In this document: piece after piece, positions 1 to 54,347 of the stretch
Layout: the number at the start of each line of letters is the position of its first letter
How positions within the stretch are numbered: position 1 is the first letter of the stretch
Assembly: GCF_023806625.1 (NCBI RefSeq)
Contig: NZ_JAMTDX010000112.1
Location: 1-54,347, forward strand
Length of the DNA stretch: 54,347 nt
Reading direction: 5' to 3'
Origin: Accumulibacter sp.
GTDB taxonomy: Bacteria; Pseudomonadota; Gammaproteobacteria; Burkholderiales; Rhodocyclaceae
The notes under the pieces: generated by a model
Databases searched by the model: none
Seen by the model: the letters and a program-made list of their open reading frames with translations, nothing else
What the model was told of the DNA's origin: nothing
Made by a program: the position numbers and the translations under genes

Positions 1-1
1 T

Positions 2-1486
2 CTGGGTGGTGGCCAGAAACGCATCGACAACCAGCACAGCAAGGGCAAACTGGCCGCCCGTGAACGTATCGAGCTGTTGCTCGATTCCGGCTCTTTCGAA
101 GAGTGGGACATGTTCATGGAGCACCGCTGCACCGACTTCGGGATGGCCGACCAGTCGGTCCCGGGTGACGGCGTGGTCATCGGCTGCGGAACGATCAACG
201 GTCGCCTGATGTTCGTCTTCTCGCAGGATTTCACCGTTTTCGGCGGGTCGCTCTCCGAGGCGCATGCCGAGAAGATCTGCAAGGTCATGGACCACGCGAT
301 GAAGGTCGGCGCACCGGTGATCGGCCTCAACGACTCCGGAGGTGCGCGCATCCAGGAAGGCGTGGCCTCTCTGGCCGGCTACGCCGAGGTCTTCCAGCGC
401 AACGTGCTCGCCTCGGGAGTGATCCCGCAGATCTCGCTGATCATGGGACCGTGCGCTGGAGGCGCCGTGTACAGCCCGTCGATGACCGACTTCATCTTCA
501 TGGTCAAGGATTCCTCTTACATGTTCGTGACCGGTCCCGACGTCGTGAAAACGGTGACCCACGAGGACGTTACTGCCGAGGAACTCGGTGGGGCGGTGAC
601 GCACACGACCAAGTCCGGAGTCGCCGACCTCGCCTTCGAAAACGATGTCGAAGCGCTGATGATGCTGCGCCGCTTCATCAGCTTCCTGCCCTCGAACAAC
701 CGCGAGAAGCCGCCGCACGTTCCGGTGCAGGATCCCGCCGAGCGGCTCGACTTCTCGCTCGACACGCTGGTCCCTGACAACCCCAACAAGCCGTACAACA
801 TCAAGGAACTGATCATCAAGGTCGCCGACGACGGTGACTTCTTCGAACTGCAGAAGGAATACGCCAAGAACATCGTCATCGGCTTTGCGCGCATGGAGGG
901 TTCGACCGTCGGCATCGTCGCCAATCAGCCTCTGGTCCTCGCTGGCTGCCTGGACATCAGGAGTTCGATCAAGGCGGCGCGCTTCGTCCGTTACTGCGAC
1001 GCGTTCAACATCCCGGTGATAACTTTCGTCGACGTCCCGGGCTTCATGCCCGGCACCGCCCAGGAATACGGCGGGATCATCAAACACGGCGCCAAGCTGC
1101 TTTATGCCTACGCCGAGTGCACGGTACCGAAAATCACCGTGATCACCCGCAAGGCCTACGGCGGAGCCTACGACGTGATGGCCTCCAAGCACCTGCGCGG
1201 TGACGTGAACTTCGCTTGGCCGTCGGCGGAGATCGCCGTCATGGGTCCGAAGGGCGCGGTCGAGATCATCTTCCGCGAGGAGAAGAACGACCCGGCCAAG
1301 CTCGCTGCCCGTGAGGCCGAGTACAAGGCCAAGTTCGCCAACCCCTTCGTCGCCGGCGCGCGCGGTTTCATCGACGACGTGATCATGCCGCATGAGACGC
1401 GCAAACGCATCTGCCGCTCGCTGGCCATGCTGCGCAACAAGAAACTGGAGAACCCGTGGCGCAAGCACGGCAACATTCCGCTCTGA
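2..1486 (+). CDS. pccB: Propionyl-CoA (acyl-CoA) carboxylase beta subunit, 5'-partial
   Basis: Carboxyltransferase subunit that moves CO2 from biotin to propionyl-CoA, giving methylmalonyl-CoA in the cytoplasm. The frame is open from base 2, so the start lies before the window; by comparison with the family (about 510 residues) only some 15-20 residues are missing, and 494 are visible. The family signatures are present: the N-terminal GSFEEWDMF and EHRCTDFGM stretches, the glycine-rich [11 protein letters not shown] loop that forms the oxyanion hole, and [11 protein letters not shown] in the second crotonase-like half. The stop is followed after 19 bases by the biotin-carboxylase gene, so the two form one operon. 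The substrate is inferred: acetyl-CoA carboxylase beta is split into AccA/AccD and looks different. Some family members accept other acyl-CoAs. Confidence 0.93.
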
Positions 1487-1505
1487 TACCCGGGGAGAAA
1501 CCGAG

Positions 1506-3494
<1,989 letters not shown>

Positions 3495-3525
3495 GCCTGG
3501 CCCTGACCGGGCTCTCCGGCAGCTG

Positions 3526-3551
3526 GAACGCCCACCGCCTGGTGGGCGTTC
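3526..3551 (+). terminator. Shared hairpin between convergent pccA and msbA
   Basis: Perfect 11-bp inverted repeat (GAACGCCCACC / GGTGGGCGTTC) with a four-base loop GCCT. It begins 31 bases after the pccA stop and ends 5 bases from the msbA stop on the other strand. A short T-containing tail (CTGTTTC) follows on the plus side. It probably ends transcription of pccA and may act on the convergent msbA transcript too; there is no T-tract on the minus side. Confidence 0.7.
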
Positions 3552-3556
3552 CTGTT

Positions 3557-5353
3557 TCAGCCTGATGCCTCCGCGTGCTCGCTGAACTGCATCGCGTGCA
3601 GGCGCGCATAGTAGCCGTCTGCGGCGAGCAGATCGGCATGGTTGCCACGTTCGACGATCCTGCCCTGGTCCATGACTACGATCAGATCTGCCCTTTCGAT
3701 CGTCGACAGGCGGTGCGCAATGACCAGCGTGGTTCGCTTGGCCATCACACGGTCGAAAGCATTCTGGATGTGGCGTTCCGATTCCGTATCGAGCGCCGAG
3801 GTCGCCTCGTCGAGGATCAGGATCGGCGCGTCCTTGAGCAGAGCCCGGGCTATCGCCAGCCGCTGGCGCTGTCCGCCGGAGAGCATCACCCCGTTCTCGC
3901 CGACAAGCGTGTCGAAACCGTCGGGCAACAGGTCGATGAACTCGCACGCGTGCGCCGCCGCAGCTGCTTCCCGGACGGCTTCGTGCGGCGCGTTGGCCAG
4001 GTCACCATAGGCGATGTTGCTCGCCACCGTGTCGTTGAACAGAACGACCTGCTGGGTCACGAGTGCGATGTGCCGCCGCAGGTTGCGCAGTGTGTAACTC
4101 TCGACGTCGATCCCGTCGATCAGAATCTGCCCGGAATCATGCTTGTAGAAGCGCGGAATCAAGCTCGCCAGCGTCGACTTGCCGCTCCCCGAGCGGCCGA
4201 CGAGAGCCACCATCTGCCCCGGCGCAACCGTGAAGCTGATGTCCTCGAGTACCGGCTGGCTGCTGCCCGGATAGGCAAAGGAGAGGTGTCTGACCTCCAG
4301 GTGGCCGGCAACGCGGTCGCGCTCTATCGTCCCATGATCCTCTTCGGGCTCTTCGTCGAGCTGGGCGAAAATGCTCTCCGCGCCGGCGAGACCGCGCTGG
4401 ATCGTCGAACTGACCTCGGAAAGCTGGCGGACAGGTTTCGGCAGCATCCCCGCCGCGGTCAGGTAGGCGACCAGGTCGCCCGCCGAAGCGTCGCCGCGCA
4501 AGAGCAGGACGAGCATCAGCAGTGCGGCCATCGCGCTGAAGGTGACCAGTTGGAGAATCTGCGTGTAGCCGGCCGTCGTACGCACCATGCGCAGTTGCTT
4601 CGCCGTGTTCTCCGCGCTCGCCGCGTGAAAGCGTCCCGACTCGTACTGCTCGCCGCCGAAGCTGCGCACGACCCGGTGCCCCTGGATCATCTCGGAAGCG
4701 ACGTGGGTCAGGTCGCCCATCGCCGCCTGGATCTTCCGACTCTGACGGCGATATTTGCGGCTCGCGCGGATGACCACCGAGCCGATCAGCGGCAGGATGG
4801 CGACGAGGACCAGCGTCAGCTTCCAGTTCATCCACAGCAGGTAGCCGAAGAGGAAGCCGATCGTCAGCCCTTCGCGTATGACGACCTTCAGCGCATCGGT
4901 CGACGCGCCGGTGACCATCGTCACGTCGTAAGTGATGCGCGAAATCAGGTGACCCGAGTTGTGATGGGCGAAATACGCGTCGGGCAGGCGCAACAGCGCG
5001 TCGAAGAGCCTGCACCGGAGGTCGTCGATCAGCCCGAGAGAGACTTTCGCGAGATAGTAGCTGCCGAGGAACGAGCCGATTCCCTGCCAGGCGATGACCA
5101 CCACGACGAGCAGCGGAACGGCGTGCATGAGGTCCAGGGGCCCGAGCCAGGGAACCGCCTGCCTCGTCGCTCCGGGGGCGGCGAGGCCATCGACGAAAAA
5201 CTTTAGAATCCCCGCGAGCATCGGTTGCGAGGAGGCGAAGATCAGGTAGCCGACGATGCTGACCGAAAACAGGCCAACGAGCGGCCGCAGATGGCTCAGC
5301 AACCGCAGATAGATGCGCAATGAAGGGAGAGGGCCAGGATCTACTGGCGACAT
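3557..5353 (-). CDS. msbA: Lipid A export ABC transporter (MsbA)
   Basis: 598-residue half-transporter, close to the usual 580-600, that flips lipid A-core across the inner membrane using ATP. The N-terminal half (about residues 1-330) is a six-helix ABC exporter membrane domain. The C-terminal ATPase has Walker A GRSGSGKST, signature LSGGQRQRLAIARALL, Walker B ILILDEATSALD and the H-loop IAHRLST. The ATG at 5353 is chosen because SPVDPGPLPSL leads straight into the first helix; an open extension of 27 codons upstream is arginine- and proline-rich and unconvincing. It is the last gene of the minus-strand lipopolysaccharide block, 174 bases after the ligase gene, which fits MsbA delivering the core to the periplasmic ligase. 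Confidence 0.93.
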   Translation of the reverse strand: MSPVDPGPLPSLRIYLRLLSHLRPLVGLFSVSIVGYLIFASSQPMLAGILKFFVDGLAAPGATRQAVPWLGPLDLMHAVPLLVVVVIAWQGIGSFLGSYYLAKVSLGLIDDLRCRLFDALLRLPDAYFAHHNSGHLISRITYDVTMVTGASTDALKVVIREGLTIGFLFGYLLWMNWKLTLVLVAILPLIGSVVIRASRKYRRQSRKIQAAMGDLTHVASEMIQGHRVVRSFGGEQYESGRFHAASAENTAKQLRMVRTTAGYTQILQLVTFSAMAALLMLVLLLRGDASAGDLVAYLTAAGMLPKPVRQLSEVSSTIQRGLAGAESIFAQLDEEPEEDHGTIERDRVAGHLEVRHLSFAYPGSSQPVLEDISFTVAPGQMVALVGRSGSGKSTLASLIPRFYKHDSGQILIDGIDVESYTLRNLRRHIALVTQQVVLFNDTVASNIAYGDLANAPHEAVREAAAAAHACEFIDLLPDGFDTLVGENGVMLSGGQRQRLAIARALLKDAPILILDEATSALDTESERHIQNAFDRVMAKRTTLVIAHRLSTIERADLIVVMDQGRIVERGNHADLLAADGYYARLHAMQFSEHAEASG

Positions 5354-5527
5354 GGCTGAACGGGGGGCGGCCTCAGGGCGTGATGGCCGAGTGTACCATG
5401 CCGACGGGATCGGACGCCGTGCTGAACGGGTCAATAACGCTCTGAGACACGTTTTGCTGGTCGCGTGAGCAGGCTCGCAGCCGCGGCGCTGCTGGCTCTT
5501 TCCCGATCCCTGCGGCCCGGAGGTTGG

Positions 5528-6736
5528 TTACGGACTGGCCGGGCGCGTTCCGCTCGCACGAAGCACCAGCAGGCCGGCGAAGAGCAGATAGAGATACAGG
5601 GAGAACTGTTTCGACGCATACGAGAAGCTGAGCAGACCGGCAGTCAATAGCGCCGCAACCGCAGCAAGCAGCGCCGCAGCAGCACGACGGTTTTCCGTGT
5701 CCAGCTTCGGCCAGACGCGGGACACGTGACGGATGACGACGGCAAGGAGGACGAGAAAGGCGGACAGGCCGACGAGGCCCGTTTCGAACCACGCGTCGAG
5801 CACGAAGTTGTGCAGGTGTTTCACAGCCACCTCGTCTATGTCGATTCGCGTTCGCAGGATGTCGAGATGGCTCGAAAGATTGCCAAAACCAACGCCGAGC
5901 CAGACGTTGTCGGGCGGACTGCTTAGCGCCTGCCACCAGATGCCGGCCCTCCCCGAGAAGAACCGGTCGACGGTCGCAAAGTTGAAACCGATCGCCGTAC
6001 GGACACGAAAGAATCGCTGTCCGAGGAGAATCCCGATCACCAGAATGCCGACGCCGGTGATCACCCAGTAACGCCTGCGCATCGGGAAGCCCAAGGCCGA
6101 AAACACGGCCAGCGCGACGAGCATGGCAAGAAGAGCAGCGCGCCCCTGCGACAGACCGATATAGACGGCAAAGGCAACGATCGTCGCCCCGATCAACCAG
6201 CGGCGGTACCCACGGTTCGCCAGGGCGAGCAGGAGAAATGGCAACAACCAGGGCAGGTTGTCCTCGCGAAGCTGCATCGTCGGGTCGAAAGGGACGGCCC
6301 ACAGGTAGTAAGGCAACTCGAGATAGAGCAGCACGATCAACAGTAGCGCTGCCAACGCCAGTGCACCAGCCAGCCGGGCCAACTGCCGTGGACTCTGCTG
6401 CAGGGCGACGAGCGTAAACACACCGGTCAGGCTGAACTGGACGTAGCGCAGCAGGTGGTAGGCTCCTCCGCCCGCGTCGGCTGCCTGGGTGAGGCTCAAC
6501 ACCCAAGCCAGCAGCATCAGCGCATAGGCGACGAGAAACGCTCGCTGCTCGCGGAAATGAGCGGCGAGCCCCGGGGTCGCGGCCATCGACGCGGCCGCCC
6601 AGAGGAAATAGATCCCGCTGACGACATTGAAGGCCGCGCGACCGGCGACTCCTGCCAGCGGCAGATAGACGGCGATCAGCCATCCCCACCGATAGAAGCC
6701 GTTGCGCAGAGTTTCGCCGACCGACTGTCCGATCAT
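5528..6736 (-). CDS. waaL: O-antigen ligase family membrane protein (WaaL-like)
   Basis: 402-residue polytopic membrane protein, hydrophobic through most of its length with a larger loop around the middle-to-C-terminal third, the layout of the Wzy/WaaL (Wzy_C) superfamily. The conserved loop signature here is the FSGRAGIWWQAL-GVGFGNL region, followed by HLHNFVLDAWFETGLVG, which is the typical H-N-x-(L/F) motif of O-antigen ligases and polymerases. It would join O-antigen or another polymer to lipid A-core in the periplasm. The ATG overlaps the stop of the upstream GT9 gene (ATGA), so the two are translationally coupled. A role as polymerase (Wzy) rather than ligase cannot be excluded from sequence alone, but the setting with msbA and core glycosyltransferases favours the ligase. 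Confidence 0.82.
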   Translation of the reverse strand: MIGQSVGETLRNGFYRWGWLIAVYLPLAGVAGRAAFNVVSGIYFLWAAASMAATPGLAAHFREQRAFLVAYALMLLAWVLSLTQAADAGGGAYHLLRYVQFSLTGVFTLVALQQSPRQLARLAGALALAALLLIVLLYLELPYYLWAVPFDPTMQLREDNLPWLLPFLLLALANRGYRRWLIGATIVAFAVYIGLSQGRAALLAMLVALAVFSALGFPMRRRYWVITGVGILVIGILLGQRFFRVRTAIGFNFATVDRFFSGRAGIWWQALSSPPDNVWLGVGFGNLSSHLDILRTRIDIDEVAVKHLHNFVLDAWFETGLVGLSAFLVLLAVVIRHVSRVWPKLDTENRRAAAALLAAVAALLTAGLLSFSYASKQFSLYLYLLFAGLLVLRASGTRPASP

Positions 6737-7740
6737 TCAAGGACTCCTAGCCTTTCGATCGCCTGCAGGACGAGCTGCGGCCTGATCTGTCGAACACCTT
6801 CAGTCGACAGGCCTGCCGGCGGATACACGGGATGGATGCACGGCGAACTGCTCGCCACCCAGGCGGAGATCGGATGACCGAAGAGGCCGATGCTCGGCAC
6901 GCCGCAAGCGGCGGCGAGATTGAGCATGCCTGTATCGTTTCCGACGAACAGCCGTGCTTCGGCGAGCAGCGCGATGATCTCTTGCAGAGGCTGCTGGATC
7001 AGCGGCACCACGGCGCCCTGGCTGATCGCCGAGTGACGAATGCTTGCGGCCATGTGCTCTTCCGAACGGCCGCCGAGCAGGAAACAGCTTCCCCCGTAGC
7101 CATTGAGCAGCGCGCCGGCCAGCATCGAGAAGTTCTCGGCACCCCATTGCTTGTACGCTTCGCTGCTGCCGATGCCGAGGATCAGCCACGGCCGGGCGAG
7201 GCCGCTGAAGCGCAGGCGAACCTCCGCACGACTCTGCTCCGGCGGCACGACCAACGGCACCGGACGGCTGATCTGCAAGCCCAGCCCCTGTAGCAACCGG
7301 TTCGCCCGTTCGACGCTATGAACCCCGGCCGGTACCGGTCGCGCCGGGCGATCGGTCAGCAGAAGACGCTGCCAGCCAGAAGCGATGCCCGCCCGGTGGG
7401 GAATTCCCGCCAGCCACGCGGCGATCGTATAACGGCTGCTGTCGTGGAGGATCCACACCTTGCGGTAGCGCCTGCCACGCAGCTCCGAGGCCAGTCGCAG
7501 CAACCCGCGAACTCCGTCGTGCCGACCGGGCTTGCGTTCGACCCAGAGCACTTCCGACACCTCGGACAGTCCGGCGAGCAGCTGATCGGACAGCGATCGA
7601 GCCTTGGTCAGCACCGAAACACGACCCTCGGGTTCGTGACGTGCGATCGCCAGCAAGTGCGGCACGTGCCAGACCATGTCGCCTATGCCCGGCAGCGGCT
7701 GGACGACCAGAACTCCTTCCCGGACAGACGGCTCGCTCAT
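6733..7740 (-). CDS. Glycosyltransferase family 9 (heptosyltransferase-like)
   Basis: 335-residue GT-B fold protein of the family that includes the heptosyltransferases WaaC/WaaF/WaaQ. The N-terminus LVVQPLPGIGDMVWHVPHL is the GT9 opening motif (here with an IGDM variant), and the C-terminal half carries GNDTGMLNLAAACGVPSIGLFG, the sugar-nucleotide binding signature. It should add a heptose or related sugar to the lipopolysaccharide core at the inner face of the inner membrane. The start ATG at 7740 lies 139 bases after the stop of the second GT9 gene. The stop overlaps the start of the ligase gene. The acceptor and the linkage cannot be read from the sequence. Confidence 0.85.
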   Translation of the reverse strand: MSEPSVREGVLVVQPLPGIGDMVWHVPHLLAIARHEPEGRVSVLTKARSLSDQLLAGLSEVSEVLWVERKPGRHDGVRGLLRLASELRGRRYRKVWILHDSSRYTIAAWLAGIPHRAGIASGWQRLLLTDRPARPVPAGVHSVERANRLLQGLGLQISRPVPLVVPPEQSRAEVRLRFSGLARPWLILGIGSSEAYKQWGAENFSMLAGALLNGYGGSCFLLGGRSEEHMAASIRHSAISQGAVVPLIQQPLQEIIALLAEARLFVGNDTGMLNLAAACGVPSIGLFGHPISAWVASSSPCIHPVYPPAGLSTEGVRQIRPQLVLQAIERLGVLE

Positions 7741-7879
7741 CCCGGACCTCGTCTGCCGGCTGGTCGACGGCCCCGCCGGGCAGGCGCCTCGCGCGGCGAA
7801 GCCGATTGCCCCGCCGATCTTGCCGCGAAGGACCGCGGCCGGCAGAGGACCAATTCAGCCCGCCACCGCGCGACGTTCA

Positions 7880-8998
7880 TCAGCCCCCCCGATCGATCTG
7901 TTGATCGAGCAGGGCGACCACGTCTTCAGGAGTGATCGCCTTCATGCACGAATGGTGACTGCAGGTCTTCAGATAGCAATTCCGGCAAGGCAAGTCCGCC
8001 TGGATCGCGACCACTCCGTCTCCGACCGGCTTGACCCGTCGCGGATCGGTCGGACCGCAGATGACCAGCATTCGCGAACAGCTGGCCGAGGCGAGATGTG
8101 CTGTCCCGGTGTCGTTGGCCACGACGAAGCGAGCGGCTGCGGCAATCGGCGGCAGCTCGAGCAGCTTCGTCCGGCCGCAAAGGTCGACGACGCGCTCCTC
8201 GAGTCCGCGTGCAATCGCCGCGCACTCGTCGATCTCGTCGGGCCCGCCGAGCAGAACGATACGACCCAGACCTCGCCTGGTCAACAGTAGGGCGAGCCGG
8301 CGGTAGTTGTCTACCCCCCAGCGTTTGGTGAGCCCGGCCGCATGGCTGCCGGGAAGAAAGAGGGCGAACTCCCCGGGTACGACGCCGTGTTCGACGAGGA
8401 TCGCGCGCGCACGCTGGCTCTCCTCGTCGGACCAGTGAACAACCGGTCGCGCGGTCAGCGCGGGAATGCCCGCCGCCGCGAGACAGGCCCGCAGGCGCTG
8501 AAAGACGTGCGTCTCCTGCGGCATCCTCGCTGCCGAGAGATTGTACGGAAAGACCGGCAGATTGCCGATCCGCCAGCACGTTCGGCACTTCGAGCAGATC
8601 AGCGCGGACAGCAGCAGGCGCGTGCGGTCGTTGCACTGCAGGTCGACGATGAGATCGTAGTCCCCGCCACGCGCGAGCTGCAGCCAGCGCCAGGCGCCGC
8701 GAATACCCCGTTCGCTCCTGCGCAGGTCAACCGTCCAGACTCTCGAGAAGCGTGGGTCGCGGGCGAACAGCCGGTCCCACGGCGGCATCGCGTTGAGGTC
8801 GAGCTCACGGCCAGGGAACGCTCTGCAAATGTCCTCGATGATCGCCGTGCTGATCACCACGTCGCCCATACCGCCCCACTTGACGATCAGGATTCGCCTG
8901 ATCTCCGTGCGGGCCGGCAGATTCTCGATCGGCGGAGCCCCCTGCACCGGGGTCGACTCGCGGAACAACAGAACAGCCGGACGCGATGACTCAGGCAT
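7880..8998 (-). CDS. Glycosyltransferase family 9 (lipopolysaccharide heptosyltransferase)
   Basis: 372-residue GT9 enzyme. ILIVKWGGMGDVVISTAII is the N-terminal GT9 motif and VANDTGTAHLASASCSRMLVICGPTD the C-terminal donor-binding stretch. Near the C-terminus there is a cysteine cluster (PCRNCYLKTCSHHSC) of the type found in many heptosyltransferases of this family. The ATG at 8998 overlaps the stop of the upstream GT4 gene by 8 bases, so I take it in preference to an extension running a further 33 codons into that gene. It likely transfers heptose during core assembly. It is only distantly similar to the GT9 gene at 6733, so the pair probably add two different residues. Confidence 0.87.
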   Translation of the reverse strand: MPESSRPAVLLFRESTPVQGAPPIENLPARTEIRRILIVKWGGMGDVVISTAIIEDICRAFPGRELDLNAMPPWDRLFARDPRFSRVWTVDLRRSERGIRGAWRWLQLARGGDYDLIVDLQCNDRTRLLLSALICSKCRTCWRIGNLPVFPYNLSAARMPQETHVFQRLRACLAAAGIPALTARPVVHWSDEESQRARAILVEHGVVPGEFALFLPGSHAAGLTKRWGVDNYRRLALLLTRRGLGRIVLLGGPDEIDECAAIARGLEERVVDLCGRTKLLELPPIAAAARFVVANDTGTAHLASASCSRMLVICGPTDPRRVKPVGDGVVAIQADLPCRNCYLKTCSHHSCMKAITPEDVVALLDQQIDRGG

Positions 8999-10070
8999 CA
9001 GCCGCACTTCCCGCCAGCTGGCGGTAAAGCGCCCTGTACTGATCGACGACCGCTTGTCGGCCATGGTGAAGCCGAACCGTCGAGCGGCCGGCTTCACCCA
9101 GGGAAGACCGCGTCCGCTCGTCGGCGGTCAGCAACTCGCGCAGGGCACTCGCCAGATCGTCAGGTCTGGCGCAGGGAACGATCAGTCCATTGTGTTCATC
9201 GATCACGATCTCGAGAGCCCCCTGGGTTGCTGTCGATACGACGGGTTTTCCGTGAGCCCAGGCCTCGAGGATCACGTTGCCGAGCGTTTCCTGACGCGAC
9301 GGACAGACGACGATGTCGGCGATGTCGAGCACCTGCCCGATGTCGCGCTGCCAACCGGCCCAGCACAGGCGTTGACCTATGCCCAGATGCCCGGCCTGAT
9401 CACGCAGCGCAAACGCCATCTCGCCAGCTCCGGCGATCAGCAACCAGACCGGTCGCTCGCCGACCGATGGCGGCAACACTGAAAAGGCTCCGAGCAGATC
9501 GGAGAAGCCCTTGATCGGGTGCAGTCGTCCGGCAGAGACGATCAGCATCGCCTCCTCCGGAACACCGTATTGCTGGCGCAGATCGAGTCTGCGGAGGGGA
9601 TCCACGTCTTGGGCGAGATCGACGAAATTGCCGACATGGTGCACGCGACCGGCAGGGAAGCCGTTGCGCACCAGGTAGTCGCAGACTCCGGCGGTATTCC
9701 CGACCCAGGCATGCGCGTGGCGATACCCGCGCAGATTGTAGTAGCCTCCCAGCCTGGCCAGGTGAATCGGACGCCTGCCCCGTGGCAGCGAGACCAGCCG
9801 CGTCGCTCGACCCATCCAGGTCTGCACGATGGCTGGCTGGACCTGCCCGATGATCCGTTTCAGGCACCACCGCGCCCACAAGTCCCACACCCCGCGCATC
9901 CTCACATGCTGCTGCGGCAGGCCCGGCAGCAGTTCTCCGGCAACCTGGCTACACGGCTGACTGACCGCGACAAGATTCTCCCCAGCCTCGTGCAGGGCAT
10001 TCGACAGCCGGACGAAGAACGCCTCGGCACCGCCCCCACCGGTACTCCCGATGACCTGGATCACGCGCAT
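8991..10070 (-). CDS. Glycosyltransferase family 4
   Basis: 359-residue retaining GT-B glycosyltransferase. The N-terminal domain opens with MRVIQVIGSTGGGGAEAFF, with the glycine-rich acceptor loop, and the C-terminal GT1 domain has the E-x7-E motif inside PSRQETLGNVILEAWAHG followed by KPVVSTATQGALEIV. The ATG at 10070 begins the conserved first strand; the frame upstream is open but arginine-rich and overlaps the neighbouring gene. It lies 16 bases after the stop of another GT4 gene and overlaps the following GT9 gene, so it belongs to the lipopolysaccharide core operon. The sugar it transfers cannot be deduced. Confidence 0.86.
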   Translation of the reverse strand: MRVIQVIGSTGGGGAEAFFVRLSNALHEAGENLVAVSQPCSQVAGELLPGLPQQHVRMRGVWDLWARWCLKRIIGQVQPAIVQTWMGRATRLVSLPRGRRPIHLARLGGYYNLRGYRHAHAWVGNTAGVCDYLVRNGFPAGRVHHVGNFVDLAQDVDPLRRLDLRQQYGVPEEAMLIVSAGRLHPIKGFSDLLGAFSVLPPSVGERPVWLLIAGAGEMAFALRDQAGHLGIGQRLCWAGWQRDIGQVLDIADIVVCPSRQETLGNVILEAWAHGKPVVSTATQGALEIVIDEHNGLIVPCARPDDLASALRELLTADERTRSSLGEAGRSTVRLHHGRQAVVDQYRALYRQLAGSAADA

Positions 10071-10086
10071 CGACCCGGACGATGCC

Positions 10087-11289
10087 TCAGACCTGGCGGG
10101 CAAGTCCGCTATCCTCTTGTTGGCGACCCGGCGCCCGACCGGGCAGGCTGGCCGCGCAACCAGCGCTCCGCCTGCCGTCGCCCGCGAGCGCCTCATAGAC
10201 GGCTAGCGTCCTGCGCAGCATGCAGGCCAGCGTGAAGCGCTCGGGGAGAGCGGTAATCACCGGTGGCTGGCTCAGAAAGCGCAGGCAGACTTCGTGCAGC
10301 CTGGCCAGATCATTGACCGGAACGGCACCCGAGGGAAGCATCGCGGCCATGATCTCGCCGACCCCGCCATGAGCGTAGGCGACGACCGGCACGCCGAGCG
10401 CCAGCGCCTCGGTGACCGTCCGCCCGAACGACTCGGGCCTCGACGACAGCGACACGACCAGCGACGAGACGCTCATGATCTCCCTGAGATCCGCGCGATG
10501 GCCGGTGAAGCTGATCTGCGATTCGAGCTGGCGCCGGGAGATCGCCCGCTCGAGCTCGGCAACGTATCCGCGGTGCCTCTCCTCCTGCCCGCCGACGATC
10601 AGCCCATGGACGTTGGGCACGGCGCTCTTCAGGCGGGCGATCAGCTCGACGAAGTCGTGATGTCCTTTGAGCCGGCTAATCCTCCCCGGAAGCGTGACGA
10701 GGCATTTTCCGCGCAGCCGGGGGTACTCGTCGGCCCAGGCCTGCGCCCATTCTTCGGCTGGACGATAGCCTGCCGGGTACTCCGCCGGGTCGATGCCACG
10801 ATGGATCGTCGTCACCGGAGCCTGAGGCCGGTACTCTCGGGCGACGTGCTCGGCGATGCTCTCGGACACGGCGATGATCTGCTCGCTGCGGGCCATGATC
10901 GAACTGTAGCGGCCGACCGAGTAGAAGCCGTGAAAGGTGCTGACCAGATGCGGCCGCACTGCCGGATCCATCGCCCGCCAAGCGAGGTAGACGAGCCAGG
11001 CGGGCAAGCGCGAGCGCACGTGCACGATGTCGATCTGCTGCTCGGCCAGGAAGCGGCGCAGGCGCGGAATCAGCAGCAGCGTGCGCGGCGCCTTCTCGCC
11101 GACCGGCCAGCAGAAGTGCTCCGAGCCCTCGGCGATCAACGTATCGACCAGGCGCCCGCCTGCCGACATGACCAACGAGCGATGCCCCTGTCCGGCGAGA
11201 TGGCGCCCAACCTCCAGCGTGCCGCGTTCGACCCCGCCGCTCTCCAGAGAAGGCAGGACCTGCAGGACGCTCAGCGATCGGGAAACCAT
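10087..11289 (-). CDS. Glycosyltransferase family 4
   Basis: 400-residue GT4 enzyme with the N-terminal acceptor loop LPSLESGGVERGTLEVGRHL and the C-terminal donor site SRPESFGRTVTEALALG, including the paired glutamates, then PVVAYAHGGVGEIM. This pattern is common in core or O-antigen glycosyltransferases that use nucleotide hexoses. The ATG lies 19 bases inside the end of the upstream ELM1-like gene, showing tight coupling. The C-terminal 20 or so residues (after the VYEALAGD region) are arginine/glycine-rich and poorly conserved. The sugar specificity is not visible. Confidence 0.86.
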   Translation of the reverse strand: MVSRSLSVLQVLPSLESGGVERGTLEVGRHLAGQGHRSLVMSAGGRLVDTLIAEGSEHFCWPVGEKAPRTLLLIPRLRRFLAEQQIDIVHVRSRLPAWLVYLAWRAMDPAVRPHLVSTFHGFYSVGRYSSIMARSEQIIAVSESIAEHVAREYRPQAPVTTIHRGIDPAEYPAGYRPAEEWAQAWADEYPRLRGKCLVTLPGRISRLKGHHDFVELIARLKSAVPNVHGLIVGGQEERHRGYVAELERAISRRQLESQISFTGHRADLREIMSVSSLVVSLSSRPESFGRTVTEALALGVPVVAYAHGGVGEIMAAMLPSGAVPVNDLARLHEVCLRFLSQPPVITALPERFTLACMLRRTLAVYEALAGDGRRSAGCAASLPGRAPGRQQEDSGLARQV

Positions 11290-12191
11290 CTCTGCCTTAT
11301 CCAGCGCGCACAGCGTGCGGCCTCGTCGAATTCTTCCGCCGGTCGCTGCAGGCGCCGGCCCGCCAGCCAGTCCGCGTAGCCGGTCACCTTGCCGTCGCGG
11401 AGCAGATCGTTCACTCCCCGGACGACCCGTCCGTTCCCGGTCGGCTGCAGGTCGAGCACACCGACCGCAGCACCGGAGGTCAGCGCTTCGTAGAGCATCG
11501 ACACGCTGTCCGGCGAAACCCAGACCTGCCCGGCCTCACGCAACTGGTTCGTGAGCCAGTCGAGAGGAGCCTCGTCGAAGGCCGTCAACTGCAAGTTGCC
11601 GATCTCGAGTCCGCGGAGCAGCGCTACGGTGGCCTCCGGCGTTCGCGGAGAAGTCGTCGCCCGCCAAGTCACTTGTGCGGCCGCACGGCACAGGGACCGG
11701 ACTTGCCCCGCGACCGCCGCGTCGTCCCAGCGATAGTGGGCCGAGCGCCCACCGAGCAGGATCAGGCCGATTTTCAGGTCGAGTTCGCGCGAAGGCTCTA
11801 CCGCATTGAGCGCGCCGACGGTGAGCAGCACGTTCGCCGCCTCGAGCACGTCGTCGTGCCGCGGGACGATGCACAGATCGAAGCACGAACGGGGCAGGCT
11901 CGGGTTCATCAGGACAATGGTCCTCCCACCCCGGGCGCGTTGCGCAGCGAGCATCGTCAGGTGGGTACGATGACCGGCGCCGACGATCAGGTCCGGCGCT
12001 TGAGCGCCTTCTGCGCAGGATGGCCAGCGCCCGGTGACGAGCGACCACAAGGCCCGTCCGCGCGGAAGCGCGTGGACTTCCCGCACGATCACCGGCAGCA
12101 GCCGCGCCAGCGCCCGAATCAGGCCCTCTGTCTGACGCTCGTGGCCCCGCTTCCCGTCAACGACACGCCAGATAACGCAGGGTAGGGACAT
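11271..12191 (-). CDS. ELM1-family putative glycosyltransferase
   Basis: 306-residue protein of the family named after plant mitochondrial fission protein ELM1 and found in Gram-negative lipopolysaccharide clusters. Recognisable parts are the opening IWRVVDGKRGHERQTEGL, the middle DLIVGAGHRTHLTML and the C-terminal VSPDSVSMLYEALTSGAAVGVLDL, a nucleotide-sugar-binding-like segment of the GT-B fold. The ATG at 12191 is picked because it starts the conserved stretch; the open frame continues 47 codons upstream without similarity. It is the first gene of the minus-strand lipopolysaccharide block and overlaps the next gene by 19 bases. A biochemical function is not established for most bacterial members; a glycosyltransferase role is inferred from fold and context. 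Confidence 0.8.
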   Translation of the reverse strand: MSLPCVIWRVVDGKRGHERQTEGLIRALARLLPVIVREVHALPRGRALWSLVTGRWPSCAEGAQAPDLIVGAGHRTHLTMLAAQRARGGRTIVLMNPSLPRSCFDLCIVPRHDDVLEAANVLLTVGALNAVEPSRELDLKIGLILLGGRSAHYRWDDAAVAGQVRSLCRAAAQVTWRATTSPRTPEATVALLRGLEIGNLQLTAFDEAPLDWLTNQLREAGQVWVSPDSVSMLYEALTSGAAVGVLDLQPTGNGRVVRGVNDLLRDGKVTGYADWLAGRRLQRPAEEFDEAARCARWIRQRWFPDR

Positions 12192-12348
12192 GGCCCTCTT
12201 CGGTGAGTTCGGCCCGGAATGCCCGTCCCGGCCGACGGTCGTCCCGGCTATTGTGAGCGGCGGCAAGTATAGCCGCTTTCCCGACTGCCCTGTGGCGCCG
12301 TTCGGCCGAACCGGCATGCGGCTACGGATCAACGGCCGCCTTGCTCGC

Positions 12349-12675
12349 TCAGCCGAGGATGATCACTTTCAGCTTGCCGAGGAAGCTGAGCTCCGACCAC
12401 CAGCGAATCCCGTTCTCGCGAAAGCGCAGGCCCGCGGGAGTCAGGGTCAGCTTCCGCGCACCAAAGTCGGTCCGCCCGGTCTCGGCGATGAAGCCCTGGG
12501 CCATCAGGTAGCTGGCGATCGCCGGCTGAACCTGTTGCCCGCTGAGCGTCCAGCGCGTGCCGTAGCCGTCTTCGTCACCGGGAAGCATCATGATCGGCTC
12601 GCGACGGCTCATCAGACGCAGCACTTTCAGCGTCTCCGCCCTTGCCGGAATCGGTGTCCCCCGATCGCTGTTCAT
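12349..12675 (-). CDS. Small conserved hypothetical protein, possible winged helix
   Basis: 108-residue protein that I do not recognise with confidence. It has an R-rich N-terminus, a central TRWTLSGQQVQPAIASYLMAQGFIAETG stretch whose helix-turn-strand pattern resembles a winged-helix wing (split here as QQVQPAIASYLM and GFIAETG), and LTLTPAGLRFRENGIRWW near the C-terminus, where the L-T-x-A-G-L motif is typical of the last part of MarR/PadR-like winged helices. No cofactor site or membrane segment is seen. It stands between the lipopolysaccharide block (157 bases away) and a DUF2242 lipoprotein gene, all on the minus strand. The coding call rests on its ATG, its residue make-up and the absence of a better frame. 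Confidence 0.55.
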   Translation of the reverse strand: MNSDRGTPIPARAETLKVLRLMSRREPIMMLPGDEDGYGTRWTLSGQQVQPAIASYLMAQGFIAETGRTDFGARKLTLTPAGLRFRENGIRWWSELSFLGKLKVIILG

Positions 12676-12711
12676 CGAACCACCTGGCCACCTGCGCCAG
12701 CGCCGTTCCGG

Positions 12712-13292
12712 CTACTCGTCACCCGGGTGGGCGACGAGGTTGCGCAACATCAGCGCAAAGAAGCGATCGTAGAACTGCCCGGCGGGAATCGTCTCGCTGG
12801 CCACCCTGACCAGCGAATCGTCGCTCGCGGTCAACGGGATCGACAGCGAGCCGAGGGCAGCGACGCCGACGCTCGCCGAGTTCGGGCTCTTCTTGAGCAC
12901 GTAGCGATCCTGGACGGCACTGACGTAGGCCGTCGTCACGCTCCCGGCTGGCGAGGGTTCCGGGGCGCAGACGACGTTGAAGACGATCTGCACATGCACG
13001 TCGCCTTCGGGCTGGAAGTTCTTGGTCGCGCTGAGCGAGTCGGGCCGCACGGCAGTCAACAGGTAACCCTGGCCAAGCAGGGCGCGGCGTGCCGCCTCGC
13101 AGGTCGCCTCGACGCTGGCGTCGAACAGGCGCGAAAAGGTCTCGCTGGGCTCGAAACGTTCGTTCTGATAAACAGTGACGCTGCGCGGCGCGCCGCCGCA
13201 AGCGAGCAGCATGCTGATCAGTCCGAGCAAGGCAGGCCACGTCAGTAGACTCCGCCGGCGGCGTCCTGCGATCGTCCAGGCGTGTTCAGGAA

Positions 13293-13296
<4 letters not shown>
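12712..13296 (-). CDS. DUF2242 family lipoprotein
   Basis: 194-residue predicted outer-membrane or periplasmic lipoprotein. An arginine-rich n-region (GRRRRSLL) is followed by a hydrophobic core and the lipobox MLLAC, giving a lipidated cysteine near residue 33. The mature part has the F-E-P-S-E-T-F-x-R and A-C-E-A-A-R-R-A-L-L-x-Q-G-Y pattern that I associate with DUF2242, a betaproteobacterial family of unknown function. The only start that retains the signal peptide is TTG at 13296, overlapping the polA stop (TTGA), which suggests translational coupling to polA. No function can be proposed. Confidence 0.72.
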
Positions 13297-16052
<2,756 letters not shown>

Positions 16053-16292
16053 CGTAGGCCGCGATATGGACCGGAGCGAGCCATGTGGCACCCGGGACAA
16101 CCCGGCCGCGGCTCTGAATCAGGCGGCGCTCGGCTCCGCGAAAGTCGATTATGGCAGACTTCGCCTGCGCGGCTGCGGTTCGTCTCCCCAGGCGCCGCTT
16201 TCTATGACGCGTGCCGAGGCCGCTCGCCAACTTGTACTAAAATGTTTGCTTGATGGCGCAGATCGCCCGTCAATCAACCCGGACCTGACCCC

Positions 16293-16634
16293 ATGCCTCG
16301 TTTGCGTGTCCTGCTCGCTGCCTTTGCTCTGGCCACCGTGCCGGCGCTCGCCCAGAACCGGACGGATTTGCAGCCGTTGCCTGCAACCCCACCGCCACCG
16401 CCGGACATGGCCCCACTCGACGCCGCGCTGGAGCCGCAGGTGACGATCACCAAGCGCGAAGGCGAGACTGTCGAGGAGCACCGGATCAACGGCAAGCTCT
16501 ACCGGATCAAGGTGACTCCCGAACACGGCGTACCCTATTACCTCGTCGACCGCGAGGGCGATGGCAATTTCACCCGCGAGACGATGGGAGCACCCGACGT
16601 CAGCGTCCCGATGTGGGTGATCGGAACTTTCTGA
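16293..16634 (+). CDS. DUF2782 domain-containing exported protein
   Basis: 113-residue small periplasmic protein. Residues 1-20 form a clear signal peptide ending in PALAQ, followed by a proline-rich linker (PATPPPPPDM) and a compact C-terminal domain with VTITKREGETVEEHRINGK, YRIKVTPEHGVPYYLVD and DGNFTR. That pattern fits DUF2782, a family of unknown function that in betaproteobacteria sits between polA and thrB, as it does here. An AT-rich stretch with TAAAAT near 16238 lies upstream and may be part of its promoter, but no convincing -35 goes with it. Confidence 0.78.
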   Translation: MPRLRVLLAAFALATVPALAQNRTDLQPLPATPPPPPDMAPLDAALEPQVTITKREGETVEEHRINGKLYRIKVTPEHGVPYYLVDREGDGNFTRETMGAPDVSVPMWVIGTF

Positions 16635-16708
16635 AACCGACTGACTGGCCGCACCGGCGTTCGAAAGCGATCGACGGCCGCTGAGACGTCTTCGCCGAAG
16701 CTCGCCCG

Positions 16709-17725
16709 ATGTCGGTGTTTACGCAACTCGACGACAAAGCGACGGCAGTCTGGCTCGAAGCCTATCGGCTCGGCCGGCTTGACAGCATCGAAGGAATCGC
16801 CGAAGGAGTTCAGAACTCGAATTTCTTTCTCGGCACGGCGAAAGGCGAGTACGTGCTGACGCTTTTCGAGGAGGCCACCGGCGAGCAGATCGCGTTCTAC
16901 GTCCGGCTGATGCTCCATCTCGCCGGTCGCGGCATTGTGTGTCCGGTGCCCGTCGCCAACTCCCGGGGCGAGTTCCTCGGCGAACTCGAGGGCCGACCGG
17001 CGGCAGTGTTCACCCGCCTTCCCGGAATTTCCAGGCGGCTGCCGACTCCGCAACAGTGCGCGGCGGTTGGCGCCCTGCTTGGCCGGTTGCACGTTGCTGC
17101 GAGTTCCTTCCCGGAATACCGGCCACATCCGCGCAACCTGGACTGGTGCGTGCGTGCCGCGGAACGGATCATGCCGTGTCTGGAGCAGGGGGAAAGCCAG
17201 TTGCTTGGCGACGAGATCAGCCATCAGCAGGCGAGTCGGCCGACATCGCTGCCGCGCGGCATCATCCACGCCGATCTGTTTCGCGACAACGTCCTGTTCG
17301 TCGCCGGCGAGGTCAGCGGGGTGCTCGATTTCTACTTCGCCGGCACCGACGATCTTCTGTTCGACCTGGCCGTCACGGCCAACGACTGGTGCCTTTCGGC
17401 CGACGGGTCGCTGGACAGCGAGCGCACCGTCGCCCTAGTATCGGCGTATCACCGCCAGCGGCCCCTGCTCGCCAGCGAGCGGACGGCGTGGTCGACGCTG
17501 CTGCGCGCGGCGGCGCTGCGCTTCTGGGTCTCGAGACTCGTCGACCGGCATTGCCCACGAACCGGTGACCTAGTAGTCAGACGCGATCCAGACTGCTTCA
17601 GGGCGATCCTCGGCGCGCGCATCGCCGGCGCCGACCGCGAGCCGTGGCCAGCCGAGGTGGCGCCGCTCGAACCGTCGCCAGCAACGCTCCGCAACTCCCC
17701 GTCAGCGCGGAACCATCGGCGTTGA
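16709..17725 (+). CDS. thrB: Homoserine kinase (aminoglycoside-phosphotransferase type)
   Basis: 338-residue kinase of the APH fold that phosphorylates homoserine in threonine synthesis. This type is found in alpha- and betaproteobacteria and is unrelated to the GHMP-type ThrB of E. coli. The start MSVFTQLDDK and the LDSIEGIAEGVQNSNFFL strand-loop match the family. The catalytic loop is HADLFRDNVLF (aspartate and asparagine present) and the metal-binding aspartate is in VLDFYFAG. The C-terminal 30 residues are proline/serine-rich and variable. lysC, the first enzyme of the same aspartate pathway, is also in the window at 47625 but not linked to it. Confidence 0.9.
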   Translation: MSVFTQLDDKATAVWLEAYRLGRLDSIEGIAEGVQNSNFFLGTAKGEYVLTLFEEATGEQIAFYVRLMLHLAGRGIVCPVPVANSRGEFLGELEGRPAAVFTRLPGISRRLPTPQQCAAVGALLGRLHVAASSFPEYRPHPRNLDWCVRAAERIMPCLEQGESQLLGDEISHQQASRPTSLPRGIIHADLFRDNVLFVAGEVSGVLDFYFAGTDDLLFDLAVTANDWCLSADGSLDSERTVALVSAYHRQRPLLASERTAWSTLLRAAALRFWVSRLVDRHCPRTGDLVVRRDPDCFRAILGARIAGADREPWPAEVAPLEPSPATLRNSPSARNHRR

Positions 17726-17750
17726 ATGCCTGCCCACAGCGGACGCACCA

Positions 17751-18494
17751 TTGACGGCCGATCGCTTCCCGATCCCTGCCCCGCCGTTTGGCGCACGCAG
17801 TCGTCGCGTAGGCCCTGGAAACGCCTTCGCGTGGCTGAGACAGGGCTGGGCGATCTACGTGGTCAATCCCGCTGCTTGGAGCGCGATGACGATGATCCTG
17901 ATCGTCATCTACCTGGGTCTGGCGATCGTTCCGTGGATCGGCCAACTGGCCGCGCATCTGTTGAGCCCGATTCTCGCCGCGGGCATGCTGCTCGCGGCAC
18001 GCAAGGCAGTCGAAGGGCAGGCCCTGTCGGCAAGCGACGTCTTCGCTGGCTTCGAGCGCAGCACGAGTCCACTCGCCACACTCGGCCTCGCCTACCTGGC
18101 GGCGATGCTGCTGGTCGTCGGCGTGGCGCTGCTGTTCGCCGGTGGCGGGGTCGCCGGTGGCCTCGCCATCGGCTCGGCGACCGGCATCACTCTGGCACTC
18201 AGCGGCATCCTCCTCGCGGGCGGAAGCTGGCTCGCGCTCTCTCTGCCCGTCCTCATGGCGCTATGGTTCGCGCCAGCACTCGTCGTCTTCAACGAGGTCC
18301 CGCCGGCGAGGGCTCTCGCGGCCAGCTTCACCGCTTGCCTGAAAAACACTTTCGTCCTGCTGGTCTATGCGCTGATCGTGCTGGTTCTCGCATTTCTAGC
18401 GGCACTGCCCTTCGGACTGGGCTTTCTGGTTCTCGGTCCGGTAGTCGCTGGCTCGATGTATGCTTCATATCGTGATATCTTCATCCACGCCTGA
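17751..18494 (+). CDS. BPSS1780-family membrane protein (first of a tandem pair)
   Basis: 247-residue membrane protein with about six hydrophobic segments. Family marks are GNAFAWLRQGW near the N-terminus, APALVVFNEVPPARALAASFTACLKN in the middle (split as APALVVFNEVPP and ARALAASFTACLKN) and the C-terminal GSMYASYRDIF. No ATG fits the reading frame before the first helix, so the TTG at 17751 is taken as the start, 25 bases after the thrB stop. A paralogue with the same C-terminal S-Y-R-D-(I/V)-F mark follows 17 bases after its stop. The function is unknown. Confidence 0.78.
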   Translation: MTADRFPIPAPPFGARSRRVGPGNAFAWLRQGWAIYVVNPAAWSAMTMILIVIYLGLAIVPWIGQLAAHLLSPILAAGMLLAARKAVEGQALSASDVFAGFERSTSPLATLGLAYLAAMLLVVGVALLFAGGGVAGGLAIGSATGITLALSGILLAGGSWLALSLPVLMALWFAPALVVFNEVPPARALAASFTACLKNTFVLLVYALIVLVLAFLAALPFGLGFLVLGPVVAGSMYASYRDIFIHA

Positions 18495-18511
18495 ATACGA
18501 CGACCACACTC

Positions 18512-19288
18512 ATGCAAGCATTCACCCTTCCGGCTGCCCAGGGCTGGCGCTGGCTGATCGACGGCTTCCGCATCTTCCGCAAGAGCCATCTGATGCTGAC
18601 CTTCCTGGTGGTGAGTTACTGGCTGCTCATGGCGCTGGCAAACGTCATTCCCTTTCTCGGAACGATCGCCACGACGCTGTGTATCCCCGCCTTTTCGGTC
18701 AGCCTGATGAACGCCTGCCGGAACATCGACCGGGGGGCACCTGTGCGGCCGCAACTGCTCTTTTCGGGATTTGCGAGCAATCTGCGCACGCTGCTGGTCC
18801 TTGGCGGGATCTACCTGATCGCCACCGTCGCCATTCTCGCCGTGTCGTCCCTGGCCGACGACGGCGCCCTGATGCGCCTGATGCTCGCCGGTCGCAAGCC
18901 CGACGACGAGGCGGTCGAGAGCGGCGCCCTGCTGCTCGCCACGCAGGTCTCGCTGATCCTCCTCTGCCCGGTGATCATGGCCTACTGGTACGCTCCTGTT
19001 CTCGCCGGGTGGCATGGTGTCCCGGCAGCCAAGGCGCTGTTTTTCAGCTTCGTCGCCTGCCTGCGCAATTGGCGGGCCTTCCTCGTTTACTCGCTGGCCA
19101 TCGCTCTGGTGGCCACGCTGGCTCCGGCGCTGCTGATTGGTCTGATCGCTGCTCTGCTGCCTGACGGAGCGGCAGTGATGACCGGTCTGGCAACCATCCT
19201 GATCGCCCTCGTGCTTGCACCGACGCTGTTCGCAAGCTTCTACGTCAGTTACCGGGACGTCTTCGTCAGACCGGAACGCGATGTCTGA
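18512..19288 (+). CDS. BPSS1780-family membrane protein (second of a tandem pair)
   Basis: 258-residue membrane protein, similar in layout and motifs to its upstream neighbour: GWRWLIDGFRIFRKSH at the N-terminus, WYAPVLAGWHGVPAAKALFFSF in the middle (W-Y-A-P-x-L versus W-F-A-P-A-L in the first copy) and FYVSYRDVF at the end. About six membrane helices are visible. The ATG at 18512 follows the first copy after 17 bases, and the stop overlaps nadD by 8 bases, so it is part of the nadD operon. The two genes probably arose by tandem duplication, but the identity is low enough that it is not recent. The function is unknown. Confidence 0.8.
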   Translation: MQAFTLPAAQGWRWLIDGFRIFRKSHLMLTFLVVSYWLLMALANVIPFLGTIATTLCIPAFSVSLMNACRNIDRGAPVRPQLLFSGFASNLRTLLVLGGIYLIATVAILAVSSLADDGALMRLMLAGRKPDDEAVESGALLLATQVSLILLCPVIMAYWYAPVLAGWHGVPAAKALFFSFVACLRNWRAFLVYSLAIALVATLAPALLIGLIAALLPDGAAVMTGLATILIALVLAPTLFASFYVSYRDVFVRPERDV

Positions 19289-19955
19289 CCCGTCCTGCGG
19301 GCAGCCTCTGGGAATCTTCGGCGGCACTTTCGACCCCATCCACTTCGGGCATCTGCGCCTTGCCGAGGAAGCAACCGAAGCACTCGATCTGGCGGGGATC
19401 CGCTGGATTCCAGCCGGACGGCCAGCGCTGCGCCGGCCGCCCATGGCCAGCGCCCGGGACCGGCTGGCGATGGTCGGGCTGGCGACCAGCGACAATCTCC
19501 GCTTCGAGGTCGACTCGTGCGAAGTGGACACCGACGCGCCGAGTTATAGCGTATCGACGCTCGAACGCCTGCGGCGCGACGACCATTGTGGTCCACTGCG
19601 GCCACTCGTCCTGCTCGTCGGTGCCGACGCATTTGCTGGCCTGGCGGACTGGTATCGCTGGGAAGCGCTGTTCGAACTGGCGCACGTGGCGGTCGCCCAT
19701 CGTCCAGGCTTCCCTATCCAGCCTGAGCGTCTCCCGCCGCTGCTCGCCGAGTGCTTGCGCGATCGCCTGTGTGCCCAACCCGAGCTTCTCGCCAGCTCAC
19801 CCTCGGGGCGGATCGTCGTCTTCGCCATGACTCCGCTGGCCATCTCGGCGACCCATATCCGCGATCTCCTCGCCAGGCACCGGAGCGTGCGTTACCTCCT
19901 CCCCGAAAGTGTCATCGGCCACATTCGAAGGGAAAACCTCTACCTGGAGTGCTGA
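19281..19955 (+). CDS. nadD: Nicotinate-nucleotide adenylyltransferase
   Basis: 224-residue enzyme that joins nicotinate mononucleotide and ATP to deamido-NAD in NAD synthesis. GIFGGTFDPIHFGHLRLAEE contains the nucleotidyltransferase GxFDPxHxGH motif, and the C-terminal ISATHIRDL is the second ATP-binding signature (ISxTxIR). The ATG at 19281 overlaps the preceding stop (ATGTCTGA) and directly precedes the conserved start; the longer open frame upstream lies inside the membrane-protein gene. It is followed after 7 bases by rsfS. An NAD kinase gene, nadK, lies elsewhere in the window at 44477. Confidence 0.94.
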   Translation: MSDPSCGQPLGIFGGTFDPIHFGHLRLAEEATEALDLAGIRWIPAGRPALRRPPMASARDRLAMVGLATSDNLRFEVDSCEVDTDAPSYSVSTLERLRRDDHCGPLRPLVLLVGADAFAGLADWYRWEALFELAHVAVAHRPGFPIQPERLPPLLAECLRDRLCAQPELLASSPSGRIVVFAMTPLAISATHIRDLLARHRSVRYLLPESVIGHIRRENLYLEC

Positions 19956-19962
19956 CCCAGCC

Positions 19963-20337
19963 ATGAAGCTCGCTCAACTGGAAAGACTAGTGATCAACGC
20001 GCTTGAAGACATCAAGGCCCGGGACATCGAAGTCATCGACACCACTCGCCTGACCGCGCTGTTCGACCGGATGATCATCGCCAGCGGTGACTCGAACCGA
20101 CAGGTCAGGGCGCTGGCCCGCAACGTGCAGGAAAAGGCGCACGCAGCGGGGGCCCGGATTCTCTCGTGTGAAGGCGAGGATGCCGGCGAGTGGATTCTCG
20201 TCGACCTCGGTGACGTGATCGTCCATCTGATGCAACCGGCCGTCCGAAGCTACTACGACCTCGAAGAACTGTGGGGAGGCAGGGGGCCCTGGCGAGCGCG
20301 CGAAGCGGCCACCGAGGAACTCGTGGCCAGCGGATGA
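19963..20337 (+). CDS. rsfS: Ribosome silencing factor RsfS
   Basis: 124-residue RsfS/YbeB/Iojap protein that binds ribosomal protein uL14 and blocks subunit joining when nutrients are short. The LEDIKARDIEVIDT start, the FDRMIIASGDSNRQVRALA segment and GEWILVDLGDVIVHLM with YYDLEELW near the end are all characteristic. The ATG at 19963 begins the conserved helix. Its stop overlaps the rlmH start (ATGA). It is placed between nadD and rlmH, the common order in proteobacteria. Confidence 0.94.
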   Translation: MKLAQLERLVINALEDIKARDIEVIDTTRLTALFDRMIIASGDSNRQVRALARNVQEKAHAAGARILSCEGEDAGEWILVDLGDVIVHLMQPAVRSYYDLEELWGGRGPWRAREAATEELVASG

Positions 20338-20804
20338 AGCTGCGCATCCTGGCCGTCGGGCACAGGCCACCGGCCTGGGTCGACGACGGTTGTCGCGAGT
20401 ACGTCAGGCGCATGCCGCGCGAACTGCCGACGTCGATCGTCGAGATCCGGCCCGAGCCGCGCGGCTCGAAGACCCGGGAACAGTTGCTGGCTGCCGAAAA
20501 GGCGCGCCTGCTGGCCGCGGCGCCAGCAGGCCAGCGAATCGTCGCCCTCGATGAACGCGGCGTCGACCTGACGAGCGCCCGGTTCGCCGAGCGTCTCGAC
20601 AGCTGGATGCACGACGGTCGCGATACGGCGCTGATCATCGGCAGCGCCGATGGGCTCGATGAGAGCCTGATCCGGCAGGCCGACGACAGCATCCGCCTGT
20701 CGAGCCTGACCCTGCCCCATGGGCTGGCCCGCCTGCTCCTCTGCGAGCAGGTTTACCGGGCGGCGTGCATCCTGCGCAAGCATCCCTACCACCGGGAGGG
20801 CTGA
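20334..20804 (+). CDS. rlmH: 23S rRNA pseudouridine-1915 N3-methyltransferase
   Basis: 156-residue SPOUT-fold methyltransferase that modifies helix 69 of 23S rRNA using S-adenosylmethionine. KLRILAVGHRPPAWVDDGCREY is the N-terminus (opening KLRILAVGHRPP), FIIGSADGLDE-like IIGSADGLDESL is the SAM-binding knot loop, and the end LPHGLARLLLCEQVYRA with ILRKHPYHREG is nearly invariant in the family. The start overlaps the rsfS stop by four bases and the stop shares one base with the maf start. Confidence 0.95.
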   Translation: MKLRILAVGHRPPAWVDDGCREYVRRMPRELPTSIVEIRPEPRGSKTREQLLAAEKARLLAAAPAGQRIVALDERGVDLTSARFAERLDSWMHDGRDTALIIGSADGLDESLIRQADDSIRLSSLTLPHGLARLLLCEQVYRAACILRKHPYHREG

Positions 20805-21427
20805 TGTTCGCCGATGGGTTGCCCAGCATCTACCTGGCTTCGCGCAGCCCGCGCCGGTGCGAACTGCTCGCGCAGATCGGCGTGCGCTTCGCGACGATCA
20901 TCTTTCGCGATCCACCCCGCGAGGATGCTGCCGTAGACGAAACGCCGTTGCCCGGAGAGGACGCACCGATCTACGTCGAACGGCTGGCCCGGAACAAGGC
21001 AGCGCACGGCTGGCGACTCGTCGCCGCGAGGCGGCTCGCCGCTCATCGGCCGGTACTCGCCGCAGACACGACGCTCGAGCTGGCCGGGGAACTGATCGGC
21101 AAACCGCGCGACGGACCGGACGCCGTGCGCATCCTGCAGCGGCTTTCGGGGAAGACGCACCGGGTGCTGACCGCGGTAGCAATCGGGTCCGGCGAGCGCC
21201 TCGAAGTCGCGTTGTCGATCAGCGAGGTCCGTTTCCGTCGGCTCGACGAGCGGGAAATCCGTCGCTACGTCGCCACCGGCGAGCCGATGGACAAGGCCGG
21301 GGCGTACGCCATCCAGGGCCGTGGCGCCCTGTTCGTCGAGTATCTCGCGGGGAGCTACAGCGGCGTGATGGGTTTGCCGCTCTGCGAGACCGGGAGGCTA
21401 CTCCGGCACTTCGGCTGCCTCCTCTGA
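20804..21427 (+). CDS. maf: Maf-family nucleotide pyrophosphatase
   Basis: 207-residue Maf protein, a house-cleaning pyrophosphatase for dTTP/UTP or modified nucleotides. IYLASRSPRRCELLAQIG is the N-terminal S-x-S-P-R-R motif, VLAADTT the catalytic aspartate region, LIGKP the following loop, and DKAGAYAIQGRGALFVEYLAGSYSGVMGLP (in parts: DKAGAYAIQGRGALFVE, GSYSGVMGLPL) the C-terminal signature. The ATG overlaps the rlmH stop by one base (TGATG). In many betaproteobacteria rng (RNase G) comes next; here the gene stops the run and rpoH follows after 217 bases. Confidence 0.92.
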   Translation: MFADGLPSIYLASRSPRRCELLAQIGVRFATIIFRDPPREDAAVDETPLPGEDAPIYVERLARNKAAHGWRLVAARRLAAHRPVLAADTTLELAGELIGKPRDGPDAVRILQRLSGKTHRVLTAVAIGSGERLEVALSISEVRFRRLDEREIRRYVATGEPMDKAGAYAIQGRGALFVEYLAGSYSGVMGLPLCETGRLLRHFGCLL

Positions 21428-21582
21428 GCAACCCGACCGCCACCAGTGGCGGCAGGTGTTCGGCAAGAAGACAAGCACCTGCAGAACGTTTTCTTGAGAG
21501 AGCCTGCCGCTGGTGCGGCGACAAGTCGGGCGACAGCCGGGATCCGTGGATCGGATGGGACGATGGCGAACTTTCTGGCCGA

Positions 21583-21609
21583 TTAGCACTCAAACGCAGC
21601 GAGTGCTAA
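21583..21609 (+). promoter_or_regulatory. CIRCE operator (HrcA binding site) in front of rpoH
   Basis: Perfect match to the CIRCE consensus: TTAGCACTC, nine bases, GAGTGCTAA. It lies 35 bases before the rpoH ATG. CIRCE is the established operator of the heat-shock repressor HrcA, whose gene is at 43374-44402 in this window. The usual targets are groESL and dnaK; placement before rpoH would put the heat-shock sigma factor itself under HrcA. Confidence 0.93.
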
Positions 21610-21612
21610 AAT
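21583..21612 (+). promoter_or_regulatory. Likely sigma-70-type promoter of rpoH, inside the CIRCE arms
   Basis: TTAGCA (21583-21588) and TAAAAT (21607-21612) are 18 bases apart and match -35 and -10 boxes at four and five of six positions. The boxes largely coincide with the two CIRCE arms, so HrcA binding would directly block RNA polymerase. The start of transcription would fall near 21619, giving a leader of about 25 bases that includes the AAGGAGG ribosome site. Confidence 0.6.
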
Positions 21613-21644
21613 TGTCCCTGAATCTTGAAGGAGGATCGACCGAC

Positions 21645-22505
21645 ATGGCTCGTGCGCTGGCATTACCGACGGTATCTGCGGTCGGAAGCATCGACGCCTA
21701 TATCCAGGCAGTCAGGCAATTCCCGCTGCTCAGCGAGGAAGAGGAGCTGACGCTGGCCACCCGCTTTCGTGAGGAAGATGACCTCGACGCTGCGCGGCAG
21801 CTCGTCCTGTCGCATTTGCGCCTGGTCGTCGCCATCTCGCGGGGCTACCTGGGTTACGGCCTGCCGCATGCCGACCTGATTCAGGAGGGCAACGTCGGCC
21901 TGATGAAGGCGGTCAAGCGCTTCGACCCGCGGCGCGGCGTGCGGCTCGTCTCCTTCGCCATCCACTGGATCAAAGCCGAGATTCACGAGTACGTGCTGAG
22001 GAACTGGCGAATGGTCAAGGTGGCGACGACCAAGGCCCAGCGCAAGCTGTTCTTCAACCTGCGCAGCCTCAAGGGGGACAGCGAGGTTCTGACGGCACCA
22101 CAGGTGGCCCAGATTGCCCAGCGGCTGAGCGTGAAACCCGACGAGGTCGTCGAAATGGAAGCTCGCTTCTCAGGTCATGAACTGGCCATCGACGGCAACG
22201 CCGAAGACGACGAGGGATTGGCGCCCATCGCTTATCTGGCCGACCATTCGTCGGGCCCGGAAGAGGTGTTGCAGGCACGCGCCAGAGACCAGCTGCAGGG
22301 CGAAGGGCTGCAGAGCGCTCTGGTCAGCCTCGATCCGAGGAGCCGGCGCGTGATTGAAGCCCGCTGGCTGGCCGAGGACAACCCGGCGACGCTCCATGAA
22401 CTCGCCGCCGAGTACGGTGTATCGGCCGAACGAATTCGCCAGATCGAGGTCAGGGCATTGCAGAAGATGCGCGCCACTCTGCAGCCGCTGGCCGAAACCC
22501 GCTGA
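21645..22505 (+). CDS. rpoH: RNA polymerase heat-shock sigma factor (sigma-32)
   Basis: 286 residues, close to the 284 of E. coli RpoH. It directs RNA polymerase to heat-shock promoters. Region 2 is seen in LRLVVAISRGYLGYGLPHADLIQEGN (core part HADLIQEGNVGLMKAV) and FAIHWIKAEIHEYVLRNWR. The RpoH box QRKLFFNLR, which separates this group from other sigma-70 factors, is intact. Region 4.2 ends with LHELAAEYGVSAERIRQIE. The ATG at 21645 follows an AAGGAGG ribosome site; the frame extends upstream but through the CIRCE element. Regulation by HrcA is suggested by that element. Confidence 0.95.
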   Translation: MARALALPTVSAVGSIDAYIQAVRQFPLLSEEEELTLATRFREEDDLDAARQLVLSHLRLVVAISRGYLGYGLPHADLIQEGNVGLMKAVKRFDPRRGVRLVSFAIHWIKAEIHEYVLRNWRMVKVATTKAQRKLFFNLRSLKGDSEVLTAPQVAQIAQRLSVKPDEVVEMEARFSGHELAIDGNAEDDEGLAPIAYLADHSSGPEEVLQARARDQLQGEGLQSALVSLDPRSRRVIEARWLAEDNPATLHELAAEYGVSAERIRQIEVRALQKMRATLQPLAETR

Positions 22506-22635
22506 TCAGGCTGGCCACGGGCAACGGCCAAATCCGATCGACGGCAGGCTCCCGGGATCAGAGTACCGCAGCGCGTGCGCCGACTCCCAGACCGGGGAGC
22601 GCAGTGGCTTGCACCCCGGTCGCACCCCGTGATGA

Positions 22636-23295
22636 CTAGCGGCTGCGCGTCGCCGCGTACTCGGCGACCGCGACGATCTCCTCGTCGCTCAGTCGCCGGG
22701 CGATGTCGCGCATGACCCGCGCTTCGTCGTTGTTGCGGCTGCCGTCCTTGTAGGCCTTGAGCTGATTCTCGAGGTAGTTCGCGTGCTGCCCGCCGATCGC
22801 CGGCGCCAGCACGGTCGGCGCCCGGCTCATCAGCTTGGCCCAGTCCCGATTCCCCTCGCCGTGCTGTCCGTGGCAACCGACACACGCCGGAACGACATCC
22901 GGACGTCCCTTGCCCTTGAGGAAGATCTGCTGACCCTGCGCGAGCAGCGCCTTGTTCGACACTTCCTCGGCCCTGATCTGCTGTTTGGCGAAGTACGCGG
23001 CGATGTCGGGGAGATCGACGTCGGCGACGGCCTGGGCCTGCGGCTGCATCTGCTCGTTCTTGCGCCGGCCGGCCTTGAAATCGTGGACCTGCTTGATGAT
23101 GTATTCGGGCACCTGGCCGGCCAGCTTCGGCCATGGGTCGGCGGGTGGTGGCAGCGCAATGCTGTTGCCATCGGCACCGTGGCAGGCCGCGCAAACTGCC
23201 GACTTGGCCTGCCCGAGTTCGGCATTTCCAGCGGCAAGCGCGACACCGGTGACCCCGAGAAATGCCACGCCGAGCATGGACACGGTCTTGAACAT
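22636..23295 (-). CDS. Diheme cytochrome c4-type protein
   Basis: 219-residue periplasmic electron carrier. A signal peptide ends near residue 21 (GVALAAG), followed by two cytochrome c domains with heme motifs CAACH (residues 35-39) and CVGCH (138-142). Methionine ligands are likely in EQMQPQA and ARVMRDIA, each about 45-60 residues after its heme site. The length and two-domain layout fit cytochrome c4, a donor to terminal oxidases. The gene diverges from the cytochrome oxidase cluster across a perfect palindrome, which suggests joint control and use as a donor to that oxidase. The ATG at 23295 is chosen over an upstream in-frame ATG because it starts the signal peptide. Confidence 0.9.
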   Translation of the reverse strand: MFKTVSMLGVAFLGVTGVALAAGNAELGQAKSAVCAACHGADGNSIALPPPADPWPKLAGQVPEYIIKQVHDFKAGRRKNEQMQPQAQAVADVDLPDIAAYFAKQQIRAEEVSNKALLAQGQQIFLKGKGRPDVVPACVGCHGQHGEGNRDWAKLMSRAPTVLAPAIGGQHANYLENQLKAYKDGSRNNDEARVMRDIARRLSDEEIVAVAEYAATRSR

Positions 23296-23360
23296 GTTCC
23301 TTCCTTCCTCCCCACGGGGCAAAATTGGACTTGGCATAACGGCATCCATTCTGTCATAAT

Positions 23361-23381
23361 CCTGCGACAGATTGTCGCAGG
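23361..23381. promoter_or_regulatory. Perfect palindrome between cytochrome c4 and cox3 genes
   Basis: CCTGCGACA, three bases (GAT), TGTCGCAGG: a perfect 9-bp inverted repeat with operator-like spacing, located 65 bases from the cytochrome start and 89 bases from the cox3 start. The GCGAC-N5-GTCGC core resembles the sites of RegA/PrrA/RoxR-type redox response regulators, which often control oxidase genes, but this match is an inference from memory of a loose consensus. Confidence 0.55.
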
Positions 23382-23392
23382 CAGGGTATTAT
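23364..23392 (+). promoter_or_regulatory. Possible promoter of the cox cluster
   Basis: GCGACA (23364-23369) and TATTAT (23387-23392) are 17 bases apart and could act as -35 and -10 boxes. The -35 box lies in the left arm of the palindrome, so a protein bound there would act on this promoter. The -10 is good and the -35 only moderate (GACA conserved). Confidence 0.4.
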
Positions 23393-23470
23393 GAAGAGTC
23401 ATTACTCTGCTGGCAACCGGGCTTGCCGAGAGCAGGCGATCAACCAGGAACACGAAGGGGAGGAGTCGCG

Positions 23471-24229
23471 ATGTCCCAACATGATGTTGCCCATCACCAT
23501 GCCGGCCATGCCCACTGGGATACCAGCATCTGGCCTGCGATCATCAGTCTCGGCATCCTCGCGTGGGCCCTGGCCTTCTCGTTCCACTTCGTCTATCACC
23601 AGAGCTTCACGGCGCTGATCGTCTTCGGCATTGGCCTGCCGATGATCGTCGGCGGCATCGCCGGATGGACCAGCGAATCGATGGGCAAGGGAGAAGGCCT
23701 CGCCTACGGCGCAATGGGCTGGTTCATCCTCGCCGAGGCGATGATCTTCGTCACGTTCTTCGTCTACTACTGGTACATGCGCCTGATGGCCCCCTCGTGG
23801 CCACCGCCCGGCACGCCGCAACTGCCGGTCGTCTTTCCGCTGGTGATGACCGCCGTCCTGGTCACTTCGTCGGTGACCATCCACATGGCTGAGGAGCACA
23901 TGCACGATGGCAACAAGGCAGCCTTCCTGAAATGGCTCCTGCTGACCATCGCCCTCGGCGCGACCTTCCTCGGCATGTCGGTCTATGAATGGAACCATCT
24001 GATCCACAGCGGCTTCACGATCGCCACCAACAGCTTTGGCACCACCTTCTACTCGATCACTGGCCTGCACGGCTCGCACGTCGTCGTCGGTCTCGGCATC
24101 TTTCTCGCCGGGCTCCTTCCTGCGCTCAAGGGAAACATTTCCGAAAGCTTCTGGCGGACCGCCAGCCTCTATTGGCACTTCGTGGACATAATTTGGTTCT
24201 TCGTCGTCTCGCAGGTCTACTTCTGGTAG
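23471..24229 (+). CDS. coxC: Cytochrome c oxidase subunit III
   Basis: 252-residue membrane subunit of an aa3-type oxidase, with a histidine-rich N-terminus (SQHDVAHHHAGHAHWD) and seven hydrophobic segments. Family marks include GWFILAEAMIFVTFFVYYWY, VTIHMAEEH, TGLHGSHVVVGLGIF and the terminal WHFVDIIWFFVVSQVYFW. The ATG at 23471 is preceded by GGGGAGGAG; an open extension upstream of 33 codons has no similarity. It is first in the cluster, an unusual place, since cox3 normally follows cox1. The end of the gene overlaps the start of the SCO gene. Confidence 0.93.
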   Translation: MSQHDVAHHHAGHAHWDTSIWPAIISLGILAWALAFSFHFVYHQSFTALIVFGIGLPMIVGGIAGWTSESMGKGEGLAYGAMGWFILAEAMIFVTFFVYYWYMRLMAPSWPPPGTPQLPVVFPLVMTAVLVTSSVTIHMAEEHMHDGNKAAFLKWLLLTIALGATFLGMSVYEWNHLIHSGFTIATNSFGTTFYSITGLHGSHVVVGLGIFLAGLLPALKGNISESFWRTASLYWHFVDIIWFFVVSQVYFW

Positions 24230-25011
24230 CCGTCCCCGCCCTGGCCTACGCGATCGGCGAGCCGACCCGCTACAGTTCGCCGGACACGTCGATCATGCGC
24301 ATCGACGAGCCCCGCTACCTCGGCGCGCGCCTCGACGGCGAGCTCGGTTTCACCGACAGTGAAGGGCAGGTCTTCCGCCTCGGTGAACTGCTCGGCAAGC
24401 CGATGATCCTCCTGCTCTCATACTACGGATGCGACGGAACCTGCCCGACGATGAACAGCGAACTGGCCAAGGTTCTTGCGAAAGTCGATCGCTTCCGGCT
24501 TGGCGAGGACTACCGCGTGCTCACCGTCTCGTTCGACAAGCGCGACTCGTCGGCCAGCGCGGCGGCGTTCCTGAGCAGGACGGGCGGCATTCCCGACGCG
24601 TGGCGGGCGGGTTGGCGGCACGCCGTGCTCTCCGGACAGGACGTCGAGGACTTTGCCGGCGGCGTCGGCTTCCGGTTCTTCTGGTCGGATGCGGCAAAGG
24701 CGTTCCTGCACCCGAACGTCCTGGTCTTCCTGACGCCGGAAGGCAGGGTGGCGCGCTACATCTATGGCACGCGGATGGACGCAGCGGCGATCGAGCTGGC
24801 ACTGACCGAAGCCGATTGGGAACGCATCGCCAACTCGACTGCCGTCTTCGACATGGTCACCGGCGCGTGCTTCAGCTACAACTATGAAGAAGGCAGGTAT
24901 CAACTGAATTACTCGCTGCTCGCGGGTGTGGGTTCTCTGCTTCTCGGCCTGAGCCTGATCGGACTGGGAGCGTGGGCTTATCGGAGGAAGATCGGGAGGT
25001 TGCATGAATAG
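24193..25011 (+). CDS. SCO1/SenC-family copper chaperone with C-terminal membrane anchor
   Basis: 272-residue thioredoxin-fold protein thought to deliver copper to the CuA site of subunit II. The TTG at 24193 is taken as start because it gives a complete signal peptide (LRRLAGLLLVAVPALAYA) and the frame contains no better start; it lies 37 bases inside cox3. The copper motif CDGTC is at residues 80-84, and the conserved histidine is in FLHPNVLVF. Unlike ordinary SCO proteins it has a C-terminal membrane helix (LLAGVGSLLLGLSLIGLGAW). It overlaps cox2 by 8 bases. A second SCO gene lies after cox1. Confidence 0.85.
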   Translation: MVLRRLAGLLLVAVPALAYAIGEPTRYSSPDTSIMRIDEPRYLGARLDGELGFTDSEGQVFRLGELLGKPMILLLSYYGCDGTCPTMNSELAKVLAKVDRFRLGEDYRVLTVSFDKRDSSASAAAFLSRTGGIPDAWRAGWRHAVLSGQDVEDFAGGVGFRFFWSDAAKAFLHPNVLVFLTPEGRVARYIYGTRMDAAAIELALTEADWERIANSTAVFDMVTGACFSYNYEEGRYQLNYSLLAGVGSLLLGLSLIGLGAWAYRRKIGRLHE

Positions 25012-25798
25012 GAAACTCAAGCACTGGGCAGGGTCGGCCTTGATCGCGTTGCTCTCTGGCGGCGTCATCGCCGCGGCTGCGGCGGCTCAGTCCAGCGAGG
25101 CGGTGTCGGAAGCGGGAGGCAAGTCGCTGGTGCAGTATCTGCAGAAAGGTGAAGGTCGGATCACCGACCCGGCTCCCGGTTGGGACTACCTGTGGACGGA
25201 AGTGATCATCGACATCACGGTGATCGGCATCCTCTTCGCCCTGATGACTGCCTACTTCATCTGGCGCTACCGTCGGGTACCGGGTGGCCCGACGGTGGGC
25301 AGTGGTCCGACGCTGTCGACGGCCGCGGCCGTCGGTTGGGTCGTCATTCCGACCTTCGTCTTCATGGCCGATGACTTCTTCATCGCCGCCAACGGCTGGG
25401 TGCTGTGGAACAAGTACCGCGACGTTCCCGCCGAGCGGCTCGAGGTGCAGCTCGAATCGGGCATGTACAGCTGGGACTACACGTATCCCAACGGCGCGCG
25501 GACGCAGAACGAGCTGATCGTTCCGGCAGGCAAGCCCGTTCTGCTGCGCATGACCAGCCGCGACACGCTGCACAGCCACTTCATCCCCGATTTCCGGGTC
25601 AAGGAGGATTCGATGCCCGGCCGCGTGACCTACCTCTGGTTCCTGCCTCGTGAAGCAGGCAAGGAGCACGTGATCACCTGCGCCGAGTACTGCGGAGTGA
25701 TGCACTCGTACATGGCCGGACGCGTGATCGTCAAGACGCCGGAAGAGTTCAAGGCATGGTACGACGCGACTGGTGATTCCACCAGGAAGAGTAGTTGA
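25004..25798 (+). CDS. coxB: Cytochrome c oxidase subunit II
   Basis: 264-residue CuA subunit that receives electrons from cytochrome c in the periplasm. After a signal peptide (to about residue 28) come two membrane helices (ITVIGILFALMTAYFIW and AAAVGWVVIPTFVFM) and the cupredoxin domain. The CuA ligands are seen in CAEYCGVMHSYM (C226, C230, H234, M237) and in the earlier LHSHFIPDF histidine. There is no fused cytochrome c domain, so an external cytochrome such as the c4 protein encoded nearby would be the donor. The ATG overlaps the SCO stop and the gene is followed after 20 bases by cox1. Confidence 0.93.
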   Translation: MNRKLKHWAGSALIALLSGGVIAAAAAAQSSEAVSEAGGKSLVQYLQKGEGRITDPAPGWDYLWTEVIIDITVIGILFALMTAYFIWRYRRVPGGPTVGSGPTLSTAAAVGWVVIPTFVFMADDFFIAANGWVLWNKYRDVPAERLEVQLESGMYSWDYTYPNGARTQNELIVPAGKPVLLRMTSRDTLHSHFIPDFRVKEDSMPGRVTYLWFLPREAGKEHVITCAEYCGVMHSYMAGRVIVKTPEEFKAWYDATGDSTRKSS

Positions 25799-25818
25799 GT
25801 GACCGGAGGACGCGAGAC

Positions 25819-27390
25819 ATGAATCTGAAAGAATGGATCTTCACCACCGACCACAAGCGGGTGGGGGTGCTCTACCTGATCGGCTCGATCGCCGCCTTCA
25901 TCGTCGCCGGGGTCATGGCGCTGCTGATGCGGCTGGAGCTTTCGGCGGTTGGCCCAACGATCACCAGCAATCCGACGAGCTACAACGTCTGGCTCTACGC
26001 CCACGGCGCCGTGATGATCCTGGGCTTCCAGATCCCGGCGCTCACCGGCTTCTTCGCCAACTATTGCATTCCGCTGATGATCGGCGCCAAGGACGTCGCC
26101 TTCCCGCGGGTCAACGCCCTGTCGGTCTGGCTGTTCTACGTCGGGATCGTCCTCGCCCTGCTGACCTTCTTCGTACCTGATCCTCCCGACGTGATGTGGA
26201 CCGGCTACCCGCCGTACTCGACGATCACCACCGGTAACACGGCGCTATACACCTTCACCGTGCTGATCCTCGGCTTCGCGTCGATCATCGGCGGCGTCAA
26301 TTTCCTGACCACCATCGCCTACATGCGCGCGCCGGGTCTGACCTGGAACAAGCTCAACATCTTCGTCTGGTGCACGCTCGCCGCATTCGTCCTGCAGCTC
26401 ATCTTCGTGCCGGTTCTCGGGACCGCGGTGACGCTGATCAGCATGGACAAGTACCTTGGCACGCACTTTTTCGACCCGACTCGCGGCGGCGATGTCCTGA
26501 CCTATCAGAACCTGTTCTGGTTCTACTCGCACCCGGCCGTGTATGTCATCTTCCTGCCGTTCTTCGGCGTCCTCTTCGAGATCGTCGCCACCTTCGCCAA
26601 GAACAGGGTATTCAACTACAAGGCCGTGGTCTTCGGTGGAATCGGCGGCATAGTCCTGCTCGCCGGCGAGGTCTGGGTGCACCATCTCTATGTTTCAGGG
26701 ATGGTCGACTGGATCCGCGTCGGCCAGATGGTCACCACGCTGCTGATCTCGGTTCCCGTCGGACTGATGCTCATCGGACTCGTCGGAACGCTGTACAAGG
26801 GGTCGATCACCTTCGAGACGCCGATGCTCTACGCGCTCGGAGTGCTCTTCCTGTTCCTGATCGGTGGGCTGACCGGCATTCCGCTGGCCGTCACTTCGCT
26901 GACCCTGCACCTCTCGGACACGTATTACGTCGTCGGCCATTTTCATTACGTGATGGCCGTCGCCGGGACGTTCTCGATCTTCGCCGGGGTCTACTACTGG
27001 TTCCCGAAGATGACCGGCAGGATGTACAACGAGTTCTGGGGCAAGCTCGGCTTCTGGATCACCTTCGTCGGCACCAACATCGTTTTCTGGACGATGATGG
27101 ACATCGGCGTCAAGGGAATGCCGCGGCGCTACTACGACTACGCGCACTTCGCGCAGTTCGAGCCAGCGCACAAGCTGATGACCATCGGCGCGGTGATCCT
27201 CGGCGTCGGCTTTGCGATCGCCCTGCTCAACTGGATCATCGGCGCGATCAAGGGCAAGCCGGCCGGCAACAACCCATGGGGGTCGATGTCTCTGGAGTGG
27301 ACGACGGTTTCGCCGCCGCCACACGGCAACTGGCCGTCGCCACCCAGCGTCAGCGAGGAGTGGACGCCTTACGCCTACGGCAGGCGCTGA
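25819..27390 (+). CDS. coxA: Cytochrome c oxidase subunit I, A2-type
   Basis: 523-residue catalytic subunit with twelve membrane helices holding heme a, heme a3 and CuB. The low-spin heme ligand is H62 (YAHGAVMIL). The CuB histidine and the cross-linked tyrosine lie in YSHPAVY (residues 236-242), the histidine pair in WVHHLYVSGM, and the heme a3/a ligands in VVGHFHYVM. The glutamate of the usual HPEVY D-channel end is alanine here and YS precedes the HP; that YSHP pattern is the mark of A2-type heme-copper oxidases. The ATG at 25819 has a GGAGGA ribosome site; an in-frame TTG at 25795 is less likely. Confidence 0.94.
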   Translation: MNLKEWIFTTDHKRVGVLYLIGSIAAFIVAGVMALLMRLELSAVGPTITSNPTSYNVWLYAHGAVMILGFQIPALTGFFANYCIPLMIGAKDVAFPRVNALSVWLFYVGIVLALLTFFVPDPPDVMWTGYPPYSTITTGNTALYTFTVLILGFASIIGGVNFLTTIAYMRAPGLTWNKLNIFVWCTLAAFVLQLIFVPVLGTAVTLISMDKYLGTHFFDPTRGGDVLTYQNLFWFYSHPAVYVIFLPFFGVLFEIVATFAKNRVFNYKAVVFGGIGGIVLLAGEVWVHHLYVSGMVDWIRVGQMVTTLLISVPVGLMLIGLVGTLYKGSITFETPMLYALGVLFLFLIGGLTGIPLAVTSLTLHLSDTYYVVGHFHYVMAVAGTFSIFAGVYYWFPKMTGRMYNEFWGKLGFWITFVGTNIVFWTMMDIGVKGMPRRYYDYAHFAQFEPAHKLMTIGAVILGVGFAIALLNWIIGAIKGKPAGNNPWGSMSLEWTTVSPPPHGNWPSPPSVSEEWTPYAYGRR

Positions 27391-27404
27391 GCGCGGCGAG
27401 TCAC

Positions 27405-27434
27405 GGGGCGCCTTCGGGCGCCCTTTCCTTTTCC
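27405..27434 (+). terminator. Hairpin terminator after cox1 with TTCG loop
   Basis: GGGCGCC, TTCG loop, GGCGCCC (27406-27423), followed by TTTCCTTTTCC. The seven-base GC stem, stable tetraloop and T-rich tail starting 15 bases after the cox1 stop are typical of an intrinsic terminator. The downstream SCO-cyoE genes may be reached by read-through or have their own promoter. Confidence 0.75.
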
Positions 27435-27457
27435 AGCCTCTGCCTTCCGAAAGGCCG

Positions 27458-28096
27458 ATGAACAAGGATCGAACCTGGCTGATCTTGTCGATCGCCGGAC
27501 TGGCCCTGTCGCTGGCTGCCGCGGTCCTGATCTGGCATAGCCTACCCGGAGAGCGACTGCCGGCCCTGGATCCCCGCCAGTCGCGTCTCGCGTCGGCGAC
27601 GCTGCTTGACGACTCGCGACCGCTGCCGCCGTTCTCGTTGCTCCGGGAGCATGGCGGTTTCACCAACGGTGATCTGGCTGGCCGCTGGACGCTGCTCTTC
27701 TTCGGCTACACCTTTTGTCCGGATGTCTGCCCGACCACGCTGCTGCTCTTGCGCGAAGTCAAGACCCGTCTCGTCGCGGCCGGAGTCGCTCCGGCCCAGG
27801 TGGTGATGATCTCGGTCGATCCCGATCGGGATCTGCCCGAGACGCTGACCCACTACACGAGAGCCTTCGACCCCGAGTTCATCGGCGCGACCGGTGACGA
27901 CGACAGCCTGCGCGCATTGGTCAGTCATCTCGGCGTCTACTACCTGCGCCATGCCGAAGGAAAGAAGTCGGCTTATCTCGTCGACCACTCGGCGGCCATC
28001 TACCTGATCGACCCGCAGGGCAGGCTCAAGGCCGTCTTTTCGCCGCCACAGAATGTCGACGGGATGGTCGGCGACCTGCTCACGCTGATCCGCTGA
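27458..28096 (+). CDS. SCO1/SenC-family copper chaperone
   Basis: 212-residue membrane-anchored thioredoxin-fold protein with an N-terminal signal anchor (LILSIAGLALSLAAAVLIW), the copper motif CPDVC (C87, C91) in FFGYTFCPDVCPTT and the distal histidine in YLVDHSAAIYLI. It is a standard-length SCO involved in CuA maturation. It is separated from cox1 by a terminator-like hairpin and followed by cyoE after 75 bases. The ATG at 27458 has GAAAGG before it; the open frame upstream overlaps cox1 and is discarded. Two different SCO proteins in one cluster suggest division of labour or compensation for the absent Cox11 gene. Confidence 0.9.
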   Translation: MNKDRTWLILSIAGLALSLAAAVLIWHSLPGERLPALDPRQSRLASATLLDDSRPLPPFSLLREHGGFTNGDLAGRWTLLFFGYTFCPDVCPTTLLLLREVKTRLVAAGVAPAQVVMISVDPDRDLPETLTHYTRAFDPEFIGATGDDDSLRALVSHLGVYYLRHAEGKKSAYLVDHSAAIYLIDPQGRLKAVFSPPQNVDGMVGDLLTLIR

Positions 28097-28171
28097 AGTA
28101 CCGCGAGTGATGCGATGGCCAACGGCTTCCGGTGATAAACTGGCGCATCGACCGGCCAGCGTATCCGTTCA

Positions 28172-29065
28172 ATGAAGGCTACGACCCAACCTCCGATGCA
28201 TTCGACCATCCAGCGCCTGCAGGCCTTCGCCGCTCTGACCAAACCGCGCGTCGTATCGCTGATCGTCTTCTGCGCAGTGATCGGCATGTTCCTCGCCTCG
28301 CCCGGGCCGGTGCCGCTACCGATTCTCGCTTTCGGAACCGTCGGCATCGCGCTCGTCGCCGGCGCCGCTGCCGCGATCAACTGCCTGATCGAGGAACACA
28401 TCGACGCACGCATGGCGCGCACCAGGGCCAGACCACTGCCGCGAGGCACGATCGGCGTTTTCGAGACCTTCTTCTTTTCCGGAGTGCTCGGTGGCATCGG
28501 CCTGTCGCTGCTCTACCGCTTGGTCAATCCGTTGACCATGTGGCTGACCCTGGCCACCTTTGTCGGCTATGCGCTGATCTACACGATCTACCTGAAGCCG
28601 CGCACCTCGCAGAATATCGTCATCGGCGGTGCCGCCGGAGCGATGCCTCCGGTGCTTGGCTGGGCTGCGGTTACCGGACAGGCGCCGGCCGAGGCCTGGC
28701 TGCTCTTCCTGATCATCTTCGTCTGGACGCCGCCACACTTCTGGTCTCTGGCGCTCTACCGTGCGCGTGAGTACGCCGCGGCCGGACTTCCGATGCTGCC
28801 CGTGACGCACGGCGCCGAGTACACGCGCCTGCAGGTCTTCCTGTACACGGTGGGCCTGACGCTGGTCACGCTCGTCCCGTGGGTGATCGGGATGAGCGGT
28901 CTCCCCTATCTCGCCGCGGCCGTCGTCCTCGACGCGATCTTCCTCGGCCATGCGTGGATCGTCTGGCGACACTACTCGGACCAGGCTGCGCGCAGGACCT
29001 TCCGCTGGTCGATCATCTACCTCACGCTACTCTTTGCGGCGCTGCTCGTCGACCACGCGCTCTGA
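28172..29065 (+). CDS. cyoE: Protoheme IX farnesyltransferase (heme O synthase)
   Basis: 297-residue UbiA-family membrane enzyme that adds a farnesyl group to heme b, the first step to heme a for the adjacent oxidase. The opening [50 protein letters not shown] and PMLPVTHG marks are all present. The substrate motif usually reads NCxxDxxxDxxMxRT; here it is [20 protein letters not shown], so the first aspartate is a glutamate. No ctaA (heme a synthase) gene is seen nearby. Its end converges with mpl. Confidence 0.93.
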
Positions 29066-29168
29066 CCGAGCCGCGACCCCGGGGAGAGCGAAGCCTCATC
29101 GGCAGCGACGCTCGGTTGCCTGGTCACCGGGCGACGATCGATTGCCCGGCCTCCTTCCCGGACGGCGC

Positions 29169-30527
29169 TCAGCGATCGAGCGCGTTGAGAAGCTTTTCGT
29201 GGATTCCACCAAATCCGCCGTTGCTCATCACCAGCACCTGATCTCCGGGACGGGCCGCGCCGCTGATGCGCGCGACCAGTTGTGCGAGATCGTCCTCGAC
29301 GATCGCCTTGCTGCCGAGCGGCTGTAGGGCCTCGGCGACGTCCCAGCCGAGGTTCGCCGCGTAACAGAAGACCTGGTCCGCCGGTTCGAGGCTCTCGGCC
29401 AACAGTCCCTTCATCACTCCGAGTTTCATCGTGTTCGAACGCGGTTCGAGCACGGCGAGAATCCGGGCATCGCCGACACAGGCGCGCAGCGCCGAAAGGG
29501 TCGCCTTGATCGCCGTCGGATGATGCGCGAAATCGTCGAAGACGCTGACTCCGCTGGCCACCCCGCGCAGTTCCATGCGCCGCCTGACGTTCCTGAAGCG
29601 GGACAGCGCCGAAAGGGCACGCTCAACCGGCACACCGGCGTGCCGGGCGGCCAGCACGGCAGCCAACGCGTTACTGCGATTGTGCTCTCCGCTCAACTCC
29701 CAGTGCACCGAGGCGATCGCCCGCTGGCCTTCGAGGAGGTGCAGCACCCGCTCGCGATCATCGCCGTCGACCCGCCAGCGTTCGCTGCAGTTGAAACGCT
29801 CGACAGGCGTCCAGCAGCCGCGCGCGAGGACGCGCTCGAGGCTCGTCTGGGTGGCGTTGGCGACGATCAGACCGTTTCGTGGCAGCGTACGCACGAGATG
29901 GTGAAACTGGGTCTCGATCGCCGCCAGGTCCGGGAAGATATCCGCATGGTCAAACTCGAGGTTGTTGAGAACCAGCGTTCGCGCCCGGTAATGCACGAAC
30001 TTCGAGCGCTTGTCCGAAAACGCGGTGTCGTACTCGTCGGCCTCGATCACGAAGAACGGAGAACGCGTGTTGGCGCCCGAAAGACGCGCCGAGACGCCAA
30101 AGTTCAACGGTACCCCACCCACCAGAAAGCCCGGACTCAGGCCGGCATCCTCGAGAATCCAGGCGAGAATCGACGACGCGGTCGTCTTGCCGTGGGTACC
30201 GGCGACCGCGAGGACCCAGCGCCCGGCGAGGATGTGTTCGGCCAGCCACTGCGGACCTGAAACGAAGGGCAAGCCGCGATCGAGGATCTCTTCGAGCAGT
30301 GGATTGCCGCGCGAGATCGCGTTGCCAATGACGTAGCAGTCGGGCTCGAAGGCCGTCTGTGCCGCATCGTAACCCTCAATGACCTCGATTTCCGCGCTGG
30401 TCAGCTGCGTGCTCATCGGCGGATAGACGCCGCTGTCGCAGCCCGTCACATGGTGTCCCGCGGCCCGCGCGAGCAGCGCGACGCCGGCCATGAAGGTGCC
30501 CCCAATGCCGAGGATGTGGATATGCAT
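29169..30527 (-). CDS. mpl: UDP-N-acetylmuramate:L-alanyl-gamma-D-glutamyl-meso-diaminopimelate ligase
   Basis: 452-residue Mur-ligase family enzyme that reuses the tripeptide released during peptidoglycan turnover by joining it to UDP-MurNAc. The N-terminal MHIHILGIGGTFMAGVALLAR nucleotide-binding fold (core HILGIGGTFMAG), the P-loop VAGTHGKTTASSILAWIL, the SGEHNRSNALAAVLAA stretch and FDDFAHHPTAIKATLSALR identify Mpl, separated from MurC by the EADEYDTAFSDKRSKFVHY region. The ATG at 30527 starts the Rossmann strand; the open frame for 75 codons upstream overlaps the divergent neighbour. Confidence 0.94.
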   Translation of the reverse strand: MHIHILGIGGTFMAGVALLARAAGHHVTGCDSGVYPPMSTQLTSAEIEVIEGYDAAQTAFEPDCYVIGNAISRGNPLLEEILDRGLPFVSGPQWLAEHILAGRWVLAVAGTHGKTTASSILAWILEDAGLSPGFLVGGVPLNFGVSARLSGANTRSPFFVIEADEYDTAFSDKRSKFVHYRARTLVLNNLEFDHADIFPDLAAIETQFHHLVRTLPRNGLIVANATQTSLERVLARGCWTPVERFNCSERWRVDGDDRERVLHLLEGQRAIASVHWELSGEHNRSNALAAVLAARHAGVPVERALSALSRFRNVRRRMELRGVASGVSVFDDFAHHPTAIKATLSALRACVGDARILAVLEPRSNTMKLGVMKGLLAESLEPADQVFCYAANLGWDVAEALQPLGSKAIVEDDLAQLVARISGAARPGDQVLVMSNGGFGGIHEKLLNALDR

Positions 30528-30628
30528 GCCCTGAATCCGGGTAGAATCAGCCAGAAGAGGCGCGATTGTACTCCCCGCGGAACCCCGCCAGTGCCTCGGC
30601 GACAGCCGGCCCCCTTGCCCGCCAGCCG

Positions 30629-31237
30629 ATGAACGACCGATACCAACGAAAGCACAACGCCCGGCAACGCGCCCGCATCGCCGCCCTTGCCGGACGCCTG
30701 ATCGCCGAGGACGGGATAAACGATCCGACGCTGGCCAAGAGAAAGGCGGCACGCCTTCTGCGTCTTCCCGATCGCGCGTCGCTGCCCGACGACCTCGAGG
30801 TCGAGGCCGAACTGCGCACCCATCAACGGCTGTTTCAGGGGCAGGAGCAACAGGACCGCAATGCCTTCCTGCTGCGCACCGCGGCGCAACTGATGTCGAA
30901 GCTGCTTCGCTTCAACCCCTACCTCACCGGATCCGTACTCGAAGGCAGCGCGGGGCGGTACGGTGAAATCGACATCCAGCTGTTCACCGATAGTGCCAAG
31001 GATGTGGAGATCTTCCTGCTCAACGAGTCGATGGACTTTCGCCACAGCGTTCCGCGAACCGATCGCGCCGAAGCCGTCCTGACCCTCGTCGGCGCAGCAG
31101 CAGTGGCCAACCTGATCATTTACCCCCGAGACGAGGAGAGGGTCAGCCCGCGCACACGCGACGGCAGGGTCCGCGAGCGCGCACGCCTCGATGCGGTGAA
31201 CCGGTTGATCTCGGACAGTCTCGATCGCATCGGCTGA
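30629..31237 (+). CDS. Nucleotidyltransferase-fold hypothetical protein
   Basis: 202-residue cytoplasmic protein of unknown function. A basic, helical N-terminus (RYQRKHNARQRARIAALAGRL) is followed by LTGSVLEGSAGRYGEIDIQLF, where the G-S and the later E-I-D-I resemble the h-G-S...D-h-[DE] metal-binding motif of polymerase-beta-like nucleotidyltransferases. The rest (EIFLLNESMDFRHSVPRTDRAEAVLTLVGAAAVANLIIYP, in parts FLLNESMDFRH and AVANLIIYP) fits the sheet of that fold. Homologues often sit beside mpl and I believe some are wrongly named as Mur ligases. The start ATG at 30629 is preferred to a TTG 21 codons earlier. It diverges from mpl with 101 bases between. Confidence 0.65.
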   Translation: MNDRYQRKHNARQRARIAALAGRLIAEDGINDPTLAKRKAARLLRLPDRASLPDDLEVEAELRTHQRLFQGQEQQDRNAFLLRTAAQLMSKLLRFNPYLTGSVLEGSAGRYGEIDIQLFTDSAKDVEIFLLNESMDFRHSVPRTDRAEAVLTLVGAAAVANLIIYPRDEERVSPRTRDGRVRERARLDAVNRLISDSLDRIG

Positions 31238-31384
31238 GGCGCGAGCCCCGGATCGGGTGGTCAGGTGGGCGGCGGAGCGCCTCGCGCCCGGTTCCGACGA
31301 GTACTCGCCAACGGCTCGCCTCGGTCGCTGCGCTGCCGATGTTCTGCTGGACAAGATGCCGTCATCTGCGGCAAACTGCCGGCC

Positions 31385-31876
31385 ATGAAAAAGGAAAGAA
31401 ACGCGTCGTCGGAAGCCAGCAAAGCTCCCGGCCGGTCTGGCGTGCTCGTCCTTCACGGCCCCAATCTCAACCTTCTCGGGACACGCGAACCTCACCACTA
31501 CGGATCGACCACGCTGGCAGAAATCAACCGCGCACTCGCGCATCGTGCCGAAGCCGCCGGGGTCCTGCTCGAGGCATTTCAGAGCAACCACGAGGGAGCC
31601 CTGATCGAACGCGTCCACGCCGCCAGCGCCCAGGGAATCGGCTATCTGATCATCAATCCCGCCGCGTACACGCACACCAGCATCGCGCTCCGTGACGCCC
31701 TCGCAGGGACCGGCATCCCCTTCGTCGAGGTGCACCTGTCCAATGTCCATGCCCGCGAGCCCTTCCGCCATCAGTCGTACTTCTCCGACCTGGCGATCGG
31801 AGTAATCAGCGGTCTGGGTAGCGACGGCTACCTGCTGGCCCTCGAATACATCCTGCGCAGGATGGCCAGCGAGTGA
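31385..31876 (+). CDS. aroQ: Type II 3-dehydroquinate dehydratase
   Basis: 163-residue shikimate-pathway enzyme that removes water from 3-dehydroquinate. [21 protein letters not shown] holds the catalytic asparagine, arginine and tyrosine (core [12 protein letters not shown]), [11 protein letters not shown] the second motif, [16 protein letters not shown] the third, and [20 protein letters not shown] with the catalytic histidine the fourth. The ATG at 31385 has an unusually polar N-terminal tail of about 18 residues before the first strand. It heads the aroQ-accB-accC-prmA arrangement that is common in proteobacteria, 185 bases before accB. Confidence 0.95.
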
Positions 31877-32061
31877 GCCACCTTCAGCAACCCGGCGTGA
31901 CCAGAGGGAAATCCGGTGAGCGCTGTTGAACAGAGCGTTGCGAGCGGACAGCGCTAGCGCACGGGCACGCCGCGTGGAATCGCGTATCGGTCGCCCTGAC
32001 CGGCAACACGGCTACGGGCAGGGGTGATCCGGGAGCAGAACGAATATCGGGAGGGAACCTA

Positions 32062-32508
32062 ATGGACCTGAGAAAACTCAAGAAAATCATAGATCTTGTC
32101 GAGGAGTCGAGCATCACCGAGTTGGAGATCAACGACCCCGAGGAAAAGGTGCGCATCGTTCGCTACGGTTCACCGCTGGCGCCGCCTAGCCATCTGCCGA
32201 TGGTACACGTCGCCCAGCCCGCTGCACCTGCCGCGCAGCCCGCGAGTGCTCCGGACCAGCCACCACTGCCCGACGGCGAAGTGATCAAGGCGCCGATGGT
32301 CGGCACCTTCTACCGTGCCGCGAGTCCCGGCGCCGAGCCCTTCGTTCAGGTCGGCAGCATGGTCAAGGCCGGCGATACGTTGTGCATCATCGAAGCGATG
32401 AAACTGCTCAATGAGATCGAGGCCGAGCGCGCCGGGACGGTCAAGGCGATCCTGATCGAGAACGGACAGCCGGTCGAGTACGGCGAGCCGCTGTTGGTCC
32501 TCGGCTGA
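32062..32508 (+). CDS. accB: Biotin carboxyl carrier protein of acetyl-CoA carboxylase
   Basis: 148-residue BCCP for fatty-acid synthesis. The N-terminal [20 protein letters not shown] dimerisation helix is followed by a proline/alanine-rich linker (about residues 50-75) and the biotinyl domain with [14 protein letters not shown], placing biotin on K114, 34 residues from the end. The ATG at 32062 follows GGGAGG. It is co-directional with accC, 119 bases downstream. Confidence 0.95.
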
Positions 32509-32627
32509 GACGACCTCGCCGTCGCCGGTTGTCGCGTTCAGGTCGCCCGCCCCGCACGCGAGGCCCGGAACACCGGCCCCACGGGGATCGCCGCCAGCCA
32601 GAAGTCACCTCAAGGAGCAGTTCCCTC

Positions 32628-33992
32628 ATGTTCGGCAAAGTCCTCATCGCCAATCGTGGAGAAATCGCACTGCGTATCCAGCGTGCCTGCCGCGAGCTGG
32701 GCATCAAGACGGTGGTCGTCCATTCCGAGGCCGATCGCGAAGCGAAGTACGTGCGGCTGGCCGACGAGTCGGTGTGCATCGGTCCCGCGCCTTCGGCGCA
32801 GAGCTACCTCAACGTCCCGGCGATCATCTCGGCCGCCGAAGTCACCGATGCGCAGGCGATCCACCCGGGCTACGGCTTCCTTTCGGAAAACGCGGACTTC
32901 GCCGAAAGGGTCGAGTCGTCGGGGTTCGTGTTCATCGGGCCGCGACCGGAGACGATCCGTCTGATGGGCGACAAGGTTTCGGCCAAGGAGGCGATGCGCA
33001 TCACCGGCGTCCCCTGTGTCCCGGGTTCGGAGGGCGCGCTGCCCGAGGACCCGGCTGAGATTCTGCGTATTGCCCGGGACGTCGGCTATCCGGTGATCAT
33101 CAAGGCCGCCGGTGGCGGCGGCGGGCGAGGGATGCGCGTCGTACACACCGAAGCGGCGCTGGTCAATGCGGTGACCATGACCCGTAGCGAGGCGCAAAGC
33201 TTCTTCGGCAATCCGAACGTCTATCTCGAAAAGTATCTCGAGAATCCGCGGCACGTCGAGATCCAGGTGCTCGCCGACAGCTACCGCAACGCCGTTTATC
33301 TTGGCGAGCGCGACTGTTCGATGCAGCGCCGCCATCAGAAGATCATCGAGGAAGCACCGGCACCGGGGATCCCGACGCGCTACATCCCGCGGATCGGCGA
33401 ACGCTGCGCCGAGGCCTGCCGGAGGATCAACTACCGTGGTGCGGGAACCTTCGAGTTCCTCTACGAGAACGGTCAGTTCCACTTCATCGAAATGAACACG
33501 CGCATCCAGGTCGAGCACCCGGTCACCGAACTGATCACCGGGATCGACATCGTCGCCGAACAGATCCGCATCGCTGCCGGCGACAGACTGCGCTTCCGGC
33601 AACGCGATCTGACCTTCCGCGGACATGCGATCGAATGCCGGATCAATGCCGAGGATCCGTTCACCTTCGTTCCCTCTCCGGGCAGGATTCTCTTCTATCA
33701 CCCGCCGGGCGGACCGGGCATCCGCGTCGATTCGCACATCTATCAGGGCTACACGATCCCGCCGCACTACGACTCGATGATCGGCAAGGTCATTGCCTAC
33801 GGCGACAGCCGCGAGCAGGCGATCCGCCGCATGCGCACGGCCCTCTCCGAAATGAGCATCGACGGAATCCGGACGAACATCCCGCTGCACCAGGATCTGC
33901 TGCAGGACGCACGCTTCGTCGAGGGCGGCGTCAGCATCCACTACCTCGAGCAGCGGCTCGCCGCCAAGGGCGAAGTCAAGCAAGCCAGCTGA
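32628..33992 (+). CDS. accC: Biotin carboxylase subunit of acetyl-CoA carboxylase
   Basis: 454-residue ATP-grasp enzyme that carboxylates biotin on Acc[21 protein letters not shown] begins the protein, [14 protein letters not shown] is the ATP-binding glycine loop, and [18 protein letters not shown] the family signature; no biotinyl domain follows, as expected for the free-standing AccC. The ATG at 32628 is chosen for its AAGGAGC ribosome site and conserved start. The pccA product at 1506 resembles it over the first 450 residues but has a fused carrier domain. Confidence 0.96.
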
Positions 33993-34008
33993 GCGGCACC
34001 GAAGGTCG

Positions 34009-34899
34009 ATGGCCTGGCTCTCCCTCAGCATTCAGACCGACTGCCAGCACGCCGAGAAGCTCGCTGACCTGCTCCTCGAAGCCGGGGCGCTCGCCGCGAG
34101 CATTGAGGACGCGGACGCCGGAACGGCCGAGGAACGCCCGCAGTACGGCGAGCCCGGATCGATCAGCACCCCCGGCTGGCAAAGGTCGCGAGTCAGCGCG
34201 CTGCTCCCCGCCGAGGCCGACGCTCGCGAGCTGCTCGGAACCTGCGCGCGTCTGGCCGGTCTCGAAGCGCTTCCCGCGTATGCCGAGGAGGAGATCGCCG
34301 AGCAGGACTGGGTTCGCCTGACCCAGTCGCAGTTTGAGCCGATCCGCATCTCGAGCCGCCTGTGGATCGTTCCATCATGGCACGAGGCCCCGGATCCCGA
34401 GGCGACGGTCCTCGTCCTCGACCCGGGGATGGCTTTCGGCACCGGTTCCCACCCGACGACCCGGCTGTGCCTCGAATGGCTCGACCGACATCTCGTCCCG
34501 GGCGCGTCGGTGCTCGACTACGGCTGCGGTTCGGGCATTCTCGCGATCGCTGCAGCGCGCCTCGGCGCAGGCAGAGTGCTCGGCGTCGATATCGACGCCC
34601 AGGCGCTCACCGCGGCGAAGCACAATGCCGACCTCAACGCTGCGGTGGTGAGCATCCAGGACTCGGCCGAGGCCGTCCGGGGCCAGTTCGACGTCGTCCT
34701 GGCGAACATCCTGGCCAATCCGCTCAAGGTCCTCGCCCCGGCGCTTTGCGGCCACCTGCGCTGCGCGGGCCAGTTGGTCCTCTCCGGGATCCTCGTCGAG
34801 CAGGCCGAAGGCCTCGTCGCCGCCTACGCGCCGTATCTCCGTCTCGAGGTCGCCGGAACACGCGAGGGCTGGGTCTGCCTGACCGGGGTCAAGGGTTGA
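34009..34899 (+). CDS. prmA: Ribosomal protein L11 methyltransferase
   Basis: 296-residue S-adenosylmethionine-dependent enzyme that methylates ribosomal protein L11. The N-terminal substrate-binding domain (AWLSLSIQT to the EEIAEQDWVRLTQSQFEPI region, core EQDWVRLTQSQFEPI) is followed by the methyltransferase fold with LDPGMAFGTGSHPTTRLCLE, VLDYGCGSGILAIAAARLGA and the catalytic-site motif VLANILANPLKVLAP. It starts 16 bases after accC and ends 4 bases before the next gene, so it is in the acc operon. Confidence 0.95.
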   Translation: MAWLSLSIQTDCQHAEKLADLLLEAGALAASIEDADAGTAEERPQYGEPGSISTPGWQRSRVSALLPAEADARELLGTCARLAGLEALPAYAEEEIAEQDWVRLTQSQFEPIRISSRLWIVPSWHEAPDPEATVLVLDPGMAFGTGSHPTTRLCLEWLDRHLVPGASVLDYGCGSGILAIAAARLGAGRVLGVDIDAQALTAAKHNADLNAAVVSIQDSAEAVRGQFDVVLANILANPLKVLAPALCGHLRCAGQLVLSGILVEQAEGLVAAYAPYLRLEVAGTREGWVCLTGVKG

Positions 34900-34903
34900 A
34901 ACG

Positions 34904-35905
34904 ATGAAAGCCCGTTGCCCGGCTTGCCGGACGACCTTCCGGGTGACCTCCGAGCAGCTCAAGGCGCGCGCCGGCAAGGTCCGCTGCGGGCAGTGCCGCG
35001 CGGTGTTCAACGCGCTCGATTCGCTGCTCGACGACGAAGGGGCGGACGGCGAGCAGCCCGCAACTCCCTCGCCAGCCCCCGAGAGGCGCCACCCGACTGA
35101 CGCCGCGCTGCTTCCGCGATCAGCCGAGGCCAGTGCGGCCCACCCGCGCGAGGCCCGCACTACGCCGGGCCCGGCCGTGGAAAGCTCCGCTCCACCACCC
35201 GCCTCCGTGGCGTTGACGCGCCAGGCCGTCGATCTCGCCGACCAGTCAGTCGGCTCGCCCGCGCGCACCTCCCTGCTGGCCAGCGAGTCGGCCTTTCCCG
35301 AAGCGGAAGCGCCGCTGGCGCGCGAGCCAGCGCCGGCCGCAGACAACCGGCCGGCAATCGAGACCAGCCGGAGCGAAGCGCCTTCCGGAGTTCACCCCGA
35401 GTCCGGGACATCGGCCGAAGCGATCGCGCCGCAGCGGCCGTACCGGCTCGCCGCGGGTCTGCTCGTCCTGAGCCTCGCCGCCCAGATCGTCTTCCACTTC
35501 CGGACGCCGATCGCCAACTCGGCACCCGGCCTGAGACCCGCATTCGAAGCGCTGAGCGAGGCACTCGGCAGCGACATGCCCCTCTCACGCCACGCCGACC
35601 TGCTGAGCATCGAAAGCTCCGACCTGCACGCCGACGATACCGCACGCGACAGGTTGCTCGCGCTGCAGGCGACACTGCGCAATCGGGCAAACTATGCCCA
35701 AGCCTATCCCGCGCTCGAACTGACGCTGACCGACACCAGCGACCGGGCGATAGCCCGGCGAGTGCTGCTACCCGACGAGTACCTCCCGGACTCGGTCGCC
35801 GGCGAGAGTGGGTTTGCCGCACGGTCGGAGGTCGAAGTCCGCCTCTGGCTGGAAGCCAGAGAAATCAGCGCCGCGGGTTACCGGCTCTACGTGTTCTACC
35901 CGTGA
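34904..35905 (+). CDS. Zinc-ribbon and DUF3426 domain membrane protein
   Basis: 333-residue protein with a cytoplasmic MJ0042-type zinc ribbon at the N-terminus (RCPACRTTF and KVRCGQCRAVFNALD, two CxxC pairs), a long acidic, proline- and alanine-rich linker (about residues 45-178), one membrane helix (RLAAGLLVLSLAAQIVF, 181-197) and a periplasmic C-terminal DUF3426 domain (LRNRANYAQAYPALELTLTD, ARRVLLPDEYL). The role is unknown; a membrane sensor or assembly factor is possible. It starts 4 bases after the prmA stop, the position typical for this family in betaproteobacteria. Confidence 0.85.
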   Translation: MKARCPACRTTFRVTSEQLKARAGKVRCGQCRAVFNALDSLLDDEGADGEQPATPSPAPERRHPTDAALLPRSAEASAAHPREARTTPGPAVESSAPPPASVALTRQAVDLADQSVGSPARTSLLASESAFPEAEAPLAREPAPAADNRPAIETSRSEAPSGVHPESGTSAEAIAPQRPYRLAAGLLVLSLAAQIVFHFRTPIANSAPGLRPAFEALSEALGSDMPLSRHADLLSIESSDLHADDTARDRLLALQATLRNRANYAQAYPALELTLTDTSDRAIARRVLLPDEYLPDSVAGESGFAARSEVEVRLWLEAREISAAGYRLYVFYP

Positions 35906-35954
35906 TCCGGGCGCCTGCCCGGCGACTGCGGCCGGCCAGCGTGCTACGCATCGG

Positions 35955-35963
35955 TGCTATACT
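35955..35963 (+). promoter_or_regulatory. Extended -10 promoter element before the PfkB-family kinase gene
   Basis: TGC followed by TATACT (35958-35963) is a good extended -10 box, 39 bases before the kinase ATG and in an otherwise GC-rich gap of 97 bases. No clear -35 box is seen 17 bases upstream, which an extended -10 can do without. Confidence 0.5.
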
Positions 35964-36002
35964 CGCGCCCCTTCGACCGTCGCCGGGAGGCTGCCGCCTG
36001 AC

Positions 36003-36938
36003 ATGTCCATCCTGATCTGTGGCTCGATCGCTTTCGACAACATCATGGTCTTCCATGATCGTTTCCGGAACCACATCCTTCCCGAGCAGATCCATATCCT
36101 GAACGTGGCTTTCCTGGTTCCCGAGATGCGCCGCGAGTTCGGCGGCTGTGCTGGAAACATCGCCTACAACCTCAAGCTGCTCGGTGGCGAACCGGCGATC
36201 ATGGCCACCGTCGGCGACGATGCCGATGCCTACCTGGCTCGGCTCGATGAACTCGGGCTGTCGCGAGCGTACGTTCGCCGAATTTCCGGCAGCTTCACGG
36301 CTCAGGCCTTCATCACCACCGATCTCGACGACAATCAGATCACCGCGTTCCATCCCGGGGCGATGAGCTTTTCGCACCACAACCGGGTTGCCGAGGTCGA
36401 CGGCGCGACGCTGGCGATCGTCGCTCCAGACGGGCGCGACGGGATGCTCCAGCACGCCGTCGACCTCTCTGCCGCAGGCGTACCCTTTGTCTTCGATCCT
36501 GGCCAGGGTCTGCCGATGTTCTCCGGCGACGATCTGATGAAGTTCATGCGCCTGGCGACCTACGCGTGTTTCAACGACTACGAGGCAAAACTGCTCTGCG
36601 ACCGGACCGGCCGGCCGCTCGATCGGCTCGCCAGAGAGGTCGAGGCGCTGGTCGTCACCCGCGGCGGAGCGGGATCGCACATCCACGCGAACGGGCGCCG
36701 CCACGAAATCCCCTGTGTTCGGGCCGAGGCCGTCGTCGACCCGACCGGCTGCGGCGACGCGTACCGCTCGGGGCTGCTCTACGGGATTTCGGCCGGCTGG
36801 GACTGGGAGAAGACGGGACGTCTGGCGGCGCTGATGGGAGCGATCAAGGTCGCCCATCGCGGTGGCCAGAACCATCGGCCGACTCGCGACCAGATCGCCG
36901 ACGCCTTCGCCAGGAACTTCGGCAGCAGGCTCTGGTAG
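36003..36938 (+). CDS. PfkB-family carbohydrate (adenosine-type) kinase
   Basis: 311-residue ribokinase-fold kinase. ILICGSIAFDNIMVF is the N-terminal strand, FGGCAGNIAYNLKLLGGEP the substrate-binding GG motif region, and VDPTGCGDAYRSGLLYG the C-terminal signature with the catalytic aspartate; the usual GAGD is GCGD here. Related betaproteobacterial proteins are often annotated as adenosine kinase or as generic sugar kinase, and the substrate cannot be decided from sequence. The ATG at 36003 begins the fold; the open frame upstream overlaps the DUF3426 gene end and the promoter element. Confidence 0.85.
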   Translation: MSILICGSIAFDNIMVFHDRFRNHILPEQIHILNVAFLVPEMRREFGGCAGNIAYNLKLLGGEPAIMATVGDDADAYLARLDELGLSRAYVRRISGSFTAQAFITTDLDDNQITAFHPGAMSFSHHNRVAEVDGATLAIVAPDGRDGMLQHAVDLSAAGVPFVFDPGQGLPMFSGDDLMKFMRLATYACFNDYEAKLLCDRTGRPLDRLAREVEALVVTRGGAGSHIHANGRRHEIPCVRAEAVVDPTGCGDAYRSGLLYGISAGWDWEKTGRLAALMGAIKVAHRGGQNHRPTRDQIADAFARNFGSRLW

Positions 36939-36984
36939 AGCCGGAAGCGTCGCGGCCGCATCCGCCGCAGCCCGCAGACGACAG

Positions 36985-37404
36985 TCAGCCGTCTGCCGCC
37001 CGCTCGCGAGCGAGCTTGCATTCGTTGGCCAGCGGCCGGCCGGTGTTCGTGTCCATCAGCACGCTCTTCCACGGCAGATCGATCCACAGCAGCCCCACTC
37101 GGCCATCCTCGTAACGCGGCAGACCCGAAGCCGACGCTTCACGCTGCAGCGTATGCCGGTTTCCCTGCCAGCCGATCTCGATCTGGCCGGGTGTTTCGCT
37201 TACCCTCCGCACGTCGACCGTCTGTCCGAGTTCGCAGCGATACAGGCCGCTGCCCAGACGGAAGCTCAGCTGCTTCTGTCGCTTTTGCCTTGCCTCGGAT
37301 GATCGATCGCCGGATACTTCGCGGCCATCCGGCGACCCGGCCGTCGCGCAGGCAGCCAGGAAGGCCGACGCGAGGATCGCGGCACTCAGACGGTGTCCAG
37401 TCAT
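36985..37404 (-). CDS. MliC-like lipoprotein (putative lysozyme inhibitor fold)
   Basis: 139-residue lipoprotein. RLSAAILASAFLAAC is a signal peptide with lipobox, giving a lipidated cysteine near residue 18. The mature domain (YRCELGQTVDVRRV, IEIGWQGNRHTLQREASASGLPRYEDG in parts, LLWIDLPWKSVLM, ANECK) has the alternating strands, the SASG-x-RYE loop and the terminal cysteine of the MliC/PliC family, membrane-bound inhibitors of c-type lysozyme. That assignment is by pattern only and the loop is SASGLPRYE rather than SASGARYE. The ATG at 37404 is chosen because it starts the signal peptide. Confidence 0.6.
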   Translation of the reverse strand: MTGHRLSAAILASAFLAACATAGSPDGREVSGDRSSEARQKRQKQLSFRLGSGLYRCELGQTVDVRRVSETPGQIEIGWQGNRHTLQREASASGLPRYEDGRVGLLWIDLPWKSVLMDTNTGRPLANECKLARERAADG

Positions 37405-37609
37405 CAGCCCGGTCTCCGGTTGTACGAGAGGGCCAAAGATACCACAGGCGGCGCACGCAATCGCCCTGCGCCGGCCTGTCGCGGGCACCGCGGGGGGCGA
37501 TTGACGACGCCGATCGCCAGCCGGATACTGTCCACAGCGTGCTCTGGCAACCGCCCGAGTGCTGATGCACGACGCGAGACCCGCCGACCCCTGAGGAACA
37601 AGAGCGATC

Positions 37610-38536
37610 ATGCCCGCCGACGACCTGCCGCGTTTCCTGACGCTCACCGGTTCTTACGAGCCTTCGGGGATACGCCAGCTTCCCGACGGCGCGTTCATCG
37701 TCGTCGAAGACGAAGAGGAGCAACCCTTCACCCTGCTGCGGATCGGCGACGGGGCGGTCAGCTGCAGCCGGCTCGAACCGATGCCAGGAGTTTCGGACGA
37801 CGAGGAATTCTGGAGCCTCGACGACCTCGAAGCGGTGACCGTCGATGACCACGGTTACGTCTGGGCGCTGACTTCGCACTCGCGAAGCGGTTCCGGACAG
37901 ACCCGGGCCAATCGGGAAAGGCTGCTGCGCTTTCGCGTCGCCGATGGGCGTATGCTCGAGCCAGCACTGATCGTCGGCCTGAAGGAGGCGCTGACCGCGG
38001 CTCATCCGCTCCTCGCAGACGCCGCCAAGGTTCGCGACGTCAAGGCGCGAGGCGGTCTGAACATCGAAGGCCTCGAGAGGCATGCGCGTCTCGGAGTGCT
38101 GATGCTCGGTTTCCGCAGCCCGCTGATCGATCGGCAGGCGATCATCGCGTGTGTCGAAAACCCCGAAGCGTTGCCCGCTGGCCGGGAAGAGCCAAGAATC
38201 GCGCGGCACCTCTGGACGATGAACCTCGACGGCAACGGCATTCGCGACATCGCCCACGTCCCCTGTCTCGACGGCTATCTGGTGATCGCCGGGCCGGTGG
38301 CCCGCGAGCGATCACACTTCCAGCTCTGGTTCTGGAGCGGTGTCGCCGGGGAGAGGACGCGCCGCGTACTGGTTCCCGGCCTGCCCGGCCTCGAGCGCGC
38401 CGAGGGCGTATGCCCGGCGATCATCGATGGCCGGCAGCGAATCGTGATCGTCAGCGACGATGGCAGTCGCGACGAGCGCCGCTGCGCACACTATCTGGTC
38501 CTCGACCCCACCGAGCTGCGCATCGAGCCCTGGTAA
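37610..38536 (+). CDS. DUF3616 domain-containing protein
   Basis: 308-residue soluble protein with no signal peptide. SYEPSGIRQLPDGAFIVVEDEE, WSLDDLEAVTVDDHGYVWALTSHS and LNIEGLERH with VLMLGFRSPL (quoted in parts) are the features I associate with DUF3616, a beta-propeller-like family of unknown function. The ATG at 37610 has no strong ribosome site (GGAACAAGAGCG lies upstream). It diverges from the lipoprotein gene and stands alone; a 560-base stretch without an obvious gene follows. Confidence 0.78.
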   Translation: MPADDLPRFLTLTGSYEPSGIRQLPDGAFIVVEDEEEQPFTLLRIGDGAVSCSRLEPMPGVSDDEEFWSLDDLEAVTVDDHGYVWALTSHSRSGSGQTRANRERLLRFRVADGRMLEPALIVGLKEALTAAHPLLADAAKVRDVKARGGLNIEGLERHARLGVLMLGFRSPLIDRQAIIACVENPEALPAGREEPRIARHLWTMNLDGNGIRDIAHVPCLDGYLVIAGPVARERSHFQLWFWSGVAGERTRRVLVPGLPGLERAEGVCPAIIDGRQRIVIVSDDGSRDERRCAHYLVLDPTELRIEPW

Positions 38537-39100
38537 CGCGTCGGCCGACTGACGGGCGCTGAACCGCCTGGCGACCCGCGACACCCTCGAGCCGCTCACC
38601 ACGATTGCTCGAACATCTCCTGCCGGTCGCTTCGCTGGCCTGATGCGGACGCGACCTGTCCACATCCATCGCCCCCGCCAATCGACAGTGCGTCGCGGCG
38701 CGAATGCCAAGTATTTCCCTGTCAGATTTTTTTACACCGCGAGCTTTTGGGCCGCGCGGAACGTCACGCTTCCTCAAGCAAGCGACTGATAAATACATAC
38801 AATTGATGCCTCGGCATAACCTTTGCTTATCTTGATCCACCCGAAGACAATCCCGAGACGGACGCCGGGTAGCGGCCACGCCCCGACCACCGGCTTTGTG
38901 AAGCCAAGGAAGAACTGCTGGGACCAGCAATGGCCTGGCAGATCGCCCTGCCACACTGGGAAAAACTGATACGCCGCTGCACACTCGTCCGCGAACCGTC
39001 CCACCGGTCGTCGGATGCCGGCAGCGCAGCAGTCGGGAATACGCCGTCCGACAAGCCGTCGACCGGCTTCAGATGATCAGTATTGTTTCTGGACTCGCGA
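38537..39100. other. Gene-poor stretch between DUF3616 and zinc-ribbon genes
   Basis: About 560 bases without a gene I can support. It is less GC-rich than its surroundings around 38725-38840 (a T7 run, then ATACATACAATTG). TTGATG at 38803 is followed 17 bases later by CTTATC, a weak promoter pair. A 48-codon frame starts with ATG at 38930 and ends at 39076, but its ribosome site is poor and its sequence recalls nothing. An RNA gene or a leader for the zinc-ribbon protein is possible but not shown. Confidence 0.4.
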
Positions 39101-39508
39101 ATGGAATCCTTGTCTTTCCCTCGGGCGCCAGGCCTGTCTACCGATCCTGGCGACCCGCACGGGCGGTCGTCCGAAGGGCAGATCGAGCCGTCCCTGTACG
39201 CCGCAGCCGGCGCCACCAGAGCCCGTCAGGATCCCCTGCCACCCGCCCGTGCCGACACCCCCGCGACTACGCCACGGCCGGCGCAGTCGCCGGAAGCCGC
39301 TCCGGGCGGAGACACCAAGGTCTGCGTCAAGTGCAAGCAGGAGAAATCGGTGCTCGACTTCCACAAGAACTCGCGCAGCGCGGACGGCCTGCACTCGTAC
39401 TGCAAGGAGTGCAACAAAGCGCAGGCACTGGCCCACATCAGGGCCGAGAAGGCCCGCAAGGCGCTGCTCAGAGCAGCCAGGAAGGCCGCCGCGGGCACCA
39501 CCGAGTGA
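39101..39508 (+). CDS. Small protein with C-terminal zinc ribbon of HNH-associated type
   Basis: 135-residue protein. The first 70 residues are proline-, alanine- and glycine-rich and look disordered. The C-terminal part (KVCVKCKQEKSVLDFHKNS and GLHSYCKECNKAQAL) has two CxxC pairs (C75/C78, C101/C104) with a D-F-H between them, the same treble-clef-like ribbon that comes before HNH nuclease domains in many phage and bacterial proteins. No HNH catalytic part follows; the protein ends in a lysine/arginine-rich helix. It may bind nucleic acid. The start is uncertain: ATG at 39101 or TTG at 39083. Confidence 0.6.
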   Translation: MESLSFPRAPGLSTDPGDPHGRSSEGQIEPSLYAAAGATRARQDPLPPARADTPATTPRPAQSPEAAPGGDTKVCVKCKQEKSVLDFHKNSRSADGLHSYCKECNKAQALAHIRAEKARKALLRAARKAAAGTTE

Positions 39509-39561
39509 GCGCTCGCGCGCCTTTCCCCGACCGCAGCGCGCCTTGCAGCCGGGCCCGATCG

Positions 39562-40467
39562 TCAGCCCGGACCTGACCAGTAGCGCGGATCGCCGAAGGT
39601 CTGCCTGAGTTGGTCGATGAACAGGCGAACGCGCAGCGGCAGGTGACGTCGTTCCGGAAACACCGCGTGGATGCCGACCGGCGGCGCAGCGTAATCGTCG
39701 AGCAGCGAAACCAGCCGGCCACCGCGCAGGTCATCGCCGACTTCCCAGATCGATCGCCAGGCCAGCCCCTTTCCGGCGAGCGCCCATTCGTGCAGCACGG
39801 CGCCGTCGTTGCACTCAAAATTTCCCGAGACCTTGCGGCTGCTCACCACGCCACCCGGCGTATCGCGCAACATCCAGCCGCGCTGGCGGTCGAGCGACAG
39901 GCAGTTGTGCGCCGCGAGATCGCCTGGTGATTCGGGAACACCGCGCGCCGCAAGATACGCCGGGCTGGCCACGACCACCCGGCGCATCTCGCCGAGCTTG
40001 CTGCTGGCCAGACTCGAATCCGCCATTTCGCCGATGCGCACCGCGCAGTCCACCCCTTCGTTGACCAGATCGACGACCCTGTCGGTCAGATCGAGGCATA
40101 CCGTCACCCCGGGGTTCGCATCCATGAACGCGGCGACCAGCGGTGCCACGTGACGGCGTCCGAAGCCCGCGGGTGCCGACACCTTGAGGTGTCCGCTGGC
40201 GCGGATCCCGCCGAGCGAGACGGCCGCTTCGGCGTTCGCCAGATCGGTGAGCAGCCGCTGGCAGTCTTCGAGAAAGGCCTGCCCCTCGAAGGTCAGCGAC
40301 AGGCGCCGGGTCGTCCGCAACAGCAGCCTGACGCCGAGGCGCGCCTCGAGCGCGTCCAGGCGGCGACCGATCACGGCCGGCGTGACCCCTTCGAGTTGCG
40401 CTGCCGCAGACAGGCTGCCGCGGGTTGCCGAATTCACGAAAGCCTGGAGCTGTCTGAGGTGATCCAC
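39562..40467 (-). CDS. LysR-family transcriptional regulator
   Basis: 301-residue LTTR. The N-terminal winged helix reads LRQLQAFVNSATRGSLSAAA with TPAVIGRRLDALEARLGVRLLLRTTRRLSLT (in parts), and the effector-binding domain follows (SGHLKVSAPAGFGRRHVAPL, VDLVNEGVDCAVRIGEM). The type is close to the CrgA/DmlR group that often acts on divergent genes. The GTG at 40467 is chosen because it gives the normal start (DHLRQLQAF); the open frame continues 24 codons to a TTG at 40539. It is divergent from malate synthase with 117 bases between, so control of aceB is likely. Confidence 0.87.
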   Translation of the reverse strand: MDHLRQLQAFVNSATRGSLSAAAQLEGVTPAVIGRRLDALEARLGVRLLLRTTRRLSLTFEGQAFLEDCQRLLTDLANAEAAVSLGGIRASGHLKVSAPAGFGRRHVAPLVAAFMDANPGVTVCLDLTDRVVDLVNEGVDCAVRIGEMADSSLASSKLGEMRRVVVASPAYLAARGVPESPGDLAAHNCLSLDRQRGWMLRDTPGGVVSSRKVSGNFECNDGAVLHEWALAGKGLAWRSIWEVGDDLRGGRLVSLLDDYAAPPVGIHAVFPERRHLPLRVRLFIDQLRQTFGDPRYWSGPG

Positions 40468-40584
40468 GGGGTCGATTCGATACTGCAAGTAAAAGATACT
40501 TTGATGCCCTTCGCTATTCTCTTTCGCCAGCGGGTCCAATAGAATTCTTGCACTGCATCATAACCCATCGACAGGAGTCCCCGC

Positions 40585-42183
40585 ATGAGCCTCGACCTGC
40601 CCGCCGGAATGCAAATCAACGCGCCGATCAAGCCTGGCTACGAAACCATTCTCACCCCCGACGCGCTGGCTTTCGTCGCCAAGCTGCACCGGGCCTTCGA
40701 GGGCCGCCGGCAGGAACTTCTGCAAGTGCGCATCGCCCGCCAGGCGCGGATCGACGCCGGTGAGCTGCCCGATTTTCTCCCCGAGACCCGGCACATCCGT
40801 GAGGGCGACTGGAGGATCGCCCCTCTGCCGAAAGCGCTCGAGCGCCGCCACAGCGAGATCACCGGCCCGGTCGAGGCGAAGATGATCATCAACGCGTTCA
40901 ACTCGGGCGCCGACTCGTACATGACCGACTTCGAGGACTCGAACAGTCCGAAGTGGGACAACCAGATCCAGGGCCAGGTCAATCTCTTCCAGGCGATCCG
41001 CCGCCAGCTCTCGTTCACCAATGAAGTCGGCAAGCAGTACGCGCTCAACGACAAGATCGCCACGCTGCAGATCCGGCCGCGTGGCTGGCACCTCGACGAG
41101 AAGCACGTCACCGTCGACGGTCAGCGGGTCTCCGGCGGCATCTTCGACTTCGGCCTCGTCTTCTTCCACAACGCCAGGGAACAGATCGCACGCGGTGCCG
41201 GCCCGTTCTACTACCTGCCGAAGATGGAGTCGCACCTCGAGGCCCGGCTGTGGAACGACATTTTCATCATGGCTCAGGATCACGTAGGGCTGCCACGCGG
41301 AACGATCAAGGCCACGGTGCTCGTCGAGACGATCCTGGCGACCTTCGAGATGGAGGAAATCCTCTACGAACTGCGCGAGCATTCGGCGGGCCTCAACGCC
41401 GGGCGCTGGGACTACATCTTCTCGTGCATCAAGAAGTTCAAGAAGAATCCCGATTTCTGCCTCGCCAACCGCGGCGCGATCACCATGGAAGTTCCGTTCA
41501 TGCGCAGCTACGCGCTGCAGCTGGTCAAGGTCTGCCACAAGCGCGGAGCGCCGGCGATGGGCGGGATGAGCGCGCTGATCCCGATCAAGAACGACCCCGT
41601 GGCCAACGAGAAGGCTCTCGCCGGAATCCGCCACGACAAAGCGCGCGACGCCAACGACGGCTTCGACGGCGGCTGGGTCGCGCATCCGGGCCTCGTCGCA
41701 ATCGCCGCCGAGGAGTTCCGCAAGGTGCTCGGTGACCGCCCGAACCAGTGGGACAAGCAGCGCGACGAAACCTTCACCGCCGCCGACTTCCTGAACTTCC
41801 AGCCGTCGCAGCCGATCACCGAGGCGGGGCTGCGCAACAACATCAACGTCGGCATCCACTACCTCGGCAGCTGGCTCGCCGGCAACGGGTGCGTGCCGAT
41901 CCACAACCTGATGGAAGACGCGGCCACGGCCGAGATCTCGCGTTCGCAGGTCTGGCAGTGGGTCGTTTCGCCGAAGGGCATCCTCGACGACGGGCGCAAG
42001 GTCACCGCCGAGATGGTGCGCACGATGATCGGCGACGAACTGGCCAAGGTCAAGGCGACGGTCAGCGCCCAGGGCGAGGACACGGCGACCTACGACCAGG
42101 CAGCGGTGATCTTCGACCGGATGTCGCTGACTCCCGACTATCCCGAGTTCCTGACACTGCCGCTCTACGAAGCGATGGACTGA
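40585..42183 (+). CDS. aceB: Malate synthase A
   Basis: 532-residue enzyme of the glyoxylate shunt that condenses glyoxylate with acetyl-CoA. The length and the signature KATVLVETILATFEMEEILYEL (core VETILATFEMEEI), the active-site region FNSGADSYMTDFEDSNSP and the C-terminal GNGCVPIHNLMEDAATAEISRSQ (in parts) identify the A form; the G form is about 720 residues. The ATG at 40585 has CAGGAG before it. Isocitrate lyase is not in the window. The divergent LysR gene is a likely regulator. Confidence 0.95.
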   Translation: MSLDLPAGMQINAPIKPGYETILTPDALAFVAKLHRAFEGRRQELLQVRIARQARIDAGELPDFLPETRHIREGDWRIAPLPKALERRHSEITGPVEAKMIINAFNSGADSYMTDFEDSNSPKWDNQIQGQVNLFQAIRRQLSFTNEVGKQYALNDKIATLQIRPRGWHLDEKHVTVDGQRVSGGIFDFGLVFFHNAREQIARGAGPFYYLPKMESHLEARLWNDIFIMAQDHVGLPRGTIKATVLVETILATFEMEEILYELREHSAGLNAGRWDYIFSCIKKFKKNPDFCLANRGAITMEVPFMRSYALQLVKVCHKRGAPAMGGMSALIPIKNDPVANEKALAGIRHDKARDANDGFDGGWVAHPGLVAIAAEEFRKVLGDRPNQWDKQRDETFTAADFLNFQPSQPITEAGLRNNINVGIHYLGSWLAGNGCVPIHNLMEDAATAEISRSQVWQWVVSPKGILDDGRKVTAEMVRTMIGDELAKVKATVSAQGEDTATYDQAAVIFDRMSLTPDYPEFLTLPLYEAMD

Positions 42184-42185
42184 GC

Positions 42186-42219
42186 GGTGCCGGGCCTGCC
42201 GATGTCCAGGCCCGGCACC
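42186..42219. terminator. Long perfect hairpin between convergent aceB and hemH
   Basis: A 13-bp perfect inverted repeat (GGTGCCGGGCCTG / CAGGCCCGGCACC) with an 8-base loop, starting 2 bases after the aceB stop and ending 51 bases from the hemH stop. It is very stable but has no T-tract on either side, so it may act as an RNA 3'-end stabiliser or a factor-assisted terminator rather than a classical intrinsic terminator. Confidence 0.6.
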
Positions 42220-42270
42220 CGGTCCGCGGCGCGACGGCTGCGCGCGACTGACGGATCGGAGAGCGTCGGC

Positions 42271-43374
42271 TCAGCAAGACGCGCCGAGCGCCTTCGCGCG
42301 CAGCGCGCTGAGTTCGAGCGCCGCGGGGTCGGCATCGCTGCGCGTCGGCCAACCGGCCAGGTGAGTCGCCGCGAGGTCGGCCAGCGCGTGAATCCAGTCG
42401 GCGCGCTCGTTGAGACACGGGATCATCCGGAACTCCATTCCCCCAGCGCGGAGGAACTCGGCCTGGCCTTCGATGGCGATCTCCTCGAGCGTCTCCAGAC
42501 AGTCGGCGGTGAAGCCCGGGCAAATGACGTCCACCCGCCTGACGCGCTGCTCGCCAAGCGAGCGGATCGTCGCCGCGGTGTACGGCTGCAGCCATTCAGC
42601 GCGGCCAAAGCGCGACTGAAAGCAGACGACGCACGCGTCGTCGGCAAGGCCGAGCGCCTCGGTCAGCAGCCGGGCGGTCTTCCGACACTCGCAGTGGTAC
42701 GGGTCCCCGCGGTCGAGCGTGTAGCGCGGCAGCCCGTGGAAACTGATCAGCAGCCGGTACGAGCGGTCGGGCTTGCCGTGGCTCGCCCAGTGTTCACGGA
42801 CGCTCGCTGCGAGCGCCTCGATGTACCCGGGATGGTCGTTGAACCCCCTCACCGTGCGGACCTCGGGCTGGTTGCGTACGCGCTTCAGCCAGTCGCCAAC
42901 GGCATCGAGCGCGCTGCCGGTCGTGCTCGCCGAATACTGCGGGTAGAGCGGGAGCACGAGAATCCGCGTGCAGCCCGCCGCCTTGAGCCGCGACATCGTC
43001 GCCGGAATCGACGGCTCGCCGTAGCGCATCGCGTAATCGACGAGCACCCGGTGCCCCGACTGGCCGAGAAAGCCGCGCAGCAGCTTGGCCTGGCGCTCGA
43101 CATGCACCTTCAGCGGCGAGCCGTCGACGGTCCAGATGGCGGCGTACTTCCCGGCCGAACGGCGCGGCCTGAGCGGCAGGATGATCGCGTTGAGAATCAG
43201 CCACCAGAGCGGACGCGGTATCTCGACGACGCGCGGATCGGCGAGGAACTCGCGCAGGTAGCGCCTGACTGCCTGCGCGCTCGGCTCGTCGGGCGTCCCC
43301 AGGTTGATCAGCACGATGCCGGTGTGCGCCGGCGAGCCGTGACGATACGCCGGTTCGGCGATGAAGCGCGACAT
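42271..43374 (-). CDS. hemH: Ferrochelatase
   Basis: 367-residue enzyme that inserts iron into protoporphyrin IX as the last step of protoheme synthesis. [22 protein letters not shown] opens the fold (core [11 protein letters not shown]), [18 protein letters not shown] is the middle motif, [19 protein letters not shown] has the catalytic histidine, and [13 protein letters not shown] with [17 protein letters not shown] the C-terminal half. The ATG shares a base with the hrcA stop (TGATG), showing a coupled hrcA-hemH pair. Heme made here would supply the oxidase and cytochromes encoded upstream. Confidence 0.95.
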
Positions 43375-44402
43375 CAGCACCTCGCCTGATAGGTCAGCGC
43401 CGAAGACAGCAGCCTGGCGGTGATGTCGACGATCGGGATGATCCGCTCGTAGGCCATTCGCGTCGGCCCGATCACCCCGACCGATCCGACGACCTGGCCG
43501 TCGACCTCGTACGGCGCGGTGATCACGCTGCACTCGTCGAGCGGAGCCAGACCCGATTCGCCGCCAATGAAAATCTGCACCCCCTCCGCACGGCGCGAAA
43601 GGTCGAGCAGCTGCATCAGCGCGGTGCGCTGCTCGAACAGGTCGAAGAGCTCGCGCAGCCGCTTCATGTTCGACGCGAACTCCTCGACGTCGAGCAGGTT
43701 GCTCTCGCCCGAAATCACGTAACGGTCGGCCGGCGCCTTCATCGCCTCGTCACCCGCCGCAAGCGCCGCCTGCATCAGCACCTGCAGGTCGCCGCGCAGC
43801 GCCTCGAGTTCGTCATGGACGCGGCAGCGGATCTGTTCGAAGTCCTGTCCGACGAAGTGCTGGTTGAGGTAGTTCGTCGCCACCACCAGCTCGGCCGACG
43901 TGTAGGCGCGCGCCGGAAAGAGCAGCCGGTTCTGCACGTCCCCGTCGGAGGTGACCAGAATCAGCAGCACGCGACGGTCGGAGAGGCTGACGAACTCGAT
44001 CTGCCGGATCTTCGGCGCGAGCCGGCGCGGGGCCAGAACGATTCCCGCGAAATGGGTGAGTTCGGACAACAGGTGCGAAGCGTTGCTGATCAGCTGTCTC
44101 GGATCCGACGGCACGAGCTGCCCTTCGATCGCTTCGAGCTTCTCCTTGGCCAGCGGCTGGACGGTCAGCAGGCTGTCGACGAAGAAGCGGTAGCCGCGTG
44201 CCGTCGGCACCCTGCCTGCAGAAGTATGCGGACTGGCCAGCAGACCGATCTCCTCGAGGTCGGCCATCACGTTGCGCACCGTCGCCGGAGACAGATCGAG
44301 CCCCGAATAGCGCGACAGCGCGCGCGAGCCGACCGGCTGGCCTTCTGCGATGTAGCGTTCGATCAGGGTCTTGAGCAGCGTCCGGGCGCGATCGTCGAGC
44401 AT
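43374..44402 (-). CDS. hrcA: Heat-inducible transcription repressor HrcA
   Basis: 342-residue repressor that binds CIRCE elements and needs GroEL to fold, so it loses activity during heat shock. The N-terminal winged helix [20 protein letters not shown] with [22 protein letters not shown] (in parts) and the [14 protein letters not shown] segment are characteristic, and the C-terminal GAF-like domain ends [18 protein letters not shown] perfect CIRCE is found before rpoH in this window. The ATG at 44402 starts the conserved domain, but its upstream GAAGG is only two bases away and a TAGAAT box lies at 44410-44415, so an ATG at 44429 (nine codons longer) remains possible. Confidence 0.94.
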
Positions 44403-44476
44403 GCCTTCGATTCTACAAAAAAACGTCATTCCCGGGGCCCGGCGGCAGGATGCTGATTTGTGGTTTAATTCGCTCC

Positions 44477-45415
44477 ATGAACACCGTCCTTTCCGACGCG
44501 TTGGCCGATGGCACTCAGTTGCCCCGGACGATCGCGCTGATCGGCAAGTACCACAGCCCGGAAATCGCCGAATCGCTCCGCCTGCTCGTCAGGCACCTCC
44601 ACGAACGGGGGATGACCGTCCTGATCGAGGAAGAAACTGCCCGCAACGTTGTCTCGCGACTCGAACTCGGCAGTTGGGCCAGCGGCAGCTTCGCCTGGCT
44701 CGGCGCGCATGCCGACCTGGCGATCGTCGTCGGCGGCGACGGAACGATGCTCAATGCGGCGCGACATCTCGCCCGCTACCGCGTACCCCTGGTCGGGGTC
44801 AACCAGGGGCGCCTGGGCTTCATGACCGACATCGCGCGCGCCGACATGCTGACCTGCATGGACGAACTGCTCGACGGTCGCTTCGTCCCCGAGACGCGAA
44901 TGCTGCTCGACGCCGAAATCGTTCGTGACGAGCGCACGGTCTTCTCGAACCTCGCGCTCAACGACGTCGTCGTCGACAAGGGTGCGATCGGCCGGATGAT
45001 CGAACTCGAACTGTTCATCGACGGCGAGTTCATCTATCACCTGCGTTCCGATGGTCTGATCGTCGCCACCTCGACCGGCTCGACGGCGTATTCGCTCTCG
45101 GCCAACGGGCCAATCATCCACCCGCTGGTCTCGGCGATCGCGCTCGTCCCGCTCTGCCCGCACGCGCTGAGCAACCGCCCGATCCTCGTCGGCGACCGCA
45201 GCGAGATCGAGATCCGCATCGTCCACGCGACCGACTCGCGAGCGCACTTCGACGGCCAGGTCACCGTCGATCTGCGCAACGCCGACAGGGTGCGCATCCG
45301 TCGCTCCGAATACTCGATCTGCCTGCTCCATCCGAAGACGTACAGCTACTTCGCGATGCTTCGCCAGAAGCTGCACTGGAGCGAGCGGCCGAAGGAACAC
45401 CCCACCTCGAACTGA
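44477..45415 (+). CDS. nadK: NAD kinase
   Basis: 312-residue enzyme that phosphorylates NAD to [22 protein letters not shown] is the N-terminal strand, VVGGDGTML the nucleotide-binding GGDG motif, [11 protein letters not shown] and [10 protein letters not shown] follow, and [18 protein letters not shown] is the second conserved motif. The ATG at 44477 is the first start that gives the normal N-terminus. It diverges from hrcA with 74 bases between and is followed by recN after 9 bases. Confidence 0.95.
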
Positions 45416-45424
45416 GCCGGCCGC

Positions 45425-47080
45425 ATGCTCTGCAGACTGACCATCCGCGACTTCGTGCTCGTCGACCGGCTCGAACTCGATTTCGGGTCCGGGTTCGGCG
45501 CGCTGACCGGCGAAACCGGCGCCGGCAAATCGATCCTCGTCGACGCGCTGGCCTTCGCACTCGGTGACCGGGCCGACACGGCAATGATCCGCAGCGGCAG
45601 CGATCGCGCCGAAGTGACCGCCGAGTTCGACCTCAACCGCGCCCTGCCGGCCGCGCAATGGCTCAGGGAACACGACCTGGACGCCGAAGCCGGCCTCCTC
45701 CTGCGCCGAGTGGTCGACAGCAACGGGCGCTCGCGCGCCTACCTCAACGGCTCTCCGGCAACCGTACAGCAACTGCGCGAGGTCGCCGAGTCGCTCGTCG
45801 ACATCCACGGCCAGCACGCGCACCAGTCGCTGCTCCGCAGCGACGCGCAGCGCGCACTGCTCGATGGCCACGCGCAGCTCGACTCGAGGGTCGCCGAACT
45901 CGGTTCCGCCTGGCGCAACTGGCGTGAGGCGCAGCGCACCCTCGACGCCGCGACGAGCGGCAGCGAAGCGCTGGCTGCCGAGCGCGAACAGCTCGAATGG
46001 CAGGTCCACGAACTGCAGGCGCTGGGCTTTTCGGCCGACGAGTGGCAGGCGCTCAACGAAGAACACCGGCGGCTGGCGCACGCGGCGAGCCTCGTCGACG
46101 GCGCGCAGTTCGCCCTCCAGGTCCTCGCCGAGAACGAGAACGCGTGCGAGATGCAGGTCGCCGCCGTGGCCGGCCGGCTCGAAGAGCTCGCCGATTACGA
46201 CCCGGCGCTGTCCGAAGTCGTCGCCGTGCTCCAGGCCGCGCACGCGGAACTCGCCGACGCGATCTCGACGCTGCGTCGCTACGCTGGCCGCGTCGACCTC
46301 GACCCGCGCCGGCTCGCCGAAGTCGAACGGCGCATCGAGGCGGTCCTCGGCTGCGCACGCAAGTTCCGCTGCGCGCCAGACGATCTGGCGAATCTGCTCG
46401 CCGGCTGCCGGCAGAGGCTCGCCGCTCTCGGCGAGGCGACCGACCTCGCGGCGCTCACCGCCCGGGCTGCGGCCGCGCGCGCCGACTACGAACGGCTCGG
46501 CGGCGAGCTGTCGACGCGCCGCCGTGAAGCGGCCGAAGCGCTCGGACGCGAGGTCAGCGAGGTCATGCAGCAGCTCGCACTGGGCAGCGGGCGTCTCGAA
46601 GTCGGACTGATTCCGGTCGATGGAGGCACCGCCGCCGGCTTCGAGCAGGTCGAGTTCCGCCTGGGCGGTGTCGCCGGCAACGAAGCACGGCCACTGGCCA
46701 AGGTGGCCTCGGGCGGCGAGCTCTCACGGATCAGCCTGGCCATCCAGGTGGTCACCAGTCAGGCGGCGAGCGTCCCGACGCTGATCTTCGACGAGGTCGA
46801 TGTCGGCATCGGCGGCGGCGTCGCCGAGGTCGTCGGACGACTGCTTCGTGAACTCGGGCGTGAGAGGCAGGTGCTCTGCGTGACCCACCTGCCACAGGTC
46901 GCCGCGCGCGCCGACTGGCAGTGGCAGGTCAGCAAGACCCGCGAAGGAGAAGAGCTGCGCAGCCGGGTCTCGGCTTTACACGGCGAGGCGCGGGTCGAGG
47001 AAATCGCGCGGATGCTTGGCGGGATCGAGATCACCGCGATCACCCGAGAGCACGCCCGAGAACTGCTCAAAACCGGCTGA
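45425..47080 (+). CDS. recN: DNA repair protein RecN
   Basis: 551-residue SMC-like ATPase that acts early in double-strand break repair. LTIRDFVLVDRLELDF and GETGAGKS (Walker A, residues 29-36) open the head domain. A coiled-coil region with many alanine, glutamate and arginine residues covers about 160-370. The C-terminal half has the signature LAKVASGGELSRISLAIQV and Walker B LIFDEVDVGIGG. The ATG at 45425 follows the nadK stop by 9 bases. This operon pairing, next to hrcA, is common in betaproteobacteria. Confidence 0.95.
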   Translation: MLCRLTIRDFVLVDRLELDFGSGFGALTGETGAGKSILVDALAFALGDRADTAMIRSGSDRAEVTAEFDLNRALPAAQWLREHDLDAEAGLLLRRVVDSNGRSRAYLNGSPATVQQLREVAESLVDIHGQHAHQSLLRSDAQRALLDGHAQLDSRVAELGSAWRNWREAQRTLDAATSGSEALAAEREQLEWQVHELQALGFSADEWQALNEEHRRLAHAASLVDGAQFALQVLAENENACEMQVAAVAGRLEELADYDPALSEVVAVLQAAHAELADAISTLRRYAGRVDLDPRRLAEVERRIEAVLGCARKFRCAPDDLANLLAGCRQRLAALGEATDLAALTARAAAARADYERLGGELSTRRREAAEALGREVSEVMQQLALGSGRLEVGLIPVDGGTAAGFEQVEFRLGGVAGNEARPLAKVASGGELSRISLAIQVVTSQAASVPTLIFDEVDVGIGGGVAEVVGRLLRELGRERQVLCVTHLPQVAARADWQWQVSKTREGEELRSRVSALHGEARVEEIARMLGGIEITAITREHARELLKTG

Positions 47081-47097
47081 GCACACCCCTCGGGGAA

Positions 47098-47403
47098 TCA
47101 GGCAGGCTTCTTGAGCTTGTTGCGCGCGGCCTTCCTGAGCGTCTTGAACAGTTCGGGATCCTCGGCCTTGAGATACTCCGCGACTTCGAAGTCCTCGCGC
47201 TTGCACCGCTGGATGTCGATCTGCTCGACATGCACGAGACGCAGCAACTCGCGTACCGGTTTCGGCATGTTGCGCCCACTTTCATAGCGCGAACCGCCGC
47301 TCTGCGTGACACCGATTTTCGACCAGAACTGCTGCTGATTCATGCCCAGCTTGCGACGGATTTCCCGAGGATCAACTTTCTCGACGACTTTCGCGGTGCT
47401 CAT
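47098..47403 (-). CDS. Small XRE-type helix-turn-helix regulator
   Basis: 101-residue cytoplasmic DNA-binding protein. REIRRKLGMNQQQFWSKIGV and TQSGGSRYESGRNMPKPVREL form a helix-turn-helix of the XRE/Cro class (Q-x-F-W-x-K-I-G-V-T-Q-S-x-x-S-R-Y-E-S-G). A short acidic and lysine-rich tail follows, ending RNKLKKPA. The ATG at 47403 is chosen over a second in-frame start six codons earlier. It converges with recN and diverges from lysC; its promoter overlaps a near-palindrome (47506-47519) that could be its own operator. Target genes are unknown. Confidence 0.82.
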   Translation of the reverse strand: MSTAKVVEKVDPREIRRKLGMNQQQFWSKIGVTQSGGSRYESGRNMPKPVRELLRLVHVEQIDIQRCKREDFEVAEYLKAEDPELFKTLRKAARNKLKKPA

Positions 47404-47496
47404 CAGTATCCTTTCCGACAACTCCTGAGGTCAGTACGGCAGCATCGGCCACGGCCAGCCAGGATTTGGCCCAGTATGACTCTGGTAAGTAGCTAC

Positions 47497-47524
47497 ACTA
47501 TAAGCATTTCCCGGGGAATTGCAA
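47497..47524 (-). promoter_or_regulatory. Likely promoter of the HTH regulator gene with a near-palindromic spacer
   Basis: On the minus strand TTGCAA (47524-47519) and TATAGT (47502-47497) are 16 bases apart and match sigma-70 boxes well. The spacer holds ATTTCCC/GGGGAAT (47506-47519), an inverted repeat with one mismatch, a plausible site for self-repression by the HTH protein. Confidence 0.5.
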
Positions 47525-47562
47525 GGCACGCGGCAGGGCCGCGCGGAAAGCCGCGAGCGCTT

Positions 47563-47591
47563 TTGCCATGTCGGCGGAGATTCCCTAAAAT
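47563..47591 (+). promoter_or_regulatory. Likely lysC promoter
   Basis: TTGCCA (47563-47568) and TAAAAT (47586-47591) with the ideal 17-base spacing. Transcription would start near 47598 and leave a leader of about 27 bases before the lysC ATG at 47625. That is too short for a lysine riboswitch. Confidence 0.6.
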
Positions 47592-47624
47592 GGCGCCCTT
47601 CCCGCTCTCCGTCACGGATATGTA

Positions 47625-48905
47625 ATGGCAGTGATCGTCCAGAAGTTCGGCGGTACTTCGGTCGGCTCGACCGAGCGCATCAAGAACGTCGCCCGACGCG
47701 TCGCGCGCTGGCAGGCCCAGGGACACGAGATCATCGTCGTCCCGTCGGCGATGGCCGGCGAAACGAACCGCCTGCTGGCGCTGGCCAGGGAGATCTCCTC
47801 CTCGCCCGACCCGCGCGAACTCGACGTGATCGCCGCGACCGGAGAACAGGTGACCATCGGCCTGCTCGCCGTGGCGCTGCACGAACTCGGCCTCAAGGCG
47901 AAGAGCTTCACCGGCCCGCAGGTCCGGGTCCTGACGGACAGCACCTTCACCAAGGCCCGGATCCTCAAGATCGACCAGGAAAGGATGCGCAAGGCGCTCG
48001 CCGACGGCAACGTCGTCGTCGTCGCCGGGTTCCAGGGTGCCGACGAGCACGGCAACATCACCACCCTCGGCCGCGGCGGGTCGGATACTTCGGCGGTCGC
48101 TCTGGCGGCGGCGCTGAAGGCCGACGAATGCCAGATCTACACCGACGTCGACGGCGTGTACACCACCGACCCGCGCGTCGTTCCCGAAGCACGCATGCTG
48201 GAGAGCATCACTTTCGAGGAAATGCTCGAAATGGCCAGCCTGGGCTCGAAGGTCCTGCAGATCCGTTCGGTCGAGTTCGCCGGCAAGTACAAGGTCAAAC
48301 TCCGTGTCCTGTCGAGCTTCGCGGACGAGGGAGAAGGGACGCTGATCACTGTTGAGGAAAAACGGAACATGGAACAAGCGATCATCTCGGGTATCGCCTT
48401 CAATCGCGACGAAGCCAAACTGACCATGCTCGGAGTTCCGGACCGCCCGGGGATCGCCTACCAGATCCTCGGCCCGATCGGCGAAGCGAACATCGACGTC
48501 GACATGATCATCCAGAACATCGGCCGTGACGGCACGACCGACTTCTCCTTCACGGTGAACCGCAACGACTACCGCAAGGCTCTCGGCATCCTCGACCAGA
48601 TCCGGCAGTCGATCGGCGCGCGCGAGATCGCCGGCGACAACACCATCTGCAAGGTCTCGGCGGTTGGCGTCGGCATGCGCTCGCACCCCGGGGTGGCGAG
48701 CCGGATGTTCGGCGCCCTGGCCAAGGAGAACATCAACATCCAGATGATCTCGACTTCGGAGATCAAGATCTCGGTGGTCATCGAAGAAAGGTACCTCGAG
48801 CTCGCCGTGCGCGTGCTGCACAAGGCCTTCGGGCTCGAAAAGCCGCCGAAGGCGACCCTGGGTTTGACCGGTCGCGGCGAAACCGATATCATCTCGCCCG
48901 CTTAG
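47625..48905 (+). CDS. lysC: Aspartate kinase
   Basis: 426-residue monofunctional aspartokinase, the first step of lysine, threonine and methionine synthesis. VIVQKFGGTSVGSTERIKN is the kinase opening, GFQGADEHGNITTLGRGGSD the nucleotide-binding region, and EARMLESITFEEMLEMASLG with KVLQIRSVEFA follows. Two C-terminal ACT domains (about 265-420) bind the feedback effectors, with ending LERAVRVLHKAF-like LELAVRVLHKAFGLEKPP. The ATG at 47625 has no strong ribosome site but starts the conserved sequence. The TAG stop shares its last base with the tRNA-Ser gene. Confidence 0.95.
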   Translation: MAVIVQKFGGTSVGSTERIKNVARRVARWQAQGHEIIVVPSAMAGETNRLLALAREISSSPDPRELDVIAATGEQVTIGLLAVALHELGLKAKSFTGPQVRVLTDSTFTKARILKIDQERMRKALADGNVVVVAGFQGADEHGNITTLGRGGSDTSAVALAAALKADECQIYTDVDGVYTTDPRVVPEARMLESITFEEMLEMASLGSKVLQIRSVEFAGKYKVKLRVLSSFADEGEGTLITVEEKRNMEQAIISGIAFNRDEAKLTMLGVPDRPGIAYQILGPIGEANIDVDMIIQNIGRDGTTDFSFTVNRNDYRKALGILDQIRQSIGAREIAGDNTICKVSAVGVGMRSHPGVASRMFGALAKENINIQMISTSEIKISVVIEERYLELAVRVLHKAFGLEKPPKATLGLTGRGETDIISPA

Positions 48906-48998
48906 GAGACGTGGCCGAGAGGTCGAAGGCACTCCCCTGCTAAGGGAGCATGCGGGCATAAACCTGCATCAAGGGTTCGAATCCCTTCGTCTCCGCCA
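48905..48998 (+). tRNA. tRNA-Ser(GCU)
   Basis: Class II tRNA with all arms visible: acceptor GGAGACG pairing with CGTCTCC, D arm GCC...GGC, anticodon stem CTCCC/GGGAG with loop CTGCTAA (anticodon GCT, reads AGC/AGU), a long variable arm (ATGCGGG/CCTGCAT), T arm AAGGG-TTCGAAT-CCCTT, discriminator G and an encoded CCA. The first base is the G of the lysC TAG stop, so the tRNA is probably cut out of the lysC transcript or has a promoter within lysC. The gene's 3' end marks the border to the phosphorothioation module. Confidence 0.96.
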
Positions 48999-49035
48999 GG
49001 ACACTGGCCGCAAACTCTCTGCAGCAGCCACGAAG

Positions 49036-49068
49036 ACCCCGCTCAACGCCATGTTTTGCGGGGTTTTT
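49036..49068 (+). terminator. Intrinsic terminator after tRNA-Ser
   Basis: ACCCCGC and GCGGGGT form a 7-bp stem (49036-49042, 49058-49064) around a 15-base loop, continuing directly into TTTT. It lies 37 bases after the tRNA 3' end and would end the lysC-tRNA transcript before the dnd genes. Confidence 0.8.
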
Positions 49069-49071
49069 CTT

Positions 49072-49154
49072 GTAAACCTCCTGACCTCGCCTGCCCCGCA
49101 AATGTCATATCTGCGCTCTTAGCGTCCAATTCTCTCGTAACCTCCTGACTTCGC
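49072..49154. repeat. Short imperfect direct repeat
   Basis: GTAAACCTCCTGACCTCGC at 49072-49090 and GTAACCTCCTGACTTCGC at 49137-49154: the 16-base core AACCTCCTGAC(C/T)TCGC differs at one position, with starts 64-65 bases apart. It lies in the gap after tRNA-Ser, where island borders would be expected. It does not copy the tRNA 3' end. Confidence 0.5.
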
Positions 49155-49572
49155 GAATTTGGTACGGATTTTTTAAGTGATTGTTTTCTCTTACAAATTT
49201 ACGGGTGGTGGGCGGATTTCGAGTTGGCGTGTGCTTTGGTCTTGTCGGGTACGCCATCGCGAAATGTCTGGTTGGTGTGGGGCACACGGCCATGGAAGCT
49301 GGATGATTTCGTCCTGACGCGGTCACAGCTCTGGGGCAAGCCCTAGGCGTGGAGGTAGGGGACAAACCTGCGCTTTCCATATATCTTGCAGCCAGTGGCC
49401 GACTTTTCGCCTACCTAGCACACGGTCCTTGGCCAGAGGGTGCCTCACCCTTGTACTGTCGGCGGGCGTCTTGATGGACGCCATGCGAACTTTCTGGCAC
49501 CATGACCCACGGCTCCGGCAGGCATCGAGACGGCAATGCGAGCCACATCTACTGGGCAAGATGCTAGGACAA

Positions 49573-50754
49573 ATGCATTCCATCAACGCAGCCCTTGACT
49601 TACCGATGAGCTTTTTCGTGGGCGATCGCGCACAAGTCGTCAAGGACGAGTCGATTGTCGAACGCTGGCGGGACACTGTTCGTGGTATTCGTGATGAGTA
49701 TCTAGATCCGAGCCACTGCTTCCCCTGGGTTGTCGGTTTCTCGGGTGGGAAGGATAGCACAGTCGTTGCACATGCTGTGTTCGACGCACTACTCGCCATT
49801 CCACCCTCGCAGCGTACCCGCGAAGTTCACATAGTGTCGAACGACACTATGGTTGAAAGCCCGCTGGTTATCGCTCACCTAGACGTAGTTACCAAGCACA
49901 TTGAGACAGCGGCGCAGAATCTGAACCTGCCGGTCGTCGTGGCTCGCACGCGACCAGACTTGGACAAGACCTTTTGGGTTCTCCTGATCGGCAAGGGATA
50001 TCCCAGTCCAAACATGACAATGCGCTGGTGCACTGATCGCTTAAAAATTCAACCAACCAGCGGCTACATCAAGCGCAACATCTCTGAATATGGTGCAGCG
50101 ATTGTGGTTCTGGGTGTTCGGCGCGACGAAAGCCAGACTCGCCAGCGATCAATTGATAAATCCAAGAATGCCCGAGGATCTAATCTGACACCCCACACCG
50201 ATCTGACCGGTGCCTTTATTTACCGCCCGATTGTTGACCTGACGACTGACGACGTATGGGAAATCTTGGGCTCATTCCATGCGCCTTGGGGCGGAAACCA
50301 CCGGGACCTGTTTCAGCTCTACCGAGATGCTGAAGGGGGCGAATGTCCGGTCGTGCTAAGTCAGAACGAAGCAGCGGGGTGTGGTACGAGAAATAGTCGT
50401 TTCGGCTGCTGGACCTGCACCGTGGTGGAAAAGGACAAGAGCCTGCAAGGGTTTATTGACGCAGGAAATCACCACTTCAAGCCACTGGTGGACTTCCGCG
50501 ACTGGTTGAAATCAATTCGGAACAACCCGGAAATGCGGCAGGCCCATCGTCGCAACGGTCGTCTCTCATTTGACGCTGCCGGCAGACACATCCCCGGCCC
50601 CTTTACGGTTCAGGCACGCAAGCAGATTCTGGAGTACCTACTCCGAGTTCAAGGCGAGTTGGGTGACCGCTTGATTACTGACGAAGAACTTGATCTGATC
50701 TACCAGTGTTGGACTATCGATCTGCAAAATGAAAAAGGATTAGCCAATGGCTGA
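49573..50754 (+). CDS. dndC: DNA phosphorothioation protein DndC (PAPS-reductase-like)
   Basis: About 393-residue enzyme that, in known Dnd systems, activates the DNA backbone with ATP and takes part in sulfur transfer. The PP-loop SGGKDST is at 57-63. The four or five cysteines expected to hold an iron-sulfur cluster are present: MRWCTDRLK (C153), GGECPVV (C258) and CGTRNSRFGCWTCTVVEKDKS, split as C270, C279 and C282. The last of these motifs is nearly invariant in DndC. It appears shorter than the roughly 500-residue forms I recall. Start codons at 49474, 49561, 49573 and 49606 are possible; 49573 follows AGGA and comes shortly before the conserved region. Its stop overlaps the next gene by 8 bases. 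The codon use is less GC-rich than in the genes before the tRNA. Confidence 0.9.
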   Translation: MHSINAALDLPMSFFVGDRAQVVKDESIVERWRDTVRGIRDEYLDPSHCFPWVVGFSGGKDSTVVAHAVFDALLAIPPSQRTREVHIVSNDTMVESPLVIAHLDVVTKHIETAAQNLNLPVVVARTRPDLDKTFWVLLIGKGYPSPNMTMRWCTDRLKIQPTSGYIKRNISEYGAAIVVLGVRRDESQTRQRSIDKSKNARGSNLTPHTDLTGAFIYRPIVDLTTDDVWEILGSFHAPWGGNHRDLFQLYRDAEGGECPVVLSQNEAAGCGTRNSRFGCWTCTVVEKDKSLQGFIDAGNHHFKPLVDFRDWLKSIRNNPEMRQAHRRNGRLSFDAAGRHIPGPFTVQARKQILEYLLRVQGELGDRLITDEELDLIYQCWTIDLQNEKGLANG

Positions 50755-50962
50755 TGGACACTTTGAAGAGGCCTATTTAAGCGACCTGCCCTTGTGGGCA
50801 GATGACCGTGCCCGTGCGGCGATGGAAAAGGTTTGCGAAAGGCATGGTGTTCCCGTTGATGTGCTTACCGAACTCGTGATGGTTCAACGGGAGCGTCAAC
50901 ATCAGGAACGGGCGCACGGCATCTACCAACGCTTCGAAGAAATTCTCGGTCGCATCGAATAA
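50747..50962 (+). CDS. Small protein encoded between dndC and dndD
   Basis: 71-residue, mostly helical, charged protein with LPLWADDRARAAMEKVCERHGV near the N-terminus (core WADDRARAAMEKV) and a strongly charged helix VMVQRERQHQERAHGIYQRFEE-like toward the end (QRERQHQERAHGIYQRFE). Its ATG overlaps the dndC stop (ATGGCTGA), and dndD begins 18 bases later behind a GGGGGAGG ribosome site. I believe similar small ORFs in the same place are annotated elsewhere as DNA-modification-system-associated small proteins; no function is known to me. It may be a structural partner of DndC or DndD. Confidence 0.75.
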   Translation: MADGHFEEAYLSDLPLWADDRARAAMEKVCERHGVPVDVLTELVMVQRERQHQERAHGIYQRFEEILGRIE

Positions 50963-50980
50963 CAACACGCGGGGGGAGGT

Positions 50981-53056
50981 ATGTGGATTTCAAGACTCGA
51001 GCTGACATGCTTCAAAGGCTATCAGCATCAGGTCTTTGTGTTCCCGGAACCAGCCGACGGCAGAAATATAGTGCTGATCGGAGGCATGAACGGGTATGGT
51101 AAGACATCGATTCTTGAGGCGCTCTATCTCTGTCTGTACGGCAAGGACGCGATGGTTCACCTGGCGCGGGCAGGGCTAAGGACTGACCACAAGAAGGGGT
51201 ACCCCACCCTTTTGGAAAGCGCATTCAACGGCGAGGCACTGCGTAGCTCCCTCGACACCATGAGTGTTCGAGTCACTATCAACAAAACGACGACCAAGGC
51301 TATCGACATTGGCCGGAAATGGTACTTCAGAGCCAATGGAACCTGGACCAATGAGGAAGAAGCGGTAGTACGCGAAGTCGTTCGCGGTGTTCCAGACACT
51401 CCCAGACAAGACGGCCGAAAGGGGTTCCATCTGGCAGATTTGCTGGACGACATTCAGTTTGTTCCTGCCCACATTGCCCCGTTCTTCTTTTTTGATGGTG
51501 AGGAAGTGAAGAAGCTCGCTGACCAGTCACGGCTCGAACAAATAAAGCAGGGTCTTGAGGGTTTGCTTGGCGTGGTCTTGTTGCGCTCTTTGGCCGAACG
51601 CCTGAAGAGTTTCGAGGCAAACAAGCGGGGTGAGATCGAATCTGTCGATGAAGAAAATCTTGCAAGACTGCTCGATGCGCTGACGGCAAACAAAGAGCAG
51701 CTTAAGGCACTCAAGGAGGATGCCGAGCAAAATGAGGTCGAGCGGCAACGTCTGCGCGCCGAGCAGCAATCACTGATCGAGCGCATCACTGCAGCTGGTG
51801 GTGGTGGCGGGGAGATCGCCACGGTCAAAGACTTGGTGGAGGAGCGCGAGCAGTTGCGCAGCAAGCTTAGGGACAGTCGGCGAAGTCTAGAGGAGATTCT
51901 GTCAGGACGGCTGCCGTTTCACCTGTTACCGAAAGACCTGTTGGATGATTTCCGTCGACAACTGGTTGCTGAAATGAAGCTGGCTGAGTGGGATGCCGAA
52001 AAGCGCGCCCTAGAGCCACGCAAGGCTGAGTTTGAGGCTGCATTCATGGCGCAAACCACTCCCATAATCGAACCCGGCTTGACTCGCGATCAACTCAGCG
52101 CGATTAGGGGGCGTCTTGAGGCTGCTTGGGCTAGTCTCTTCTATCCACCACCTGAAGACTGCGCGAAAGAAGTTGTTCACGGCTGTCTGCGTGAAACCCT
52201 GCGGCAGAAGGCGTTGGACTTTATGGAGACCATCAATCTCGGGCAGCGCGAGATTCACGACCTACTTAATGATCAGCACGCCTTGCAGCAACGAATCGAC
52301 GAGCTTGGTCGAAAAGTTTCGCGGCTTGAAGGTATAGACCGCGACGGTACTCTGGCAATTCTAAAAACTAGGCTCAATGACATTCTGAGTCAGCTGGATA
52401 CTCTCGCAGAGCGTATTCGAACTGACAACAGGAAGTTCGATACCCTTCAATCCCAGGTGCAGTCGCAGACAGCCGAATACTGCCGCGAGAAGAACGAGCT
52501 CGACAAATCAAGTCCAGTACGCGCAACGATTGACAGGTCTGAACGTGTTCGCCGCGTCATTGACGAACTGGTTCCTGCGCTCTTCCCGCTTAAGGTGCGC
52601 GAACTGGCGACGGCGATGACTACCGTCTACAAGCAACTTGCCCACAAGGATCAAGTCGACAAGATCACCATACTTGACGATGGTACGACCCAAATACGTG
52701 GCAAGACTGGCAAGGAAATTACGTTCGAGCGGTCTGCTGGCGAAAACCAGATCTTTGCCACAGCACTGATTGCGGGCTTGGCAAAAGTGTCTGGGGTGAA
52801 GGCGCCGATGGTGGTGGATACGCCCTTGGGCCGGTTGGACAGCAAACATCGGGAGAACATCCTCAAGTTTTGGACCGGGGACAAGAGCCGGCAAGTCATC
52901 CTGCTATCGCAAGACGAGGAAATCGACTTCCATTTTTACAAGTCCATTCAAGACAGTGTAGGTAAGACCTACTTGCTTGAACACGTCGATGTCGGTGACG
53001 GAATTGGGCGCACCACGGCGATTGAAGATTTGTATTTTGCTAGGGGTCGTCGGTGA
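50981..53056 (+). CDS. dndD: DNA phosphorothioation protein DndD (SMC-like ATPase)
   Basis: 691-residue RecF/SMC-type ATPase, the usual size for DndD, which in studied systems has ATPase/nicking activity linked to insertion of sulfur into DNA. The N-terminal head opens ISRLELTCFKGYQHQVF and has the P-loop GMNGYGKT (residues 35-42). FFFFDGEEVKKLAD is a family mark. A long coiled coil covers about 190-560. The C-terminal head has ERSAGENQIFATALIAGLAK (signature) and MVVDTPLGRLDSKHREN (Walker B and D-loop, about 610-620). It overlaps the next gene by four bases (GTGA). An ABC-ATPase of another defence system is unlikely given the dndC and DndE-domain neighbours. Confidence 0.9.
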   Translation: MWISRLELTCFKGYQHQVFVFPEPADGRNIVLIGGMNGYGKTSILEALYLCLYGKDAMVHLARAGLRTDHKKGYPTLLESAFNGEALRSSLDTMSVRVTINKTTTKAIDIGRKWYFRANGTWTNEEEAVVREVVRGVPDTPRQDGRKGFHLADLLDDIQFVPAHIAPFFFFDGEEVKKLADQSRLEQIKQGLEGLLGVVLLRSLAERLKSFEANKRGEIESVDEENLARLLDALTANKEQLKALKEDAEQNEVERQRLRAEQQSLIERITAAGGGGGEIATVKDLVEEREQLRSKLRDSRRSLEEILSGRLPFHLLPKDLLDDFRRQLVAEMKLAEWDAEKRALEPRKAEFEAAFMAQTTPIIEPGLTRDQLSAIRGRLEAAWASLFYPPPEDCAKEVVHGCLRETLRQKALDFMETINLGQREIHDLLNDQHALQQRIDELGRKVSRLEGIDRDGTLAILKTRLNDILSQLDTLAERIRTDNRKFDTLQSQVQSQTAEYCREKNELDKSSPVRATIDRSERVRRVIDELVPALFPLKVRELATAMTTVYKQLAHKDQVDKITILDDGTTQIRGKTGKEITFERSAGENQIFATALIAGLAKVSGVKAPMVVDTPLGRLDSKHRENILKFWTGDKSRQVILLSQDEEIDFHFYKSIQDSVGKTYLLEHVDVGDGIGRTTAIEDLYFARGRR

Positions 53057-54347
53057 GCGAACTGAACATACAGCAAGTACTCAATTCGCGCTTCCGCACG
53101 AGTGCCGAGGCTGACCGGATTACCGTTGCACTGATGGGCAATCTTGGCCTTTCGACCAAGGCAAACGTGGCACGTCTGGCCATCGGCCGCTCCCTAGCTC
53201 TGGGCAGTTTCGCCGATGAAGGGATTGACGCGAAGGGACTTGAGATTCCAGCCGCATCCCTCTTTACTCAGGAAGACATTGGCGTGTGGGTGGGAGTGAT
53301 TGTCACCCATGCCTGTCGACATGGCCTCGCTCCGATTGATTCGATGGACTCTTTTCGTGCGGCCGTAAGGAAGCATTGGCATCGGGGTGCGGCCTTATTG
53401 CTTCAGGACTGGGAGGCCGCCGATGGCGACTTCGACAAGTTCCTCGAGACGTTAATTGTCCGCCGCGCGGAGTTGCCGGAAGGTACGCCGCGTTCGGTTA
53501 CGAAGAACCCGGAATCCGCGATGGTCGAAAAGCCGACTGATATCTCGGCAGCACTCGTGAGAGCGCTTGCGGAAATTGGAGTGACGGCGGAAGTTCGCGG
53601 ATTCACGCACGGGCCGCGTGTGACGCGCTACAAGGTCTATCTTGCCGATGTTAACCAGAAACCAAAACTGGAAAGAGGCATGGATCGTCTGAGTCTTGTC
53701 CTTAACCTGCAAAAAGCGAAGCCGACGCTTGGTCCCGGCGAAGAAGCAAAAACCATCAGTCTCGATGTGCCGCGGCCCGAGGATACTTGGCAACCGGTGC
53801 TTTTCGCGCGCCTGCGCGAGTGGGCTGCATCAACGCCAGTTGAGGAAGGGAAGTTGGTGGTCTTTCCCGGAGTGGACGTGTTGGGCATTCCGTATTCGTT
53901 TGACTTGGCTGCGGCACCACACTTGCTGGTGGGTGGAACGACTGGTAGTGGCAAGAGTGTCTGCCTGCATTCGCTCATTCTGTCACTGATTCTACGCCTC
54001 CCGCCTTCGCTACTCCAACTTGCGCTGATAGATCCGAAACAAGTGGAGTTTGCCGTCTATGAAGGCAGCAGTTACCTCTATGGCGGTGACGTGGCCGTAG
54101 ATGTTTCCATGGCGCGCGAACGCATTCTGGAACTTGTTGCCGAGATGGATTCCCGCTATCAGCGTTTCATGACGCTCGGCGTTACTAACATCACCGAGGC
54201 GCGGCGGCGCGGAATGGCATTGCCATACATCGCGGTTTTCATCGAGGAACTCGCCGACCTCATCCTGCAAGACCGCGATATTGAGGAGCACATCGTTACC
54301 GTGAAAGCCCCCCGAGGTAGCGACGTGCCTATGCCTGCTGACGAGCA
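53053..54347 (+). CDS. DndE domain fused to FtsK/SpoIIIE-type DNA translocase, 3'-partial
   Basis: 431 residues are visible and the frame runs off the window. Residues 1-120 resemble DndE, the small tetrameric DNA-binding protein of phosphorothioation: FRTSAEADRITVALMGNLGL, ARLAIGRSLALGS and the C-terminal FRAAVRKHWHRGAALLLQDW. A linker leads into an FtsK beta-like region (about 165-275: ALAEIGVTAEV, HGPRVTRYKVYLA) and the motor domain with FDLAAAPHLLVGGTTGSGKS (Walker A 295-302), LIDPKQVEFAVYEG, EMDSRYQRFM and PYIAVFIEELADL (Walker B, 392-403). GTG at 53053 overlaps the dndD stop and is the only start upstream of the DndE region. It should bind and pump DNA during modification. Residues after about 415 no longer follow the family. 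Confidence 0.85.
   Translation, partial: MSELNIQQVLNSRFRTSAEADRITVALMGNLGLSTKANVARLAIGRSLALGSFADEGIDAKGLEIPAASLFTQEDIGVWVGVIVTHACRHGLAPIDSMDSFRAAVRKHWHRGAALLLQDWEAADGDFDKFLETLIVRRAELPEGTPRSVTKNPESAMVEKPTDISAALVRALAEIGVTAEVRGFTHGPRVTRYKVYLADVNQKPKLERGMDRLSLVLNLQKAKPTLGPGEEAKTISLDVPRPEDTWQPVLFARLREWAASTPVEEGKLVVFPGVDVLGIPYSFDLAAAPHLLVGGTTGSGKSVCLHSLILSLILRLPPSLLQLALIDPKQVEFAVYEGSSYLYGGDVAVDVSMARERILELVAEMDSRYQRFMTLGVTNITEARRRGMALPYIAVFIEELADLILQDRDIEEHIVTVKAPRGSDVPMPADE

Follow-up and report, generated by a model that had tools for sequence, protein, structure and literature searches.

A DndE-domain protein fused to an FtsK-type motor in a dnd operon of Accumulibacter sp.

The dnd operon and its interrupted last gene

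The window analysed here, a stretch of 54,347 nucleotides, is the complete contig C112 of an Accumulibacter genome (4.09 Mb in 114 contigs) and carries an operon in the order dndC, a gene for a 71-amino-acid (aa) protein, dndD and dndE-ftsK, the fusion being the last gene (Table 1). DndC (TIGR03183, 370.2 bits, cut-off 290.4) and DndD (TIGR03185, 276.4 bits, cut-off 245.85) both score above their curated cut-offs, as is expected of a Dnd phosphorothioation (PT) modification system. The fusion is a single open frame whose GTG start lies within the end of dndD, giving a 4-base overlap at the dndD stop. The operon region is bounded upstream by a tRNA-Ser gene, possibly an island attachment site: from its last 6 bases onward the sequence has an 80% match (234/293 columns) on contig C86, and the 8 kb of C86 examined contain no tRNA.

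Table 1 Features of the operon region (positions in the window)
Feature	Coordinates	Strand	Remarks
tRNA-Ser (anticodon gct)	48905..48998	+	ARAGORN; upstream boundary of operon region
dndC	49606..50754	+	alternative start 49573; sulfurtransferase without the C-terminal tail of longer DndC proteins
71-aa gene	50747..50962	+	8-base overlap with dndC
dndD	50981..53056	+	ABC-type ATPase with coiled coil
dndE-ftsK, residues 1-414	53053..54294	+	cut by insertion; remaining 100 residues on C52
DndE domain, residues 13-120	53089..53412	+	Pfam PF08870; hhalign 99.3
FtsK alpha domain, residues 159-240	53527..53772	+	Pfam PF17854
FtsK beta (motor) domain, in-window part, residues 258-402	53824..54258	+	Pfam PF01580
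Walker A GGTTGSGKS, residues 294-302	53932..53958	+	invariant columns in alignments A1 and A3
Walker B IAVFIEE, residues 393-399	54229..54249	+	Glu replaces usual first Asp
Left end of multi-copy insertion element	54295..54347		interrupts dndE-ftsK; contig end

A first-pass annotation of this DNA had read 53053..54347 as one frame that joins a DndE-like domain to an FtsK-type motor. Its start and both domains stand but its end does not, as full-length relatives are homologous to the frame only up to residue 414 (base 54294). Because of this limit, and because contigs C81, C85, C89 and C96 of the same genome have the sequence of bases 54295-54347 at their ends too, beside unrelated flanks, the final 17 codons of the frame are assigned to an insertion element. 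The full-length gene that the annotation had called for was found, although in two pieces: its last 100 residues, absent from the window, are encoded at the end of contig C52 (20994-21296, minus strand) and are 95% identical to residues 414-513 of L029, a full-length relative. The C52 piece adjoins another repeat, the element's other end, which also terminates contigs C3, C46, C69 and C83. Since GTTA is carried by 5/5 left ends seen and follows 5/5 right ends seen, dndE-ftsK was most likely split by a multi-copy element with a preferred target. A frameshift as the source of the mismatching C-terminus was rejected, given the tail on C52 and the recurrence of both element ends. For the insertion itself, an integron cassette and an IS200/IS605-type element were weighed on inspection by eye and set aside. 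The motif ATQRP is present in 22 of the 23 rows of alignment A3, the exception being the window's cut copy, whose corresponding stretch lies outside the window on C52. The Accumulibacter copy, interrupted in this way, is probably inactive or truncated; intact copies of the fusion are present in relatives.

The DndE domain

Matches of the N-terminus to the Pfam DndE model straddle its cut-off of 25 bits (23.4 bits by hmmscan, 26.8 in the genome search); the cut-off is reached by 11 of 24 relatives, and 21 of 23 rows match at E<=0.01. The NCBIfam DndE equivalog TIGR03184 gives 17.5 bits, below its cut-off of 71.85. We count both results against our preferred interpretation, and judged by these scores the N-terminus is that of a DndE-domain protein, not a canonical DndE. 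When a profile of the 23 N-terminal rows was compared by hhalign with five other DndE domains (four standalone and one fused), the two aligned over 128 columns with a probability of 99.3 and an E value of 9.3e-21, and by this profile-profile comparison the DndE assignment is firm. The annotation's proposal of a DndE domain at residues 1-120 is thus borne out as homology, while the single-profile match, over residues 13-120, hovers around the Pfam cut-off.

The structure prediction that the annotation had proposed for the fusion was run on L029, which over its first 414 residues shares 85% identity with the window's copy, and gave a model with a pLDDT of 84.8. Its N-terminus is predicted to consist of a strand-helix-helix unit repeated once, then a long helix and one further helix, which is the DndE layout described in passages of PMC10853773. 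The loops of the domain, at 4 and 8 residues, resemble those of clade 1, the DndD-linked kind, in the same passages, and the last helix, at 13 residues, is intermediate between the two clades. Also counted against our interpretation are the outcome of searching PDB sequences with the N-terminal profile, which returned no solved structure at E<=10, and the model of the N-terminal domain in isolation, which was unusable (pLDDT 46).

The FtsK-type motor

Both FtsK domains score above their Pfam cut-offs in the window's frame (FtsK_alpha, 26.9 bits, cut-off 22.9; FtsK_SpoIIIE, 108.4 bits, cut-off 24), and FtsK_alpha matches 23/23 rows of A3 (from which L025 and L045, with uncertain starts, were left out) at E<=0.01. 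The Walker A and Walker B motifs that the annotation had seen were confirmed: Walker A columns 295, 297, 298 and 300-302 are invariant in A1 and A3, and the first Asp position of Walker B holds Glu in 18/23 rows and Asp in 5/23, a substitution that we count against our preferred interpretation. The L029 model has a near-complete FtsK alpha+beta fold. To the annotation's question of whether the motor is a true FtsK or HerA-like, the domain matches and the predicted fold answer that it is FtsK-type, and a HerA-type motor was rejected on the same two grounds.

A phylogeny of the motor, likewise proposed in the annotation, placed 31 DndE-linked motors and 13 FtsK rows on opposite sides of a 100/100 branch, with a program warning of long branches; L064 (wrong frame) was left out of this tree and L073 out of a second. 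DndH motors are missing from the tree because TIGR03238, searched in 185 genomes of the class, matched only one, at a contig end. An ordinary chromosomal ftsK was rejected on the grounds of the 100/100 branch, of the cellular FtsK encoded elsewhere and of the same fusion in relatives. The 25 full-length fusions end at 507-519 aa, directly after the beta domain, and a scan of the 23 rows against the whole of Pfam, which we take to include a gamma-domain model, found no match to the gamma (DNA-sequence reading) domain, which steers cellular FtsK; this too is counted against our interpretation. No nuclease domain was matched by Pfam in the window's frame or the 23 rows. In PADLOC the motor's best matches are the SspH models (80.8 bits for the window, 179.1 for a full-length relative); across 25 genomes the SspH profile matches the fusions and also other frames of 719-1315 aa, taken as cellular FtsK.

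Comparison with six near relatives gave dN values of 0.057-0.150 in the motor and 0.065-0.182 in DndE, dS being at least 2.2 or not computable, and a linker dN of 0.48-0.80 (dN/dS 0.29-0.68 where computable). These substitution rates show both domains to be under long-term purifying selection.

DndC, the 71-aa protein and DndD

The DndC match covers positions 12-361 of the 447 in TIGR03183, and five Cys columns are conserved in 23/23 DndC rows. The 71-aa protein weakly matches the part that is missing: TIGR03183 positions 384-444 (E 9e-4), PRK06850 (E 0.005), PDLC02661 (E 7e-4) and PDLC02662 (E 0.001), all four DndC models being matched at the same, C-terminal, end. Of three long DndC proteins searched with a profile of 23 of these small proteins, two have weak, colinear matches in their tails (8.0 and 5.5 bits), and the third, L085, has no tail match. 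The PbeB model also weakly matches the 71-aa protein (E 0.007). In the portions of PMC12193691 consulted, residues 433-482 of E. coli DndC are the DndD-binding part, and point mutations there disrupt the pair. From the tail-model matches and the position of this binding part we infer that the 71-aa protein is a detached DndD-binding tail of DndC.

The specificity loop of DndC reads N-x-T in 17/23 rows (NMT in the window, NQT in L034) and N-x-Q in 6/23. Asn-Gln-Thr or Thr-Gln-Asn loops are linked to GATC in the same portions of PMC12193691; NMT is not among the cases given there, and GATC as the site of the NMT loop is a guess.

PADLOC assigns DndD to PbeC, a restriction-side name (PDLC02733, 960.1 bits), which we count against our preferred interpretation. 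A CxC/Pbe-type ATPase was rejected in that the Zn-hook Cys pair at the coiled-coil apex is missing (27 DndD rows from 26 loci have three single Cys columns and no apex pair); the PbeC label itself stands.

Distribution and genomic context of relatives

The same fusion occurs at 24 loci in named genomes, found with two short peptide patterns from the N-terminal alignment, a search that misses distant relatives, and also on plasmids. PLSDB holds four close records, among them a pair of equally long R. phaseoli plasmids; plasmid counts cover three of the four, which gives 27 loci in all. A plasmid of Aureimonas sp. AU20 bears an intact operon together with a tusA-like gene. Directly upstream of the fusion lies dndD at 22/24 genome loci and 3/3 plasmid loci. 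The 71-aa gene was seen at 19/24 genome loci, the misses being four short contigs and the disordered L025, and dndC at 20/24, all four misses being short contigs. A TusA-like gene lies 3' of the fusion in 7 of the 27 loci (L003, L004, L035, L036, L037, L039 and L041; BLAST with one query), all from alphaproteobacteria, and the L003 protein scores 48.1 bits with the TusA model, under its cut-off of 78. A sister group has an extra AAA_21 ATPase and an uncharacterised protein downstream. DGQHR proteins, absent from the window's own genome, were found in 15 of 25 genomes.

At E<=0.01 the DndE profile matches 23 of the 24 fusion genomes, with 24 matches in frames of 516-575 aa; G050 carries the fusion and has no DndE-profile match. 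The fusion is the sole Pfam DndE match in 22/24 genomes, and none of the 24 has a standalone DndE by the Pfam profile, which a divergent copy could escape. A second DndE in G029, 515 aa long, has an AAA_10-like motor that shares 48% identity with the L086 motor, and it lies behind a dndC and a dndD of its own. Since it belongs to a dnd operon apart from that of the fusion, it does not shift our weighing of the explanations. Among 369 genomes sampled from the class, six have a DndE match, three in frames of 116-143 aa and three in long frames, namely the window's fusion, L085 and L086, the last two with TrwB/HerA-like or AAA_10-like motors. The DndE-FtsK group, as sampled here, is rare, because the N-terminal profile at E<=1e-10 matched one of 398 genomes in the phylum sample, the Accumulibacter genome of the window. 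A search of phages at E<=1e-5 found nothing related to the N-terminus.

Relation to known systems

The annotation's further suggestion, that a true FtsK motor might make this a distinct variant, holds for the motor type but not for novelty: passages of PMC10853773 mention DndE-FtsK fusions, and the DndE-helicase DndEi has been studied, so the DndE-FtsK fusion is of a known kind, not new. According to those passages, which cite Krishnan 2020, a subset of Dnd systems has HerA/FtsK motors joined to DndE, with a DndD-related ATPase next to the fusion, and the clade-3 DndE-motor fusions (Rakesh, Aravind and Krishnan 2024) share both the architecture and the DndD-related ABC ATPase neighbour. The same source confines FtsK alpha otherwise to certain DndH proteins, classical FtsK and one Orc/CDC6-linked set, in contrast to its match in every fusion row here. 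DndEi, as named in the title of Zheng 2016 (J Biol Chem) and described in PMC7464106, is DndE with a helicase domain, linked to PT modification, and likewise joins DndE and a motor in one protein; we liken the two by their descriptions. In G029, whose genome label is Bacteroidia, the DndE-AAA_10-like frame is a possible protein of the DndEi type.

The canonical DndCDE loci L082 and L083 have the same set of DndC, DndD and DndE; however, their DndE proteins stand alone (127 and 116 aa), whereas here DndE carries a motor, and their DndC frames (526 and 536 aa) have the tail attached, whereas here a gene of its own encodes the tail-like part. Cellular FtsK/SpoIIIE shares the alpha and beta domains, the Walker motifs and the fold, at 36-41% identity to the fusion motor, but falls across the 100/100 branch; the fusion differs from it in having no gamma-domain match and in having DndE in place of the N-terminal part. 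L085, L086 and L100 also have a DndE N-terminus within a frame of about 500 aa, and their motors are TrwB/HerA-like or AAA_10-like, pointing to more than one motor family joined to DndE.

Literature searches on DndE with FtsK, translocase or HerA returned no further paper that we recognised as treating the fusion. TusA goes unmentioned in the main text of PMC10853773, and PMC9239217, from a search on TusA and DndC, contains a passage on tRNA thiolation. In the literature covered we found no prior description of a DndC with its tail split off, of the link to TusA, of this group's loop pattern or of the fusion as only DndE.

Proposed function and alternatives

We consider it reasonably probable that the gene product serves as the DndE subunit of a PT system and is equipped with its own FtsK-type double-stranded DNA translocase. 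What the data show are the domain make-up, the operon, the predicted motor fold, the occurrence as sole DndE match in most relatives and the purifying selection; the assembly, translocation, order of steps and PT chemistry in the hosts, set out next, are inferred. DndC would swap sulfur for oxygen, the sulfur being relayed from a cysteine desulfurase, in alphaproteobacteria perhaps via TusA; the 71-aa protein would dock DndC onto DndD; the DndE domain would bind DndD and contact DNA; and the FtsK part would form a ring on the DNA and use ATP to thread or scan the duplex past the active site of DndC, either to locate sites or to carry the complex onward once a site has been modified.

Alternatively, the FtsK part might not translocate over long distances and might instead load DndCDE as an ATP-gated clamp or as a scaffold for oligomers. 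Such a structural role is consistent with the Glu that most rows have at the Walker B Asp position, with the missing gamma-domain match and with a published prediction, in the passages of PMC12193691 consulted, in which DndCDE already rings DNA; the strongly conserved Walker A and motor core and the near-complete FtsK alpha+beta fold of the model argue against it, and we regard it as unlikely, if a serious contender. A role on the restriction side, with the motor moving along invading DNA that lacks modification and blocking or processing it, in the manner of DndH or PbeABCD, and with DndE as the site sensor, would accord with the PbeC label of DndD, the SspH models as the motor's best PADLOC match and the downstream ATPase and uncharacterised protein of the sister group. 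However, the sulfurtransferase gene dndC shares the operon wherever contigs are long enough, modification in 22/24 genomes would otherwise be without DndE, and no nuclease domain was matched in the fusion, which makes this role improbable. That the contig end falls inside the gene could suggest a fusion made by chance or by assembly, or an ordinary ftsK, a reading of negligible probability that the comparative sequence data already refute: the same fusion lies at 24 genome loci and three plasmid loci, and cellular FtsK is encoded elsewhere.

The loci may form a distinct PT subtype that works as a DNA-tracking machine, with the DndE-FtsK ring as DndE, a DndC split into a catalytic body and a separate DndD-docking peptide, and an N-x-T/N-x-Q loop reading a GATC-like or unknown site; we put this forward tentatively, as somewhat doubtful. 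Were it true, sulfuration would proceed processively, coupled to replication or to the entry of DNA, and would not depend on a diffusive search. A translocase on DndE itself makes travel of the modification complex along DNA directly testable, the detachment of the DndC tail gives a small, discrete means of studying DndC-DndD docking, and the DndC loop residues yield a sequence prediction that can be checked by mass spectrometry.

Diversity of DndE motor fusions

DndE is also joined to motors of other families, TrwB/HerA-like or AAA_10-like, at three loci (L085, L086 and L100; see table), which suggests that motor fusions to DndE have been several and separate; the genome labelled Bacteroidia that carries L100 (G029) also holds a DndE-FtsK locus. 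Another DndE-FtsK subtype, in which the DndE domain is divergent, was found at L074, L075, L076 and L058, all from the same genus, and on a Mesorhizobium plasmid (L006). In this subtype the fusion is followed downstream by a gene for an AAA_21-type ATPase, with AriA/PtuA-like scores in both of the two that were scanned, and further downstream, where the contig extends that far, by a protein without a family match.

The specificity loop of the accompanying sulfurtransferase DndC reads N-x-T in 17 of the 23 rows compared and N-x-Q in the other 6. In PMC12193691, an Asn-Gln-Thr loop pattern is linked to GATC; the loops seen here lie near that pattern and differ from the Thr-Arg-Ser and Arg-x-Lys/Arg loops also published there.

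Coordinates of features in the window and at related loci
Feature	Location	Strand	Remark
DndE joined to TrwB/HerA-like or AAA_10-like motor	L085:6715-8253	-	
DndE joined to TrwB/HerA-like or AAA_10-like motor	L086:6547-8031	-	
DndE joined to TrwB/HerA-like or AAA_10-like motor	L100:2723-4270	-	
dndC	window 49606-50754	+	
Repeat just 3' of tRNA-Ser	window 48993-49283; C86 3750-4039 (L087)		
Multi-copy insertion element, left end	window 54295-54347; ends of contigs C81, C85, C89, C96		
Multi-copy insertion element, right end	ends of contigs C52, C3, C46, C69, C83		
Frame standing in place of dndD	L025:8283-9380	+	365-aa frame
dndD	L044:7936-10004	+	split over two overlapping frames

Genomic setting and atypical loci

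The element that most likely splits the fusion gene has GTTA at all junctions seen (five of five on each side), extended to GTTAGGC in four of the five on the right, and inspection by eye revealed no obvious terminal inverted repeat. Behind the tRNA-Ser, the repeat shared with contig C86 (80%, 234/293 columns) may mark an island boundary; no tRNA was found on C86 within the 8 kb read. Past the fusion's tail on C52, translations judged by eye resemble a RecD-type helicase, a serine recombinase, an SNF2-type helicase and a DNA polymerase, a gene set suggestive of a phage- or element-like neighbourhood.

Among relatives, the Rhodocyclaceae fusion L029 shares 93% identity with one in a MAG labelled Bacteroidia (L026), owing either to a transfer in the recent past or to misbinning of the contig. 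At L025, a partial dndC precedes the fusion without dndD between them, a different frame of 365 aa (see table) standing in its place.
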